Of a stretch of 64,000 nt of DNA, positions 1 through 64,000 are shown piece after piece. Within the stretch, counting starts at the first letter, position 1. The number at the start of each line of letters is the position of its first letter. The notes beneath the pieces were generated by a model. The model made no database searches. It was not told the origin of the DNA and worked only from the letters and a program-made list of their open reading frames with translations. This DNA is from Xenorhabdus poinarii G6 (lineage in GTDB: Bacteria > Pseudomonadota > Gammaproteobacteria > Enterobacterales > Enterobacteriaceae), in contig NZ_FO704551.1 in the NCBI RefSeq assembly GCF_000968175.1, positions 1,116,001 through 1,180,000 on the forward strand, written 5' to 3'. The translations under genes were made by a program, and so were the position numbers.

Positions 1-57
1 GAATTGGGCATTCCTGTGATTGATGAGGAAGAAATGCTTCGTTTGTTGGGTGAATAA
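1..57 (+). CDS. ligA: DNA ligase LigA, C-terminal end only
   Basis: Only the last 18 codons and a TAA stop are in the window. The peptide ELGIPVIDEEEMLRLLGE matches the end of the BRCT domain of NAD-dependent DNA ligase. In E. coli ligA sits next to ypeB, and ypeB is found 1.5 kb downstream here, which supports the call. The start of the gene is outside the window. Confidence 0.8.
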   Translation, partial: ELGIPVIDEEEMLRLLGE

Positions 58-84
58 TATACGCTTTTGGTAACGGAGTTATTG

Positions 85-118
85 CCTCGAAATGGTTATC
101 ACCTCGAAATAGTTATCA
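85..118. repeat. Two tandem 17-bp repeats after ligA
   Basis: CCTCGAAATGGTTATCA (85-101) is followed directly by CCTCGAAATAGTTATCA (102-118), a 16 of 17 match. It lies between ligA and nupC. No function can be assigned from sequence alone. Confidence 0.7.
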
Positions 119-167
119 AAATGTGATCGAGTTGGCTAAAAGGTGATTTTTAGCCGCTCATATAGTA

Positions 168-186
168 GATTATTGTGACAATAATC
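168..186. promoter_or_regulatory. 19-bp palindrome upstream of nupC, candidate operator
   Basis: GATTATTGT-G-ACAATAATC has perfect 9-bp arms around one central base, about 70 bp before the nupC start. The regulator is not identified. In E. coli nupC answers to CRP and CytR, but neither consensus is clearly matched here. Confidence 0.4.
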
Positions 187-257
187 CTAATTTACTATTA
201 GGTATCACATAAAATGCAGATATAAATTTGCATAGCATCCTATTTGGAGTTCTTTTT

Positions 258-1448
258 ATGTCCCATATTTTACACTTTGCTCTCGCATTGATCGTGATTG
301 GCGGTCTGGCGATTTTGGCGAGTAATAACCGCAAAGCGATTAAATCCCGTTATATAATCCAGTTACTGATTATCGAACTGTTTCTGGCCTGGTTCTTCCT
401 GAACTCTAATGCCGGTTTGGGGATTGTGAAGGGGTTTGACAATGTATTCGTCCATTTATTGGCTTATGCAGCAGAAGGAACCAGCTTTGTTTTCGGTGGC
501 ATGATTGAAGCGAATTTAGCCTTTTTCTTCCTGAATGTATTATGTCCAATTATCTTCATCTCTGCTTTAATCGGTATTTTACAACACATCAAAGTGTTGC
601 CCATTATCATCCGGGCAATAGGAACGGTGTTATCGAAAATTAACGGCATGGGTAAACTGGAATCTTTTAATGCAGTCAGTTCATTGATTCTGGGGCAATC
701 AGAGAACTTCATTGCCTATAAAGATGTGTTAGGCAAAATGTCTGAGCGCCGGATGTATACGATGGCAGCAACGGCAATGTCTACCGTCTCTATGTCTATC
801 GTCGGCGCTTACATGACGATGCTGGATGCAAAATATGTGGTTGCAGCGCTGGTTCTGAATATGTTCAGTACCTTTATCATTTTGTCACTCATCAATCCTT
901 ACTCCATTGAGAGTGAGGAAGAGATCCATATGAGCAACCTCCACGAGGGGCAAAGTTTTTTTGAAATGTTGGGCGAATATATTCTGGCTGGTTTCAAAGT
1001 TGCTTTGATTGTGTCTGCAATGCTGATCGGTTTTATTGCTTTGATAGCGGGTATCAACGCCATTTTTCATCTGGTATTTGGCGTTACTTTCCAGGAATGT
1101 CTGGGATACGTGTTCTATCCGCTGGCATGGATCATGGGTATTCCAAGTGATGAAGCACTGAAAGTGGGCAGTATTATGGCGACGAAATTAGTTTCCAACG
1201 AATTTGTGGCAATGCAGAGTTTGCAAGGCGTTGCGGCTGAATTGAGTGAGCGTTCGAAAGGTATGCTGTCTGTCTTTTTGGTCTCTTTCGCCAATTTCTC
1301 CTCCATCGGGATTATTGCTGGCGCTATTAAAGGCTTAAATGAAAAACAAGGTAATACTGTTGCGCGTTTTGGCTTGAAGCTGTTGTTTGGTTCAACGCTG
1401 GTCAGCTTTTTGTCCGCCGCCATTACAGGGCTGATTTTAGGCTTCTAA
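258..1448 (+). CDS. nupC: Nucleoside:H+ symporter NupC
   Basis: NupC is a concentrative nucleoside transporter of the inner membrane that imports pyrimidine and purine nucleosides with protons. The 396-residue protein follows E. coli NupC over its full length, including the blocks [23 protein letters not shown] (residues about 145-167) and [13 protein letters not shown], which form the substrate and re-entrant loop core of the CNT family. Several hydrophobic membrane segments are visible. A TTG 30 bases upstream is in frame, but the ATG at 258 has the TTGGAG ribosome site and matches the family N-terminus. It lies between ligA and ypeB, which are adjacent in E. coli, and ends at a strong hairpin. 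Confidence 0.95.
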
Positions 1449-1482
1449 TTTCGTACCCAATGAGAGTTAATCAGAATCATCG

Positions 1483-1515
1483 AAAGTGGCGTCTTGGTAG
1501 ACGCCACTTTGTTAT
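1483..1515 (+). terminator. Hairpin terminator after nupC
   Basis: An 11-bp perfect stem (1483-1493 with 1500-1510) closes a TTGGTA loop and is followed by GTTAT. It lies 35 bases after the nupC stop. Confidence 0.75.
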
Positions 1516-1583
1516 AGAGAGTCATGTTTGTTCATAGAGAATGATGTCTGACATGCTCCAGAGCACATAATGAGACCGAGACG

Positions 1584-1802
1584 ATGAATAAGGAAAACCT
1601 GCTGGCGATAGCCAATACTGCCATGCCATTTGGTAAATATAAGGGAAGCGTGCTGATTGATTTGCCGGAAGAGTACTTACTTTGGTTTGCTCGTCAGGGG
1701 GCATTCCCTCAGGGAAAACTAGGAGAATTAATGGAAATGACCCTAGCGATAAAAATTGAAGGTCTGGATGCTCTGGTGAAACCGTTAAAAAAATCCGAAT
1801 GA
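1584..1802 (+). CDS. ypeB: YpeB-like DUF3820 protein
   Basis: A 72-residue cytoplasmic protein with the DUF3820 signature: MPFGKYKG near residue 14, then LPEEYLLWFARQGAFPQGKLG. The family has no firmly established function. A relation to exonuclease-like quorum or DNA-associated proteins has been suggested by fold, but nothing here tests this. In E. coli ypeB directly follows ligA; here nupC separates them. It has its own upstream space after the nupC terminator, so it is probably transcribed on its own. Confidence 0.85.
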   Translation: MNKENLLAIANTAMPFGKYKGSVLIDLPEEYLLWFARQGAFPQGKLGELMEMTLAIKIEGLDALVKPLKKSE

Positions 1803-1928
1803 ATCATCATCTATGTTTTTTATCATCTATGTTTTGCTACGCGTTATTGCCAAATCAGTGATATGAATCCCCTCATCATTTTCTGAATAGCATTAATATC
1901 TCAAGTATGCATGTGATATTAATTGATT

Positions 1929-1940
1929 GTATTGCAATAC
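1929..1940. promoter_or_regulatory. 12-bp palindrome upstream of the SDR gene
   Basis: GTATTGCAATAC is a perfect palindrome 38 bases before the start of the dehydrogenase gene. Its position suits an operator, but the regulator is unknown. Confidence 0.3.
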
Positions 1941-1977
1941 GTTAGATGAATGAAATGTTATTCATACGGAGGGTGAC

Positions 1978-2730
1978 ATGGGCTATTTTGCTGGAAAAGT
2001 TGCGATTGTGACGGGTGCAACAACAGGGGTGGGGGAAGGCATTGCAGAAGAATTATTTCATCGGGGAGCGACGGTTATTATTACGGGACGTCAATTTTCT
2101 CGTGCTCAACAGACAGCGAAGCGGATCGATCCCACCGGGCAATGTGTTATTCCAATGGAAACCGATATCAGGGATCATCTTTCCGTTAAGGCCTTGATTG
2201 ATAACACAATGAAACAGTGTGGTGGTTTACATATGTTGGTCAATAATGCAGGTATTACCGGACCACATGGTATCAATATTTGTGATTATTCCATTGACGA
2301 TTGGAATGATGTGATAAATACCGATCTCAGTGGAACATTTTTCGGTTTGAAATATGGCATTCCAGCGATAATTCAAAGTGGAGGCGGCGCCGTTGTCAAC
2401 CTCTCTTCTTCCAACGGTATTGTGGGTATTCCTGGTATTGCGCCCTATACGACAGCCAAACATGGTGTACTTGGTCTGACGCGCTCAGTTGCATTGGAAT
2501 TTGCAGATAAAGGGGTTCGTATCAATGCGGTTGGGCCGGGTTACGTTGATACCCCACATATGAAGACGCTCTCTACAGAAATCAGGGAATGGATGGCAAA
2601 CAGCCACCCGATGAAGCGTATGGCGACCAGAGAAGAAGTAGCGAACACAGTGGCATTTTTATTATCAGATGAAAGCTCATTTACGACAGGCGTTTTTTAC
2701 GCGATTGATGGGGGGTATACCGCGCAATAG
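1978..2730 (+). CDS. Short-chain dehydrogenase/reductase (SDR) family oxidoreductase
   Basis: A 250-residue classical SDR. The Rossmann motif TGATTGVGEG (residues 13-22) binds NAD(P), NNAG is near residue 88, and the catalytic Ser (NLSSSNG) and YTTAK are near residues 140 and 157. The C-terminal ending SSFTTGVFYAIDGGYTAQ is typical of 3-oxoacyl-ACP reductase-like and sugar or steroid dehydrogenase-like SDRs. The substrate cannot be read from the sequence. The start is clear: ACGGAGGG lies 5 bases before ATG. It is a single-gene unit between ypeB and the tRNA-Ala terminator, and it is not part of the E. coli order here, so it is probably accessory. Confidence 0.85.
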   Translation: MGYFAGKVAIVTGATTGVGEGIAEELFHRGATVIITGRQFSRAQQTAKRIDPTGQCVIPMETDIRDHLSVKALIDNTMKQCGGLHMLVNNAGITGPHGINICDYSIDDWNDVINTDLSGTFFGLKYGIPAIIQSGGGAVVNLSSSNGIVGIPGIAPYTTAKHGVLGLTRSVALEFADKGVRINAVGPGYVDTPHMKTLSTEIREWMANSHPMKRMATREEVANTVAFLLSDESSFTTGVFYAIDGGYTAQ

Positions 2731-2743
2731 CGTAAAATAAGAA

Positions 2744-2775
2744 AAATCCCTGAAAACAGCTGTCTTCAGGGATTT
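2744..2775 (-). terminator. Terminator hairpin between the SDR gene and tRNA-Ala
   Basis: An 11-bp perfect stem, AAATCCCTGAA with TTCAGGGATTT, sits between convergent units. On the minus strand it is followed by a T-rich tract and ends tRNA-Ala; it probably also stops the SDR transcript. Confidence 0.8.
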
Positions 2776-2782
2776 AGAATTT

Positions 2783-2858
<76 letters not shown>

Positions 2859-2983
2859 AAATCAAAATCCTGTGGAACGGGGCGAATCATATGAGACCGA
2901 AAGAATTCTGTCAATGGATTCATTAATATTCTCTGCATAAGCGCTGAAAAAACCATCATCAGACTGTTTTCAGGGCAAAAATA

Positions 2984-3010
2984 AAGGCACTGCAATACAT
3001 TGAGTGCCTT
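2984..3010 (-). terminator. Terminator for gltX
   Basis: A stem pairs AAGGCACT (2984-2991) with AGTGCCTT (3003-3010). On the minus strand it is followed by TTTATTTTTG, and it lies 60 bases beyond the gltX stop. Confidence 0.7.
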
Positions 3011-3072
3011 ATTATTTATATATTGTCTATTATTTATGCCGCAACATTGATGCCATATTGGTAGATAATCAT

Positions 3073-4488
3073 TTATTGCGCTTCGCGCTGAGTAATATAA
3101 GCCAGAGCCTGATCAATACGAGATAATGAACGCGCCTGGTTAATGGCATGAATAGTAACATCAACACTCGGAGATTGCCCCGCACCTGTTACGGCAACAC
3201 GCAGCGGCATTCCCACTTTCCCCATTCCCACCGCCAGTTCGTCAGCTGTAGCCTGAATAGCATGATGGATATTTTCAGGTGTCCATTCCGTTATTGCAGC
3301 CAGTTTTGCACGGGCAACTTCCAATGGCTGGCGAGCAACAGGGCGCAGATGTTTTTTCGCTGCATCGGCATCAAACTCAGCAAATTCTTCATAGAAGTAA
3401 CGGCAAGATTCAGCCATCTCTTTCAGTGTCTTACAGCGCTCACCGAGTAATTTGATTAAATCAACGAGTTCTGGGCCAGTACGAGTATCTATACCTTGCT
3501 GTTCAATATGCCAGGCTAAATGAACGGCAACATTTTCTGCTGGCAGGGTATTGATGTAATGATGGTTCAGCCATTGCAGTTTTTCCGTGTTGAATGCGCT
3601 GGCGGATTTGCTGATGGCGGCAAGGCTAAATAATTCAGTCATTTCCCCAACGGTAAAAATTTCCTGATCGCCATGTGACCATCCCAGACGAACCAGATAG
3701 TTCAACAGCGCTTCTGGCAGATAACCATCATCGCGATATTGCATTACGCTGACAGCCCCGTGGCGTTTGGACAGTTTTTTACCATCGTCGCCGAGGATCA
3801 TCGAAACATGGGCATATTCTGGCACAGGGGCGCCGAGCGCTTTCAGAATATTGATCTGACGTGGTGTATTGTTGATATGATCTTCACCACGAATAACATG
3901 GGTAATTTCCATATCCCAGTCATCAATGACAACACAGAAATTATAGGTTGGTGAACCGTCGGTACGGCGGATAATCAAATCATCCAGCTCTTGGTTGCTG
4001 AATTCAATCGGGCCACGAATACGGTCATTAAAAATGACGGAACCGTCTTGTGGATTGCGGAAACGCACAACATGTGGCTCAGCGTGGTTGTGCTGGCATT
4101 CACCATCACGGCATCGGCCATCGTAGCGAGGTTTCTCACCTTTTGCCATCTGAGTTTCACGCAATTGTTCCAGACGTTCTTTGGAGCAATAGCAACGGTA
4201 AGCCGTCCCTTGCTCCAGCATTTCATCAATGACTTGATTGTAACGGTCGAAACGTTTGGTCTGATAATAAGGGCCTTCATCCCAACTCAGATTTAACCAG
4301 TTCATACCGTCCATAATTGCGTCAATGGCTTCTTGAGTGGAACGCTCAAGGTCAGTGTCTTCAATACGGAGGACAAATTCACCGTTATTATGGCGACTGT
4401 ATAACCAGGAATAAAGCGCAGTACGCGCACCACCAACATGAAGATAGCCAGTAGGACTGGGTGCAAAACGGGTTTTAATTTTACTCAT
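3073..4488 (-). CDS. gltX: Glutamyl-tRNA synthetase
   Basis: GltX charges tRNA-Glu with glutamate in the cytoplasm. The protein has 471 residues, the family length. The class I HIGH-like motif [18 protein letters not shown] begins near residue 9, and the KMSKS equivalent [12 protein letters not shown] is near residue 235. The zinc-binding segment with Cys and His (CYCSKERLE to [10 protein letters not shown]) is present between residues 98 and 133. It is transcribed divergently from the Val/Lys tRNA operon, the same arrangement as in E. coli (gltX next to valU-lysV). Confidence 0.98.
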
Positions 4489-4710
4489 CAGGAATTGCCT
4501 TAGTGACGTTTCTTTTTTAGAGAACGTTTTGGATGATCAAAGTAACAATAGTTGGCTTATTTTATCACTGCACTTCAATTCCTCAATGGCGTTAATGGTC
4601 GGTTATTGAGAAAAACTAAAATTAACTGACTAAATGATATCCTTGCGTGATTATAATTGTTTCATTCTGTTTAATTTTACAACGAACGATGGTTTTAATC
4701 ATAAAAAGCG

Positions 4711-4738
4711 TTGACTCACCTCAAACTATCCCTATAAT
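4711..4738 (+). promoter_or_regulatory. Sigma-70 promoter of the Val/Lys tRNA operon
   Basis: TTGACT (4711-4716) and TATAAT (4733-4738) are separated by 16 bp. A GC-rich discriminator, GCGACTCC, follows, as is usual for stringently controlled stable-RNA promoters. The first tRNA starts 18 bases after the -10. Confidence 0.85.
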
Positions 4739-4755
4739 GCGACTCCATCACGACG

Positions 4756-4831
4756 GGGCGATTAGCTCAGTTGGTAGAGCATCTCCCTTACAAGGAGGGG
4801 GTCATCAGTTCGAATCTGGTATCGCCCACCA
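4756..4831 (+). tRNA. tRNA-Val (anticodon TAC), copy 1
   Basis: A 76-nt cloverleaf GGGCGATTAGCTCAG... with anticodon loop CTTACAA and encoded CCA. It equals E. coli valU-type genes and is the first of a seven-gene operon. Confidence 0.97.
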
Positions 4832-4889
4832 TATTACTCGCCGTGATAAATGTAGTAACAATGCAGTAATAAAGTTTGGTTTTATGATT

Positions 4890-4965
4890 GGGCGATTAGC
4901 TCAGTTGGTAGAGCATCTCCCTTACAAGGAGGGGGTCATCAGTTCGAATCTGGTATCGCCCACCA
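4890..4965 (+). tRNA. tRNA-Val (anticodon TAC), copy 2
   Basis: Identical in sequence to the first tRNA-Val, with CCA encoded. The linker between the two copies is 58 bases. Confidence 0.97.
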
Positions 4966-5009
4966 ATCATGGAACAGTGGTATTGAAGTCGTTATAGTCA
5001 TCTTGAAGT

Positions 5010-5085
5010 GGGCGATTAGCTCAGTTGGTAGAGCATCTCCCTTACAAGGAGGGGGTCATCAGTTCGAATCTGGTATCGCCCACCA
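5010..5085 (+). tRNA. tRNA-Val (anticodon TAC), copy 3
   Basis: Identical to the other tRNA-Val copies of the cluster, with CCA encoded. Confidence 0.97.
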
Positions 5086-5130
5086 CTTCATCAGGTTGTT
5101 TCGTCACAGTATCACATTGATATTTTGAAT

Positions 5131-5206
5131 GGGTCGTTAGCTCAGTCGGTAGAGCAGTTGACTTTTAATCAATTGGTCGCAGGTTCGAATCCTGCACGAC
5201 CCACCA
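5131..5206 (+). tRNA. tRNA-Lys (anticodon TTT), copy 1
   Basis: A 76-nt cloverleaf GGGTCGTTAGCTCAG... with anticodon loop CTTTTAA and encoded CCA. It corresponds to lysV of the E. coli cluster. Confidence 0.97.
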
Positions 5207-5237
5207 TTCAAATATCAAAATCAGCATTATCTAATTG

Positions 5238-5313
5238 GGGTCGTTAGCTCAGTCGGTAGAGCAGTTGACTTTTAATCAATTGGTCGCAGGTTCGAATCCT
5301 GCACGACCCACCA
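5238..5313 (+). tRNA. tRNA-Lys (anticodon TTT), copy 2
   Basis: Identical to copy 1. The linkers on both sides resemble each other (TTNANATATC...AGCATTA), which points to recent tandem duplication. Confidence 0.97.
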
Positions 5314-5343
5314 TTTAGATATCGAAATAAGCATTACCTAATC

Positions 5344-5419
5344 GGGTCGTTAGCTCAGTCGGTAGAGCAGTTGACTTTTAATCAATTGGTCGCAGGTTCG
5401 AATCCTGCACGACCCACCA
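5344..5419 (+). tRNA. tRNA-Lys (anticodon TTT), copy 3
   Basis: Identical to the other two tRNA-Lys genes, with CCA encoded. Confidence 0.97.
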
Positions 5420-5441
5420 TTTAGGTATGACGATATGAAGT

Positions 5442-5517
5442 GGGCGATTAGCTCAGTTGGTAGAGCATCTCCCTTACAAGGAGGGGGTCATCAGTTCGAA
5501 TCTGGTATCGCCCACCA
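5442..5517 (+). tRNA. tRNA-Val (anticodon TAC), copy 4
   Basis: Identical to the first three tRNA-Val genes and the last of the operon. No clear Rho-independent terminator is seen in the next 100 bases. Confidence 0.97.
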
Positions 5518-5682
5518 CTTCATATAATCACTGCTTACATATCAATAATTTTTCCTTCCTTATTTAACATCATTCCCCTTTATTTCCTGATTAACCTTGT
5601 TTCTCCAGCCCTCTAGCCAGAATAAAATTTAAAACGAGATTTGCTGACGCAGCGAGCTAACAATCATTACTGTTTTTAGCGG

Positions 5683-5875
5683 TTATGTTTGAAGTTTTGG
5701 CAGAGGAGAAAGTCCGTAAGCTGCTCTGGCACGGTCACAACTTTCATTATAATCATCAGCTTCCCAGGCTTGAGGAAATTCTCTACAATGAAACACGAAA
5801 GTAGGCGCAACAAGCGCCACAGCTAATACAGGGATTATCTTGTAACTTAAATTGAGAAATTAACGTTTGGCTCAT
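5683..5875 (-). pseudogene. YkgJ-family cysteine-cluster protein, deleted and frameshifted
   Basis: On the minus strand an ATG at 5875 opens MSQTLISQFKLQDNPCISCG, continuing ACCAYFRVSL and then a stop. The CxxCxxCC cluster at the N-terminus is the YkgJ (UPF0153) zinc/iron-chelating family signature. In another frame CREFPQAWEADDYNESC followed by DRARAAYGLSPLPK supplies the family C-terminus down to a stop at 5683. The central part of the usual ~110-residue protein is missing, so an internal deletion with frameshift has destroyed the gene. It marks the decayed zone between the tRNA operon and the CRISPR array. Confidence 0.7.
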
Positions 5876-6478
5876 ACCAGATGTCACTATCTGATGTTTA
5901 AGACATATACTTAGGTAAAATTACCTTATCCTCAAAAGCTCGCTTTCTAATGGAGAGCGGTCTATTTAAAAAGAGATTATGTTGCCAAATGTCATTTTTC
6001 TTCAAGATAAATTTATATTATTTGAATTTAATTTGAATTATTTAATCAATATCCCAATATCAATACATTGCTCTATAGAAAATAATTTCAATTGGTTATT
6101 ATTTATTTGTCAAGGAAAAGATAGCAGGATAAATGTTTTCTAAATCGATGTTATTAACATCATCAGGATTATCTGTTCCAGTGTGGATAAAAACACACCA
6201 GTAAAATGCTGGTTAGTCTCTCTTCTCAAATAATATCATTACCTAATGTGAAGTTCAGGTAGTGCTCTAATAAAAACCACATTAATGCACTAAATCTATT
6301 TTCTTAGGTTCGTTCGGTTTTTTTTCCAATTTCAAAATGAAAAATGCTTTCAGATTTTGTCTTGGTAATATACCGAGCTTTTTTAATTTCAGAGAATCTG
6401 TTTTTATCATCGTTGCAAGGCCTTCATGTTGTATCTCTACGCGTTCGGTAAACACATGAGAATTTATTTTCGATTAAG
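5876..6478. other. AT-rich non-coding stretch
   Basis: No credible gene, RNA or ordered repeat is seen between the YkgJ remnant and the IS982-like remnant. The sequence is strongly AT-rich with short local inverted repeats only, and it looks like decayed island DNA. Confidence 0.5.
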
Positions 6479-6640
6479 GACATCAAAGGTTATCTCAGCC
6501 AGAAACTGGTGGACGGTTTGACCCAAACCGATGTTACTTTCATCACGACAAAGCGCCATAAGATGAGAACGCACATGCTGGTTTATCTCTATAACATCGT
6601 GTTACTAAAAGCGTTTCACCATCAAGACAATGAATAAGCA
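6479..6640 (+). pseudogene. IS982-family transposase fragment
   Basis: Reading from 6479 gives DIKGYLSQKLVDGLTQTDVT, then FITTKRHKMRTHMLVYLYNIV, and after a frameshift near 6600 VLLKAFHHQDNE. The order GYxSxKL, xxLITKxKxxMK, xVLLRKR is that of the C-terminal half of IS982-type DDE transposases. The N-terminal half and the inverted repeats are not visible. The call rests on motif recall, so the family name is fairly but not fully sure. Confidence 0.5.
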
Positions 6641-6820
6641 ATTAAAAATAATCTTTCAAGTAACGCATTCTCGCCACCGAAGTATAAAAGGATTAAAAAT
6701 GTTTCGTGCCGGGAATTTCGGTAGATTGGAAGAGCGTACGTTTTGTATTTTTAAGTGAAAAACGTGGTAGAATTTTTTACATCAAAAAAGTTTTTAAAAA
6801 AACATAAAGATATAATTAGT

Positions 6821-7215
6821 GTGTTCCCCATATGCATGGGGATAAACCGGCTATTCAGCAAATGAAAACTATTCAAAAAAAGTGTTCCCCATATGCATGG
6901 GGATAAACCGTGGACGGTTACCCGTCGGGCGGTGCCGGTGCGGTGTTCCCCATATGCATGGGGATAAACCGCCAGCACGGGTGATAGTTGCAGTGGTCAC
7001 AACGTGTTCCCCATATGCATGGGGATAAACCGTTAGAAGATGCGATTAATGCAATAAAAGAGGAGTGTTCCCCATATGCATGGGGATAAACCGGACGCTC
7101 ATGAGCTGAGTAGTCCGGCAGCTAAGTGTTCCCCATATGCATGGGGATAAACCGTACAAATGCATAGCGCGTTTTCGTGGGTCAACGTGTTCCCCATATG
7201 CATGGGGATAAACCG
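6821..7215 (+). CRISPR. Type I-E-like CRISPR array, 7 repeats and 6 spacers
   Basis: Seven identical 29-nt repeats begin at 6821, 6882, 6943, 7004, 7065, 7126 and 7187. Each starts GTGTTCCCC and ends GGGGATAAACCG, with the palindromic core CCCCATATGCATGGGG. All six spacers are exactly 32 nt, the type I-E rule. Repeat orientation and the A/T-rich stretch just upstream (6771-6820) suggest the leader is on the left and transcription runs rightward. No cas gene is in the window, so the array depends on Cas proteins encoded elsewhere or is inactive. Spacer origins cannot be judged by eye. Confidence 0.97.
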
Positions 7216-7270
7216 TTACCATAAAACCATATGAAGTATTGTCTATCCCTACTTTGTGGGGATAGACACC
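7216..7270 (+). repeat. Degenerate end of the CRISPR array with hairpin
   Basis: After the last perfect repeat come 25 unrelated bases and then 7241-7270, which begins GTCTATCCC and contains GGGGATAGAC. It resembles a decayed repeat (shared GT-T--CCC and GGGGATA) but pairs with itself by a 9-bp stem (GTCTATCCC with GGGATAGAC). It may be a worn terminal repeat or a separate RNA 3' hairpin. Confidence 0.5.
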
Positions 7271-7338
7271 TCACATCTTGAAGTTGGGTTAGTATAGAGA
7301 TAAAAATGAATATTAAAAAATAATAAACTATTGAGATC

Positions 7339-7368
7339 AAAAAAGGTTATCAAATGATAACTTTTTTT
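7339..7368 (+). terminator. Rho-independent terminator after the CRISPR array
   Basis: A 13-bp stem with one G-U pair (7339-7351 with 7356-7368) closes an AAAT loop and ends in seven T. It probably ends the pre-crRNA and insulates the next gene. Confidence 0.75.
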
Positions 7369-7546
7369 GATTAGTTTTTTATTTTTTTATGATTATGCTG
7401 GGGATCTGAGTTGAGATGATTATATGGTAGTCAATGTTAAAATTGTTTTTTATATTAAGTTTATTTTCAAAACTATTTCTGGAGTGAATTTTTTTTAATG
7501 TAATGTGATTAATTATAATATATTAATAATAATACGAGGTGATAAA

Positions 7547-9535
7547 ATGGCAGCTATTACTAGCACGAAAATTTCACCACTGGCTAATAAATTAGAGGTG
7601 GGTCACAAAGTGACATTTTCAGTAAAATTAACATCGAATAAACCTATTGATAATAACAAGTATATAATAGTAGAAAATGGCTACATTCAAAATATAAAAT
7701 TTGATAACTTAAAAGTCCCACTTGTCTATAAAAATGAAAGTGGGATGTTTACCGCAACTGCCGAATTTGGTTTTACGGTGCTTGCTAAAATAGGAGGAGT
7801 AGGGTCGAATGTGAATAATGATGATTCTATTTCATTTGCAATCAATACTGATGCGAAATCGGATGCGACTGTATTTCCAAACATGCCACATACGTACAAT
7901 AGTAAAATTAAAGTTAATCCGGTAAGTAGCAATAAAATAGATATCACAATTAATAAAAATGCTGATTTAGTTATAGGTCAGAAAGTGAGTTTTTTTGTAG
8001 AATTAAACTCAGATAATCCTATTGTGCCAGCGGGTAATATAACCATAAAAAATATCAGTTCCAATATAAAGTTTGATCAAGATACGACTAAGCCTATTCC
8101 GCTTTATAGCCAAGTTGGTAATAAAGCATCTGCGCAGTTAAGTTTTACCGTACTTGATGGTGTGTTAGGTGGAACACCTGCACAAGATGGTGATGCTATT
8201 ACATTTGTAATCCATACTGATGCGTCGACGTCTGAAGGTCATTTTGGTTCTGTTCTATTCAATGGTACAGCAAACGAAATTGATGTGGATTCACTGGCAC
8301 TTTTTGTTGAGAATCCGTTTCTGCAAGTATTATCAGAAAGTGGTCAACAACATCCTACGGCAATATATACGTATTTAAAGAATAGAAATACACAGAAACC
8401 ATTGGTGGGGACACCTATATTTATTACATCACAAAAGCGTAATCAAATAGAAGAATTTAAATTTAAGGATGGCGATAGGAACAATCCTATAATGCTTGAA
8501 GAAGAAGGTAATACTAAAGGATTGATTATCGCTTCTAAAGAAGATGGTTTAGTAAGGTTCTATCTCTATCCTCAAACAGCACGGATAAGTATTGTTAATT
8601 TATGGAGCTATATTATAAGTTATACAGCAGATATTAAACGTGAAGCTAAGCAAGTAATCTATGCAGTGAACTATATTAAGCCTACTTTTTTTAATTCTAT
8701 AGGTATGCCTGATATTTCTGGCTATAGTACTGCTGGTATACGTGCAGATTCGATATTACCATATTTTATGGTATCCATTAGTGGCGATCCTAGAATATCA
8801 AAAGGTGATATGGTTTTATTTTTTGTTAATAAATTAAACTCTACGAAACCCCCTAAATTTACTGGCTATACGGAGTTGATTGGTGATCTTCAAACACAGT
8901 TAGATCGGTATAGTATGAAACTTCCTTATACGATTTTTGAACAGTTAGTACCGTCGGAATTTTCTTATGCTGTTGTTAAGCCGGATGAATTAGCTTTATA
9001 CTCTGAAACATTGCCAGTAACTTATTTAGGGGGAGCACCATATGTACCTGAACAAGAAGCTAAGAGAAGCTATGAGCTTTGCATAGTTCACCCCAGTACT
9101 GGTGTTGATCCTGATGTTTTTATACCAGCTGATAATAACATTGTTTATGACAATATTAAGAAGTATCCTAATAATAAGTATGATGGATTATTTATTGAAA
9201 TAGTACGTTTAAAATCTAACAATACTGATTCAAAATTAAATCCAGTTCCATTAAATATAAAAGATATTACTCTGAATATGTATATTAACTCAGATAATAA
9301 AAGTTTCACTAAATCTTATAATCAACAGATTGATTTGGCAGACATAAGTGGCCCTGGTAATAAAGACTCTATTTTCTTTCATATTCCATATGATGATATT
9401 GTTGGTGTTAAGTGGAGAGGGAATATTAGTTTTGATTATCAATTCTTTAAAGATGAGGTTATTCAATATAGTGTTGTTTGGAATGGATATATTGATACTG
9501 AATCACTTGGATCAAGTGGACGTGGCTTGTCGTAA
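7547..9535 (+). CDS. Large beta-rich protein with two tandem Ig-like repeats (cassette gene 1)
   Basis: I do not recognise the family of this 662-residue protein. ATG at 7547 follows CGAGGTGATAAA. An in-frame GTG 42 bases upstream lacks a ribosome site. Residues about 10-125 and 130-250 are two copies of one module, sharing L-x-x-G-x-K-V-x-F-x-V-x-L-x-S, a central A-x-x-x-F-x-V-L and a D-x-I-x-F-x-I-x-T-D-A end, which suggests Ig-like beta-sandwiches. Residues about 255-662 match the following gene, with shared landmarks PIFI, LPYxI, KYDGLFIEI, LNMYINS, FxIPY and a final WNGYI. There is no signal peptide, membrane segment or catalytic motif. Base composition is far more AT-rich than the backbone, which points to horizontal gain. 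A role as adhesin, structural or secreted effector-like protein is possible but untested. Confidence 0.75.
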   Translation: MAAITSTKISPLANKLEVGHKVTFSVKLTSNKPIDNNKYIIVENGYIQNIKFDNLKVPLVYKNESGMFTATAEFGFTVLAKIGGVGSNVNNDDSISFAINTDAKSDATVFPNMPHTYNSKIKVNPVSSNKIDITINKNADLVIGQKVSFFVELNSDNPIVPAGNITIKNISSNIKFDQDTTKPIPLYSQVGNKASAQLSFTVLDGVLGGTPAQDGDAITFVIHTDASTSEGHFGSVLFNGTANEIDVDSLALFVENPFLQVLSESGQQHPTAIYTYLKNRNTQKPLVGTPIFITSQKRNQIEEFKFKDGDRNNPIMLEEEGNTKGLIIASKEDGLVRFYLYPQTARISIVNLWSYIISYTADIKREAKQVIYAVNYIKPTFFNSIGMPDISGYSTAGIRADSILPYFMVSISGDPRISKGDMVLFFVNKLNSTKPPKFTGYTELIGDLQTQLDRYSMKLPYTIFEQLVPSEFSYAVVKPDELALYSETLPVTYLGGAPYVPEQEAKRSYELCIVHPSTGVDPDVFIPADNNIVYDNIKKYPNNKYDGLFIEIVRLKSNNTDSKLNPVPLNIKDITLNMYINSDNKSFTKSYNQQIDLADISGPGNKDSIFFHIPYDDIVGVKWRGNISFDYQFFKDEVIQYSVVWNGYIDTESLGSSGRGLS

Positions 9536-9621
9536 TAGAAAGAGAAAGCATGTGTGATTTAATTTCATAAGGTGGTAAAAATAGTATTTTTTTATAAATA
9601 ATAACTAAAAAAATAAAGTCA

Positions 9622-9648
9622 CTTACTCCTCATATCTCGAGGAGTAAG
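9622..9648. terminator. 10-bp perfect hairpin between cassette genes 1 and 2
   Basis: CTTACTCCTC (9622-9631) pairs fully with GAGGAGTAAG (9639-9648). There is no T-run right after it on the plus strand. On the minus strand CTTTATTTTTTT follows. It may act as an attenuator or a 3' end stabiliser of the gene 1 mRNA. Confidence 0.45.
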
Positions 9649-9780
9649 GGCGAATTTGGGTGTTAATTATATTTTTATTTTATATGTAATATCAAATGTT
9701 AAATTAACTTACTGTGGTAAGAAGATTTTTTCGATAGTATCGATAATTAAAAATATGAAGTTTATAAGAGGAATAAACAT

Positions 9781-11283
9781 ATGTCTAATATTATGACCTT
9801 TTCACTGCCAGAAACGGGAAATTTAATCATAGGGCAAGCTTTTTTATTTACAGTGACATTATCCTCTGATGAGGTTATAGATAGCAGTTCAACAATTTCA
9901 TTTTTTAATAATAAAAACATTTCTATACCAATTGGAGATATTTCCGTAAATTTGGAAAGTGACAATAAAAAAGCCACGGCAACAGTAACACTTATCGTAA
10001 ATAATTCGATAGCAGAAAATGAGGAGATTCATTTTAGTGTAAAAACATCATTGAGTGGTATTCAGCAAAAAAAATTGCAATATCTTGCAAAAGAAATTTA
10101 TCCTGAATCATTGAGGTTGATCGTTGATAATGCTTTTTTATCAGTACCAATACCATATGATCATTCTCAAATAGGTACTGTATCAACTAAAGTACATACC
10201 GTTATCAAAGATAAAGATGGTAATCCATTATCAGGAATTCCGATCTTTATAAAGAGTAGAGAATTTAATCAGCTAAAAGAAGTATACATTTATACTAATG
10301 ATGTAAGAAATAAAATAAATATTCAGAATCTTTCTCTTTATTCTGGTTTTTCTATAAATTCAGGTGATAAAGGCCAGGTGGAATTTTATATTTCTCCGAT
10401 TAAATCATTGTCATTGGTTATCGACTTGTCTTCAATTATAAGGATTCCATCCGATTTTGCTGTTTCTCATAGTACTGTTTTCATTATTTTTGATGATAAT
10501 AAATATAATCGACAAGGACCTGAAGTAGTTACTGCTATTGATGGTGATTTAACATCGAAAGGAGAAAGTAAATTTTGGCTAGATACAGCACCATGTACTG
10601 CTTATGATGTTGATGATTTTTTATTATTCAATGTTAATGGTGAATACAAGTATTACGTCAGAGGATTTGATGTAATTGAAGACAATCAATGCTTAATTAA
10701 ATTACCTTATTTTATTCTTGAGAAAAATAAATTATCAAATCTTTCTTATATTGTAATGAAAGGAAGTGGAAATGTTATAGTTAAATCCTATCCTGTGGAT
10801 GTTACTTACAGAGGAAGGACAAATAAACCATGGACAGATGTTGATAGAATATATGAACCCTGTAAGGTTTATACTAGCTTTAATGATGTTATAGAGCAGG
10901 ATGGTGGTATAAACAATCAAAAAATATCTAACCATGCAAAAAACCCAGATGATGCTGGCTTGTTTGTTACAATAACAGGAACTAATGATAATAGTGATAA
11001 TACTAAAGTAAAACTCGGATCAAAAGTTACTTTAAATTTATATATTAATTCTAGAAACAACACAGTCACACAACCTTTTAATGGTATAATGCCATATCAT
11101 CCAGATAATAAAGATGGAAAAACAGCGGTATTGAAATTTAATATACCTTATAAATTATTAAATGGTCATTTTGCATTTCCTTTCCATGACGGGATGATAT
11201 ATTTTGATTATCAGGTTGGTGATGATAATGATAGGTGGGTAACGTATGGTGGTATTTGGTCTGGTCATATCGTTACAGATTAG
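9781..11283 (+). CDS. Paralogue of cassette gene 1 with a single Ig-like repeat (cassette gene 2)
   Basis: A 500-residue protein of unrecognised family, ATG at 9781 after AAGAGGAATAAAC. Residues about 8-105 form one copy of the Ig-like module seen twice in gene 1 (GQAFLFTVTLSSDEVI, ATATVTLIV, EEIHFSVKT). The rest aligns with gene 1: IPIFIKSREFNQLKE, IKLPYFILEKNKLSNLSYIV, YEPCKVY, DDAGLFVTI, VTLNLYINSRNNTVTQ, LKFNIPY, MIYFDYQ, GGIWSGHI. The two genes therefore arose by duplication, followed by gain or loss of one N-terminal repeat. No signal peptide or membrane segment is seen. The same strong AT bias as its neighbours is present. Function unknown. Confidence 0.75.
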   Translation: MSNIMTFSLPETGNLIIGQAFLFTVTLSSDEVIDSSSTISFFNNKNISIPIGDISVNLESDNKKATATVTLIVNNSIAENEEIHFSVKTSLSGIQQKKLQYLAKEIYPESLRLIVDNAFLSVPIPYDHSQIGTVSTKVHTVIKDKDGNPLSGIPIFIKSREFNQLKEVYIYTNDVRNKINIQNLSLYSGFSINSGDKGQVEFYISPIKSLSLVIDLSSIIRIPSDFAVSHSTVFIIFDDNKYNRQGPEVVTAIDGDLTSKGESKFWLDTAPCTAYDVDDFLLFNVNGEYKYYVRGFDVIEDNQCLIKLPYFILEKNKLSNLSYIVMKGSGNVIVKSYPVDVTYRGRTNKPWTDVDRIYEPCKVYTSFNDVIEQDGGINNQKISNHAKNPDDAGLFVTITGTNDNSDNTKVKLGSKVTLNLYINSRNNTVTQPFNGIMPYHPDNKDGKTAVLKFNIPYKLLNGHFAFPFHDGMIYFDYQVGDDNDRWVTYGGIWSGHIVTD

Positions 11284-11349
11284 AATCAATTCACTAGGCA
11301 TGTATTTATTATTTAAATAACATTAAAAGTATGTTTGAAATGGTGATGT

Positions 11350-12726
11350 ATGAATATAAAAAATAATATCGTTTTATCTAAGCCTGAATTCCCTCAAGGT
11401 GGTTCGAATAACGTCATTAATATCCTTGAGGTTAAAGCAATGAAAATTAAATATTTAGTAATGAAAGTGAATAAATATGATGGAGTTGAGCTATTAGATA
11501 GTATAGATGGTGAGCTTTATCTAAAGAATAATTCAAAGATTAAAATAAAAAGCATTACTTATTGTATAACGCCAGATGTTTTGGATAACGACTATGATTA
11601 TTATTCTGTGATTTTTAATGTAAGTGATTTTCATACATATGGATTATACGAAGCAGTATATACAGTGACAAGTTCAAATAATAACAAACATACTTCACCA
11701 ATTTCAGATGTTAATATTATAGAGGATGCTTCTATGAATACTTCAGATAATGAAATAACGTTTACTGATATTAAAAATCGCAAATTATATTTAAGTAGTA
11801 TTTATCGTGAAAGAGGAATACGGGTTCGTGTAAACTTTAAAGGTTTTACGGCTGGGAATACTATCACTATTACATTAAAGATTTTAGATGAAGAAAATAG
11901 CCCAATAAATACTTTGAAATCTGATAAAATATTGCTCCAGGATCAGGTGAATCAAGGCTATGCTGATTATACAATAAGCACAGATGGGAGTGGGATGAAT
12001 TTTGTAGAGGCTAAATCTATTTTGGCTAGTTTTTATAGTGCTGATGTTAATATAACATCCTCTTTATCTCAAATTTCTATTTATAACGATTTAGATAATG
12101 TTAATGTCAAAGTACAATTGACTCAAAATATTGGTACTAGTAGTGATTCTCCTGATATAAAACCGTTTTTAACAGCTGTAGTGTATGCAGGATTAAATAG
12201 CAATACAATTATTGCCCAAGTATCCAATGCTTACTTTAGTGATGGTTCTAATAGAACCTCATTGGGGAAAATAAATAACAATGGAGTGGGGTATCTGAAT
12301 ATTTATAGTAAAGATTTTGCTAAAAATAGTGTTCTAACTCTTAACTATCTAGATCCTGTTAATGCTTATAAAATTGATTTGAATTTTTCTGGCTGGTTAT
12401 TATCCTCAAATGAAGAGATTAAATATACTTATAGCTCTTATGGTGTTGCAGATGGAACGTGCCAATGTTTCCTTTTTATTGAACCGCTAATAAATGGAAT
12501 TGAGGCCATTAATGTGAAATTTGATGCACCAGATATAATGATTGATGATGTCGTTAAGAATTTTATATCAATAAATAATCCTGTTGCTAATAAATCTTTA
12601 AGTTATAAATTAACTTCAAATAAAGCATTTAGGTCTAATTTTTCTATTAATGCCAGTGGTAATGGTATTTCGATGGAACAAATTAATAATACTATCGTTT
12701 TTGTCGATCCGCTAACATTTGAGTAA
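11350..12726 (+). CDS. Ig-like multi-domain protein of unknown function (cassette gene 3)
   Basis: A 458-residue protein I cannot assign to a named family. It reads as repeated beta-sandwich units. Around residues 125-245 the pattern is RVNFKGFTAGNTITITLKI, then QVNQGYADYTIS and NFVEAKSILASFYSAD, close to Ig-like domains in bacterial surface proteins (hydrophobic-G-x-x-x-G-D-T-I-T-L). Similar spacing recurs at about 285-395 (YLDPVNAYKIDLNFSGW, YSSYGVADGTCQCF). There is no signal peptide and only two cysteines, both in that last stretch. It lies 67 bases after gene 2 and 6 bases before gene 4, so it is probably co-transcribed with gene 4. AT-rich. Confidence 0.65.
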   Translation: MNIKNNIVLSKPEFPQGGSNNVINILEVKAMKIKYLVMKVNKYDGVELLDSIDGELYLKNNSKIKIKSITYCITPDVLDNDYDYYSVIFNVSDFHTYGLYEAVYTVTSSNNNKHTSPISDVNIIEDASMNTSDNEITFTDIKNRKLYLSSIYRERGIRVRVNFKGFTAGNTITITLKILDEENSPINTLKSDKILLQDQVNQGYADYTISTDGSGMNFVEAKSILASFYSADVNITSSLSQISIYNDLDNVNVKVQLTQNIGTSSDSPDIKPFLTAVVYAGLNSNTIIAQVSNAYFSDGSNRTSLGKINNNGVGYLNIYSKDFAKNSVLTLNYLDPVNAYKIDLNFSGWLLSSNEEIKYTYSSYGVADGTCQCFLFIEPLINGIEAINVKFDAPDIMIDDVVKNFISINNPVANKSLSYKLTSNKAFRSNFSINASGNGISMEQINNTIVFVDPLTFE

Positions 12727-12732
12727 AATAAT

Positions 12733-14304
12733 ATGGCTATTTCAATAAAATTGACTCCATCATATGAAGTATTTCAAGATAGATCGGCGGTTAATATTCA
12801 TATATTAGCTTATAAATATTTGGAGTCATTACCTGGATTAGAGGTTGTTTTTGAATGTTCAGCCGGTAGCTTTGTTGTTAATGGTGAAGATACAGGTAAA
12901 AAAAGACTTTCTGGCAAGACTGACGGCACTGGAGAAACTTCTGTCTTGATTGTTGCTCCAATTACAGGTGGAAATGGTCAGATGACTGTTTCCCTTAGAG
13001 AGAATAATAAGCAGATTGGCATCTTACCTTACCATCTAATAACAGCAGACTATCAGCTTAACTTTAATGTTACTGGTGACTATGCAATGGCAGATGGTAA
13101 GCACAGTAATAAAGTTAATGCGATTTTGACAGGAATGGGAACCGGGCTTGATCTCAAAAACCGCCAGTTGGATTTAACTGTGACAGGCTCTGCTTCTTTT
13201 GAGCAAAATAAGGTAATCCAGACCACTTCTATCAATACTGATCCGTTAGGTAATGTGAGTTTTGAACTTTATGACGCAAATAATAGTGGTGAGACTGTCA
13301 CCCTAGCAGGCCAATTGAGTGGTAATAAAATATCTCATAATACGGAACAAATTCATTTCCAGCCTAACCTGGATTGTGATGCCCATCCCCCTAGTGACGA
13401 AATCTATATTAGAACAATTTTTACTTATTCTATTAATAATAATCAATACCTTTTACGCCAGCGCCAATGCGATCATTTGGTCACTGTATATAAATTGCTT
13501 GCTGGCGGGAAACAGGGAGAGCAAACTTCGATCGGGCAAAAGTGGGTGAATTATTATGATTTAATGTTCCCATTTGTTATTGAGAATGAGCAATATGTTT
13601 TTGGTTTAGCCAAGGACTTTATTAATGCACCACAAAATACAGATAAATCATTTTGGATGATTGCAAAGTTGGATGAAAACGGACAGAAAGAAATAATAGA
13701 TAGTGGATATTTTGATGTTAGTTATGATGTTGGGTTTGCATATAATATTGGAGGTAGGCAGTTTATCTTACTTCATGGCAAAGGGAATGGATGGCCTGTT
13801 ATATGTTACGAAATTCTTACGAGAGGAAAAATGAATCGTAAACCGATATATCAACAAAACTGGGATAATTTTTACGGAGCTATATTCTTTTTTTCGATGG
13901 AAGGTAAGCAATATATATATCGTCACACAGAGGCTACTAAAAATATTTATACATTTGAGTTTAACAAAGATGGAACCATAGGGAATATTGCATATTCTGA
14001 TACATGGGCATATTATTACTACCCTCAGTTCTCATATTTTATTAAAGGAAAGTATTATTACACTGGTCAGAGATTCTATGATAATTATTGGTTTATTTCT
14101 TACATATATAGTAAGGGTGTTCCTGAACATGTTAACGAACACACAGCTCCATGGGATACGAGTTATCAATATTTAATTCCATTTTCCATTGGTGAAAGTC
14201 AATATTTTTTGAGGCAAAACCAAAGTAAAGATCATTGGTATATTACAGAGACTCTTGCTGATACTAAAATGGGAGAGGATAGGGATTCTAGTACTAATCA
14301 CTAA
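12733..14304 (+). CDS. Ig-like N-terminus plus six propeller-like repeats (cassette gene 4)
   Basis: A 523-residue protein, ATG six bases after the gene 3 stop. Residues 1-110 and 110-215 resemble invasin-type (Big_1-like) Ig domains: VFECSAGSF, KTDGTGETSVLI, then SINTDPLGNVSFELYD. From about residue 225 to the end, six units of roughly 45-58 residues recur, each opening with an aromatic-rich strand such as FxYSINNNQYLLR, PFVIENEQYVFG, AYNIGGRQFILL, FFSMEGKQYIYR, SYFIKGKYYYTG and PFSIGESQYFLR, and most closing with W-x-x-x-Y/F. This suggests a six-bladed beta-propeller or a solenoid binding surface. No secretion signal is visible. A ligand-binding (for example glycan or host-surface) role is an inference from architecture only. 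Confidence 0.7.
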   Translation: MAISIKLTPSYEVFQDRSAVNIHILAYKYLESLPGLEVVFECSAGSFVVNGEDTGKKRLSGKTDGTGETSVLIVAPITGGNGQMTVSLRENNKQIGILPYHLITADYQLNFNVTGDYAMADGKHSNKVNAILTGMGTGLDLKNRQLDLTVTGSASFEQNKVIQTTSINTDPLGNVSFELYDANNSGETVTLAGQLSGNKISHNTEQIHFQPNLDCDAHPPSDEIYIRTIFTYSINNNQYLLRQRQCDHLVTVYKLLAGGKQGEQTSIGQKWVNYYDLMFPFVIENEQYVFGLAKDFINAPQNTDKSFWMIAKLDENGQKEIIDSGYFDVSYDVGFAYNIGGRQFILLHGKGNGWPVICYEILTRGKMNRKPIYQQNWDNFYGAIFFFSMEGKQYIYRHTEATKNIYTFEFNKDGTIGNIAYSDTWAYYYYPQFSYFIKGKYYYTGQRFYDNYWFISYIYSKGVPEHVNEHTAPWDTSYQYLIPFSIGESQYFLRQNQSKDHWYITETLADTKMGEDRDSSTNH

Positions 14305-14441
14305 GTTTTATTAATATAATTTGAGAGCATAAAATCTATGGTCTCCTTAGTTCATATCATTAATACTCAGTCTTCGCAAAACCAGGATGGGTAACTGTCT
14401 AAATTAACGATACTGTCCCTGCTCAGGCAGGGAAATTACCA
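14305..14441. other. Short non-coding stretch after the cassette
   Basis: There is no gene here. A small hairpin, CCCTGC-TCAG-GCAGGG, is at about 14417-14432, next to the IS110 remnant, and may belong to the element end. Nothing else is recognisable. Confidence 0.4.
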
Positions 14442-14540
14442 TTATCGCGCGAACACGGTTTGTCGTGTTGTGATGGCTCAGGCTATCCGGGCCAATTTGT
14501 TCGCCAGCGCACAAGCCACCACGCAGGAATGTTTTCTTAC
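14442..14540 (-). pseudogene. IS110-family transposase C-terminal remnant
   Basis: On the minus strand the reading RKHSCVVACALANKLARIA, an in-frame TGA where Trp is expected, then AITTRQTVFAR and a stop, matches the conserved end (VxALANKxARIAWAxLxRG) of IS110/IS1111-type transposases. The rest of the element is gone. It lies directly between the AT-rich cassette and tRNA-Arg, and so marks the island edge. Confidence 0.6.
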
Positions 14541-14671
14541 CAGCTATGTCCTGATCCAGTCGGCCGACGATTTAGAAAGGCATCACTAGACTTCGATAGA
14601 AGAGAGAAGTGCTTTATATATTGATTTTACTAGGATTTGTTGGCTGCAGGAGACGTTGATAGCGGTTTGTT

Positions 14672-14746
14672 TGGCGCCCCCTGCAGGAATCGAACCTACA
14701 ATTAGCCCTTAGGAGGGGCTCGTTATATCCATTTAACTAAGAGGGC
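14672..14746 (-). tRNA. argW: tRNA-Arg (anticodon CCT), argW type
   Basis: A 75-nt cloverleaf GCCCTCTTAGTTAAATGGAT... with anticodon loop CTCCTAA and encoded CCA, almost identical to E. coli argW. In E. coli and relatives the argW 3' end is a prophage and island attachment site. Here its 3' end faces the foreign cassette. No second copy of the tRNA 3' end was found by eye at the other side. Confidence 0.96.
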
Positions 14747-14938
14747 AATGAAAAACGAGAGACAGTATATCTGTTTTTCTTGCCAGATATAAGAGACGAC
14801 GAACTGTTTGCCTATATAATCACCGCTTTTTTGGATTACCCTTAATGATAAATTGGCAGTATATTTAACATACTTGGGAGTATTAACCAGTTTACAGTGT
14901 GATGGTTGATGTGGAAAAGTCATTATATGGAGAACTAT

Positions 14939-15691
14939 ATGAAGTATCGTCTGAGCGGGGTAGCTCTCACCGCAGTCTTACTTATAGGGTGTGCCAATTC
15001 ATCGAACACGATGGAACAGAGACGCACCGATCCACTGGAAGGGTTTAACCGTGCGATGTTCAGCTTGAATTATGATGTTCTCGATCCTTATTTTTTGCGG
15101 CCGGTTGCTGTTGCCTGGCGTAATTATATACCGATGCCCGCGCGAAATGGCATTAGCAATTTTATGAGTAATCTGGGGGAACCCGCCAGCATGGTTAACA
15201 GTTTCTTGCGTGGTGATGTTCATGAAGGCGCAAAACATTTTAACCGTTTCTTTTTAAATACACTCTTAGGAATGGGTGGATTAATTGATGTTGCTTCTAT
15301 GGCGAATCCTAAACTGGCAAAAGAAGACCCGATGCGTTTTGGCAGTACGTTAGGGTACTATAATGTCGGTTATGGCCCATATGTTGTTTTACCCGGTTAC
15401 GGCAGTTTCACGCTGCGTGATGAGGGGGGAAATTTTGCCGATATGACTTATCCGGTGCTGAGTTATCTCACGGGGTGGATGTCGGTAGGTAAATGGGTGG
15501 TAGAAGGCATCGAAACCCGCGCGCGTTTACTGGATTCTGATGGTCTATTGAAGAATTCCTCCGATCCTTATTTGATGATGCGTGATGCTTACTTCCAACG
15601 TCACGATTTTATGGCTAATGGCGGTAAGCTGGAACCAGAAAAAAATCCGAATGCCGCAAGTATTCAAGATGAATTAGATTCTATAGATTAG
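14939..15691 (+). CDS. mlaA: Outer-membrane lipoprotein MlaA (VacJ)
   Basis: MlaA sits in the outer membrane with OmpC/OmpF and removes misplaced phospholipids from the outer leaflet, handing them to MlaC. The 250-residue protein begins MKYRLSGVALTAVLLIGCAN, with a lipobox whose Cys18 would be lipidated. The DPLEGFNRAMFSLNYDVLDPY block and the RDEGGNFADMTYP region are family hallmarks. A TTG start 33 bases upstream is in frame, but GGAG lies six bases before the ATG at 14939. As in E. coli it neighbours fadL, convergently. Confidence 0.95.
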   Translation: MKYRLSGVALTAVLLIGCANSSNTMEQRRTDPLEGFNRAMFSLNYDVLDPYFLRPVAVAWRNYIPMPARNGISNFMSNLGEPASMVNSFLRGDVHEGAKHFNRFFLNTLLGMGGLIDVASMANPKLAKEDPMRFGSTLGYYNVGYGPYVVLPGYGSFTLRDEGGNFADMTYPVLSYLTGWMSVGKWVVEGIETRARLLDSDGLLKNSSDPYLMMRDAYFQRHDFMANGGKLEPEKNPNAASIQDELDSID

Positions 15692-15708
15692 TCAGGTATG
15701 CGAGAGCC

Positions 15709-15736
15709 AAAAAGGATAGCATTCGCTATCCTTTTT
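15709..15736. terminator. Bidirectional terminator between mlaA and fadL
   Basis: A 12-bp perfect stem, AAAAAGGATAGC with GCTATCCTTTTT, closes an ATTC loop. It is flanked by A and T runs, so it serves both convergent genes. Confidence 0.9.
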
Positions 15737-15758
15737 TAGCGCAATTTATGAGATGAGG

Positions 15759-17093
15759 TTAGAACGAATAGTTAAAGCTCACACCGTATAACCATGCGGT
15801 TCCCTTGGAATCGAACTCATAGGGTGCGGAGAATCCTTTTTGCTGAATCTCTTCTGGGAGAGCTTCACTCACATGCACTTTTTTACCACGCATATAGGAA
15901 ACACCGACATCGACAGACGCATCTTTATTGAATGCGTAAGTGGTTCCTGCACTTAACCAGAAACGATCCTGATCAGGGATGGAGATAGAACGGTTTTTGG
16001 CAGGAACTGGGCTTTCATCGAAAGCAATACCGGTACGGAATGTCCAATTATCGTCATAGTAATAGGTTGTACCTAGCGAGATACGGTATGCATCACGGAA
16101 ACCTTCGTGTTTATCAAATGCAGCTTTGCCTGTATCATTCCTGATTGCTTTTAATTCCTTGAACTGACTCCAGCCTGTGTACAAGAAGCTATAATGGATT
16201 GCCCATTGTGGTGCAACACGGTTATAACCGGAGAATTCCCACATATCAGGTAGATTCAGATCTAATTTGCCTTTGACGACGTTGCCGTTAGTACCCCCCT
16301 CGAAAAGTGTAGGTACATAGGGTAAATCATTGCTGTAATCACCACTCTTGAACTTAACGTTGACTTTTGAACGGTAAGTCAGGCTATAACGGTTATTTTC
16401 ATCATATTGATACAGTAAGCCTGCATTCCAGCCATAGCCCCAATCTTTACCTTCTAATCTGGCCGCTTCAGCCGTTGCTGGAATTGATATTGGGTATTTT
16501 TTGCTCAGCATTTTAGTAATTATCGGGCCTATTTCACCGGCATGCCGAACAATCTTGGCATCGGCATACACCGCATTGACACCTAAGCCAAAGCTGAACT
16601 GATCGTTAAATTTGTAAGCACCGCTTAGATTCAGGTTCACCGTTTTCAGGTCAGTTTTACCGCCGAGCAAGCCAGCCGTATAGTTATTGCTGAAATTCGT
16701 GGCGAGACCAAAGTTGGACGTTGCGGAGGCGCCAACAAACCACTGATCATTGATTGGCGTAATAAAATGCAGGTTTGGGATCCAGGCATGTGGTGCAATA
16801 TTTTTAGCGTAAGTGCTATTTTTGGTGAGAGGTGATTCCCCTGTGATATCAACATCGGGATTAACGTACACCACACCGCCAGAGAATGATGGTCGGTCAA
16901 ATAAGGTCATGGCCGCGGGGTTACGACTTCCTACGGAAGCGTTGTCTGCAACGACCCCCGCCCCCGAAAATGCGCGACCTAATCCTGATGATGAATATTC
17001 ATTCAATTGAAAACCGGCAGCACTAGCATTAGATGAAATCACTGCAACCGCCACTGCTAATGCTGAACGTGTAAATAGGTTTTTCTGGCTCAT
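15759..17093 (-). CDS. fadL: Long-chain fatty acid outer-membrane transporter FadL
   Basis: FadL is a 14-strand barrel that takes up exogenous long-chain fatty acids. The 444-residue protein has a signal peptide ([19 protein letters not shown] to SSNASA) followed by the mature start [21 protein letters not shown]. The NPAAM hatch motif is near residue 58. It ends in a barrel strand with terminal Phe (YGVSFNYSF), as outer-membrane proteins need. TTG six bases upstream is in frame; ATG at 17093 with GAGG eight bases away is preferred. A FadR-like site lies upstream, consistent with control together with fadIJ. Confidence 0.95.
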
Positions 17094-17178
17094 AACCAAA
17101 ACCTCATTGTTTAATTATTATTAACATGCTACTCAAGTAGCTGAGAGCGCGGGATTGTAGAGTCGATTTGTTTTAATG

Positions 17179-17193
17179 ACAAATCAGACCAGT
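17179..17193 (-). promoter_or_regulatory. Candidate FadR operator upstream of fadL
   Basis: On the minus strand ACTGGTCTGATTTGT agrees at 11 of 14 positions with the E. coli FadR consensus ACTGGTCNGACCAGT. It lies 86 bases before the fadL start, and FadR is known to repress fadL in E. coli. Confidence 0.55.
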
Positions 17194-17443
17194 GCACGAA
17201 GTATAGGCTCAATAATATAATATGTTGCAATAATGTTTTCTAAATATAACGAAAATGATTGCCAAATTGAGACTTGTGTAACAAAAAGTCGACAATATTT
17301 GTTATCCAAATGTGAACAAATTCTTATGGACGTGGTGAGATCAATAAATGGTGAAATAAATGGCCTCAGACAGCGTCAGCGCTGGTTATTGGCAAGTAAG
17401 AGGACGTAAAATGATGAGTCAGTTTTTATGGTTGGAGAAAAAA

Positions 17444-17740
17444 ATGTCTGATGCGATTAACCGTTGTCGTGCCGAAGAAACGGCTGCCTGTTGTTGTGTT
17501 GACGTTGGCACAATCATTGATAATGAAGATTGTAGCGCTTCTTACCAGTGTGTTTTTGCCAGTGGACAGGATGCTGAATTAATGCTTAATGCTTTGATAA
17601 AAAAGGCAAAAGAAGTGGAGTCTGAACCATGTATTATACGCCATAGCATGAAAGCACTGGAGGGGAAAATACAGTTATCTGCCGATTTTACCTTTAGTTG
17701 TCAGGCTGAAGCACTCATTTTTCAGTTGAGCTTGCGTTAA
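17444..17740 (+). CDS. yfcZ: YfcZ/YiiS-family protein
   Basis: A 98-residue cytoplasmic protein with the family pattern CCCVDVGTIIDNEDC near the N-terminus, VESEPCII in the middle and FTFSCQAEALIFQLSLR at the end. Its function is not established. The four cysteines of the first 35 residues are conserved in E. coli YfcZ and could bind metal or be redox active, which is inference. The start at 17444 has GGAG seven bases upstream; the reading frame is open further upstream but has no support there. It sits between divergent fadL and fadIJ exactly as in E. coli. Confidence 0.9.
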   Translation: MSDAINRCRAEETAACCCVDVGTIIDNEDCSASYQCVFASGQDAELMLNALIKKAKEVESEPCIIRHSMKALEGKIQLSADFTFSCQAEALIFQLSLR

Positions 17741-17755
17741 TTCTTCCTGAACAAT

Positions 17756-17796
17756 CGTTTTCTCACTGTTTGAGACCACAAAATAGTGAGAAAACG
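17756..17796. repeat. 12-bp inverted repeat after yfcZ
   Basis: CGTTTTCTCACT (17756-17767) pairs with AGTGAGAAAACG (17785-17796) across a 17-base loop. There is no T-run, so it is a weak terminator candidate for yfcZ. Confidence 0.45.
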
Positions 17797-17951
17797 CAGG
17801 TAAACCATGATAAATACCAACCCGTTATCTTCATTTTTGTCGCCTATTCTTCATCCATACAGTATAAATTATAACTAACTTAAAGTTGAGTTTGTTCTCA
17901 TTTTTAGTTTATTCATGTTTGCTATTTCCCAACATTGCGTTAACAATGCTG

Positions 17952-17968
17952 ATCAGGTCTGACCTCTT
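17952..17968. promoter_or_regulatory. Candidate FadR operator upstream of fadIJ
   Basis: ATCAGGTCTGACCTCTT contains the invariant FadR core GGTCNGACC and matches 12 of 16 positions of AACTGGTCNGACCAGTT. It lies 66 bases before fadI. Confidence 0.7.
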
Positions 17969-18033
17969 GTGAGGTGAGTCAATATTTTTAATCAATCAAT
18001 TGATTTAGTTAATGATAATGATTAGGAGTTGCT

Positions 18034-19344
18034 ATGGGTCGTTCTTCAACACAAGTCATCATGCCAAAGGAACGTGTCGCTATTGTCAGCGGATTGCGCA
18101 TTCCTTTTGCGAAACAGGCAACTTTCTACCACGGTATTCCGGCTGTTGACTTGGGAAAAGCTGTCGTAAGTGAACTGGTTATTAGGAGCGGTTTGTCGCC
18201 AGAGAAGATCGACCAATTAGTGTTTGGGCAAGTGGTACAAATGCCAGAAGCGCCGAATATTGCCAGAGAAATTGTTTTAGGGGCTGGCTTAAGTGTCAAT
18301 ACGGATGCCTACAGTGTTTCTCGTGCCTGTGCGACCAGCTTTCAGGCCATTGCAAACGTGGCTGAAAGTATTATGGCGGGAACGATTAATGTGGGGATCG
18401 CGGGCGGAGCTGATTCCTCATCCGTTTTGCCTATCGGCGTGACCAAATCTTTAGCCCGCACGTTAGTTGATCTGAACAAAGCCAAAAATTTCTCCCAAAG
18501 ATTAAAATTATTCAGCCGATTGAAATTGCGGGATTTACTGCCTGTCTCCCCGGCCGTTGCCGAGTATTCTACCGGATTGAGGATGGGGGATACCGCAGAA
18601 CAGATGGCAAAAACCTATCATATCAGTCGTGAGGATCAGGATACGTTGGCACATCGCTCCCATGTCTTGGCGGCTAAAGCCTGGGAACGGGGTGTGTTCA
18701 AAGAAGAAGTGGTATCGGCCTATTTTCCGCCATACAGCAAAACGTTGGCAGAAGATAACAACATTAGAAAAAGTTCCACTCTGGCTTCTTATGCTAAGTT
18801 GCGTCCGGCCTTCGATCGTAAACATGGCTCAGTCACGGCGGCAAACAGTACCCCCCTGACGGATGGCGCGGCTGCCGTGATGCTAATGTGTGAATCGGTT
18901 GCGAAAGAACTGGGTATGATCCCTCTGGGGTATTTACGGAGTTACGCGTTTTCTGCAATTGATGTTTGGCAGGATATGTTACTGGGCCCCTCCTATGCAA
19001 CGCCACTGGCTCTGGATCGTGCTGGTATCACACTGAATGAACTGACGCTTATCGACATGCATGAAGCGTTTGCCGCGCAAACATTGACGAATTTAAACAT
19101 GTTTGCCAGTGAAAAGTTTGCCCGTGAAAAATTAGGGCGTACTCAGGCAATAGGTGAAGTGGATATGGATAAATTCAATGTATTAGGGGGATCAATTGCC
19201 TATGGACACCCATTCGCGGCAACTGGCGCCAGAATGGTGACTCAGACATTGAACGAGTTGCGTCGCCGCGGTGGTGGGTTGGGGTTAACGACAGCTTGTG
19301 CTGCGGGTGGTTTGGGGGCGGCAATGGTATTGGAGGTAGAATAA
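18034..19344 (+). CDS. fadI: 3-ketoacyl-CoA thiolase FadI
   Basis: FadI cleaves 3-ketoacyl-CoA with CoA to give acetyl-CoA and a shortened acyl-CoA, and is the beta subunit of the fadIJ beta-oxidation complex (used anaerobically in E. coli). The 436-residue protein has the nucleophile Cys99 in SRACATSF, the histidine motif [11 protein letters not shown] and the second cysteine in TACAAGGLG near the C-terminus. The signature [11 protein letters not shown] near residue 70 is FadI-specific rather than FadA-like. TAGGAG precedes ATG. Its stop overlaps the fadJ start by one base (TAATG). Confidence 0.97.
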
Positions 19345-21524
19345 TGGTTCAGACTGAAAAAGAAACGGTTATGCCAGCAATGCAACCAGAGCAATCGGCA
19401 TTCAAGTTTTCTGTCCGGGAGGATAAGGTGGGGATCATCACCTTTGACGTGCCAGGCGAAAGAGTGAATACATTGAAAGCCGAATGTGTTGAACAGTTTT
19501 TGTTAATGTTCGAAAAAGCGCAACACGTTTCGGGTTTGAAAGGTTTGGTTATCCTGTCCGGTAAGCCTGATAGCTTCATTGCGGGTGCCGATATCAGCAT
19601 GATCGCGGGCTGTCAGACTCAGGAAGACGCCACCGCATTGGCTGAAAAAGGCCAAAAACTCTTTGCGCAGATTGCTCATTATCCTTTACCGGTTGTCGCC
19701 GCCATTCATGGGGCATGTTTAGGTGGTGGGCTGGAATTGGCCTTGGCATGTCACGCGCGGATTTGCTCTTTGGATGAGAAAACACGTCTTGGTTTGCCGG
19801 AAGTTCAGCTTGGGTTGTTACCGGGTTCAGGCGGAACACAGAGATTGCCCCGTTTGATTGGTATCAGTGCGGCTTTGGATATGATATTGACCGGTCGTCA
19901 GCTTAAAGCGAAACAAGCACAGCGGCTAGGTGTTGTCGATGACACGGTTCCTGCCGATATCTTGCTGGATGTTGCCGTGCAATATGTGAAAAAAGGGGCG
20001 GTGAAACGTAAGCCATTAGCATGGTCACAGCGTTTGTTGGCAAGTCCACTGGGCAGACCGTTGTTATTCCCGATGGTTTATAAAAAAACGCGGGAAAAAA
20101 CACGAGGTCATTATCCGGCAGCGGAGAAAATCATTAGTGTGATCCGGGCGGGATTGGAAAAAGGCGCAGAAAAAGGTTTTCAGCTTGAAGCCAAAGCATT
20201 TGGTGAGTTGGCCATGACACAGGAATCAGAAGCATTACGTAGTCTGTTTTTTGCGTCTACTGCGTTAAAAAATGAAACCGGTTCTTCAGCGCGACCCGCA
20301 GAGATTAAAAATGTGGGACTCCTGGGCGGCGGCTTGATGGGAGGGGGGATTGCCAATGTCACCATAACGCGGGGCAATCTGCCGGTTCGTATTAAAGATA
20401 TTAATGAAAAAGGCATTAATCAGGCATTCAAATATACCTGGGATCGCCTTTCTAAGCGAGTGAAACAGCGTCGTTTGACATCAAGTGAGCGCACTCGTCA
20501 GATGTCTCTCCTGACAGGCACTCTCGATTACCGTGGTTTTCAGCAAGTGGATATTGTTGTCGAAGCGGTATTTGAAGATTTGGTTCTGAAACGCAAAATG
20601 GTTGCTGAAATTGAAGAAAATACGGGATCAGAAACGATTTTTGCCTCTAACACTTCTTCATTGCCCATTCACAAGATCGCGGAAATGGCGACTCGACCAG
20701 AAAAGGTGATCGGTCTTCACTATTTTAGCCCGGTAGATAAAATGCCGTTAGTGGAAGTGATCCCACACGAAGGAACGAGTGAAAAAACCATTGCAACCGC
20801 CGTGGCATTGGCTAAGAAACAGGGCAAAACCGCCATCGTTGTCGGGGATAAAGCCGGATTCTATGTCAACCGAATTTTGGCACCTTACATTAATGAAGCG
20901 AGCTATTGTTTAGTGGAAGGAGAGCCAATCGAACATATCGATAATGCTTTGGTGAATTTCGGTTTTCCTATTGGTCCCATCAATCTGCTGGATGAAGTCG
21001 GCATCGATGTGGGGACGAAAATCATCCCGATTCTGGTCGAGCAATTGGGGAATCGGTTTGCCGCACCAGCGATTTTGGATGCAATCTTGAAAGATGACCG
21101 GAAGGGTAAGAAAAATGGTCGTGGCTTCTATTCTTATAAAAGCAAACAGGCTTCATTCTGGCCCTTTGGGAAAAAATCGCAAAGAGAAGTCGATGCTTCG
21201 ATCTACGCTTTATTAAAAATCAAACCGGCGGTAAAAATGTTGCCTGCTGACATTGCTCAACGTTGTGTGATGCTGATGTTGAATGAAGCTGTTCGCTGTC
21301 TGGATGAAGGCATTATTCGAAGCCCCCGTGATGGGGATATCGGTGCGGTATTTGGCATTGGATTCCCGCCGTTCCTGGGAGGGCCATTCCGTTATCTTGA
21401 TAAACTGGGCAGTGAGAAAGTGGTCGAAATTTTACGACGTCTGGAGGCGCAATATGGGGAAAGGTTTTCTCCGTGTGAACGTTTAGTCCAGATGGCTGAC
21501 CAGAAAAAGACATTTTACGCATAG
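19344..21524 (+). CDS. fadJ: Fatty-acid oxidation alpha subunit FadJ
   Basis: A 726-residue bifunctional enzyme. The N-terminal half is an enoyl-CoA hydratase/isomerase ([18 protein letters not shown] near residue 115, and [21 protein letters not shown]). The C-terminal half is 3-hydroxyacyl-CoA dehydrogenase (NAD motif [14 protein letters not shown] near residue 330, [21 protein letters not shown]). It works with FadI in anaerobic or alternative beta-oxidation. The frame is open 48 bases upstream inside fadI, but ATG at 19344, coupled to the fadI stop, is the logical start. The protein is slightly longer at the N-terminus than E. coli FadJ; M10 is an alternative start. Confidence 0.97.
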
Positions 21525-21545
21525 TTTGATGTTTGATGAATTCGC

Positions 21546-21575
21546 CCGGCGCTTTTGATTTTGCGCCGGTTTTTT
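21546..21575 (+). terminator. Rho-independent terminator after fadJ
   Basis: The 7-bp GC stem CCGGCGC/GCGCCGG is followed directly by six T. Confidence 0.92.
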
Positions 21576-21887
21576 ATCTCTACCCAATCAACGTCGGTTT
21601 GCATTATGCGAGCAATCCCCCCTGCTTATTCATGGTTGTTATTTCATGACAACTTAAGGCATCATACCGATAAGTAATAACTGAAACGTTTTTATACTCT
21701 TCGCACCTTAATTTGCCCGTCTTCCTGGCGGTATTCTCTTATTTTTGTCCCATGATTTTCTATTTTAGACCCGTATTTTTTATTTCATACCGTAGAATCA
21801 ATGGGCGGTCGCAAGCAGCGTTGATGTGTGTGATGTTGAGATAACGTGGTCATTAGAACAAAGTAGTCATTAACTAAGCGGTGGATT
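21576..21887. other. Upstream region of sixA
   Basis: There is no gene here. It presumably holds the sixA promoter, but no convincing -35/-10 pair or operator could be picked. Confidence 0.4.
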
Positions 21888-22370
21888 ATGTACGTTTTTA
21901 TTATGCGTCACGGTGAGGCAGCTTTAGCGGCAAGTAGTGATGCAACCCGGGAGCTGACACCGAAAGGATGCCAGGAATCACAGCAGATGGCGGATTGGCT
22001 TTCGCAACAACGGCCTGGCATGGATTGTGTTTTGGTCAGTCCGTATATTCGCGCAATACAAACGTTAAAGGCGGTGCGAGAAAGTCTGATACTGCCTGAC
22101 AATGCCGAAGTGCTGACTGAGTTAACACCATCAGGGGATAGCGCACTAGTTGCCAGTTATTTACACGTTTTATCAACACAGGGATACCAATCGGTATTGG
22201 TGGTTTCCCATTTACCTTTGGTCGGGTATTTGGTTTCTGAACTTTGTCCGGGGCAGGCTCCCCCGATGTTTGTTACCTCCGGTATTGCTTGTGTCGAATT
22301 AGATCAACAAACCGAAAAAGGGTGTCTGTTGTGGCAAACCTCTCCGGCACAGTTGGCAGCAAGGCGTTAA
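21888..22370 (+). CDS. sixA: Phosphohistidine phosphatase SixA
   Basis: SixA dephosphorylates histidine phosphotransfer proteins (ArcB HPt domain; in later work PtsH-type NPr). The 160-residue protein belongs to the histidine phosphatase superfamily: MYVFIMRHGEA carries the RHG motif with catalytic His8, and LVVSHLPLVGYLVSEL supplies the second catalytic His. Length and order (fadJ, sixA, smrB) match E. coli. It is convergent with smrB, 31 bases away. Confidence 0.95.
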   Translation: MYVFIMRHGEAALAASSDATRELTPKGCQESQQMADWLSQQRPGMDCVLVSPYIRAIQTLKAVRESLILPDNAEVLTELTPSGDSALVASYLHVLSTQGYQSVLVVSHLPLVGYLVSELCPGQAPPMFVTSGIACVELDQQTEKGCLLWQTSPAQLAARR

Positions 22371-22401
22371 CCAGACACCTCAATGTTATATAGCGGTAAG
22401 A

Positions 22402-22944
22402 TTAGCGCTGCGCAGACTCATCCATCTCGACTAAAATGAGTAACGCAGCGTTTCCTCCCCACGCTTTGGGCGCTTGATGAAAAGCAATAATATCAGGATG
22501 TTGAGCCAGCCATAATGGAATTTGCTGCTTGAGAATGCGCTTACCGTGACCATGCATAACACAGGCACAATAGACATATTCGCGGCGGCAGGCAGCGATC
22601 AAAGCGCCAATTTCTTGCTTAGCCTGTAACTGAGTTAGCCCATGTAAGTCCAGAAAAAGCTCCGGGGTATAATCCCCACGCCGCAATTTCTTTAATTCAT
22701 AATGATTGTCGCCTTCCCGGATGTAACGGGTAGGGCCTTCCATCTCCAGATTGGGCTGGAATTCATCGGAAAAATAGTAACTGGCATCAACCTGTTCTTG
22801 CATCAAACGTTCAGGGGCAAGCTGGGTGATTTTTTTTCTTTTTGGGGGATGAGAAACCGTATCTTGCTGAATACGACGCGTTCCCGTCACAGAGGTTCTA
22901 AATAGACTAATGTCTTCTGAGTTTAGTTGATGTTTTCTCTTCAT
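22402..22944 (-). CDS. smrB: Ribosome rescue endonuclease SmrB
   Basis: SmrB recognises collided ribosomes and cleaves the mRNA between them. The 180-residue protein has a basic N-terminal tail (residues 1-50) that in E. coli anchors it to the ribosome, and a C-terminal Smr domain with [12 protein letters not shown] near residue 95 and [10 protein letters not shown] near residue 130. In E. coli smrB is divergent from prmB; here the divergent neighbour is hutI, because the hut block has come between. Confidence 0.93.
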
Positions 22945-23044
22945 TACTCGTTAATTTACTCACAGCGTTGCGTCAGTGTCTCTGATTTTTTGTGATTTTT
23001 CCTGGAAGCTATCAGTTTAACTAACAAGCTGTTCACAAAATGAT

Positions 23045-23074
23045 TTGACAATTATGTTTGGTTATAAAATAAAT
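23045..23074 (+). promoter_or_regulatory. Probable hutIGC promoter
   Basis: TTGACA (23045-23050) is followed by an A/T-rich -10 area ending in ATAAAT (23069-23074, 18-bp spacer). The HutC operator begins at the end of this -10, so bound HutC would block RNA polymerase. The -10 choice is uncertain. Confidence 0.45.
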
Positions 23075-23085
23075 GTATATACAAC
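23073..23085. promoter_or_regulatory. HutC operator upstream of hutI
   Basis: ATGTATATACAAC contains the TGTATATACA palindrome known for HutC repressors. The identical 13-mer stands before hutU (26441-26453). The two sites and the hutC gene between them make the assignment strong. Confidence 0.75.
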
Positions 23086-23126
23086 ATAAGGTCTGATACA
23101 AACAAGAAAAATAACAGGATGATACA

Positions 23127-24446
23127 ATGTCAATTGAACTAAGAGACACTGATGTCATATGGCGTAATGCCAGACTTGCTACCATGAACCCTGCCATTAA
23201 AACCCGCTTTCATAAAAGCATTGAAGGTAAAGATATTGATAATGAAAGTCTTTACAGCATAGTAGAACAACACGATCTTATCGTCAGGGATGAGAAAATC
23301 CTGGCGATTTTACCGACCAATCGCGTCCCCAAAAATCAGTGTAAGGTCATTGACGTACAGCAGCGCTTGATCACCCCGGGCTTAATCGATTGCCACACCC
23401 ACTTAGTGTTTGGTGGCAATCGAGCCTCGGAATGGGAACAGCGTTTGAACGGTGTCTCTTATGAAGAAATTAGTGCAAAAGGCGGCGGCATTAATGCGAC
23501 GGTCAATGCCACTCGTCATAGTTCCGCCCAACAATTGGAAACCGTCTCCCAAAAGCGGCTTAATGCCCTGATTGCTGAAGGGGTGACAACGATTGAGATA
23601 AAATCAGGTTATGGGTTGGATCGGGAAAATGAAGAAAAACAGTTAAATGTTGTCAACGCGTTGGCACAGAAAAATCCCATCGACATTAGCCCGACATTAC
23701 TGTCGGCCCATGCTGTTCCTCCTGAATATCAACATGATCCTGATGCTTATATCGATTTAGTGTGTGATTCCATTCTGCCTGCTCTCTGGCAAAAGCAGTT
23801 ATTCGATGCCGTCGATGTATTTTGTGAAACAGTGGGTTTTACACTGGATCAGACCAAACGTCTTTTTGATACCGCAAAACGTCTGAAAATCCCGGTCAAA
23901 GGGCATGTTGAACAACTGTCCAATTTGGGCGGAAGTGAACTGGTTGCTGAATATCAAGGTTTGTCCGTTGATCATATTGAATATTTGGATGAAAAGGGCA
24001 TTGAAGCTATTCGCCGTAGTGGCACCGTGGCTGTATTGTTGCCCGGCGCCTTCTATTTTCTGCGAGAAACGCAACGTCCGCCCATTGCATTATTGCGCCA
24101 ATACGGAGTCCCGATGGCGATTTCGACAGATTTTAATCCCGGCACCAGCCCGTTTGCCTCTTTGCGTCTGATCATGAATATGGCGTGCGTACAATTTGGT
24201 TTAACACCCGCAGAAGCCTGGCAGGGCGTCACCATTCATGCTGCCCGGGCATTAGGACGGGCTGAGAGTCATGGTCAGTTGGCGGCAGGTTTTATGGCGA
24301 ATTTTGTTGTCTGGGATGCTCAGAACCCCGTTGATATCTTATATGAGTTAGGACATAACCCATTGGTTTATCGTGTTTATCAGGGGGAGATCATGCATCG
24401 AAATGACCTGGCCCTCCGTTCCGTTAGCAATCATGAAAGAGGGTGA
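23127..24446 (+). CDS. hutI: Imidazolonepropionase HutI
   Basis: HutI opens the ring of 4-imidazolone-5-propanoate to give N-formimidoyl-glutamate, the third step of histidine breakdown. The 439-residue protein is an amidohydrolase: [19 protein letters not shown] near residue 79 carries the metal-binding HxH, and [31 protein letters not shown] and [11 protein letters not shown] follow in order. The N-terminus is about 30 residues longer than many HutI proteins. It is the first gene of hutIGC, and its stop lies 10 bases before hutG. Confidence 0.96.
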
Positions 24447-24456
24447 GGGAAAGCAT

Positions 24457-25413
24457 ATGAATTTATGGCAGCCAACATCGGAAAATATTTGGCAAGGGCG
24501 TAACGATCTCGTTGAAGCGGATAATGCTTTACGGATATTCCAGACAATCAAACAACCCGCGAGTTTCTCCCCGGCAAAATTTCCTCATCATATTGCTTTA
24601 TTGGGGTTTGAATGTGATGAAGGCGTCAAACTTAATCAGGGACGTCCGGGGGCGAAATTAGGCGCTGAATATTTGCGTCAAGCGCTGGCAAATCTGGCTA
24701 GCCATGACGGGCATGATAGGTTGGTGGATTTGGGGAATATTCGGGCAAATCCGGGTGAATTGTGTGAAGCACAGGCTGCGCTTAGTGAGGCGGTATTCGC
24801 CTGCCAGCAGCATAATATGAAAACATTGATTTTTGGGGGCGGACATGAAACCGCATTTGCGCATGGCATGGGGATCTATCGTGCGTTTCCGACGCAGCGG
24901 GTTGGTATCATTAATTTTGATGCGCATTTGGATCTGCGCAATGCACCGCAGCCGACATCAGGCACACCATTCCGGCAACTTGCCCATTATTGTCAACAGC
25001 ATCAACGTCCCTTTAATTACAGTTGTGTTGGCGCCAGCCTGGCAGCGAATACGCAAGCGTTGTTAGATGAGGCGAATCATCTTGATGTCATGATTATCTG
25101 GGATATGCACTGTATTGCGTCGCTAGATAAGGTACAGCAGCAGTTACAAGATTTCATTAATCAGCTCGATGTCATTTATATGACTATTGATTTAGACGTC
25201 CTGCCAATTTGGCAAATGCCGGCCGTTTCTGCGCCCGCGGCGTTAGGTGTTCCGCTGGAACGTTTATTGCCATTAGTTCAACTAATCTGTCAGAGTAAAA
25301 AGTTGCAAGCCGTAGATTTAGTCGAGCTTAATCCTTTGTATGATATGCAGGGGATGGGGGGGAAAGTAGCGGCTCGCTTGGCATGGCAATTAGTGCACTG
25401 GTGGAATGGATAA
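24457..25413 (+). CDS. hutG: Formimidoylglutamase HutG
   Basis: HutG hydrolyses N-formimidoyl-glutamate to glutamate and formamide, the last step of this hut branch. The 318-residue protein is a ureohydrolase with the manganese ligands in LIFGGGHETAFAHG (near residue 131), NFDAHLDLR and MTIDLDVLP. An in-frame start 84 bases upstream would overlap hutI; ATG at 24457 with GAGGG upstream gives the family N-terminus MNLWQPTSENIWQGRND. Confidence 0.95.
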   Translation: MNLWQPTSENIWQGRNDLVEADNALRIFQTIKQPASFSPAKFPHHIALLGFECDEGVKLNQGRPGAKLGAEYLRQALANLASHDGHDRLVDLGNIRANPGELCEAQAALSEAVFACQQHNMKTLIFGGGHETAFAHGMGIYRAFPTQRVGIINFDAHLDLRNAPQPTSGTPFRQLAHYCQQHQRPFNYSCVGASLAANTQALLDEANHLDVMIIWDMHCIASLDKVQQQLQDFINQLDVIYMTIDLDVLPIWQMPAVSAPAALGVPLERLLPLVQLICQSKKLQAVDLVELNPLYDMQGMGGKVAARLAWQLVHWWNG

Positions 25414-25475
25414 GCCGATGGGGGGAGTCCGGGGAGCAAAATAGGTGAAAGTGAATAAAAAATGAAGGGGGGAGA

Positions 25476-26207
25476 GTGACAGACGATTTACCAGAGATAC
25501 ACACCAAACCCGTGCCTTTGTATGCGAAATTAAAGCAAGCGATTATCGAAAAGATCTACACGGGGGAGTGGAAACCGCATGATCGAGTGCCTTCTGAGGC
25601 GGAATTGGTCAAGCAGTTTAACTGTAGTCGTATGACAGCAAACAGGGCATTAAGGGAACTGACGGCAGAAGGTTTTCTATTCCGTTTGCAGGGGGTGGGA
25701 TCGTTTGTTTCTGAGCCGAAAGGACAATCTGCTTTATTTGAAATTCACAGTATCGCAGATGAAATCGCTGCCCGTGCTAATCAGCATCGTTGCAAGGTGC
25801 TGAAACTGTCTGAAGTGAGTGCGAATATGACCCAAGCGGCGGAATTCAGTATTGCGGTAGGTGCACCGCTCTACCATTCCATCATCATACATTATGAAAA
25901 TGATGTCCCGGTGCAAATTGAGGATCGCTATGTCAATGTTCAGGCAGCGCCCGCGTACCTGAAACAAGATTTCGGCCGGCAGACAGCGCACGATTATCTC
26001 TCTCAGGTAGCACCATTAACGGAGGGAGAACACGTTGTTGAGGCCATTGCCGGTGATGCCCGCTCTTGTCGATTATTGCAGATTGATGTGAATACCCCCT
26101 GTTTATTAATCAGCCGTCGCACGTGGTCGAAAAAATTTATTGTTTCCAGTGCCAGGTTATTGTTTCCCGGCCATCGGTATAAATTGAAAGGGCGTTTTAG
26201 TTCATAA
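25476..26207 (+). CDS. hutC: Histidine utilisation repressor HutC (GntR/HutC family)
   Basis: HutC represses hut transcription until urocanate binds. The 243-residue protein has an N-terminal GntR winged helix (VPLYAKLKQAIIEKIYTGEW, then VPSEAELVKQFNCSRMTANRAL, residues 13-60) and a C-terminal UTRA ligand domain (HSIADEIAARANQHRCKVL to ISRRTWS). It starts with GTG, four to six bases after a strong GGGGGGAG site. It lies 62 bases after hutG and ends at a terminator. Two copies of its probable operator flank the divided operon. Confidence 0.95.
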   Translation: MTDDLPEIHTKPVPLYAKLKQAIIEKIYTGEWKPHDRVPSEAELVKQFNCSRMTANRALRELTAEGFLFRLQGVGSFVSEPKGQSALFEIHSIADEIAARANQHRCKVLKLSEVSANMTQAAEFSIAVGAPLYHSIIIHYENDVPVQIEDRYVNVQAAPAYLKQDFGRQTAHDYLSQVAPLTEGEHVVEAIAGDARSCRLLQIDVNTPCLLISRRTWSKKFIVSSARLLFPGHRYKLKGRFSS

Positions 26208-26224
26208 TTGCTTCTCTCATGGCA

Positions 26225-26263
26225 AAAACCTCTTTTTTCTTTTTAGACAGAAGGGGTTTTTTT
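26225..26263 (+). terminator. Rho-independent terminator after hutC
   Basis: A 10-bp stem, AAAACCTCTT with AAGGGGTTTT, is followed by more T. It separates hutIGC from hutUH and the permease gene. Confidence 0.85.
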
Positions 26264-26440
26264 ATGATCTGTTGTAGCGTAAATGTAAAATCAATGTGAT
26301 ATAAAACACAGAACCGGCAAAAATATTTCCTTCTTTATCACGCCATGAATTACTGTTATTTTATTGATTTTTATCATAAATAATATTCACCGCCAAATTA
26401 TCAACTTTACCTGTGTCACATTTTTGCCTATTGAATACAC

Positions 26441-26453
26441 ATGTATATACAAC
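26441..26453. promoter_or_regulatory. HutC operator upstream of hutU
   Basis: ATGTATATACAAC, identical to the site before hutI, lies 44 bases before the hutU start. This gives the second hut transcript the same control. Confidence 0.75.
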
Positions 26454-26496
26454 TATACAATGAACAAAATTCACCAAGACGAGATAGGAAAAAATC

Positions 26497-28191
26497 GTGA
26501 CGATGCAAAACAATAAATTCAGCAACGTAACCATTCGCTCTCCCAAAGGGACGCAACTCACGGCAAAAAGTTGGCAGACCGAAGCACCCCTTCGTATGCT
26601 CATGAATAATCTTGATCCTGACGTGGCAGAAAACCCCTGCGAACTGGTTGTTTATGGTGGAATTGGTCGCGCAGCCAGAAACTGGGCGTGCTATGAGAAA
26701 ATCGTGGAGACGCTGAAAAATCTGGAAAATGACGAAACGCTGCTGGTGCAATCAGGCAAGCCGGTCGGGGTGTTTAAGACACATGAAAACGCGCCGCGCG
26801 TCTTAATTGCCAATTCAAATTTAGTGCCACATTGGGCGACATGGGCGCATTTCAATGAACTGGATGCCAAAGGGCTGGCAATGTATGGTCAGATGACCGC
26901 GGGGAGTTGGATATACATCGGAAGCCAGGGCATTGTTCAGGGAACTTACGAAACGTTTGTCGAAGCGGGTCGCCAACATTACAACGGCAATTTAACCGGA
27001 CGTTGGGTATTAACTGCGGGTTTAGGGGGGATGGGTGGCGCACAACCACTGGCCGCAACATTGGCGGGAGCGTCTTCGTTAACCATCGAATGCCAGCAAA
27101 GCCGCATTGATTTTCGTCTGCGCACCAAATATGTTGATGAACAGGCGGTTGATCTGGATGATGCGTTGGCTCGTCTTGAACGTTATACCCAAGAAGGTAA
27201 AGCCGTATCCATTGCATTGTGTGGTAATGCCGCCGAGATCTTACCTGAGTTGGTACGCCGTGGTGTGCGTCCTGATATGGTGACAGACCAAACCAGTGCC
27301 CATGATCCATTACATGGCTATTTGCCGGTAGGTTGGACGTGGGAAGAGTATTGCCGTCGTGCCGACATAGAACCTGACGAGGTGATCCGGGCGGCGAAAG
27401 CGTCAATGGCGGTTCATGTTGCAGCGATGCTGGCTTTCCAGCAACAGGGAATACCAACATTCGATTATGGTAATAACCTCCGCCAAATGGCGAAAGAATC
27501 CGGTATTGAAAATGCCTTTGATTTCCCCGGTTTTGTGCCTGCCTACATTCGCCCTCTGTTTTGTCGTGGCATTGGTCCTTTCCGTTGGGCGGCACTTTCC
27601 GGTGATCCTGAGGATATTTATAAAACTGATGCAAAAGTGAAAGCGTTGCTGCCGGATGACAGCCATTTACATCGCTGGCTGGATATGGCAAGAGAGCGAA
27701 TTCACTTCCAGGGGTTACCTGCCCGTATTTGTTGGGTGGGGTTGGGTGCGCGGGCCAAATTAGGATTGGTATTCAATGAAATGGTGCGTAGCGGGGAGCT
27801 GTCTGCACCTATCGTCATTGGCCGTGACCATCTGGACTCCGGCTCGGTTGCCAGCCCTAATCGTGAAACAGAATCCATGTTAGATGGCTCTGACGCGGTT
27901 TCTGATTGGCCGTTGCTAAATGCCTTGTTGAATACCGCCAGCGGCGCGACCTGGGTTTCTCTGCATCATGGCGGTGGTGTTGGTATGGGATTCTCTCAAC
28001 ATTCTGGCATGGTCATTGTTTGTGACGGAACGGACGAAGCTGCTGAACGTATTGCCCGTGTATTACACAATGATCCGGCAACGGGAGTGATGCGCCATGC
28101 CGATGCGGGTTATGAAGAGGCTATCCAATGTGCGAAAGCGCAGGGGCTGCACCTGCCAATGTTAAATCTGCCCCTGACCGATGCAAAATAA
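26497..28191 (+). CDS. hutU: Urocanate hydratase HutU
   Basis: HutU adds water to urocanate to form imidazolonepropionate, using a tightly bound NAD. The 564-residue protein carries [11 protein letters not shown] near residue 50, [27 protein letters not shown], and the conserved catalytic-region cysteine in [14 protein letters not shown] at about residue 411, the position of Cys410 in the Pseudomonas enzyme. The GTG at 26497 has AGGA seven bases upstream; ATG at 26503 is the alternative. hutH follows 14 bases later. Confidence 0.96.
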
Positions 28192-28205
28192 GGAGCGTTG
28201 TTGAA

Positions 28206-29738
28206 ATGAAAAATATCACTATTCGTCCAGGAAAAATGACGTTTGAAGAGTTACGCCATGTTTATCAGCATCCTGTTCACATTACTTTAGATGACCATTG
28301 TTTTTCAGCCATTGAAAACAGTGTGGCGTGTGTCAATCGTATCATCAGTGAAAACCGAACAGCGTATGGGATCAATACGGGGTTTGGTTTGTTAGCGAAT
28401 ACCCGTATTGCAGAACACGATTTGGCAGCATTGCAGCGGTCTATCGTGTTGTCACACGCGGCGGGCGTCGGTGAACCGTTGTCGGATGAGATTGTTCGCT
28501 TGATGATGGTGTTGAAGATCAATAGCCTCGCCCGGGGGTATTCCGGTATTCGTCTGGAGGTCATTCAGGGCCTGGTCGCTTTGGTCAATGCGGAAGTTTA
28601 CCCCTATATTCCCGGCAAAGGGTCAGTGGGCGCTTCCGGTGATTTAGCGCCACTGGCCCATATGAGCCTGTTATTACTGGGGGAAGGTAAAGCCCGTTAT
28701 CGTGGTGAATGGCTGCCCGCAAACGTTGCACTGGAAAAAGTGGGGCTCAAACCAATTTGTCTTGTGGCAAAAGAAGGATTGGCGCTACTTAACGGCACCC
28801 AAACTTCCACGGCTTTCGCTTTAAAAGGGCTGTTTGCTGCGGAAGCGTTATTGTCATCAGCCATTATTTGTGGTGCCTTATCGGTTGAAGCCGCGCTGGG
28901 TTCCCGTAAGCCATTTGATGCCCGTATTCATGATGCACGGGGTCAGAAAGGCCAAATTGATGTGGCTGCTCTTTACCGTTTGGTATTGGAAGAACAGAGT
29001 GATATTTCTGCCTCTCACCAACACTGCTCGAAAGTTCAGGACCCTTATTCCTTACGTTGCCAGCCACAAGTGATGGGCGCTTGTTTAACCCAAATCCGCC
29101 ATGCTGCGAATGTCATTATGACAGAAGCTAATGCTGTCTCAGATAACCCGCTGGTATTTGCTGAGGAAGATGAAGTGATTTCTGGTGGTAACTTCCACGC
29201 TGAACCCATCGCGATGGCATCGGATAATCTGGCGATCGCTTTAGCGGAAATAGGTGCATTATCAGAACGCCGCATCGCTTTATTGATGGACAGTAATATG
29301 TCTCAGTTGCCCCCATTTTTAGTCGAAAATAGTGGGGTGAATTCTGGTTTCATGATTGCGCAGGTAACGGCGGCGGCGCTGGCAAGCGAAAATAAAGCAT
29401 TGGCGCATCCTGCCAGTGTTGATAGTTTACCCACATCGGCCAATCAGGAAGATCATGTTTCAATGGCGCCGGCGGCGGGTCGCCGCTTATGGGAAATGGC
29501 AGATAATGTGCGTGGAATTTTAGCGATTGAATGGTTGACCGCATGTCAGGGCATGGATTTTCGCCAGGGTTTGAAGAGTAGCCCAATATTGGAGAAAGCC
29601 CGCCATATTCTCCGTGATAAAGTGGCGCACTACGATAAAGATCGCTTTTTTGCGCCAGATATTGATGACGCCATTCAATTGTTGGCTGAACAGCAACTCT
29701 CTGCATTATTGCCTGCCGGAAAGATTTTCGAACACTGA
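28206..29738 (+). CDS. hutH: Histidine ammonia-lyase HutH
   Basis: HutH removes ammonia from L-histidine to give urocanate, the first step of the pathway and the source of the HutC inducer. The 510-residue protein holds the Ala143-Ser144-Gly145 triad in [17 protein letters not shown], which cyclises to the MIO cofactor, plus the NTGFGLLA and [16 protein letters not shown] blocks. The frame is open 78 bases upstream into hutU, but ATG at 28206 after AAGGAG gives the true family N-terminus. Confidence 0.97.
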
Positions 29739-29756
29739 GTATAAACATGTCGTTTC

Positions 29757-29777
29757 AGACCGGATATTATCCGGTCT
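29757..29777 (+). terminator. Hairpin between hutH and the permease gene
   Basis: AGACCGGAT and ATCCGGTCT pair fully around an ATT loop, and TATCGTTATTT follows. It may partly end transcription after hutH and so lower permease expression. Confidence 0.55.
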
Positions 29778-29828
29778 TATCGTTATTTATCTTTCCCAAT
29801 CTAATAATAAAAGACACAAGGATAAATC

Positions 29829-31193
29829 ATGCAAAACATCTCACAACTCAAACGCGGGTTAAGCGTGCGCCACATCCGATTTATGGCTCTGGGATCGGCA
29901 ATTGGCACGGGGCTTTTCTATGGTTCGGCGGAGGCGATTAAAGCTGCAGGCCCTGCGGTATTGTTGGCTTATGCAATAGGTGGTGCTGCGGTTTTTATGG
30001 TCATGCGAGCATTGGGGGAAATGGCGGTGCATCGTGCGGCACCGGGATCTTTCTCTTATTATGCCACCCACTACTTAGGGCCATTGGCGGGTTTTTTAAC
30101 CGGCTGGACTTATGTATTTGAAATGTTAGTCGTTTGTCTTGCCGATATCACGGCATTTGGCATTTATATGAAACTCTGGTTTCCCCATGTGGATCAGTGG
30201 ATTTGGGTGCTCAGTATTGTCTTTTTCATTGGGGCAATAAACTTATGCAATGTCAAAGTGTTTGGTGAAATGGAATTTTGGCTTTCCATCATTAAAGTGG
30301 CGGCCATTATCGCTATGATTATGGGGGGTTTTGCCATCATGATGTATGGATTTGGTCAGGAAGCGGGGCATGTCACCGGCCTGTCGAATTTATGGGAACA
30401 GGGTGGATTTATGCCAAATGGCATAGCGGGCGTGATCGCCTCGTTCACGGTCGTGATGTTTGCTTTTGGCGGTATTGAAGTCATCGGTATCACGGCCAGT
30501 GAGGCTAAAAATCCAGAGAAATCCATCCCACGCGCCATCAATGCTGTTCCGTTCCGTATTCTGCTGTTTTATGTCCTTACCCTGTTTGTGTTGATGTGCA
30601 TTTATCCGTGGAATCAAGTAGGGCAAAATGGCAGCCCATTTGTTCAGATATTCTCCAGTTTAGGCATTAATTCCGCCGCCAATATTTTGAATGTCATCGT
30701 CATCACCGCCGCAATTTCGGCAATCAACAGTGATATTTTTGGTGCGGGACGCATGATGTATGGCATGGCGCAAGAAAAACAGGCGCCGGCTTCTTTTACG
30801 CAGTTGACTAAAAACGGTGTACCGTGGGTTACGGTGGTGTCCATGTCAGGGATCTTGTTGGTCGGTGTGGTTTTAAATTATCTCCTGCCCGGAAAAGTGT
30901 TCGGCATTATTGCTTCCATCGCGACATTTGCCACCGTCTGGGTATGGCTGATGATTCTGTTGTCGCAATATATGATGCGCCGTAAGATGTCGCCAGAAGA
31001 AGCCAAACAACTTAAATTCCCGATACCTTTCTGGCCAATTGCACCGATCCTGACGATTGCTTTTATGGCCTTTGTTATTGCGGTTCTGGGTTATTTCCCC
31101 AATACCCGGATTGCATTATACGTAGGGATAGTTTGGATAGTATTACTGACGATGAGCTATTATGTCTGGGTGAAAAAATCAAATAATCGCTAG
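29829..31193 (+). CDS. Amino acid permease of the ProY/HutT type, probable histidine importer
   Basis: A 454-residue inner-membrane protein of the APC (amino acid transporter) family with about 12 membrane segments. The N-terminal [28 protein letters not shown] is the substrate and helix 1 motif of this family, and [25 protein letters not shown] follows. Sequence is closest to ProY/HutT-like permeases by recall. Position directly behind hutUH makes histidine (or urocanate) the likely substrate, which is inference. AAGGATAAATC precedes the ATG. It ends at a strong bidirectional hairpin. Confidence 0.85.
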
Positions 31194-31211
31194 AGCCGCA
31201 TTCTTTAATTA

Positions 31212-31245
31212 ATGGCTTTATGGTGTATTTTCACCATAAAGCCAT
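31212..31245. terminator. Bidirectional terminator between the hut permease and AEC gene
   Basis: A 14-bp perfect stem, ATGGCTTTATGGTG with CACCATAAAGCCAT, closes a six-base loop between two convergent genes. Confidence 0.75.
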
Positions 31246-31260
31246 TTAGTACACCGCCTG

Positions 31261-32220
31261 TCATGCAGGGAGTAATTGTAAAATAGTGGGTATTGTGACC
31301 AGGGCAATAAGCAGAGAAATGATAATGGAAAAAGAAATCACTTCCTGTTTAAAGCCATATTTATTGGCAAAAACATAAACGCCCGCGCCGATAGGCTGTG
31401 CAGCCATGACAATCGCGGTAATTAGCCAAATATCATTGACCTGCTGCATACCGAATAGAAAATAAGCACAGATAAACGTAATCAATGGCTGTACCCCTAG
31501 TTTGAGTAACAGCATCGGTAGCGCTAATTTTAACGCTTCTCCGTTGATATGTTCTTTGACCTTCAGTCGAGATAACCCTAATCCCAAAGCAAACAGTGCG
31601 GTTGGACCTGCGGCATGGCCAAGAAATTCCGCAAATGTTTGTAAAAACCGTGGAACGGGAAGACCGAAACCAACAAAAATCAATCCCGCAATCACAGAGA
31701 TAGTCAAGGGATTGCTGAATGTCGTCTTTAATGCCCCAATGAAGCTTTGGTGAATGGATATTTTTCCTGCCGATCGATGAGTCGAAAAAATATCGTAAGT
31801 AATGATAACCGCCATGATCGCAGGAATGTTATGCAAGATTGTCGCAATAGCCGCAGGTAGCGCCGCGGATTCACCATAAACTGCAATCAGTATTGGCACC
31901 CCCATATATCCCGTTGTACCGTAACATGCCCCCATGCTCAGTATCGAGGATTGCGGTAAACTAACCCCCATGACTTTTGCCAACAACATGCCCAAAACAT
32001 ACACAACACAAATACCCACAAGCGTAGCAGCAATAAACCCCCACTGTTGTAATTCACTGATATCGGCTCGCGCAATGGCAAGAAACAATAAGGCAGGGAG
32101 TGCAATATAGAGGACATAATCATTGATTAATTTATCGGAAAGCCCACTGTCAGGACGCAAACGCCCAAAACAATACCCAATAAATATAACCAGAAATATG
32201 GGTGCAACGATCATAAACAT
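31261..32220 (-). CDS. AEC-family transporter (auxin efflux carrier type)
   Basis: A 319-residue inner-membrane protein with ten predicted hydrophobic segments and the two-halves arrangement of the AEC family (bacterial members include malonate and malate carriers such as MdcF). Landmarks are YVLYIALPALLFLAIA near residue 35, GYMGVPILIAVYG near 104 and AAQPIGAGVYVFANKYG near 271. The substrate is not known. It stands 70 bases downstream of the metallolyase gene on the same strand, so the two may form one transcript. ATG at 32220 or at 32214 could be the start. Confidence 0.85.
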   Translation of the reverse strand: MFMIVAPIFLVIFIGYCFGRLRPDSGLSDKLINDYVLYIALPALLFLAIARADISELQQWGFIAATLVGICVVYVLGMLLAKVMGVSLPQSSILSMGACYGTTGYMGVPILIAVYGESAALPAAIATILHNIPAIMAVIITYDIFSTHRSAGKISIHQSFIGALKTTFSNPLTISVIAGLIFVGFGLPVPRFLQTFAEFLGHAAGPTALFALGLGLSRLKVKEHINGEALKLALPMLLLKLGVQPLITFICAYFLFGMQQVNDIWLITAIVMAAQPIGAGVYVFANKYGFKQEVISFSIIISLLIALVTIPTILQLLPA

Positions 32221-32290
32221 TTAAAGCCAACCTCATCGTCGTTTGAAATATGGCGTCCTATTCCCCCCAGAATTAACTGGAGGGAATAGG

Positions 32291-33520
32291 TTATTTTAAG
32301 AACTCTCTAGTATATTTTCCAACAGAAGATGTATATAAAACGTCTGTCGCATAGAACTGATCTAACTGATTTCTAATTTGCTCAAATTCTTTTTCTTTTC
32401 TTGAATAGATTTCAGTTAACATGTTATCAAATCTTGCTTTTACTTGCTGAACAAGATTAGGATCATTTGCAGCATCAAACAATCCTTCATCAGACATGAT
32501 TTTTTGTAATGTTGCGTCATGTAATCCTATACTGTTCAAAAAATAAGGGATATCACGGGCAGCACCAAGGAATGAAGGAATGTTAGCTACGCCCATATTT
32601 TCTTGCTCAACAATATGTCCACTGACTGGTTTATACAAATCAGGGATGGATAAAAATGTACGTTCAGTTAATCGTGCGGCTTCCAATACAAGAGAACTAT
32701 CAAGATATTTATCCTTAATAGAGATTGATTTCTCTTTGAAAATGAAATTTAGAATTTCAATTGCGGGCAATCCAGATCTATTCCCAGTACCAGCAAATCC
32801 CCCTTCAATTAAATTGAAGCCGTTATAAATAGAGACTAACGCATTTTGTAATCCCAAGCCTCTATCATTATGTGCATGCAGACAAAAGTTGGTTAAAGGG
32901 TAATCATGGCGTAGGTTAGCAGCCAGTATAGCCATTGCTTCAGGATAGATTGTGCCTAATGAATCATTAATTCGCACGACATTGATATCCATGCGTAGTG
33001 TGCGATCAATCTCTTTTATTATTTTTTCATAAGAGATTTCATCCACCCCTGAACTAAAATTGTTGAGCAAACTCACTCTAAAATTTGTAAAACCATAACT
33101 ACGAAGCTCTTCAGTTGCTCTTTCAAATGTTTTTTCATCTGATTTATGTGAAACCATTCCAAAACTTATAGTTACATATTTTTTAAATTCATCAGGAAAA
33201 TATTTAAATTGCTTCATAAGAGGTTCATGGCAATTTAATAACATGATAAACGAAAATTTAGCGTCAGAGGGGAGTTTATTTTTATGAACAAGTTGCTTTA
33301 TAACAGAAGCTAAATCTGTTGGGTCTTTTGGACCTGATCCAAAAACGATATCTCTTATTCCTGTTTCAAATATAGTTGATATTAAGGGGATTTTTCTATC
33401 TGTTTGAACCGCAAAAGGACATCTTTCAGAGCCTTCTCTCAATGTCTCATCCAAAATACCATCAATATTAAAATTTGAGAATCGTGGTTTATGATTCTTA
33501 GGTAATGTTAATAGAGCCAT
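32291..33520 (-). CDS. DRE-TIM metallolyase, 2-isopropylmalate/homocitrate synthase-like
   Basis: A 409-residue protein of the HMGL-like family. ILDETLREGSERCPF (residues 22-36) carries the DRE-type metal motif, LCLHAHND-like NFCLHAHNDRGLGLQNAL (about 212-229) gives the metal HxH, and GGFAGTGNRSG the glycine loop. Such enzymes join acetyl-CoA to 2-oxo acids by a Claisen reaction or cleave the reverse. The C-terminal regulatory domain of LeuA is missing, so it is not the housekeeping LeuA. Base composition is clearly more AT-rich than the hut genes, suggesting separate acquisition. The role is not known; a small-molecule or natural-product pathway is possible. Confidence 0.8.
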   Translation of the reverse strand: MALLTLPKNHKPRFSNFNIDGILDETLREGSERCPFAVQTDRKIPLISTIFETGIRDIVFGSGPKDPTDLASVIKQLVHKNKLPSDAKFSFIMLLNCHEPLMKQFKYFPDEFKKYVTISFGMVSHKSDEKTFERATEELRSYGFTNFRVSLLNNFSSGVDEISYEKIIKEIDRTLRMDINVVRINDSLGTIYPEAMAILAANLRHDYPLTNFCLHAHNDRGLGLQNALVSIYNGFNLIEGGFAGTGNRSGLPAIEILNFIFKEKSISIKDKYLDSSLVLEAARLTERTFLSIPDLYKPVSGHIVEQENMGVANIPSFLGAARDIPYFLNSIGLHDATLQKIMSDEGLFDAANDPNLVQQVKARFDNMLTEIYSRKEKEFEQIRNQLDQFYATDVLYTSSVGKYTREFLK

Positions 33521-33802
33521 ATCGTAACCTCTTTTTAAATTTAATTTATTTTTATTAAAAGATATTCAGCTTCAAGATGTTGCTAAAATGTTTTTATTTT
33601 GTCAAATTAATAATTTATTTCTTATCATTGAATTTATCAATAATAGTGACAATAACGGTGTGATGAGGCAGGATATTAGCACTCATTGTTTTGATGAATG
33701 AAATATCACTCCAGGGTTGTTTGTGAGTATTTTGTTAGAAGTTTGATTTAATCAATGCACACCATTATGTCCTAATAATCACTTTTTTGAGCACTTTCTT
33801 TC
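33521..33802. other. AT-rich upstream region of the metallolyase gene
   Basis: It probably contains the minus-strand promoter of the metallolyase gene. No clear gene or operator is seen. Confidence 0.4.
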
Positions 33803-33895
33803 GTGGATACTGACTCTTTTACGGTCACGCAAAATGCTTTCAACATCAAGAGCTATTCAACGCAGGAATATCGGGATTATCGCTATTGCCGGTAA
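33803..33895 (+). pseudogene. Possible IS982-like transposase fragment
   Basis: A 30-codon open stretch, VDTDSFTVTQNAFNIKSYST then QEYRDYRYCR and a stop, resembles the (I/V)DSxPxxVCxNxRIxRxK...xYRGY segment of IS982-type transposases. The match is short, so this is tentative. It would mark the right edge of the block inserted between smrB and prmB. Confidence 0.3.
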
Positions 33896-34207
33896 AATTT
33901 TGCGAACCTCTTATAACTATGAAGAGAGATATTCATCCATATGATTATTGTCTTTCTGATCTTTGTGTGGATGGGTCACGCTTTGACATGATGTAGTGTG
34001 TGGTTTCAGATCCCCTGAACTTCAGCTGGCCCGAATACATTTTATCCATAGGCGTATGATTTCCCTTGAAGGCGCTTTTTCTGCATACCGTGTTTTGTAA
34101 ATACAATTTCATCCTGAGACAATTCCTATGCTAAGAAAGCTGATTTGTGTTCGGGATCATGGCAAACTAGCGAGTCGATATATTCTTTTGTTGTTTGGAG
34201 GTGTTTT
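33896..34207. other. Upstream region of prmB
   Basis: No gene is recognised. It is the 3' part of the foreign block and the likely prmB promoter area; no firm promoter could be chosen. Confidence 0.35.
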
Positions 34208-35149
34208 TTGGATAAGATTTTAGTCGATGAGGCGGATGCTGTTGCAGAGCTGCATACCATTTTAGATATGTTGCGTTGGTCTACCAGCCGTTTTAACGAG
34301 TCGAATATTTATTGTGGACATACCACCTGTCATCCGTGGGATGAAGCTTTACAGTTAGTTCTTCCTACGCTGCATTTGCCGCTGGATATTCCCGATTCTA
34401 TGATGGCTTCACGTCTGACAGTCACAGAGCGTCAGCGCATTGTGGAACTTGTTTTGCGTCGTATTCATGACCGTGTTCCGGTTGCTTATTTAATCAATCG
34501 AGCCTGGTTCTGTGGTCATGAATTTTATGTCGATGAGCGGGTTTTGATTCCGCGTTCATTGGTCAGGGATGTGATTGAAAACCGCTTTGAAGGGCTTATC
34601 TCACGTCAGCCATCGACAATTTTAGATCTTTGTACGGGAAGCGGTTGTATTGCTATTGCCTGTGCCCATGCCTTCCCTGAAGCTGAAGTGGATGCCGTTG
34701 ATATTTCGCCTGATGCGTTGGCCGTTGCAGAAATAAATATCGAGAATCATCGACTTTCCCACCGCGTCATCCCGATTCGCTCAGATCTATTTCATGATAT
34801 GCCGCCAGTGAAATACGATATCATTGTGACGAATCCGCCTTATGTTGATGAGGAAGATATCAATGATTTACCTAGAGAATATCACCATGAACCTGAGTTA
34901 GCGATGGAAGCCGGTGTTGATGGCTTGAGGCTGGCTCTGCGTATTCTTGCCACCGCTCCCGATTTCCTGGCAGAAGAGGGAATACTGGTCTGTGAAGTAG
35001 GTAACAGTATGGTACACCTGATTGAGCAATACCCTGACGTACCATTCAAGTGGCTGACATTCGAACATGATTATGGTGACGGTGTTTTCGTGCTGACTCG
35101 CCAGCAGCTTGTTGAGTATCACGAATATTTCCAGCAATTCAAAGACTGA
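34208..35149 (+). CDS. prmB: 50S ribosomal protein L3 glutamine methyltransferase PrmB
   Basis: PrmB methylates Gln150 of ribosomal protein L3 using S-adenosylmethionine. The 313-residue protein has [14 protein letters not shown] (SAM motif I, near residue 140) and the catalytic VTNPPYVD (near residue 208). The start is TTG at 34208: GGAGG lies six bases upstream and the product begins (M)DKILVDEA as in E. coli (MDKIFVDEA). An in-frame ATG further upstream has no ribosome site. In E. coli the gene is divergent from smrB; here the hut block lies between. Confidence 0.94.
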
Positions 35150-35362
35150 TATTTTTTATTCATCCAATGGTTAAAACAGATATTTCATATCAAGGATATC
35201 TCTATCCAATAGGTTTATCGTCGTAGCGAGCAATATTGCTGCTCGAAAGATTAAGGATAAAAGGCCAATAAAATGACTGAAATAAGATAGGTTTTAATCG
35301 TTGGGTGAGTTATTGTTATTCGATCCCATGTTTAATACATAAATAATGATGGCAGGATAGGA

Positions 35363-36448
35363 ATGGCAGGAAACAGTATTGGTCAGTTTTTTCGTGTCAC
35401 CACATTTGGTGAATCTCATGGCATTGCACTGGGGTGCGTTGTTGATGGTGTCCCACCCGGTATTGCGATTAGCGAAGCCGACTTGCAAATTGATCTGGAC
35501 AGACGTCGACCGGGAACCTCCCGTTACACGACTCAGCGTCGTGAACTCGATCAAGTCCGTATTCTTTCCGGTGTTTTTGATGGCGTAACAACCGGCACCA
35601 GTATGGGGCTGATCATTGAAAACACCGATCAGCGTTCACAAGATTACAGTGCGATTAAAGATGTTTTCCGCCCCGGCCATGCTGACTATACCTACGAACA
35701 AAAATATGGGCTGCGCGATTATCGTGGCGGCGGGCGTTCATCTGCCCGGGAAACCGCGATGCGTGTTGCCGCAGGTGCCATTGCTAAAAAATACCTATTC
35801 GAACAACACGGTATCCGTATTCGCGCCTGCCTGACCCAAATGGGCAATATTCATTGTGAACTGAAAGACTGGGCTATTGTTGAACAAAATCCTTTTTTCT
35901 GCCCGGATGAGAGTAAGTTAGCTGAACTTGATGAATTGCTGAGAGCATTGAAAAAAGAGGGTGATTCCATTGGGGCGAAAGTCAGTATTGTGGCTGAAAA
36001 CGTCCCCGTAGGATTAGGGGAACCCGTGTTTGACCGCCTGGATGCAGATCTCGCCCATGCCCTGATGAGTATTAACGCTGTCAAAGGTGTCGAAATTGGT
36101 GACGGTTTTGCTGTTGTCAATTTACGCGGCAGCGAGAATCGCGATGAAATGACGGCGAAGGGATTTACCAGTAATCATGCGGGCGGCATTTTAGGCGGGA
36201 TTAGCAGTAGCCAACCGATAGTTGCACATATTGCACTAAAACCAACATCCAGCATTATGGTGCCGGGCAAAACCATTAATCGCCAGGGCGAAGAAGTCGA
36301 AATGGTGACCCGTGGCCGACATGATCCCTGCGTGGGAATTCGGGCAGTGCCGATTGCCGAAGCAATGATGGCGATTGTGCTGATGGATCACTTACTACGT
36401 CAGCAGGCACAATGTGCCAATGTGACACCGCCGCTTCCACGTTGGTAG
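35363..36448 (+). CDS. aroC: Chorismate synthase
   Basis: AroC removes phosphate from EPSP to yield chorismate, the last common step of aromatic biosynthesis, using reduced FMN. The 361-residue protein opens [20 protein letters not shown], with the first conserved His near residue 18, and has [21 protein letters not shown] (near residue 124), [17 protein letters not shown] (near residue 318) and GGISSSQPI. Length is normal. It follows prmB as in E. coli, with a 213-base gap that presumably has its own promoter. Confidence 0.98.
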
Positions 36449-36531
36449 TTCAGGAAAAGGCGTCTGATAATAACGGCTGATGCCAAAAGGCATCATGATA
36501 ATAGGCAAGTCGTGTTCTGGTGACATGTATC

Positions 36532-37332
36532 ATGGAATGGACATTATTAGGATCAGAGATTTACGGTTTCCTCTTTTTGGTGGCGATGGTTGCAGGGTTT
36601 GTTGATTCCATTGCTGGGGGTGGTGGATTATTGACCATTCCGGCGTTAATGTCAGTGGGCATTTCCCCTGTCCAGGCATTGGCAACGAGTAAATTACAGG
36701 CGGTGGGGAGCTCGTTATCGGCCAGTCTGTATTTTATTCGCCGGGGCGTTATCGATTTACGTCTCCAGCGTTTTGCGATCGTGATGACGGTCATGGGTGC
36801 CATGATCGGTGCGTTGCTGGTGCAATTTATTTCCCCCGATTTTTTGCGCTATTTATTGCCTGTGCTGGTGATCATTATTGGCCTTTATTTTTTATTGATG
36901 CCGAATATCGGGGCAGAAGATCGGCAACGTCGTCTTGGCCCCATCGCATTTGGTTGTTTTATCGGTGCTGGCATCGGCTTTTACGATGGCATATTCGGGC
37001 CGGGTACCGGATCTTTTTTCGCACTCTCATATGTCATGCTGTGCGGCTACAATTTGGCCAAAGCAACGGCGCATGCCAAGGTATTGAACTTTGCATCTAA
37101 CATCGGTGCGTTGGGGTTCTTTATTTTTGGCGGGCAGGTTTTATGGCTAGTGGGTTTTGTCATGCTGATAGGTCAGATAATTGGCGCGCGGATAGGCGCC
37201 AGTTTGGTGCTAAGCAAAGGGCAAAAGCTCATTCGTCCAATGTTGGTGACTATCTCTTTTTTGATGAGCATCAAACTGCTTTATGACCATCATGGCGATA
37301 CGCTCCGCGCCTGGCTGGCATTTTATTTTTGA
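36532..37332 (+). CDS. yfcA: TauE/SafE-family membrane protein YfcA
   Basis: A 266-residue inner-membrane protein with about eight hydrophobic segments. It has the TauE/SafE pattern GFVDSIAGGGGLLTIPALM near residue 22 and a related second half (GIGFYDGIFGPGTGSFFALSYV). The family moves sulfur-containing or other organic anions; the YfcA substrate is not known. A GTG 12 bases upstream is in frame and neither start has a strong ribosome site. In E. coli mepA lies between aroC and yfcA; here only 83 bases separate them and mepA is absent. Confidence 0.88.
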   Translation: MEWTLLGSEIYGFLFLVAMVAGFVDSIAGGGGLLTIPALMSVGISPVQALATSKLQAVGSSLSASLYFIRRGVIDLRLQRFAIVMTVMGAMIGALLVQFISPDFLRYLLPVLVIIIGLYFLLMPNIGAEDRQRRLGPIAFGCFIGAGIGFYDGIFGPGTGSFFALSYVMLCGYNLAKATAHAKVLNFASNIGALGFFIFGGQVLWLVGFVMLIGQIIGARIGASLVLSKGQKLIRPMLVTISFLMSIKLLYDHHGDTLRAWLAFYF

Positions 37333-37353
37333 TTTAGGATTTTGCATTAACAC

Positions 37354-37905
37354 ATGATTGCACATCATTATCAACAACTGATTGAAATTTTTGATAATTG
37401 CTTTAGTCACGATTATAACACCCGCTTGATAAAAGGTGATGATGAGCCGATTTATCTCCCCGCGGATGATACCGTGAGTTATCACCGAATCCTGTTTGCG
37501 CATGGCTTTTATGCCAGTGGAATGCACGAAATTTCTCATTGGTGCATTGCAGGGGAAGCGCGCCGGAAACAGGTCGATTTTGGTTACTGGTATTGCCCTG
37601 ACGGGCGGGATAGCGAGACGCAGCGGAAATTTGAGGACGTGGAGATCAAACCGCAGTCACTAGAATGGTTATTCTGTGTCGCCGCGGGATTTCCCTTTAA
37701 TGTCAGTTGTGACAACCTTAACGGGGATGTGGAGCCGGATCGCCTGGCTTTTCAGCGAAAAGTGCATGGGCAGGTTATGCAATACCTTGAAAATGGGATA
37801 CCGACGCGAGCGGCACGCTTTATTCAAGGTCTGCAATCGTTTTACAATACGCCGCCATTAAAAGCAGAGCATTTTCCTTATCCGGAAGATCTCTTTGCTC
37901 ATTGA
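37354..37905 (+). CDS. epmC: Elongation factor P hydroxylase EpmC (YfcM)
   Basis: EpmC hydroxylates the beta-lysylated lysine of elongation factor P. The 183-residue protein matches E. coli YfcM over its length. The iron-binding core is seen in SGMHEISHWCIAGEARR (HExxH-like, near residue 57) and DFGYWYCPDGRD. It follows yfcA by 21 bases and precedes yfcL by 21 bases, so the three are probably one transcript. Confidence 0.93.
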   Translation: MIAHHYQQLIEIFDNCFSHDYNTRLIKGDDEPIYLPADDTVSYHRILFAHGFYASGMHEISHWCIAGEARRKQVDFGYWYCPDGRDSETQRKFEDVEIKPQSLEWLFCVAAGFPFNVSCDNLNGDVEPDRLAFQRKVHGQVMQYLENGIPTRAARFIQGLQSFYNTPPLKAEHFPYPEDLFAH

Positions 37906-37926
37906 ACTGATTTTGAGGGAAAAATA

Positions 37927-38202
37927 ATGCTCGCAGAGTTTGAAACACGTATTCTGGCGCAAATTGACGATATGGTTGAACATGCCAGTGATGACGAATT
38001 ATTTGCTGGGGGATACCTCCGCGGGCATCTGACACTGGCGGTGGCTGAATTAGAACAAGAAGGCGCAAACACGGTGGAACAGCTTCACCAGCGCGTTGAA
38101 GAAAGTGTCCATAAAGCGATTAAAGCGGGAGAATTGGCGCCACCTGACCAGGTTTTGGTTTTGGCAACTTGGCAAAAACTGCTGGATAAGGTGAAAGCCT
38201 AA
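37927..38202 (+). CDS. yfcL: YfcL-family protein
   Basis: A 91-residue mostly helical acidic cytoplasmic protein of the YfcL family; function is unknown. It carries [17 protein letters not shown] near residue 27, the typical conserved part. Order yfcA-epmC-yfcL-mnmC is as in E. coli. It ends at a terminator. Confidence 0.9.
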
Positions 38203-38229
38203 TTTGTTGATATTAACATAATTTTATTG

Positions 38230-38256
38230 AGGGCTATTGATATAGCCCTTTGTTTT
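38230..38256 (+). terminator. Rho-independent terminator after yfcL
   Basis: AGGGCTAT pairs with ATAGCCCT around TGAT, and TTGTTTT follows. Confidence 0.85.
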
Positions 38257-38415
38257 GGGTCATGCATTAAATCGTAAGATACAACACCGTCTTTTTGTTC
38301 AAGTGCGCTAAATTTGTTCTCTTTATCTGCTGAGTCAATGCCTTTCCATGTCCCGGGAAGATTGTCATCAGCCCATCATCGGATGCAGACAATATACTTT
38401 ACGGTTTTTCAACCC

Positions 38416-40479
38416 TTATTGCTTTGCCGCGTCATTGTTTTTCTGTGTAACGGATTTGCCACGTAACTGTTTTCTGACCCAAAAGCGGTTTGGGTGTAAA
38501 GCCGCTAATGTTTCATCATCAAGCGGCAGGGCTTCTCCGAAAATTTGGCTGGCCAGTAATTCTGCCCCTAAAGGTGCGGAACACAACCCCCGTGAACCTA
38601 ACGCACCAATCACAAATAAATTGGCATAACAAGGTGATTCTTCAATCATTTTATTGGCACGTATGTGTTGAGATAAATTGGCATATTTCTCCATAAGCTC
38701 ACTGAAAACAGGAACGTTACCAATCATTGGCATGTGATCCCGGATGACACAACGTATGGCCTGACGGGATTTTTTTTCTGAGATATCAACTTGCTGTGGC
38801 CAGTCAACATCGGGAAAACATTTTAATAAACGCTCACGATTTTCGTGTTGTTCATCAGAAGAGTATTGCGTATCCAACTGATGACGCTGATAACTGGCGC
38901 CAATACAGTGATATTGATTACTAGGATTAACCGGTGTCATATAACCGTCGTAGCACAGCACACTGTTTAATTGACGCAGATTATTGGTTGTTGGAATATG
39001 GCTAACCTGGCCACGAACAGCCGTAACAGGGAGTTTTTCAGTTTGCTCAAATTGTGGTAAACAGTGGCCGTTAGCAATAATGACGACAGTATGATTTTTG
39101 TCTTGCCGGTTTCCTTGATATTGAACCTGTAACTGCCAGCCGTTTTCGTTTTGATTAAGCTGTGTCACTTGATGATGCAAATAAACTTGCATTCCACGTT
39201 GTTCAGCAAGTTTGATTGCTGCCTGGGTGAGTTGTGCCGGGCACAGCCACCCGCCTTGCGGATAGTGAATACCATCATAATTCACCTCTAACCCGCTGAC
39301 CTGACTTAATTGAGTGCGATGCATACTCAGTGCGATTTCGTCTGGCCATGCTGTCCGTAACATTTTGCTTATTTTATTTGCACTTTTTTCATCATAAGCC
39401 ACTTGGCTGACGCCACACCACTGGTGGTCAAACCTAACATGGGTGTCAGCGAGCAGATCATATTGACGGCGGGCAAAAGTAAATGCAGAGGTAAAGAAAC
39501 GTTCTAATGGATCGCCGTTACCGTTCAGTAAAGGGTAAAGCGCGCCTTGTTGGTTACCTGATGCATTCTGTGCCGGTTGTGCGTCCTGACAATAGAGTGT
39601 GACTTTGGCACCCCGGCGTAATAGCGCAAGTGCTGTCAATGCACTGGCAATACCGCCGCCAATAATGGCAATATCATCAAGATGCGTGGCGGCTTTGCGG
39701 GCAAACCATGGTGTATGAGCGAAAGGGGAAGAACCACTGAGTGAAGATAAGGTACCCGTTAGCATCTCTCTTTTGCGCCCAAAGCCTTTTATTTTTGTGA
39801 CCGTAAAGCCCGCTTGCTGTAATCCTCGGCGGACGAGACCAGCCGAGGTGAATGTGGCAAATGTCCCTTCAGGACGGCAAAATGTTGCCATTGCAGCGAA
39901 CAACTGTTCACTCCACATTTGTGGGTTTTTGGCCGGTGCGAAACCGTCTAAAAACCAGGCATCCACTTTCCCTGTCAGGTTTGATCTTATCTTCGGTAAG
40001 AGATCATTGACATCGCCAAACCAAAGATCCAGCGTTATTGCGCCATTATCCAGAATTAACCGCTGGCAGCCCGCTAAAGGTAAGGGCCATTGTTGGCACA
40101 ATTGTGCGGAAAACTCAGCAAGTTCAGGCCACCGCTGGTGGGCGGTTTTTAAGTCATCGGGTGTTAATGGGTATTTTTCAAAACTGATATAATGGAGTCG
40201 TTTTAATGTGGATTCAGGATTTTGTTGTCTAAAATGAGAAAAACTCCGCCATAATGTCAGAAAATTCAATCCGGTACCGAATCCAGTTTCGGCAATAACA
40301 CACTCTGGCCGCGAATGGGTGTTAAAGCGTTGAGGAAAATGATTGCCTTGCAAAAAGACATATAAAGTTTCTGCTAAGCCATCTTGATTTGAAAAATAAA
40401 CATCATCAAATTGCGCTGAAATGGGCGTGCCCTGTTCATTCCAGCTTAAGGTTGCGCTGCTGATAGTCTGGTGTGCCAC
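38416..40479 (-). CDS. mnmC: Bifunctional tRNA 5-methylaminomethyl-2-thiouridine enzyme MnmC
   Basis: MnmC finishes the mnm5s2U34 wobble modification. The C-terminal FAD oxidoreductase removes the carboxymethyl group and the N-terminal domain methylates with SAM. The SAM-domain motif ESGFGTG-like [15 protein letters not shown] is near residue 65 and [13 protein letters not shown] near 175. The FAD motif [21 protein letters not shown] is near residue 270. Here the gene is opposite to yfcL and divergent from fabB. The start is uncertain: GTG at 40479 fits homologues (687 residues), while GTG at 40548 is in frame but adds 23 unconserved residues. Confidence 0.92.
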
Positions 40480-40595
40480 GATAATGCCTGTACTGTTGAT
40501 AACAATGATCGGGGATTTTAATGGTCTTCCTTGGATTGCACCACCCACTGTCGCCCCTTAGTGTGAAGCCCGATTCGATTTTTCGTGAGTTTTTG

Positions 40596-40612
40596 ACCTG
40601 ATCGGACTTGTT
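40596..40612. promoter_or_regulatory. Candidate FadR activator site of fabB
   Basis: ACCTGATCGGACTTGTT keeps the CTG-TCNGAC core of the FadR consensus (CTGATCGGACTTG). It lies immediately upstream of the FabR palindrome, as in E. coli, where FadR activates fabB. Confidence 0.6.
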
Positions 40613-40636
40613 CAGCGTACAAGTGTACGCTAAAGT
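40608..40636 (+). promoter_or_regulatory. fabB promoter
   Basis: TTGTTC (40608-40613) and TAAAGT (40631-40636) are 17 bp apart. The FabR palindrome fills the spacer. Confidence 0.55.
40614..40631. promoter_or_regulatory. FabR operator in the fabB promoter
   Basis: AGCGTACAAGTGTACGCT has perfect 8-bp arms and agrees with the FabR site AGCGTACANNTGTNCGCT. It lies in the promoter spacer, which fits repression of unsaturated fatty acid synthesis. Confidence 0.85.
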
Positions 40637-40682
40637 GCGGGGGAATAAATCCCGCAGGTAAACATATTTGATGAGGTAAGTA

Positions 40683-41897
40683 ATGAAACGTGCAGTAATC
40701 ACTGGTCTGGGTATTGTCTCTAGTATTGGTAATAACCAGAAAGAGGTGCTGGAATCGCTGAAAGAAGGTCGCTCCGGGATAACTTTCTCAGAAAAATTCA
40801 AAGAAATGGGGATGCGCAGCCATGTCTGGGGCAATGTAAAACTGGATACTTCTGGTTTGATTGACCGCAAGACGCTCCGTTTTATGAGTGATGCCTCTAT
40901 TTATGCTTATCTGGCGATGGATGAAGCCATCAAAGATTCTGGCCTGTCCGATGAACAAGTGTCTGATTTTCGTACCGGATTGGTTGTCGGTTCCGGGGGC
41001 GGTTCTCCCTATAACCAGGTCGCGGGTTCAGATGGGATGCGTGCCCGTGGGTTGCGTGGTGTCGGGCCTTATATGGTGACGCGTGCCATGGCTTCCGGTG
41101 TATCAGCTTGCTTGGCAACCCCCTTTAAAATCAAAGGCGTCAACTATTCCATCAGTTCAGCGTGTTCAACGTCTGCTCACTGTATCGGCCATGCCGTTGA
41201 ATTAATCCAACTGGGTAAGCAAGATATTATTTTTGCCGGCGGTGGTGAAGAACTCAGCTGGGAAATGGCGTGTGAATTTGATGCTATGGGCGCACTGTCT
41301 ACGAAATATAATGAAACACCAGAACTCGCTTCCCGTACCTATGATCAGAGCCGTGATGGTTTCGTGATCGCAGGCGGTGGTGGTATTGTTGTCGTTGAAG
41401 AACTCGAGCACGCATTGGCGCGTGGTGCGCACATTTATGCTGAAATTGTCGGGTATGGCGCAAATTCAGATGGTGCGGATATGGTTGCGCCTTCCGGGGA
41501 AGGGGCGGTGCGTTGCATGAAGATGGCGCTAGAAGGCGTTGAAGGTGGCGTCGATTATATCAATACCCACGGAACCTCGACGCCAATTGGCGATTTGAAA
41601 GAACTGGAAGCCATTAGAGCGGTTTTTGGTGACAATACACCGGCTATTTCCGCGACTAAAGCAATGACCGGGCATTCATTAGGTGCGGCGGGTGCACATG
41701 AAGCGATTTACAGTTTATTGATGCTGGAGCATGGTATTATTGCACCAAGCATTAATATTGATGCGCTGGATGAAAAAGCGCAGGGCATGAATATTATTAC
41801 TGAACCCACCGAACGCGAGCTAAAAACAGTGATGTCTAATAGCTTCGGCTTCGGTGGTACAAATGCATCCCTGGTGATGCGCAAGTATTCAAACTGA
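40683..41897 (+). CDS. fabB: 3-oxoacyl-ACP synthase I FabB
   Basis: FabB elongates acyl-ACP by condensation with malonyl-ACP and is needed for unsaturated fatty acids. The 404-residue protein has the nucleophile Cys in [12 protein letters not shown] (about residue 163) and histidines in [11 protein letters not shown] (about 298) and [12 protein letters not shown] (about 333), the Cys-His-His triad. The active-site loop FGFGGTNAS is near the end. It is under the FadR and FabR sites described upstream and ends at a strong terminator. Confidence 0.98.
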
Positions 41898-41905
41898 TCA
41901 TTATC

Positions 41906-41939
41906 AAGCCAATCCATTGATGAAATGGATTGGCTTTTT
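41906..41939 (+). terminator. Rho-independent terminator after fabB
   Basis: A 13-bp perfect stem (41906-41918 with 41924-41936) is followed by TTT. It may also serve tctA from the other side. Confidence 0.9.
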
Positions 41940-41954
41940 ACGAAGGCTAAGGTT

Positions 41955-43457
41955 TTATGTGTTGTTGTTGCGGCGTTTCTTCATGATGCGTAAAACGGGC
42001 GGGATAACGATCACCATAACCGCCAGAGCCAGCAAAATTTGAGCAATATTGCTACTCCATAGGATCGCAAAATTTCCATTACTGATGGATAATGCCCGCC
42101 GTAGATTTTGTTCCAACATTTCACCTAAGACGAATCCCAGGATCAATGGGGACATGGGAAAATTCATTTTTCGCAGTAGGTAACCAAAAACACCTAATCC
42201 CACCATCAGCATCAAATCAAACGTCGTGCTATGAACCGCGTAGACGCCGACCGCAGAAACGATAGCGATTGCAGGCACTAAAAACCAGGTTGGGATACTC
42301 AACATGCGGGTAAATACCCCAATCATCGGGATATTCATAATCAGTAATAACACATTGGCAATCAACAACGCCGCAATCAACCCCCAGACGATATCCGGTT
42401 GTTCGGTGAACATCGCAGGGCCAGGCGTAATGTTATAAAGCGTCAAAGCACCGAGCATGACCGCGGTTGTTCCTGAACCGGGAACACCGAGAGTCAGCAT
42501 AGGGATAAATGAACCACATGCTGAGGCGTTGTTAGCCGCTTCGGGAGCGGCGACCCCCCGGATATCCCCTTTACCAAATGAATCACTGTTACCGCTGAGT
42601 CGTTTTTCGGTCATGTAAGTGATGGCGCTGGCGATTGTTGCTCCGGCACCAGGTAATATTCCCACGAAGAAACCAATCACGGAAGAACGTAACGTTGGCC
42701 CGACACACATGGCGGCTTCTTTTCGATTAAATAGCAAACGCCCTGTTTTTTTAATCGCTTTTTGGCCGGATGCCGTACTCTCCAGCATCAATAATATTTC
42801 ACTGACGGAAAATAACCCGATGACAACAACGATAAATTGGATCCCATCGGAGAGATGCACGTTATCAAAAGTGAAACGATAAACACCGGTATTGGCATCG
42901 ACGCCTACCGTTGCCAAACCTAAGCCAATTAAGGCTGCAAAGAGTGATTTTATGGGATTTTGGCTCATCATACTGCCGAGACAGGCGATCGCAAAAACCA
43001 TCAATGCAAAATATTCCGCCGGCCCGAACGCTAAAGACCATCGTGCAAGCAGGGGGGCAAATAAAATAATGCCAGTGATAGCCAGAAGTGAGCCACAAAA
43101 TGAACTGACGGCAGAAATCGACAGAGCCACGCCGGCTCGCCCCTGTTTTGCCATTGGGTGGCCGTCCAGGGCGGTCATGATAGCGGCTGCGTCCCCCGGC
43201 ACATTCAGTAAGATAGAAGATATACGACCGCCATATTCGCAGCCAATGTAGACCGTTGCCAGTAAAATTAAGGCGGATTCGGCCGGCAATTTGAGGGCAA
43301 AAGCCAGTGGGAGTAAGATCGCAACCCCATTAATGGGACCAAGTCCGGGCAATAATCCCACCACCGTACCAATAAAACAGCCGATCAGAGCAATGAGCAA
43401 ATTTTTGGGGACTAACGCCACTTCAAAGCCCTGGCTCAGATATAACCAAGTATCCAT
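41955..43457 (-). CDS. tctA: Tripartite tricarboxylate transporter large membrane subunit TctA
   Basis: TctA forms the transport channel that takes tricarboxylates from TctC across the inner membrane, driven by an ion gradient. The 500-residue protein has about ten to twelve membrane segments and the family blocks [19 protein letters not shown] (near residue 32) and [21 protein letters not shown] (about 258), the two matching halves of the fold. The start is ATG at 43457 with AAGGAG seven bases away; the longer in-frame reading upstream overlaps tctB. It is the last gene of tctCBA. Confidence 0.95.
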
Positions 43458-43467
43458 TGTTATCTCC

Positions 43468-43899
43468 TTAACTGAGCCAACTGCCAACCGGCAGAGTGAC
43501 ATCTAACAGACGATCAAAGGCAAAAAAGAGGGAGCCACTGAGAAAGACACCTGACATCATGGCGGCAAGGAGACTCGCGTTAAAGAGTCGCGCTACACTG
43601 AAAGTCAGTAATAGAGTTGCTAATGGAAAACCTAGCCACTCAAATAACCCTGCGTAAGCGGCTAACGTAGCAATCAATAACACCAGGCGACGTAACACGG
43701 GAGGTGTCGGCCAGTGCACGGAGTCCGGTTTTTTGAATAGCAACAGTAAAGCACAGAGTGCCATTAATGAAATAATCGTGATGGGGAAGGGGCGCGGGCC
43801 GAGGGGCTCATAGCTATATTCGCTATGAATTCCCCAGCCGACGACCAGTCCTATCCCACATAGCACAAGCCATACCGTAGCAAAGATACGATCACTCAT
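43468..43899 (-). CDS. tctB: Tripartite tricarboxylate transporter small membrane subunit TctB
   Basis: A 143-residue protein with four hydrophobic segments, as is usual for TctB. EPLGPRPFPITIISLMALCALLLL near residue 31 is the conserved GPxxFP segment of the family. It stabilises or assists TctA. It lies 11 bases after tctC and 10 bases before tctA, so the three are one operon. Confidence 0.9.
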   Translation of the reverse strand: MSDRIFATVWLVLCGIGLVVGWGIHSEYSYEPLGPRPFPITIISLMALCALLLLFKKPDSVHWPTPPVLRRLVLLIATLAAYAGLFEWLGFPLATLLLTFSVARLFNASLLAAMMSGVFLSGSLFFAFDRLLDVTLPVGSWLS

Positions 43900-43910
43900 G
43901 ATGCCACCCG

Positions 43911-44885
43911 TTATTTTGCTAACCCAAAGGATTTAGCCATTTCATGGTACTGAACGGTTTGTTTTTTCACATAGTCATCCAGTTCTTTGCCCGTCATATC
44001 GAAATCAAATAACCCGCGTAATTCACGTTGTTGCTTAAATTCATCCGTTTGTTGGAGTTTCTTAAAGGTATCAACCCACCATTGATATTGTTCATCAGAC
44101 ACGTTGGGACCCATATAAAAGCCACGAATGACAGGCCAGACGAGGTTATAACCCTGTTCTTTAGCTGTTGGGATATTTGCCAGTGCACCGTCTAGGCGTT
44201 TATCAGCATAAATAGCGAGTATGCGGATCTTATTGCCATTGAGGTAAGGTAGCGTTTCACTCAGATCCCCGGAGACAACCTGGATATGGTTGCCTAATAG
44301 CGCAGTGATAGGTTCTCCCCCGCCTTCGAACGCGACATAACGCATTTTGCGAGGATTAACGCCCACCTCTTTTGCCAGTAAAGCGGTTTTCATCCAGTCT
44401 TGACTGCCGATGGACGCACCCGCACCGAACACGATGCTATCAGGTGCTTTTTTGAACGCGTTCATCAAATCGGTCAGTGTCTGGTAAGGGGAATCATGGC
44501 GCACCGCAATCATGCCATAGTCTGTACCGACACTGGCCAGCCAGCGCACATTATTGACGTTGTAGCGACCAAATTTGCCTTGAGCAAGATTCAATAAAGA
44601 GCCGCCGGAAAAGGCAACAATCGTGCCGGGTTCAGCAGGTCGTTGGGCAACGATGGCATTATAGGCAACTGCCCCGACACCGCCCGGCATAAAGGTGACC
44701 CGCATAGGGGCGTTGATGGCTTGAGTTTCTAATAGTGAAATTTGAACCAGTTTGCAGGTTAAATCAAATCCCCCTCCGGGTTTGGCAGGGGCAATACATT
44801 CGGTTCTGCCAGGGGCAGAGGTTGCAAAAGCGCAGGTCGCAATAAGCAGGTTTGCGGCAGTGAATAATATTTTGAAAGCGTTCAT
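43911..44885 (-). CDS. tctC: Periplasmic tricarboxylate-binding protein TctC
   Basis: TctC captures tricarboxylates (citrate in Salmonella) in the periplasm and delivers them to TctAB. The 324-residue protein has a signal peptide, MNAFKILFTAANLLIATC followed by AFATSA, and then CIAPAKPGGGFDLTCKLVQ, the family ligand loop PxxPGGGxD. FSGGSLLNLAQGKFG and VFGAGASIGSQDWM are further family motifs. It is the first gene of the operon. Repeated CCTTTCA boxes upstream are possible TctD sites. Confidence 0.93.
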   Translation of the reverse strand: MNAFKILFTAANLLIATCAFATSAPGRTECIAPAKPGGGFDLTCKLVQISLLETQAINAPMRVTFMPGGVGAVAYNAIVAQRPAEPGTIVAFSGGSLLNLAQGKFGRYNVNNVRWLASVGTDYGMIAVRHDSPYQTLTDLMNAFKKAPDSIVFGAGASIGSQDWMKTALLAKEVGVNPRKMRYVAFEGGGEPITALLGNHIQVVSGDLSETLPYLNGNKIRILAIYADKRLDGALANIPTAKEQGYNLVWPVIRGFYMGPNVSDEQYQWWVDTFKKLQQTDEFKQQRELRGLFDFDMTGKELDDYVKKQTVQYHEMAKSFGLAK

Positions 44886-44960
44886 TTTGATTCCTCACGA
44901 GGCACCAGTAAAAGAGATGAATGACAAATTTCTGGTTTATGTCCACTTATAGGATTGAAA

Positions 44961-44990
44961 CCTTTCAATTACCTTTCATTAACAATGAAA
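44961..44990 (-). promoter_or_regulatory. Repeated CCTTTCA boxes upstream of tctC, candidate TctD sites
   Basis: CCTTTCA occurs at 44961 and 44972, 11 bases apart, and the second box forms an inverted repeat TTTCATT-AAC-AATGAAA (44974-44990). OmpR-type regulators such as TctD bind direct repeats of about one helical turn, so this is a reasonable but unproved target. Confidence 0.4.
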
Positions 44991-45132
44991 ATTGTCCAGG
45001 TGTGACTTTACTCACTGAGTTTATTTGATTAAGCATCATTTCATGTTAATGAATGGTGAATGTTTTTTGCTTGATTGAGCGATTGAATTTCGGTGTGATA
45101 TGCAGGGTTCCGTTGAGCGTTAACGTTATCGG

Positions 45133-45616
45133 CGGAGCAAGCCCGACGTTGAGCGTCAGTGGAGAATGGATGAAACCGATATCAAAGTTTACAGGACAAT
45201 GGTGTGACCTCTACCGTGCTGTAGACTCAGACGGTAATACGGTTGAGTTTTGGCTGATAGATCATCGGGATAAAAAAGCGACATGGCGTTGCTTCAAAAA
45301 GGCGATGCGTCAGCATGGATAACCTGACGGGGTAACTTGTGATAAAAGTGGTGTCAATAAAGCGGCGTTGGACGAAATAAACAAGGAAAAACCGAAAAAT
45401 AAGCCGATTAATAGCAGGCAGAATAAGTACCTGAATAACCTGATTGAATAGGATCATCGCAACGTCAAACGGCGAATACGTCCTATATTGGGATGCAAAA
45501 ACGTGAGGGGGACTCAGGTCCTGTCAGCCGGGATTGAACGGGTCAGTATGTTGCGTAAAGGACAATACCCACAAGAACCGGAATACCCAATTTCACCCGC
45601 CGCTTTTTTCTATTAA
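45133..45616 (+). pseudogene. IS6-family (IS26-like) transposase, two frameshifts
   Basis: Three frames together give a nearly complete C-terminal two-thirds. First comes RSKPDVERQWRMDETDIKVYR. A shift near 45190 leads to GQWCDLYRAVDSDGNTVEFW, then LIDHRDKKATWRCFKKAM. A second shift near 45322 leads to PDGVTCDKSGVNKAALDEIN, NKYLNNLIE, a stop, DHRNVKRRIRPILGCKN and AGIERVSMLRKGQ. These are the IS6/IS26 DDE landmarks (WRMDETYIK, YLYRAVD, NNxVEQDHRxIKRxxRPMLGFK). The N-terminal part is missing. A partial right end (TGCAACAG at 45669) may be the old inverted repeat. Confidence 0.85.
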
Positions 45617-45722
45617 CTCATGGCATAAAAATCACTCAAGATGATTTTGCTCGCGATCTCTTTGTTAATGCAACAGAACTATCTGACACACGCGTGAAAA
45701 AATCAGAAATCCTGACTTTCTA

Positions 45723-46070
45723 TCAGGCATCTGGAATATATTGTTTGATAGTCGTTCCTGTTAGTTGATCCTCTTCTGTAGCGGTAAGAAATGAGGCAAG
45801 TAGTCCAGGGAAACGGGTGTCTAGGTCTTCTCTGCGAAGAGATAGCAGATTTTCTCTACCTGAAGGTTTTTGCCAGATAACCCCACTATCACGGAGAACT
45901 CGCCAGTGATGAGTTAGCGTTGATTTGGATACACCATTAAGAACAGAGCCACAAGTATGTTCTCCTCCATCGGCCAGCACATGAACAACAGTCATTCGCA
46001 TTGGGTTACCTAATGCTGTAAGTACATGTTCAAGCCGTATCTGATTACGATCTGGATGATGTTTTATCAT
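45723..46070 (-). CDS. ArsR-family transcriptional regulator
   Basis: A 115-residue protein with a winged helix-turn-helix: LEHVLTALGNPMRMTVVHVLADGG (residues 13-36), then GVSKSTLTHHWRVLRDSGVIW (about 46-66), the ArsR helix 3 and recognition helix. The cysteine metal box ELCVCDL of metal-sensing ArsR proteins is absent, so it probably senses an organic ligand or is of the YceI/PadR-like drug-sensing subgroup. It is divergent from the MFS exporter gene and probably controls it. Confidence 0.85.
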   Translation of the reverse strand: MIKHHPDRNQIRLEHVLTALGNPMRMTVVHVLADGGEHTCGSVLNGVSKSTLTHHWRVLRDSGVIWQKPSGRENLLSLRREDLDTRFPGLLASFLTATEEDQLTGTTIKQYIPDA

Positions 46071-46129
46071 TTTTATTTGCTCCTTTCTTAGTTCGAATAT
46101 ACACGAATTATCATATAAATAGTTTGAAA

Positions 46130-46139
46130 AGTATATACT
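46130..46139. promoter_or_regulatory. AGTATATACT palindrome upstream of the arsR-type gene
   Basis: A perfect 10-bp palindrome 60 bases before the regulator start. Its core GTATATAC recurs at 46537-46544, 37 bases before the exporter start. The pair suits a common operator of the divergent regulator. Confidence 0.35.
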
Positions 46140-46414
46140 CTCTGAACATACAGTAATAATAACAATTAAAGATAATTTCTATGATGTTAAATATTTGGCT
46201 TCATACATTATTAATGATTGATTATTAACATAATTTAAAATAAATATTTTAGATTTATTATAATACGAATCTAAAAAAGACAATGAGAGAAATGATCTAA
46301 TACTTTTATATCTAAATTAAAAACCAGATTACTTTAAAAAATCGTTCTGGATTCGCTAAAAATAGGGAGCTTACCTGATGTTCCGGTAATACAACAAAAC
46401 CTAAATGCGGAATA

Positions 46415-46443
46415 ATATTATCTATCTATATGATAGATAATAT
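46415..46443. repeat. 29-base palindrome in the regulator-exporter intergenic region
   Basis: ATATTATCTATC and GATAGATAATAT form perfect 12-bp arms around TATAT. It lies between two divergent genes. It could be an operator or the end of a vanished element. The rest of 46140-46530 is AT-rich without a gene. Confidence 0.5.
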
Positions 46444-46580
46444 CTTATTTATGATTATACTGTTCTGAAAAGAAGAATTATTAAAATAAGTCTTGCAATT
46501 GGTTAGATGAAATGTCTATATTCACCTTAATTGTACGTATATACACAAACAATAAAACAACCAAACAATTAAGAGGTTTT

Positions 46581-47996
46581 ATGTCTAGGTATCAAGATGG
46601 CTATCAGTATCGGTTGGGAGCAAGTCTAACTTTACTCGCATTTGCTCAATTGATAATTTCTTTAGATATCAATATCGTATTTGTTGCACTTCCCGAAATA
46701 GGAAAAGGACTTGGTTTTTCTGGCCAGACGCTTCAATGGGTTGTCAGCGCTTATACAGTTTTTTGTGGTGGTTTCATGCTCTTTGGTGGTCGGGCAGCAG
46801 ATTTACTCGGTCAGCGTCGAATGTTCATTGGTGCTTTGTGGCTCTATGCAGTTTCTTCTTTGATTGGAGGTATGGCCTGGCGTCCTGAAGTGATTATTGC
46901 CGCCCGGGCAGTTCAAGGGATAGGAGGGGCTTTCCTTTTCCCTGCCACTCTTTCTCTCATTAACCGATTATTCCGTGAAGGCCCTGAGCGAAACAGAGCG
47001 TTGGCAGTGTGGGGAGGTGCAGGCGCGAGTGGATTAACACTCGGTTCACTGGCCGGGGGGCTTCTAACAAATTATCTAGGCTGGTCTTCAGTATTTTATG
47101 TGAATGTTCTGTTAGCTGGTATAGCGATCATTGCCGCTTTCATCGTTATTCCTGCTGATCCAATCAGGCATGAGAAGCGCAGTTTTGATCTTCCTGGCGC
47201 ATTAACTGTCACCGCTGCATCCACGCTTTTAGTCTTTTCGCTTGTACAAGGACCAGAATATGGTTGGGGAGCGCCTGTTATTAAGTACGCTCTGTTTTTG
47301 GCTCTGGTAAGTTTCATCATGTTCATCATCATCGAATCAAAATCCAGTGACCCGTTAATGCCGTTGCACCTTTTCCGTAATAAAAATTTGGTTGCAGGCG
47401 TTACCGTGACTTTCATTTATATGGGAACATTTGGCGCTTTACCCTATTTCGAAACAGTCCTGTTCCAGAATGTGATGCATTACAACGCACTTGAGACTGG
47501 TCTAGCATTTATTATTCCTTCCGTATCTATTTTTATAGGAACTCAGGCTGGAGCCCGGCTTGCGAACGCCATGGGAACGAGGAATGCCATTATTACTGGC
47601 TGTATTATTGGTATTGTTGGAACATTATTAATGCTGCCTGGAGCATCAGTCTCCTCTTCTTATAAATCTATTCTGATTGGTTTGGTTATTTCAGGCTTAG
47701 GGCAGGGAATTGTTTGGACAGCAATGTGGATCGCAGCTGCAACAGGTGTTGATCATAGTGAACAAGGAATTGCATCAGGTATGGCATCAACAACACTTAA
47801 TGTTGGGAATGCCATTGGTTTAGCGATTCTAATTGCTCTGGCTACAAGTGTCACTCAGAGGGATATATCAGAAAGTGAAATTGTTTTTCTGGCGGCAAGT
47901 ACATGGTATGCATTCCTATATGCCGCAATAGGTATGGTACTGGCGTTATTCATGGCAATGACCTTACCCAGAAGAAAGATGGCAACATCATATTGA
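46581..47996 (+). CDS. MFS drug exporter of the DHA2 (14-TM) family
   Basis: A 471-residue inner-membrane protein with about 14 hydrophobic segments. Motifs of DHA2 proton antiporters are visible: LDINIVFVALPEIG (motif D1-like, near residue 29), GGRAADLLGQRRMFI (motif A, near residue 71) and AVQGIGGAFLFPATLSLI (motif B region). It probably exports a toxic compound, which is not identifiable. The first in-frame start lies 69 bases upstream; ATG at 46581 with AAGAGG is preferred. The ArsR-type gene on the other strand is its likely regulator. Remnants of IS elements flank the pair. Confidence 0.88.
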   Translation: MSRYQDGYQYRLGASLTLLAFAQLIISLDINIVFVALPEIGKGLGFSGQTLQWVVSAYTVFCGGFMLFGGRAADLLGQRRMFIGALWLYAVSSLIGGMAWRPEVIIAARAVQGIGGAFLFPATLSLINRLFREGPERNRALAVWGGAGASGLTLGSLAGGLLTNYLGWSSVFYVNVLLAGIAIIAAFIVIPADPIRHEKRSFDLPGALTVTAASTLLVFSLVQGPEYGWGAPVIKYALFLALVSFIMFIIIESKSSDPLMPLHLFRNKNLVAGVTVTFIYMGTFGALPYFETVLFQNVMHYNALETGLAFIIPSVSIFIGTQAGARLANAMGTRNAIITGCIIGIVGTLLMLPGASVSSSYKSILIGLVISGLGQGIVWTAMWIAAATGVDHSEQGIASGMASTTLNVGNAIGLAILIALATSVTQRDISESEIVFLAASTWYAFLYAAIGMVLALFMAMTLPRRKMATSY

Positions 47997-48072
47997 AAAA
48001 TAATATGACAATTCATCCGGTCGTGAGAGGCCGGAAAGGAAAGGAAATCGCCGGTGACAAAGTCAGTTCGTC

Positions 48073-48225
48073 TGTCAGATATGCGGATATACCGCGAACG
48101 CTGATATTAATGGAGTGCGTAATATTTTAGCGGCAGTGCCTGCGGTGCTTGCCTGTGTAGGAACAGTGCAGTCAGACCGTCTATTGAAACAGGAACCCAC
48201 TGCAATGATTCAGGCTTCGGTCTGA
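48073..48225 (+). pseudogene. IS200/IS605-family TnpB C-terminal remnant
   Basis: An open stretch of 50 codons reads [20 protein letters not shown], then [15 protein letters not shown], and ends [12 protein letters not shown] and stop. The CxxCGYxxNADxNxARNIL pattern is the second half of the TnpB zinc ribbon and the RuvC-like motif III region of IS605 OrfB proteins. Everything upstream is gone, so it is only a scar of a former element. Confidence 0.8.
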
Positions 48226-48342
48226 ACATAGTAGGGATCCTCACTCCTTAGAGGATGTCAAAAAAACCAGGATTATGATAGAAAAGTATGGGTATACCGC
48301 CTTCATTGATAATGATAACGAGAAGTGGGAGATACTTTTAAA

Positions 48343-49011
48343 ATGCGCCTGTTATTGGTTGAAGATCATCCTGACTTATCACATTGGTTGCAAAAAGCAC
48401 TGAATAACGCGGGATTTGTCGTTGACCTGGCTGAAGATGGTATTGTGGCAGATCAACTTTTGCAGACTGAACATTATACGTTATTGATTTTGGATATTGC
48501 GTTGCCCAGACTGGATGGCCTGTCTCTGCTATCACGCTTGCGTAAACGAGGGCAAAACTTACCCGTCTTGTTATTGACGGCCAAAACAGATGTTTCGGAT
48601 CGGGTGAAGGGGTTAAATTCGGGGGCTGACGATTACCTGACCAAGCCGTTTGATTTTCAGGAGCTGGAAGCCCGTATTCGCGCCTTGTTGCGGCGTGGTA
48701 CTGCGATAACGCAAGAGGGGCAGAAATTCGGGTCATTATCTTATGAAGATGAAGGGTATTTCGTCTTGAATAATGTCCCTTTGGCACTGACCCCCAGAGA
48801 ATTATCGGTTTTAACCACGCTTTTTCATCGTCGAGGACGTCCGGTCTCTAAACAGCAATTATTTGAGCAGGTGTTTTCACTATCAGATGAGGCGAACCCA
48901 CAAAGCATCGAATTGTATGTCCATCGATTGCGGAAGAAACTCCTCAACAGCGATGTAGAGATCAGAACATTACGCGGGTTAGGATATCGGCTGGAGCAAC
49001 TGGCATCATGA
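48343..49011 (+). CDS. tctD: Response regulator TctD
   Basis: TctD is the OmpR/PhoB-type regulator of tricarboxylate transport. The 222-residue protein has a receiver domain (MRLLLVEDHPDLS, phosphoacceptor Asp in LLILDIALPRLDGL at about residue 51, TAKTD, LTKPFDFQELEAR) and a C-terminal winged helix (LTPRELSVLTTLF, then SIELYVHRLRKKL). The ATG at 48343 follows TGGGAG. Its stop overlaps the tctE start (ATGA). In Salmonella tctDE is directly divergent from tctCBA; here a 3.4-kb insert lies between. Confidence 0.92.
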   Translation: MRLLLVEDHPDLSHWLQKALNNAGFVVDLAEDGIVADQLLQTEHYTLLILDIALPRLDGLSLLSRLRKRGQNLPVLLLTAKTDVSDRVKGLNSGADDYLTKPFDFQELEARIRALLRRGTAITQEGQKFGSLSYEDEGYFVLNNVPLALTPRELSVLTTLFHRRGRPVSKQQLFEQVFSLSDEANPQSIELYVHRLRKKLLNSDVEIRTLRGLGYRLEQLAS

Positions 49012-50441
49012 CGTACCTGAAAATACCACCGTCGTTATTCCACCAATTGTTGTTGTTCTTCGGGATTCCATTATTGTTACTGTACTGTGCTTCTGTTTAT
49101 AGCCAATATGTCAGTGTAAAAAACGCAGCAATGTTGGCTTATGATAGAACACTACTGGCATCAGCAAGAACCGTCGCTGAACGTTTAACCGTCCGGGATC
49201 AGCGCTTGATTGTCGATGTGCCTTATGTTGTTTTAGACAATTTCGAACGAAATACGAATGATCGCTTGTACTATCAAGTGATATCGCCGGAAGGAAAAAC
49301 GATTTCTGGCTATGATGACCTTCCCCCAATCCCGCAGGATATTCAGCGTTCACCTTTGTATACCGCATTGGCTTATTTTTATGATGCGGAATATCAGGGG
49401 CAACCTATACGTGTCGTTGGCTTGTATCAGCCCATCAATGAAGGCGGTATCATGGGAATGGCGCGGATATTAGTGGCTGAAACGGTGATTTCCCGCCAAT
49501 ATATGGCCTATCAATTATTGTTATCTTCGCTGATTAATCAGGGCGCCGTCGTATTACTGACATTGATCCTGGCTTATATTCTGCTCAAGCTATTGCTCAA
49601 ACCCTTGCGAAAACTGTCAGGTGTGATGATTCGCCGCGCCGCGAATGATCTGACACCCTTGCCCAATATTTTACTATGGTCTGAAATTTCTCCGTTGCTT
49701 CAAGCGCTTAATCGATATATTGAAAGGCTGAAATTCATGGTCGGACGTCAAGAACGATTCAGTGCAGATGCTTCTCATCAATTGAGAACACCGTTAACGG
49801 TATTAAAAATGCAGGTTGCGGTCGCTCGCAGTGATCAAAATCAAGCACAGCGGGATAACATACTGGCGTCGATTGATAAGAGTCTGGATAACATGATCTT
49901 GCTGACCGATCGCTTACTGCGGCTTTCTCAGCTCAAGGCGCATGCACAAGAAGCCATCCCCGATTATCAGCCAGTCAATATCGTGGCGCTATTGCAACAG
50001 GCTTGTTTGTCCCGCTTACCGCAGGCAGAAAGTAAAGGTATTGACCTGGGCTATGAAGGCGAAAATGTATTGTGGATCAAAGGGGACCCGCTGTTATTAA
50101 CGGAAATGTGCGCCAATTTATTGGACAATGCCATCAAATATACCCCGCCAATGGGGGTAGTGACTGCTAGAGTCAGCATCATGGCAGATAACAAACACGG
50201 CTGCCTGGAAATTGATGATTCAGGATCGGGTATCGATCAGGAAAATATTCATCAATCGTTGATGGCGTTTCATCGTTTAGATAATGCTGCCGGGCTGGAG
50301 GGGGCAGGATTGGGGCTGACTCTTGTTAAAGAAATCAGCCTGTATCATGGTGCGACGCTTCAGCTATTACCCAGTGAAATATTGGGGGGATTACGGGTGC
50401 GGATTATATTCAGGCTTTCTGCGCGTGAGCGGGGTACGTAA
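49008..50441 (+). CDS. tctE: Sensor histidine kinase TctE
   Basis: TctE senses extracellular tricarboxylates and phosphorylates TctD. The 477-residue protein has membrane helix 1 (about residues 9-30), a periplasmic part, helix 2 (about 170-195, QGAVVLLTLILAYILLKLL), HAMP, the HisKA box FSADASHQLRTPLTVLKMQ with His near residue 257, and HATPase motifs DNAIKYTP and GSGIDQENIH. It overlaps tctD by four bases. Its 3' end overlaps the convergent EamA gene by 51 bases. Confidence 0.92.
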   Translation: MTYLKIPPSLFHQLLLFFGIPLLLLYCASVYSQYVSVKNAAMLAYDRTLLASARTVAERLTVRDQRLIVDVPYVVLDNFERNTNDRLYYQVISPEGKTISGYDDLPPIPQDIQRSPLYTALAYFYDAEYQGQPIRVVGLYQPINEGGIMGMARILVAETVISRQYMAYQLLLSSLINQGAVVLLTLILAYILLKLLLKPLRKLSGVMIRRAANDLTPLPNILLWSEISPLLQALNRYIERLKFMVGRQERFSADASHQLRTPLTVLKMQVAVARSDQNQAQRDNILASIDKSLDNMILLTDRLLRLSQLKAHAQEAIPDYQPVNIVALLQQACLSRLPQAESKGIDLGYEGENVLWIKGDPLLLTEMCANLLDNAIKYTPPMGVVTARVSIMADNKHGCLEIDDSGSGIDQENIHQSLMAFHRLDNAAGLEGAGLGLTLVKEISLYHGATLQLLPSEILGGLRVRIIFRLSARERGT

Positions 50442-51293
50442 TTGTTGAGCCAGAATAACGCCCACCAGCACAATACTTCCCCCGATAATGTGATAACTGT
50501 GCATCTTTTCATGGAGAACCAGAATCGCAATGACGGCCGTTAATACCGGTGCCAGGTTCATAAAAATAGACGTCATATTTGCGCCAATGCGAATGACGCC
50601 CTGTATCCATAAATAGGGGGCAATAACGGATGCCGGGATACCGGCAAATAGCACAAGGGAAATATTATCGTTTGTTAACTGAATATTGTCTGACATCATG
50701 AAATTGGGCAGCAGCAATAAAACCCCAAATCCAATTTGTACATAGAGTGAGTGCCAGTTAGCTAATGGAATAGCCCAACGTTTTGTTAAAACGCCATATA
50801 AAGCATAAGAGGCTGCGGCAATCAACATCATGACTTCACCGATCCCCATACCATGTTGCAATAGGGAAGCAGGTTCTCCTTTACTGACCAGCCAGGTGAG
50901 GCCGAACAAAGACAATACCGTGCCAAGAGTGATACCAACAGTCGGCGTGACCCGTAAAGCGAAGAGACTAATAATGACGGTCAGTAATGGAATGAGGGAA
51001 GTGAAAATGCCGATGATGGTTGCACTGACAGTATGAGCGGCGTAATACGCCAGGCTTTGATTAAGCACCATGCCCAGTGATCCCAGAATCAATAATTTCC
51101 ACCAATAGTGAGCGATCCTTTTTCGTTGGCGCAGGACGGGTAATAAAACAAAAGGTGTTAAGACCAGAAAGGCAATGAACCAGCGATAGAAAGCAATGGC
51201 GGCGGGTTCAATCACAGTGGCTGCCGCTTTACTGACAACGGCATTGATTGACCAAATCAGGACAGCGATGAGGGGGAATAATAAATTCTTCAT
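50391..51293 (-). CDS. EamA/DMT-family permease
   Basis: A 300-residue inner-membrane protein with ten hydrophobic helices made of two EamA halves (residues about 5-135 and 152-285). WSINAVVSKAAAT and APYLWIQGVIRIGA are typical of the drug/metabolite exporter family (RhaT/YedA-like). The substrate is not known. The C-terminal 16 residues are encoded antisense to the tctE end. If the frame ended as in shorter relatives, the overlap would vanish, so the last residues may be dispensable. Confidence 0.85.
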   Translation of the reverse strand: MKNLLFPLIAVLIWSINAVVSKAAATVIEPAAIAFYRWFIAFLVLTPFVLLPVLRQRKRIAHYWWKLLILGSLGMVLNQSLAYYAAHTVSATIIGIFTSLIPLLTVIISLFALRVTPTVGITLGTVLSLFGLTWLVSKGEPASLLQHGMGIGEVMMLIAAASYALYGVLTKRWAIPLANWHSLYVQIGFGVLLLLPNFMMSDNIQLTNDNISLVLFAGIPASVIAPYLWIQGVIRIGANMTSIFMNLAPVLTAVIAILVLHEKMHSYHIIGGSIVLVGVILAQQLRTPLTRRKPEYNPHP

Positions 51294-51534
51294 GGGATGG
51301 GATAATCTTGTCTGTGTATTGTGTGATGAGTTTAGCAGCGGCCGACTTGATTATATATCCCTTCATCACACTGCAGGCTGCATTTCTTCCCCCGCGCACC
51401 GTGAAAAAAAAGAAAGAAAAGAAAGTGCAGGATCATTCGTATCGGGCCAATCGCAGTTGATTGGGGAGAGGGGGATATAGGTTTTATGGGGATAAAGTGG
51501 CAGAATAGCAGATCACGCCTATTGAAGCCGTTGG

Positions 51535-52671
51535 ATGAGAAAAGTGAAAATTTTGGTTGATGAAAATATGCCTTATGCTGAACAACTCTTTCAGCAATTG
51601 GGTGAAGTACAGGCAATTCCGGGACGTCCAGTGCCGGCCGGGGTTTTGGAAGATGCCGATGCCTTTATGGTTCGCTCTGTCACTAAAGTCAATGAATCCT
51701 TATTGCAGGGTAGTTCGGTAAAATTTGTGGGAACCGCCACCGCGGGAATGGATCATGTCGATCAGCCGTGGTTGATTCAGGCCGGGATTGGTTTTTCCGC
51801 CGCCCCCGGATGTAATGCCATCGCCGTCGTTGAGTATGTTTTTTCAGCGCTGATGCTATTGGCTGAACAAGATCAATTTCAGCTCAAGGATAAAACCGTC
51901 GGTATTGTTGGTGTTGGCAATGTTGGCGGGCGCCTGGCCGACCGTCTGGCGGCTTTAGGTGTGAAGACATTATTGTGCGATCCACCCCGCGCCGATCGGG
52001 GTGATGAAGGCGAATTTTGGCCTTTAGACAAATTGGTGAACGAAGCGGATATTCTGACTTTTCATACCCCACTGAATCCATCTGGCCCATACCAGACCTA
52101 TCATTTAGCGGATGCAGAATTACTTGCTGCATTACCGGATAACCGTATTTTAATCAATGCCAGCCGAGGGGAAGTGGTTGATAATCAGGCATTACTCTCC
52201 ATACTGCAAAAGGGGAAAAAATTACGTGTCGTGCTGGATGTTTGGGAGCCTGAGCCTAATCTTTCTTTACCTTTGTTGGCCTTAGTGGATATTGCTACCC
52301 CCCATATTGCGGGTTATACCCTGGAAGGCAAAGCACGGGGAACAACCCAGGTTTTTGAAGCCTATTGTGAATTTCTGGGGCAACCCCGTAAGACGGCGCT
52401 GGCTGATCTGTTGCCGACGCCCGATTTCAGTCAGGTGACGGTGCGGGGAGAGGTGACACAACGCGTTCTCAAGCGTTTGATACATTTAGTGTATGATGTG
52501 CGCCGTGATGATGCACCCTTACGTCAGGTTGCAGATCAAGAGGGCGCTTTTGATCAGTTACGTAAGCACTATCCGGAACGTCGGGAATGGTCTTCATTGA
52601 CCGTGCAGTGTGACTCAGTCGAGAGCGCTCAATTACTGTCCAAAATTGGATTTAATGCAAAAGTGATTTAA
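51535..52671 (+). CDS. pdxB: Erythronate-4-phosphate dehydrogenase PdxB
   Basis: PdxB oxidises 4-phosphoerythronate, the second step of the DXP-dependent vitamin B6 pathway. The 378-residue protein is a D-2-hydroxyacid dehydrogenase: [17 protein letters not shown] (NAD motif, near residue 121), [14 protein letters not shown] and [21 protein letters not shown] with the catalytic His near residue 260. The start may be ATG at 51535 or GTG at 51544, which would give exactly the family N-terminus [12 protein letters not shown]. It begins the pdxB-usg-truA-dedA run of E. coli. Confidence 0.96.
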
Positions 52672-52722
52672 GGCAGGCAGAATCCTGCTTGTCAACAAAT
52701 AAGAGAAGTGGAGAAAACCAAC

Positions 52723-53733
52723 ATGTCAGAAGGCTGGAATATTGCGCTTTTGGGTGCAACAGGCGCAGTAGGTGAAGCGATATTGACGTTATTACAGGCA
52801 CGTCAATTTCCGGTTGGTGAACTGCATCTTTTTGCCAGTGAACAAAGTATCGGAAAGATCCGACGTTTTAACGGAAAAAACCTGACTGTCCGTGACGCGG
52901 CAGAATTTGACTGGTCACAGGTACAACTGGCTTTTTTTGCTGCGACGATGGAAACAACCGCTCAGCATATTGAAAAAGCAACAGAAGCCGGTTGCTTAGT
53001 GATCGATTGCAGCGGCTTATTTGCGGCTGAGCCCGATGTGCCGTTGGTCGTTCCCGGTGTTAACCCATATGCATTGGCTGAATACCGTAACCGCAACATC
53101 ATTGCGGTGGCAGATAGCGCCACCAGTCAGGTGTTGACGGCCATCAAACCCTTGATTGATGTCGCTGGCATCGCCCGTTTGCAGTTGACCAATATATTGC
53201 CCGTTTCCGTTCATGGCAAAGCCGCCATTGATGAACTGGCGGGGCAGAGTGCCCGTTTATTAAATGGCATTCCACCGGATGAAGGTCGTTTCAGCAAACA
53301 ATTGGCGTTTAACTTACTGCCTTTATTGCCAGATGCCGATGGTATCGTGCGTGAAGAGCGTCGTATTGTCGATCAGATCCGCAGAGTATTGCAGGATGAC
53401 GGATTGCCCATTTCAGTTAGTTGTGTCCAGTCCTCCGCTTTCTACGGCATTGCGCAGATGGTGAGCGTGGAAACATTACGACCGGTTGGTGTAGAAGAAG
53501 CACGCAGTGAATTTGAACGCTTTGAGGAAATTCAAGTTTCAGAAGACGGGGATTATCCGACTCAGGTCACTGATGCTTCAGGCAGTGATAATTTAAGCAT
53601 AGGTTGTCTGCGTCATGATTACGGTATGCCGGACATGCTGCAATTTTGGTCGGTGGCCGATAACATCCGTTTTGGTGGCGCATTAATGGCGGTTGAAGTG
53701 GCAGAAAAACTGATGCAGGAGCAATTTTACTGA
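52723..53733 (+). CDS. usg: Aspartate-semialdehyde dehydrogenase-like protein Usg
   Basis: A 336-residue relative of Asd. It has the NADP loop [16 protein letters not shown] near residue 11 and an Asd-like C-terminal domain. The catalytic cysteine region of Asd (xNxxCS/ATxxL) is replaced by [14 protein letters not shown], so the nucleophile Cys is missing. The protein is therefore unlikely to be a dehydrogenase, and its role is unknown. ATG at 52723 with GGAG nine bases away is preferred over GTG at 52708. Its stop overlaps truA (TGATG). Confidence 0.92.
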
Positions 53734-54581
53734 TGTCTGATACAGCGCTGAGTCAGTCTGTGCCAGTAGCAAAGAAAGTAAAAATTGCCCTGGGGATTGA
53801 ATATGACGGCAGTCGATATTATGGTTGGCAGCGTCAACAAGAAGTGAAAAGCGTACAGGCCTGTTTGGAAAAAGCGCTGTCTAACGTTGCAGATGCGCCA
53901 ATTTCCGTTTTTTGTGCTGGGAGAACCGATGCCGGGGTACATGCCACCGGGCAGGTCGTCCATTTTGAGACTGCGGCACAACGTAAAGATGCGGCCTGGA
54001 CAATGGGCGTGAATACCCATTTACCGCCGGATATTGCCGTTCGTTGGGTTAAAACCGTCGATGAGGCATTTCATGCTCGTTTCAGCGCAACAGCCCGCCG
54101 TTACCGCTATGTGATTTTCAATCATCGCTACCGTCCCGCCATATTGGCACAGGGGGTGACGCATTTTCATTATCCACTGGATGAGAGAAAAATGCATGAA
54201 GCCGCCCAGTGCTTGTTGGGCGAAAATGACTTTACTTCTTTTCGGGCGGTACAATGTCAGTCTAATTCACCGTGGCGTAATATGATGCATATTAACGTGA
54301 GTCGGCACGGGCATTATATTGTCGTGGACATTAAAGCGAATGCGTTTGTTCATCACATGGTGCGTAATATTGTGGGCAGTTTGCTGGAAATTGGCTGCGG
54401 AAATCAGGACATTGGCTGGATGGCGGAATTATTGGCACTGAAAGACAGGACAAAAGCGGCCGCTACCGCGAAGGCGGAAGGTTTATATTTAGTTGCTGTG
54501 GATTATCCTGCGTGTTTCGGTTTACCTGAACCTATGATGGGGCCTTTGTTTCTGGAAACTCATTTCGTTTCCGGTAAATAA
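53733..54581 (+). CDS. truA: tRNA pseudouridine(38-40) synthase TruA
   Basis: TruA makes pseudouridine at positions 38-40 of many tRNAs. The 282-residue protein carries the catalytic Asp in [19 protein letters not shown] near residue 63 and the RRYRYVI and [15 protein letters not shown] motifs. It is translationally coupled to usg by a one-base overlap. Confidence 0.97.
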
Positions 54582-54637
54582 TTTCATCGGATACTTTCGA
54601 ATAATGACAGGGATGTTTGATCATCACGAGGAATATT

Positions 54638-55336
54638 ATGGAGTTTTTGACTCATTTTGTCGATTTTGCAAAATTCATCATCGATTTTATTTTACACATA
54701 GATGCTCATTTGAAGGAATTAGTGGCGAATTACGGTCATTGGGTATATGCCATCTTATTCCTGATTGTGTTTTGTGAGACTGGTTTGGTGGTGACCCCAT
54801 TTTTGCCGGGCGACTCTTTGCTATTTGTCGCGGGGGCACTATCGGCATTAGACTCGAATGACCTTAATGTACACATTGTGGTGGCTTTAATCCTGACCGC
54901 CGCGATTATTGGTGACGCAGTAAACTATACCATTGGTCGCATTTTTGGTGAGAAACTGTTTACGCGCCCAAATTCAAAAATTTTTCGGCGGAGTTATTTA
55001 GAGAAAACCCACGCGTTTTATGAAAAACATGGTGGAAAAGCCATCATTTTGGCTCGGTTCGTGCCAATTATTAGAACGTTTGCTCCGTTCGTTGCAGGGA
55101 TGGGGAAAATGTCTTACCGGCACTTTGCTGTTTATAATGTGATCGGTGCATTTATCTGGGTGCTATTATTCACGTATGCGGGTTATTTATTCGGTGATTT
55201 ACCAATCATACAGAAGAATTTGAAATTATTGATTGTTGCGATCATCATTATTTCTATTCTGCCTGGGGTAATAGAGGTCTGGCGTCATCGCCGTGCTGCC
55301 GCCAAAAATGCAGCCGCTAATACAGCAGATAGATAA
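54638..55336 (+). CDS. dedA: DedA-family membrane protein
   Basis: A 232-residue inner-membrane protein of the DedA (SNARE-associated/VTT) family. [24 protein letters not shown] near residue 49 and [26 protein letters not shown] near residue 135 are the two re-entrant loop motifs. Family members act in lipid (C55-P, phosphatidylethanolamine) flipping. GAGGAATATT precedes ATG at 54638. The position between truA and accD is as in E. coli. Confidence 0.93.
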
Positions 55337-55451
55337 GTCGATAACCGAACAGGTTTGAGCAGTTTTTTATCCACACGGCAATAGCATTGTGGTTTAATGG
55401 CACATAAAACAAAAACTGGCAACAGCCAAATTCAGACGGAAAGGTTCATTA

Positions 55452-56399
55452 ATGAGCTGGATTGAGAAGATTCTAAATAAAAGCAAAATTATGCAAACTC
55501 GTAAGGCAAACATACCTGAAGGAGTTTGGACAAAATGCGACAGTTGTGGTCAGGTACTTTATCGTGCTGAATTAGAGCGTAATCTTGAAGTGTGTCCAAA
55601 ATGTGACCATCACATGCGCATTTTAGCCCGTAAGCGGTTGGATTCGTTTTTGGACGCCGGGACGGGCATCGAATTAGGAAGCGAACTGGAACCGAAAGAT
55701 GTCCTGAAATTCCGCGATATCAAAAAATACAAAGACCGTCTGGCTGCCGCACAGAAGCAGACACAAGAAAAAGATGCGCTGATCGTCATGAAAGGTCTGC
55801 TATATGAAATGCCGGTTGTGGCAGGCGCGTTTGAGTTTAATTTTATGGGCGGTTCAATGGGATCGGTTGTGGGTGCCCGTTTTGTCCGTGCAGTTGAACA
55901 AGCGCTGGAAGATAACTGTCCATTCGTCTGTTTTGCCTCCAGTGGCGGGGCACGTATGCAGGAAGCCCTGATGTCACTGATGCAGATGGCAAAAACCAGT
56001 GCGGCGCTGGCAAAAATGCAGGCGCGTGGTTTGCCTTATATCTGTGTATTGACTAACCCAACAATGGGGGGGGTTACAGCCAGTATGGGAATGTTGGGGG
56101 ATATCAATATTGCTGAACCTAAGGCATTGATTGGTTTCGCTGGCCCGCGCGTCATTGAGCAAACCGTGCGTGAAAAGTTACCGGAAGGCTTCCAACGCAG
56201 TGAGTTCTTAGTGGAAAAAGGGGCGATTGACATGATTGTTCCCCGCACCGAAATGCGTGATAAAATTGCCAGTCTGCTTGCCATGCTGACTCATAAACCG
56301 CATCCGGGCACAAACGCAGAGCCAGTTGAAGGCATTGTTGTTGAGCCTGCGGATGTTGATGCTGATATCAATATCAATCCTAATAAAGAAAATGTCTGA
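55452..56399 (+). CDS. accD: Acetyl-CoA carboxylase carboxyltransferase subunit beta
   Basis: AccD, with AccA, transfers carboxyl from biotin to acetyl-CoA to make malonyl-CoA. The 315-residue protein has a four-cysteine zinc ribbon, [20 protein letters not shown] then PKC (residues 29-51), and crotonase-fold motifs [12 protein letters not shown] and [19 protein letters not shown]. The C-terminus has an acidic tail. The last eight bases overlap folC. Confidence 0.97.
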
Positions 56400-57690
56400 T
56401 ATTTTGCCAATTCCTCAAGCTACGTCGCCACTGACGACGTGGCTTTCCTATTTAGGAAACCTGCATACGAAAGCCATTGATATGGGGCTTGAACGTGTAG
56501 GCGAACTGGGTCGTCAGTTAAATTTACTGAATCCGGCGACCAAAGTTATCACCGTGTCAGGGACGAATGGTAAGGGAACCACTTGCCATACCCTGGAGTC
56601 TATTTTTCTGGCCGCAGGGCTGAAAGTCGGGGTGTACAGCTCGCCGCATTTGGTTCGTTATACCGAGAGAGTACGTATTCAGGGGAAAGAAGCCACGGAA
56701 CACGATTTCTGCCGTGTCTTTGCAGCGATTGAGGCGCAACGTGGTGACATCTCATTAACCTATTTTGAATATGGCACATTGGCAGCCTTACAGCTTTTTA
56801 AAGAAGCCGCGCTGGATGTCGTGATCCTGGAAGTGGGGTTAGGGGGACGCCTGGATGCCACCAATATCGTTGATGCTGATATTGCCGCAATCACCAGTAT
56901 TGCCCTGGATCATACGGATTGGTTAGGTGCAGATCGTGAACATATTGGCCGGGAAAAAGCGGGCATTTTCCGTCGTGGGCGTTTTGCCGTGGTCGGCGAG
57001 GATGATATGCCTCACTCGATTGCTGATGTTGCGGATGAACTGGGGGCAAAGCTCTTTCGTCGTGGTGTTCACTGGCATTTTACTCAGCATGAGAATAGTT
57101 GGGATTGGGTCAGTGGTGAGCAACAATTCCGGACGCTGCCAGTCCCTCACCTGCCATTAGCCAATGCCGCAACGGCGATGGGCGTGATCCACTGTTTATT
57201 GCAGCAGGATGACAAAATCAGCCGTTCTATTAACGAACAAGCCATCCATGCAGGGCTGAGAAATGCCCGACTCCCAGGACGTTTCCAAATTGTCAGGGAA
57301 AACCCGCTGATCATTTTGGATGTGGCTCATAATCCACATGCTGCGGCTTATCTGGTACAAAAATTGGCTGAACTGCCGCGTTCACCAGACAGTCATATTC
57401 GTGCTGTCGTTGGCATGTTGGGCGATAAAGACATTGCAGGAACACTGGCTTGTCTTTCCCGGCAGATTGATGAGTGGTATTGCGCATCATTGCATGAGCT
57501 GAGGGGCGCAGAAGCTGAAGTTCTGTCTGCGCATCTTATGCACGCCCGTACATTCCCCGATGTAGAAACGGCGTGGCAACAGGCAATAAAAGACGCATCG
57601 GTGCAGGATATCATCGTGGTTTGTGGCTCTTTCCACACGGTCGCGCATGTTATGGAGGCACTGGAGGGGAGTAAGGAAAATGGCCAGTAA
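56392..57690 (+). CDS. folC: Folylpolyglutamate synthase/dihydrofolate synthase FolC
   Basis: FolC adds glutamate to dihydropteroate and to folates. The 432-residue Mur-ligase-like protein has the P-loop [17 protein letters not shown] near residue 49, [12 protein letters not shown] near residue 145 and the C-terminal [13 protein letters not shown]. The ATG at 56392 lies inside the accD end (8-base overlap) and gives the family N-terminus; upstream in-frame starts lie within accD. It overlaps dedD by 11 bases. Confidence 0.96.
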
Positions 57691-58375
57691 ATTTCAAAAT
57701 CGCCTGGTTGGCACTATCGCGCTGGTTGCATTGAGTGTGATTGTGCTGCCGGTCATTTTTGATGGTGATAAGAAATATAATGAAAGTCAATTTGCTGCTA
57801 TTCCTTTGATGCCAACAGCGGGCGATGAAGAGGAGGTGGATTCGATTCCATCATTAATCCAAAACATGCCGTCGACCCCCACGGAAGGGGCGGGGGAAGC
57901 AGTGAAGGAATTAGAAACGCAAGGGCCGGATGATTATGTGTTATCCGAATCCTTGTTTTCAGAATTAGAGCCGACAGTCGAACCTTCAGCCACGGAAGCC
58001 CCTAAGACAGCGGTAAAAGCGGAATTACCTTCTCAGCAAAAAGTGGAAACGCAGCCATTGCCTAAAGCTGAACCACCGACCAAAGCGGCAAGCCAGGCAG
58101 AAGCCAAATCGACATCAACAGCGCAGGCACCTCAGGCAAGTGCCTATGTTGTACAACTTGGTGCATTAAAAAATGCCGATAAAGTTGAAGAGATCGTGGC
58201 AAGGCTGCGTCTTTCTGGGCATCAGGTGTATACCGTTCCGGCTTCTCCGGTACAGGGGCAATTAACGCGGATCTATGTTGGGCCGAATGCATCAAAGCAG
58301 GCACTGACAGCCACCTTATCCGAATTAAAAGAAATGACCGGGTTACACGGGCAAATCAAAAACTACCAGCCATAA
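57680..58375 (+). CDS. dedD: Cell division protein DedD (SPOR domain)
   Basis: DedD binds denuded peptidoglycan at the septum. The 231-residue protein starts [18 protein letters not shown] with one membrane helix (about residues 9-28), followed by an acidic and Pro/Ala/Lys-rich linker (60-150) and a C-terminal SPOR domain, AYVVQLGALKNADKVEEIV to LTRIYVGPNASKQAL. The linker is lower in complexity, as in E. coli. It overlaps folC by 11 bases. Confidence 0.94.
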   Translation: MASKFQNRLVGTIALVALSVIVLPVIFDGDKKYNESQFAAIPLMPTAGDEEEVDSIPSLIQNMPSTPTEGAGEAVKELETQGPDDYVLSESLFSELEPTVEPSATEAPKTAVKAELPSQQKVETQPLPKAEPPTKAASQAEAKSTSTAQAPQASAYVVQLGALKNADKVEEIVARLRLSGHQVYTVPASPVQGQLTRIYVGPNASKQALTATLSELKEMTGLHGQIKNYQP

Positions 58376-58383
58376 TCAGATTG

Positions 58384-58411
58384 GCGCTTCACGTGATCAC
58401 ACCAGAAGCGC
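58384..58411 (+). repeat. Small inverted repeat after dedD
   Basis: GCGCTTC pairs with GAAGCGC across 14 bases just after the dedD stop. No T-run follows, so it is a weak terminator candidate. Confidence 0.4.
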
Positions 58412-58548
58412 TATCATGGAGTTTAATAAGGGTTAAATATGGCAGGTGATTTTCCAGTGTGGAAACAGCAGTTAAAAATTGCCCCATCACCGCGAATACC
58501 GTTTGTTTCTTTGCCAAAAATTATTTTCATGAGCGTGATAAATCTACT

Positions 58549-58564
58549 ACGCAAACGTTTTCGT
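58549..58564. promoter_or_regulatory. PurR operator of cvpA-purF-ubiX
   Basis: ACGCAAACGTTTTCGT differs by one base from the PurR consensus ACGCAAACGTTTGCGT and is the site known before cvpA-purF in E. coli. A possible -10, TAGAAT, follows at 58572-58577. Confidence 0.92.
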
Positions 58565-58619
58565 TTTCTGTTAGAATGCGCCCGACCTGAATGTCGGGTG
58601 CCTGTTTTTGGATAAAAAT

Positions 58620-59108
58620 ATGGTCTGGATTGATTATACGATTATTGCCATCATTGGTTTCTCAGCATTGGTTAGTTTGATTCGTGGTTTTGTTCGTGAA
58701 GCGCTCTCCCTGATAACGTGGGGCGGTGCTTTCTTTGTTGCAAGTCACTTCTATACTTATCTGGCGGTATATTTTACCCGTCTTGAAGATGAGCTGGTGC
58801 GTAATGGAGCAGCGATTGCTATTTTATTCATTGCAACACTGATTGTTGGCGCGGTCGTGAACTATGTGATTGGTTCACTGGTTCAGCGAACAGGACTGTC
58901 GGGTACTGATCGGGTTTTGGGGGTCTGTTTTGGCGCCTTACGCGGTGTCTTGATTGTGTCAGCGCTTCTGTTTGTTGCAGACTCTTTCACACCACTACCC
59001 AAAAGTCAGGATTGGCAACAATCACAATTGATCCCACAATTCAGTCAAATCATCAGGTGGTTTTTTGACTACCTGCAAAGTGCGTCGAGTTTCCTGCCGG
59101 AGAGATAG
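58620..59108 (+). CDS. cvpA: Colicin V production membrane protein CvpA
   Basis: A 162-residue inner-membrane protein with four hydrophobic helices, MVWIDYTIIAIIGFSALVSLIRGFVREAL at the start and SLVQRTGLSGTDRVLGVCFGALRG near residue 85. In E. coli it is needed for colicin V export and envelope fitness, and it shares the PurR-controlled transcript with purF. ATG at 58620 lies just after GGATAAAA. Confidence 0.94.
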   Translation: MVWIDYTIIAIIGFSALVSLIRGFVREALSLITWGGAFFVASHFYTYLAVYFTRLEDELVRNGAAIAILFIATLIVGAVVNYVIGSLVQRTGLSGTDRVLGVCFGALRGVLIVSALLFVADSFTPLPKSQDWQQSQLIPQFSQIIRWFFDYLQSASSFLPER

Positions 59109-59140
59109 ATCTCTCCGCTTAGCTGATGAGGAAAGGCTAT

Positions 59141-60658
59141 ATGTGCGGTATTGTCGGTATCGTCGGTTTTACACCGGTTAACCAGTCGATTTATGATGCA
59201 TTAACGGTGCTTCAGCACCGTGGACAGGATGCGGCAGGCATTGCAACTATTGATGGTAACAACGACTTTCGTTTACGTAAGGCTAATGGGTTAGTCAAAG
59301 ATGTGTTTGAAACACGGCACATGTTACGTTTACAGGGAACGATAGGGATTGGGCATGTCCGTTATCCTACGGCGGGCAGTTCCAGTGCGTCAGAAGCACA
59401 ACCCTTTTATGTCAATTCTCCTTTTGGTATCACGTTGGCACATAACGGCAATCTGACAAACGCACATGAATTGAAAAAAATGCTGTTTGAAAATGCCCGT
59501 CGCCATGTCAATACCACCTCAGATTCTGAGATCCTGCTGAATATTTTTGCCAATGAATTAACGCAATTTCCCCATTTTCCATTGTCGCCTGATGATATTT
59601 TCTCGGCAGTTGCAAAAATGCACAAAAAAATTCGGGGTGCTTATGCGTGTGTTGCCATGATCATTGGGCATGGATTGGTGGCTTTTCGTGACCCACATGG
59701 CATTCGTCCTTTGGTATTGGGAAAGAAAACACGGGAAGATGGCCGTAGTGAATACATGGTGGCCTCAGAAAGCGTGGCACTGGACACATTGGGGTTCGAA
59801 TTCCTGCGGGATGTGGCTTCCGGTGAGGCTATTTATATTACTGAAAACGGGCAATTGTTTACCCGCCAGTGTGCAGAAAATCCGTCATTGACACCGTGTT
59901 TATTCGAATTTGTTTATTTCGCCCGCCCGGATTCTTTTATCGACAAAGTGTCAGTTTACAATGCCCGATTACGGATGGGGAAAGCATTGGGGGAGAAGAT
60001 TGCCCGCGAGTGGGAAGATTTGCATATTGATGTGGTGATTCCCATACCGGAAACATCTTGTGACATCGCATTGGAAATCGCGCACATTTTGGATAAACCC
60101 TATCGTCAGGGATTTGTCAAAAACCGCTATGTCGGACGCACGTTTATCATGCCTGGTCAGCAGGAGCGGCGTAAATCGGTTCGTCGCAAACTAAACGCCA
60201 ATCGTGCCGAATTCCGGGGTAAAAATGTTTTGCTGGTGGATGATTCCATTGTCCGTGGCACCACGTCTGAACAGATTGTTGAATTAGCGCGTGAAGCGGG
60301 TGCTAAGAAAGTTTACTTTGCCTCGGCTGCCCCGGAAGTTCGCTTCCCGAATGTTTATGGTATTGATATGCCGAATGCGAATGAACTCATTGCTCATGGC
60401 CGGGAAGTGGATGAAATTCGTCAGCTCATTGGTGCGGATGCGCTGATATACCAAAACCTCTCTGATCTGGTTCGGGTGGTACGGGAAGAAAACCCGGATA
60501 TTGAGACATTCGAATGTTCCGTATTTGATGGCATCTATGTGACGAAAGATATTGACCAGACTTATCTCGATTATCTGGAAAACTTACGCAAAGATGATGC
60601 CATGAAAGTTCGTGGACAGAGCGAAATCGAGGGTCTGGAAATATATAATGAAGGATAA
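59141..60658 (+). CDS. purF: Amidophosphoribosyltransferase PurF
   Basis: PurF makes 5-phosphoribosylamine from PRPP and glutamine, the first purine step. The 505-residue protein starts [10 protein letters not shown]: after Met removal the Cys is the Ntn glutaminase nucleophile. VRYPTAGSS and the PRPP motif [14 protein letters not shown] near residue 362 are seen. An in-frame ATG 15 bases upstream would bury the Cys, so 59141 is right. It is controlled by the PurR box before cvpA. Confidence 0.97.
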
Positions 60659-60703
60659 TATTGTTATTATCATTCAGTTATCGCCAGAATCTCAGAGGAA
60701 AAC

Positions 60704-61288
60704 ATGAAAAAATTGATTGTCGGGCTGACCGGGGCAAGTGGTGCGATTTATGGTGTCAGATTACTGCAAGTTTTGCAGTCAGTAGAAGGCATTGAAACGC
60801 ATTTGGTGATCAGTCAATCAGCGCGGCAAACATTGGCACTGGAAACGGACTCTACGCTGCGAGATGTCCAGGCGTTGGCGGATGTCGTGTATGATAATCG
60901 TGATATTGCTGCATCCATCTCCTCGGGGTCGTTTAAGACCTTGGGTATGGTGATTTTACCTTGTTCCATCAAGACCTTATCAGGTATCGTGCACAGTTAC
61001 ACGGAAGGTTTACTGACCCGTGCCGCAGATGTTGTTCTGAAAGAGAAGCGTAAATTGGTGTTGGGGGTGAGAGAAACCCCCTTGCATTTGGGACATCTCA
61101 GGCTAATGATGCAGGCTGCGGAAATTGGGGCGGTGATCATGCCTCCGGTTCCCGCATTTTATCATCGTCCTGAACACATTCAGGATATCATTGACCAAAC
61201 GGTTAATCGTGTGCTGGATCAATTTGATATTGATTTGCCCGAAGATCTGTTTAACCGTTGGCAGGGCGCTAAATCCATTGAGGTATAG
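60704..61288 (+). CDS. ubiX: Flavin prenyltransferase UbiX
   Basis: UbiX joins dimethylallyl phosphate to FMN to give the prenylated FMN cofactor of UbiD decarboxylase in ubiquinone synthesis. The 194-residue flavoprotein has VGLTGASGAIYGVRLL at residues 6-21, SSGSFKTLGMVILPCSIKTLSGI and RETPLHLGHLRLM. It follows purF as in E. coli (cvpA-purF-ubiX). Confidence 0.96.
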   Translation: MKKLIVGLTGASGAIYGVRLLQVLQSVEGIETHLVISQSARQTLALETDSTLRDVQALADVVYDNRDIAASISSGSFKTLGMVILPCSIKTLSGIVHSYTEGLLTRAADVVLKEKRKLVLGVRETPLHLGHLRLMMQAAEIGAVIMPPVPAFYHRPEHIQDIIDQTVNRVLDQFDIDLPEDLFNRWQGAKSIEV

Positions 61289-61304
61289 CTCCCGAAGAAA
61301 GAAA

Positions 61305-61332
61305 ATGCTGTTGTGATCAATCACAACAGCAT
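61305..61332 (+). terminator. 13-bp perfect hairpin after ubiX
   Basis: ATGCTGTTGTGAT pairs fully with ATCACAACAGCAT over a CA centre. No long T-run follows on either side, so termination may be weak. It lies between convergent ubiX and yfcH. Confidence 0.55.
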
Positions 61333-61396
61333 CGTGTTAATACCGTCAACCGAGCCGGATACCACGACATCTCATCAAGTGGGCGGAAAGCGCAAT

Positions 61397-62311
61397 TTAA
61401 CCAAGATTTTCTTTCGCCTTGATGGCATCTTGCAAGGCTTCTTCGAGTTGAAAATAACGAAAACCAAATCCGGCTTCTTCCAGTTTTTTCGGAATAGCCT
61501 GTTGACCCCCTAAAACTAATTCTGCCGCTTCTCCCATCATGATTTTTAAGACAAATTTAGGAATGCGTATAAACGCAGGGCGGTGCAATACTTTCGCCAG
61601 TGCCGCAGTGAACTGCTCATTATGCACCGGATAAGGGGATGTCATGTTAAAAGGACCGTGTAGCTCAGGTGATACCAATAGGTAATAGATACCATTGACG
61701 ATGTCATCAATATGTATCCAAGGCATATACTGTTTGCCGTGACCGATTACTCCCCCTAACCCTAACCGAAACAGTGGCAGCATTTTTTTCAGTGCGCCCC
61801 CTTCTGGCGCCAGCACAATCCCGGTACGTAACACACAGACACGCGTTTTGTCACTTTGGGCCTGTAAAGCCAGTTGCTCCCAACGTTCACAAAGCTGATG
61901 GGCAAATTCATTATGCGGGGGATCATGTTCGGTAACGACGGATTGCCCCTGATCGCCATAATAGCCAACGGCTGAGCCGGAGATAAAGACGGATGGCGGA
62001 GATTCACTGGCTTTAATGAGCCTGCTTAATTGTTCAGTGAGTTGCCAGCGGCTTTGACAAAGTATCTCTTTTTGTTTTGGTGTCCATCGCTTATTGACAA
62101 TCGGTTCACCGGCAAGATTGATAACCGCATCAAATCTGTTGAGATTTTGCTGGATATTCAGGGTTGTCCAACATTCAACGCGATCAGAAAACAGAGAATA
62201 GACCTTTTGTGGTGAACGACTCAAAATGGTGATGGAATGGGAAAGGGAGAGCAATTGGCAGACTAAACGATGGCCAATTAACCCTGTTCCTCCTGTGATG
62301 AAGATATGCAT
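61397..62311 (-). CDS. yfcH: SDR-type epimerase-like protein YfcH
   Basis: A 304-residue protein of the extended SDR family, DUF1731 subgroup. It has the NAD loop [13 protein letters not shown] at residues 5-17, [29 protein letters not shown] with a YYGD motif in place of YxxxK, and a C-terminal [15 protein letters not shown] domain. Enzyme function is unknown (a TIGR01777 family relative takes part in cell division control in some bacteria). ATG at 62311 with GGGGG upstream is preferred over ATG at 62317. Confidence 0.93.
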
Positions 62312-62458
62312 AGCCATCCCCCGTGAAATAGATAATCGTCGATTGACTATAACAAGAGATGGTTTCAGTAGCAGCGAGATATGCTGTTATCTGTTATCAG
62401 CATCAAGTTTTGTGGTGAAAAATGTTGTCATTAACTGAATTTTTCACATCTGTCTTAA

Positions 62459-63079
62459 TTAGCCCTGTTTGTAGGCCGCTTTTGTCGCAGGACGCTGACC
62501 AATGTTATCCAACCATTTTTCTACCGCAGGATAATCCGGCAAATGGATTTGTTGCTGTTCATGGCATTTTGCCCATGGATAGGTGGCGATATCGGCGATA
62601 CTGTACTCATCCCCGCCGAGATACGCGGTTTTTTCCAGTTGGGTATTGAGCACCCGATATAACCGTTTGGATTCTTCCACATAGCGTTTCATGGCATAAG
62701 GCACGACTTCGGGCGCGTAGAGATTGAAGTGATGGTTTTGACCAAGCATCGGACCAAAGCCAGCCACTTGCCAAAATAACCATTGCAACTGTTCAGTACG
62801 TTCACGTAAATCTTTGCTTAATAGCTGGCCTGTTTTATTGGCCAGATACAGTAAAATAGCGCCTGATTCGAAGAGAGAAACAGCCTCTCCTCCGTCGGCA
62901 GGTTGATGATCGACAATGGCCGGGATCTTGTTATTGGGTGAAATAGCCAGGAAATCAGGTTTGAACTGTTCTCCCGTGCTGATATTGATGGGATGGATCG
63001 TGTAAGGAAGCCCCGTCTCTTCGAGAAAGAGGGTTATTTTATAACCGTTTGGCGTTGGGGCATAGTATAGATCTATCAT
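62459..63079 (-). CDS. yfcG: Disulfide-bond oxidoreductase YfcG (GST family)
   Basis: YfcG is a glutathione-S-transferase homologue of the Nu class that reduces disulfides with glutathione. The 206-residue protein starts MIDLYYAPTPNGYKITLFLEE, with the thioredoxin-like domain (PTPNGYK, Thr9-Asn11 positions near glutathione), ISPNNKIPAIVD, LFESGAILLYLA, and a helical C-terminus. GGGAGG precedes ATG at 63079; an earlier in-frame start has no support. Confidence 0.95.
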   Translation of the reverse strand: MIDLYYAPTPNGYKITLFLEETGLPYTIHPINISTGEQFKPDFLAISPNNKIPAIVDHQPADGGEAVSLFESGAILLYLANKTGQLLSKDLRERTEQLQWLFWQVAGFGPMLGQNHHFNLYAPEVVPYAMKRYVEESKRLYRVLNTQLEKTAYLGGDEYSIADIATYPWAKCHEQQQIHLPDYPAVEKWLDNIGQRPATKAAYKQG

Positions 63080-63311
63080 ATTACCTCCCATGATAATCAT
63101 TCATTGTCATTATTTGTTGTAATAACTCATTGAAAAATTTGGCCGCATTACATTAGCATTATTTGTCGGTAAAATGTGACGAATTTTTATATCAGTATGG
63201 ATGGACTTATTTTCGTCAATTATGGTAACACTGATTGGTTGTCAACCGCCTTCATTACCAGGGCATCACAGCAAAAACGGGCATGTAACTCATTGAGAAA
63301 AGGTTTTTAGG

Positions 63312-63836
63312 ATGATGCAAGAAAAATCAGCAAATAGGGAATGGATTGACATCGTCAATGAAGACAATCAAGTGATTGCGCAGTCAACTCGTCAGCAGAT
63401 GAGAGCGCAGAACTTAAGGCATCGTGCAACTTATATTGTCGTGCATGATGGTATGGGAAAAATTCTGGTTCAGCGTCGTACAGACACAAAAGACATTTAT
63501 CCAGGCAAATTGGATGCAACGGCGGGCGGCGTCGTGATGACAGGGGAAGTTTTACTGGATTCTGCTCGTCGGGAAGCCGAAGAGGAATTGGGGATTGCCG
63601 GTATTCCTTTTGCTGAGCATGGTCTTTTTTATTATGAAGAAGACCATTGCCGCATATGGGGCGGGTTGTTCAGTTGTGTGAGCCATGGTCCTTTTGCCTT
63701 GCAGGAAGAGGAAGTCAGCGCCGTTTATTGGCTAACGCCGGAAGAAATCACCGCTCGTTGTGATGAGTTTACTCAGGATTCGTTAAAAGCGTTATCCTTG
63801 TGGTTAGCACGTAATAAACAAACGGGACAGCCTTAA
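63312..63836 (+). CDS. yfcD: Nudix hydrolase YfcD
   Basis: A 174-residue Nudix protein. The box [22 protein letters not shown] ends in GI (about residues 74-97) and fits GX5EX7REUXEEXGU. The substrate is not known; the family resembles isopentenyl-diphosphate isomerase. Order yfcH-yfcG-yfcD next to ubiX is as in E. coli. Two adjacent ATG codons allow a start one residue later. Confidence 0.93.
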
Positions 63837-63902
63837 TCGATTGATGGGGTAGGATTCCCTAATTGATTATCCACTCTCCTATCTTTAGCGCTTAGCCTCT
63901 TA

Positions 63903-63958
63903 TCTGTTGCATCAGATATCCCCGCCGGAAGGCCGCCGGGAATATCTGGTGCAACAGA
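63903..63958. repeat. Long imperfect inverted repeat at the window end
   Basis: TCTGTTGCATCAGATAT (63903-63919) pairs, with few mismatches, with ATATCTGGTGCAACAGA (63942-63958). A GC-rich centre, CCCCGCC to GCCGCCGGG, lies between. It forms a long hairpin between yfcD and the next gene outside the window. It is a terminator or a repetitive intergenic element; it is not a standard ERIC. Confidence 0.6.
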
Positions 63959-64000
63959 GAGTGTAAGGCACAGGTTAAGGCTCGTATAAACGGTGTCTCT

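What the first reader, a model, noticed from the sequence alone, without database searches (positions are those of the whole stretch)
7547..14304. AT-rich four-gene cassette of large Ig-like proteins with no named family
Four genes in a row (662, 500, 458 and 523 residues) are beta-rich, lack signal peptides, membrane helices and catalytic motifs, and are much more AT-rich than the flanking backbone. Two are paralogues; the last two are six bases apart. The cassette lies between a CRISPR array with IS scars and tRNA-Arg. I could not recognise a known system. A multi-protein surface, secreted (for example by a contractile or type VI route) or host-interaction complex is possible.
Basis: partly seen in the sequence, partly recalled or inferred. 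Interest (0 to 1): 0.8.

Follow-up and report, generated by a model that had tools for sequence, protein, structure and literature searches.

The report
Adhesin-linked Ig/propeller cassette of Xenorhabdus
Four neighbouring genes in an insect-killing symbiont encode a Xenorhabdus set of Ig-like and propeller-shaped proteins that in relatives often sits behind an intimin-type surface adhesin gene and here lacks that partner; the job is probably host recognition, but it is untested.

Summary
The four ORFs, AT-richness and flanks are as described. The genome has the exact chromosome length published for Xenorhabdus poinarii G6. No protein passes a curated Pfam or NCBIfam cut-off. Models: gene 2 is a chain of Ig-like domains (one closest to intimin's); gene 4 is two Ig-like domains plus a six-bladed beta-propeller; gene 1 is gene 2 with one more domain. 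The gene 1/2 family matches in 30 of 30 Xenorhabdus genomes and in no other sampled genus. Five of eight full-length cassettes in the genus have an inverse autotransporter (IAT, intimin type) beside gene 1. In the window it is missing: homology to X. bovienii begins at the last CRISPR repeat, about 23 bp after the X. bovienii IAT stop. The cassette spread recently (dS 0.09-0.16, against 1.04-1.55 for eight backbone genes). A palindrome, TTATCANNTGATAA, precedes many of the family's units (6 of 8 exact sites in the genome). Best reading: a mobile, IAT-linked host-recognition cassette without signal peptides, exported by an unknown route. The propeller module also occurs alone, fused to gene 3's first domain, and beside a CdtB-like nuclease. 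Linkage and transfer are well supported; function and LysR control are inferred.

The parts
6821..7215 (.). CRISPR array, 7 repeats of 29 nt at 61-nt spacing; homology to the X. bovienii SS-2004 cassette begins at its last base
   Evidence: repeat register; alignment starts at 7215; junction alignment
7335..7372 (+). Conserved upstream element: palindrome core TTATCANNTGATAA at 7347-7360 with A-run and T-run arms; terminator-like, or an operator of LysR-box shape
7547..9535 (+). Gene 1 (G1), 662 aa: extra N-terminal Ig-like domain plus the gene-2 architecture
   Evidence: two d1 matches, then d2-d4; G1 clade of 14 rows, 100/100
9622..9648 (.). Hairpin between gene 1 and gene 2 (11 pairs; terminator-like on the minus strand)
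9781..11283 (+). Gene 2 (G2), 500 aa: four beta-sandwich (Ig-like) domains by my reading; residues 105-237 closest to intimin D00-D0
11350..12726 (+). Gene 3 (G3), 458 aa: N-terminal domain shared with two 430-aa propeller fusions in G216 and, weakly, with a 347-aa protein elsewhere in this genome; rest unassigned
12733..14304 (+). Gene 4 (G4), 523 aa: Ig-like, Big_1-like (below cut-off), then six-bladed beta-propeller (residues 223-523)
14672..14746 (-). tRNA-Arg(CCT) to the right; ARAGORN found no tRNA in the 20 kb around mlaA of X. bovienii SS-2004, where alignment resumes at window 14777

Best explanation
A mobile host-recognition cassette of Xenorhabdus. Shown: four intact genes encode proteins without evident signal peptides; genes 1, 2 and 4 carry Ig-like domains and gene 4 a six-bladed propeller; in most full-length copies from relatives an inverse autotransporter (IAT) gene lies beside gene 1; the cassette was exchanged recently between the X. 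bovienii and X. poinarii lineages and here lacks the IAT; a shared palindromic element precedes many of the family's units. Inferred: the Ig domains act as spacers and the propeller as a binding tip for insect or nematode surfaces; the proteins leave the cell by a signal-free route (lysis-type release, as recalled for other large signal-less Xenorhabdus/Photorhabdus proteins) and work alongside an IAT adhesin, supplied here, if needed, by another of the genome's IATs; a LysR-type regulator may control the family through the palindrome.
For: Eight full-length gene-4 places in 7 of 30 genus genomes. In these eight, G3 lies directly before G4 in 8, a G1-type gene is present in 8 (in L024 only a fragment lies beside G3), G2 in 6, and an IAT beside G1 in 5: L021, L022, L060, L025 (only its passenger part, the contig ends there) and L024 (block inverted relative to G3-G4). 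Wider: 35 of 66 clusters of the gene-1/2 family have a listed IAT barrel within 10 kb, against roughly 4% expected per cluster; by my reading's rows, 26 of the 35 have it upstream on the same strand, 3 inside the cluster, 5 on the opposite strand and 1 downstream. Homology to SS-2004 spans window 7215-14291 at 93.2%; dS of the four genes 0.085-0.159, dN/dS 0.32-0.50, against dS 1.04-1.55 in 8 backbone genes. The propeller module occurs alone on the X. nematophila plasmid (L057), fused to G3's first domain (L056, two copies) and, in another genus, ahead of a CdtB-like nuclease domain in one ORF (L055; PF03372 E 1.1e-12; CDT-B family E 1.7e-53 but 181.5 bits against a cut-off of 189). Palindrome: of 8 exact sites in the genome, 6 lie upstream of family genes and 1 upstream of a LysR gene; that LysR lies within 10 kb of an IAT or family gene in 12 of the 28 genomes that have it.
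Confidence: 0.5

Rival explanations
1. Secreted effector or toxin-targeting complex: the proteins are soluble delivery or immune-modulating factors released from the cell, with the propeller as receptor-binding part, and the IAT is only a fellow island gene.
For: In genome G147 (another genus) one ORF carries propeller repeats ahead of a CdtB-like nuclease domain; no evident signal peptides; insect-pathogen genus.
Against: No enzymatic or pore-forming family was matched by the four proteins in Pfam or NCBIfam at E <= 1 above a cut-off; the G147 locus is another genus and its frames are interrupted.
Confidence: 0.25
2. Orphaned remnant: after loss of the IAT the cassette has no function in this genome and is decaying slowly.
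For: IAT missing at the left edge; dN/dS 0.32-0.50 is not strong constraint; degenerate copies exist elsewhere (rows with stops or fragments).
Against: All four frames are intact and dN is below dS in each; the genome keeps a second copy of G1, G3 and G4.
Confidence: 0.15
3. Silent store of passenger segments that recombine into IAT genes to vary the adhesin.
For: Tandem arrays of diverged paralogues near IATs; gene 4 has a weak Big_1-like domain, a domain also found in IAT passengers.
Against: None of 11 IAT or passenger ORFs matched any of ten G2/G3/G4 domain profiles below E 0.1; the genes are complete and have their own starts.
Confidence: 0.08

Closest known systems
Inverse autotransporters (type Ve; intimin, invasin, InvE/InvD)
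   Different: The cassette proteins have no IAT_beta match and no evident signal peptide; they are separate polypeptides
Six-bladed propellers (alkaline phytase 1qlg, sialidase-fold 3h6j and 8t1y, fucose lectin 1iub)
   Different: 8-12% sequence identity in these four rows; a common fold, no shared function shown
Cytolethal distending toxin subunit B family
   Same: Only as a domain behind propeller repeats in genome G147
   Different: No such domain in the window's cassette
Xenorhabdus 'invasins' of PMC3220699 (passages seen)
   Same: That paper reports invasin genes duplicated and diverged in Xenorhabdus and Photorhabdus
   Different: It describes a DUF-bearing Xenorhabdus set; the passages seen mention no signal-less Ig/propeller cassette

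Membership tests
Inverse autotransporter (type Ve) | IAT_beta outer-membrane barrel (PF11924) | tested here: not met
   No PF11924 match at E <= 1 in the four proteins; neighbours in relatives do match
Inverse autotransporter (type Ve) | N-terminal signal peptide | tested here: not met
   By reading and a crude hydropathy rule; gene 2 is marginal at 2.15, but that stretch is beta strand in the model; no trained predictor was at hand
Inverse autotransporter (type Ve) | Ig-like passenger domains | tested here: met
   Gene 2 model; gene 4 Big_1 E 0.0071, below the curated cut-off
Sialidase or phytase propeller enzymes | Propeller fold | tested here: met
   Gene 4
Sialidase or phytase propeller enzymes | Catalytic residues or a family sequence profile | tested here: inconclusive
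   No such family match and no PDB sequence match to the alignment; catalytic residues not mapped
Lectin (propeller type) | Glycan binding | not testable with these tools
   Fold similarity to 1iub only
LysR-type regulated unit | T-N11-A palindrome upstream | tested here: met
   TTATCANNTGATAA at 7347-7360; that this shape is a LysR box is recalled
LysR-type regulated unit | Binding by a LysR protein | not testable with these tools
   Only genomic linkage, 12 of 28

The most novel reading that the evidence does not exclude
A multi-partner inverse autotransporter system: signal-less Ig and propeller proteins, co-inherited with an intimin-type adhesin and co-regulated through a LysR-bound palindrome, are released and dock on the adhesin's passenger or on host surfaces as exchangeable extracellular tips.
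Probability: 0.15. Interest if true: 0.8.

Novelty: new variant of a known kind. Interest (0 to 1): 0.55.

Why it matters
Type Ve adhesins are usually described as single, self-sufficient proteins (general knowledge). A genus-wide family of separate Ig/propeller proteins that keeps company with them, moves between species and shares an upstream element would point to accessory partners of such adhesins and to a regulon behind host choice in nematode symbionts. It also names candidate genes for species-specific insect or nematode binding, and a mobile propeller module found in several protein contexts.

Tried and rejected
Family libraries: Pfam, NCBIfam and PHROGs gave nothing above a curated cut-off or below E 0.005 for the four proteins, PADLOC nothing at all. 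PDB by sequence: nothing convincing for single sequences of genes 4 and 1; no match at E <= 1 for alignments of genes 4, 2 and 3. Profile comparison between genes 2, 3 and 4: no relation. Phages: no match to gene 4 or to the lone propeller. Plasmids: one X. nematophila plasmid record matched gene 4 and the lone propeller, none gene 2. Silent-passenger idea: tested and disfavoured. Terminator-only reading of the palindrome: it precedes family genes also where no IAT lies upstream, its left arm is not conserved, and no compensatory change was seen. Defence system: no PADLOC match. Att-like direct repeats at the cassette ends: none convincing (a 20-nt pair at 7225 and 14933 was not pursued). Structures of genes 1 and 3 were not predicted; the two jobs went to genes 4 and 2. 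Papers: nine searches listed no paper on this cassette that I could recognise; I saw listings only, except passages of PMC3220699, PMC4079199 and PMC4706420. The supernatant proteome of PMC3220699 is in a supplement that could not be read.

Rows dropped before counts: one search gave 18 rows; I use 8 backbone genes and dropped 5 short ORFs that overlap real genes in other frames and 5 array or RCC1 genes (one array gene, L014 15831-17417, has dS 0.325, so it too may have been exchanged). print only 150 matches each, so the counts rest on truncated lists; one of its 35 'near' clusters is this genome's second cassette, whose IAT is a core-type one 10 kb downstream. The chance figures are rough. 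Searches scored only the best few candidates per genome.

Full report
What is there. The four ORFs stand at the stated places, 31.5% GC against 45.1% for the rest of the window. To the left is a seven-repeat CRISPR array ending at 7215, to the right tRNA-Arg, then mlaA- and fadL-like genes (names by my reading). The genome is a single contig of 3,659,523 bases, exactly the length published for X. poinarii G6 (PMC4079199, passage seen). In the same way G202 (4,225,498) matches X. bovienii SS-2004, G205 contig 2 (4,195,202) X. doucetiae FRM16, and G217 contig 1 (155,327) the X. nematophila plasmid. These identifications rest on lengths alone.

Distribution. Gene 4: 21 protein hits, 20 named Xenorhabdus and one from this genome. 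Among 30 genus genomes 12 have some match and 7 a full-length copy (8 copies). Among 198 family genomes 4 matched: this one, G147 (propeller part, E 1.7e-29) and two with weak matches to the Big_1-like region inside very long ORFs. The gene 1/2 family is in 30 of 30 genus genomes, in 3 of 246 family genomes, all three of this genus (1 of 154 genera), and in 2 of 349 phylum genomes, both of this genus (1 of 184 genera). This genome has 18 matches, some of them fragments: 12 in an array at 170-197 kb, two in the window, two at a second cassette at 3.28 Mb and two singletons. The second cassette has the order 494-aa protein, G1-type, G3, G4.

The partner. In L021, L022, L060 and L025 (there only its passenger part, at the contig end) an IAT gene precedes gene 1 on the same strand; in L024 an IAT-G1-G2 block lies inverted beside G3-G4; L023, L017 and the window lack it. 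L017 has a core-type IAT with InvE_AD and LysM domains, about 6 kb from gene 4, which I do not count as the partner. Over the genus 35 of 66 family clusters have a listed IAT barrel within 10 kb, where about 4% would be expected. The four cassette IATs whose start is in hand have hydrophobic N-termini (L021, L022, L024; SS-2004); L021, L022 and L060 match IAT_beta and Big_1, the last below the cut-off in L060, and L024's barrel is listed.

The missing IAT. Window 7215-14291 aligns to SS-2004 at 93.2%. The left edge corresponds to a point about 23 bases after the SS-2004 IAT stop and coincides with the end of the last CRISPR repeat. At the SS-2004 mlaA locus homology resumes at window 14777, and in SS-2004 the cassette lies some 250 kb from mlaA. 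The four genes have dS 0.085-0.159; eight backbone genes have dS 1.04-1.55. In the family tree the window's genes 1 and 2 pair with those of SS-2004 (100/100 and 100/98). The cassette was therefore exchanged long after the species parted. dN/dS of 0.32-0.50 says the proteins are constrained, though not tightly.

A shared switch. In 20 fetched stretches I found 30 sites with at most one mismatch to TTATCANNTGATAA, in 17 of the 20, against 3.85 in shuffles that keep base composition only. Most lie upstream of family units; a few lie elsewhere (in an IAT, upstream of an IAT, or by unrelated genes), and the two singleton loci L018 and L019 have none. In the whole genome there are 8 exact sites: six upstream of family units, one upstream of a LysR gene, one inside an ORF that reads like a phage tail protein; with one mismatch allowed there are 35 sites against 11 for the reversed pattern. 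The alignment of 22 chosen sites keeps the palindrome and its right flank but not the left arm, and no pair shows compensatory change, so I lean to a DNA operator with terminator-like arms, without proof. The LysR, 75% identical to one beside a family array in G204, is present in 28 of 30 genomes and lies within 10 kb of an IAT or family gene in 12 of the 28, in 11 of them with the IAT upstream on the same strand. In this genome it has no such neighbour; the palindrome before it may be what is left of a lost unit.

How it may work. A signal-free set of extended Ig-like proteins with a propeller tip is most simply a recognition device for host surfaces, made beside an intimin-type adhesin. Support comes from company (IAT), fold, and the reuse of the propeller with other partners, including a CdtB-like nuclease in another genus. 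Export, target, and any contact with the IAT are unproven.

Where it stands. It is not an IAT (barrel and signal tested, not met), nor shown to be a lectin or an enzyme. I recognised no paper describing it in the nine searches listed under Tried and rejected; most subscription papers and all supplements were out of reach.

Noticed in passing
own genome C1:168433-197226 (L014, L015): Array with 12 matches to the gene-1/2 family, an Ig plus RCC1-type propeller protein (606 aa), a 1272-aa inverse autotransporter and two ORFs that read like a split transposase; some copies are broken.
   Followed up: partly
L055 (G147 C1:2611000-2630000), ORFs 9150-9773 and 9644-10861: Propeller repeats like those of gene 4, in one ORF ahead of a CdtB-like nuclease domain, near ORFs that read like Tn7-type transposition genes, in a genome of another genus; reading frames are interrupted.
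   Followed up: partly
L057, G217 contig 1 (155,327 bases) at 98074 and 124513: Two copies of a stand-alone propeller protein on what matches the X. nematophila plasmid by length.
   Followed up: partly
own genome C1:841294-843222 (L020): A pair of genes: a 347-aa protein of Ig-like segments whose first domain resembles gene 3, and a 287-aa protein with a hydrophobic N-terminus like a signal peptide; no Pfam match.
   Followed up: no
own genome, six IAT_beta matches: PMC4079199 (passages) says G6 lacks type 5 secretion systems other than XhlA/B, but counts two-partner systems; six inverse autotransporter barrels are present.
   Followed up: partly
window 7241-7267: Perfect inverted repeat GTCTATCCC...GGGATAGAC just right of the CRISPR array, present with small changes after the SS-2004 IAT stop.
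   Followed up: no
window 6821-7215: CRISPR array abutted directly by the transferred cassette; whether cas genes are near was not examined.
   Followed up: no
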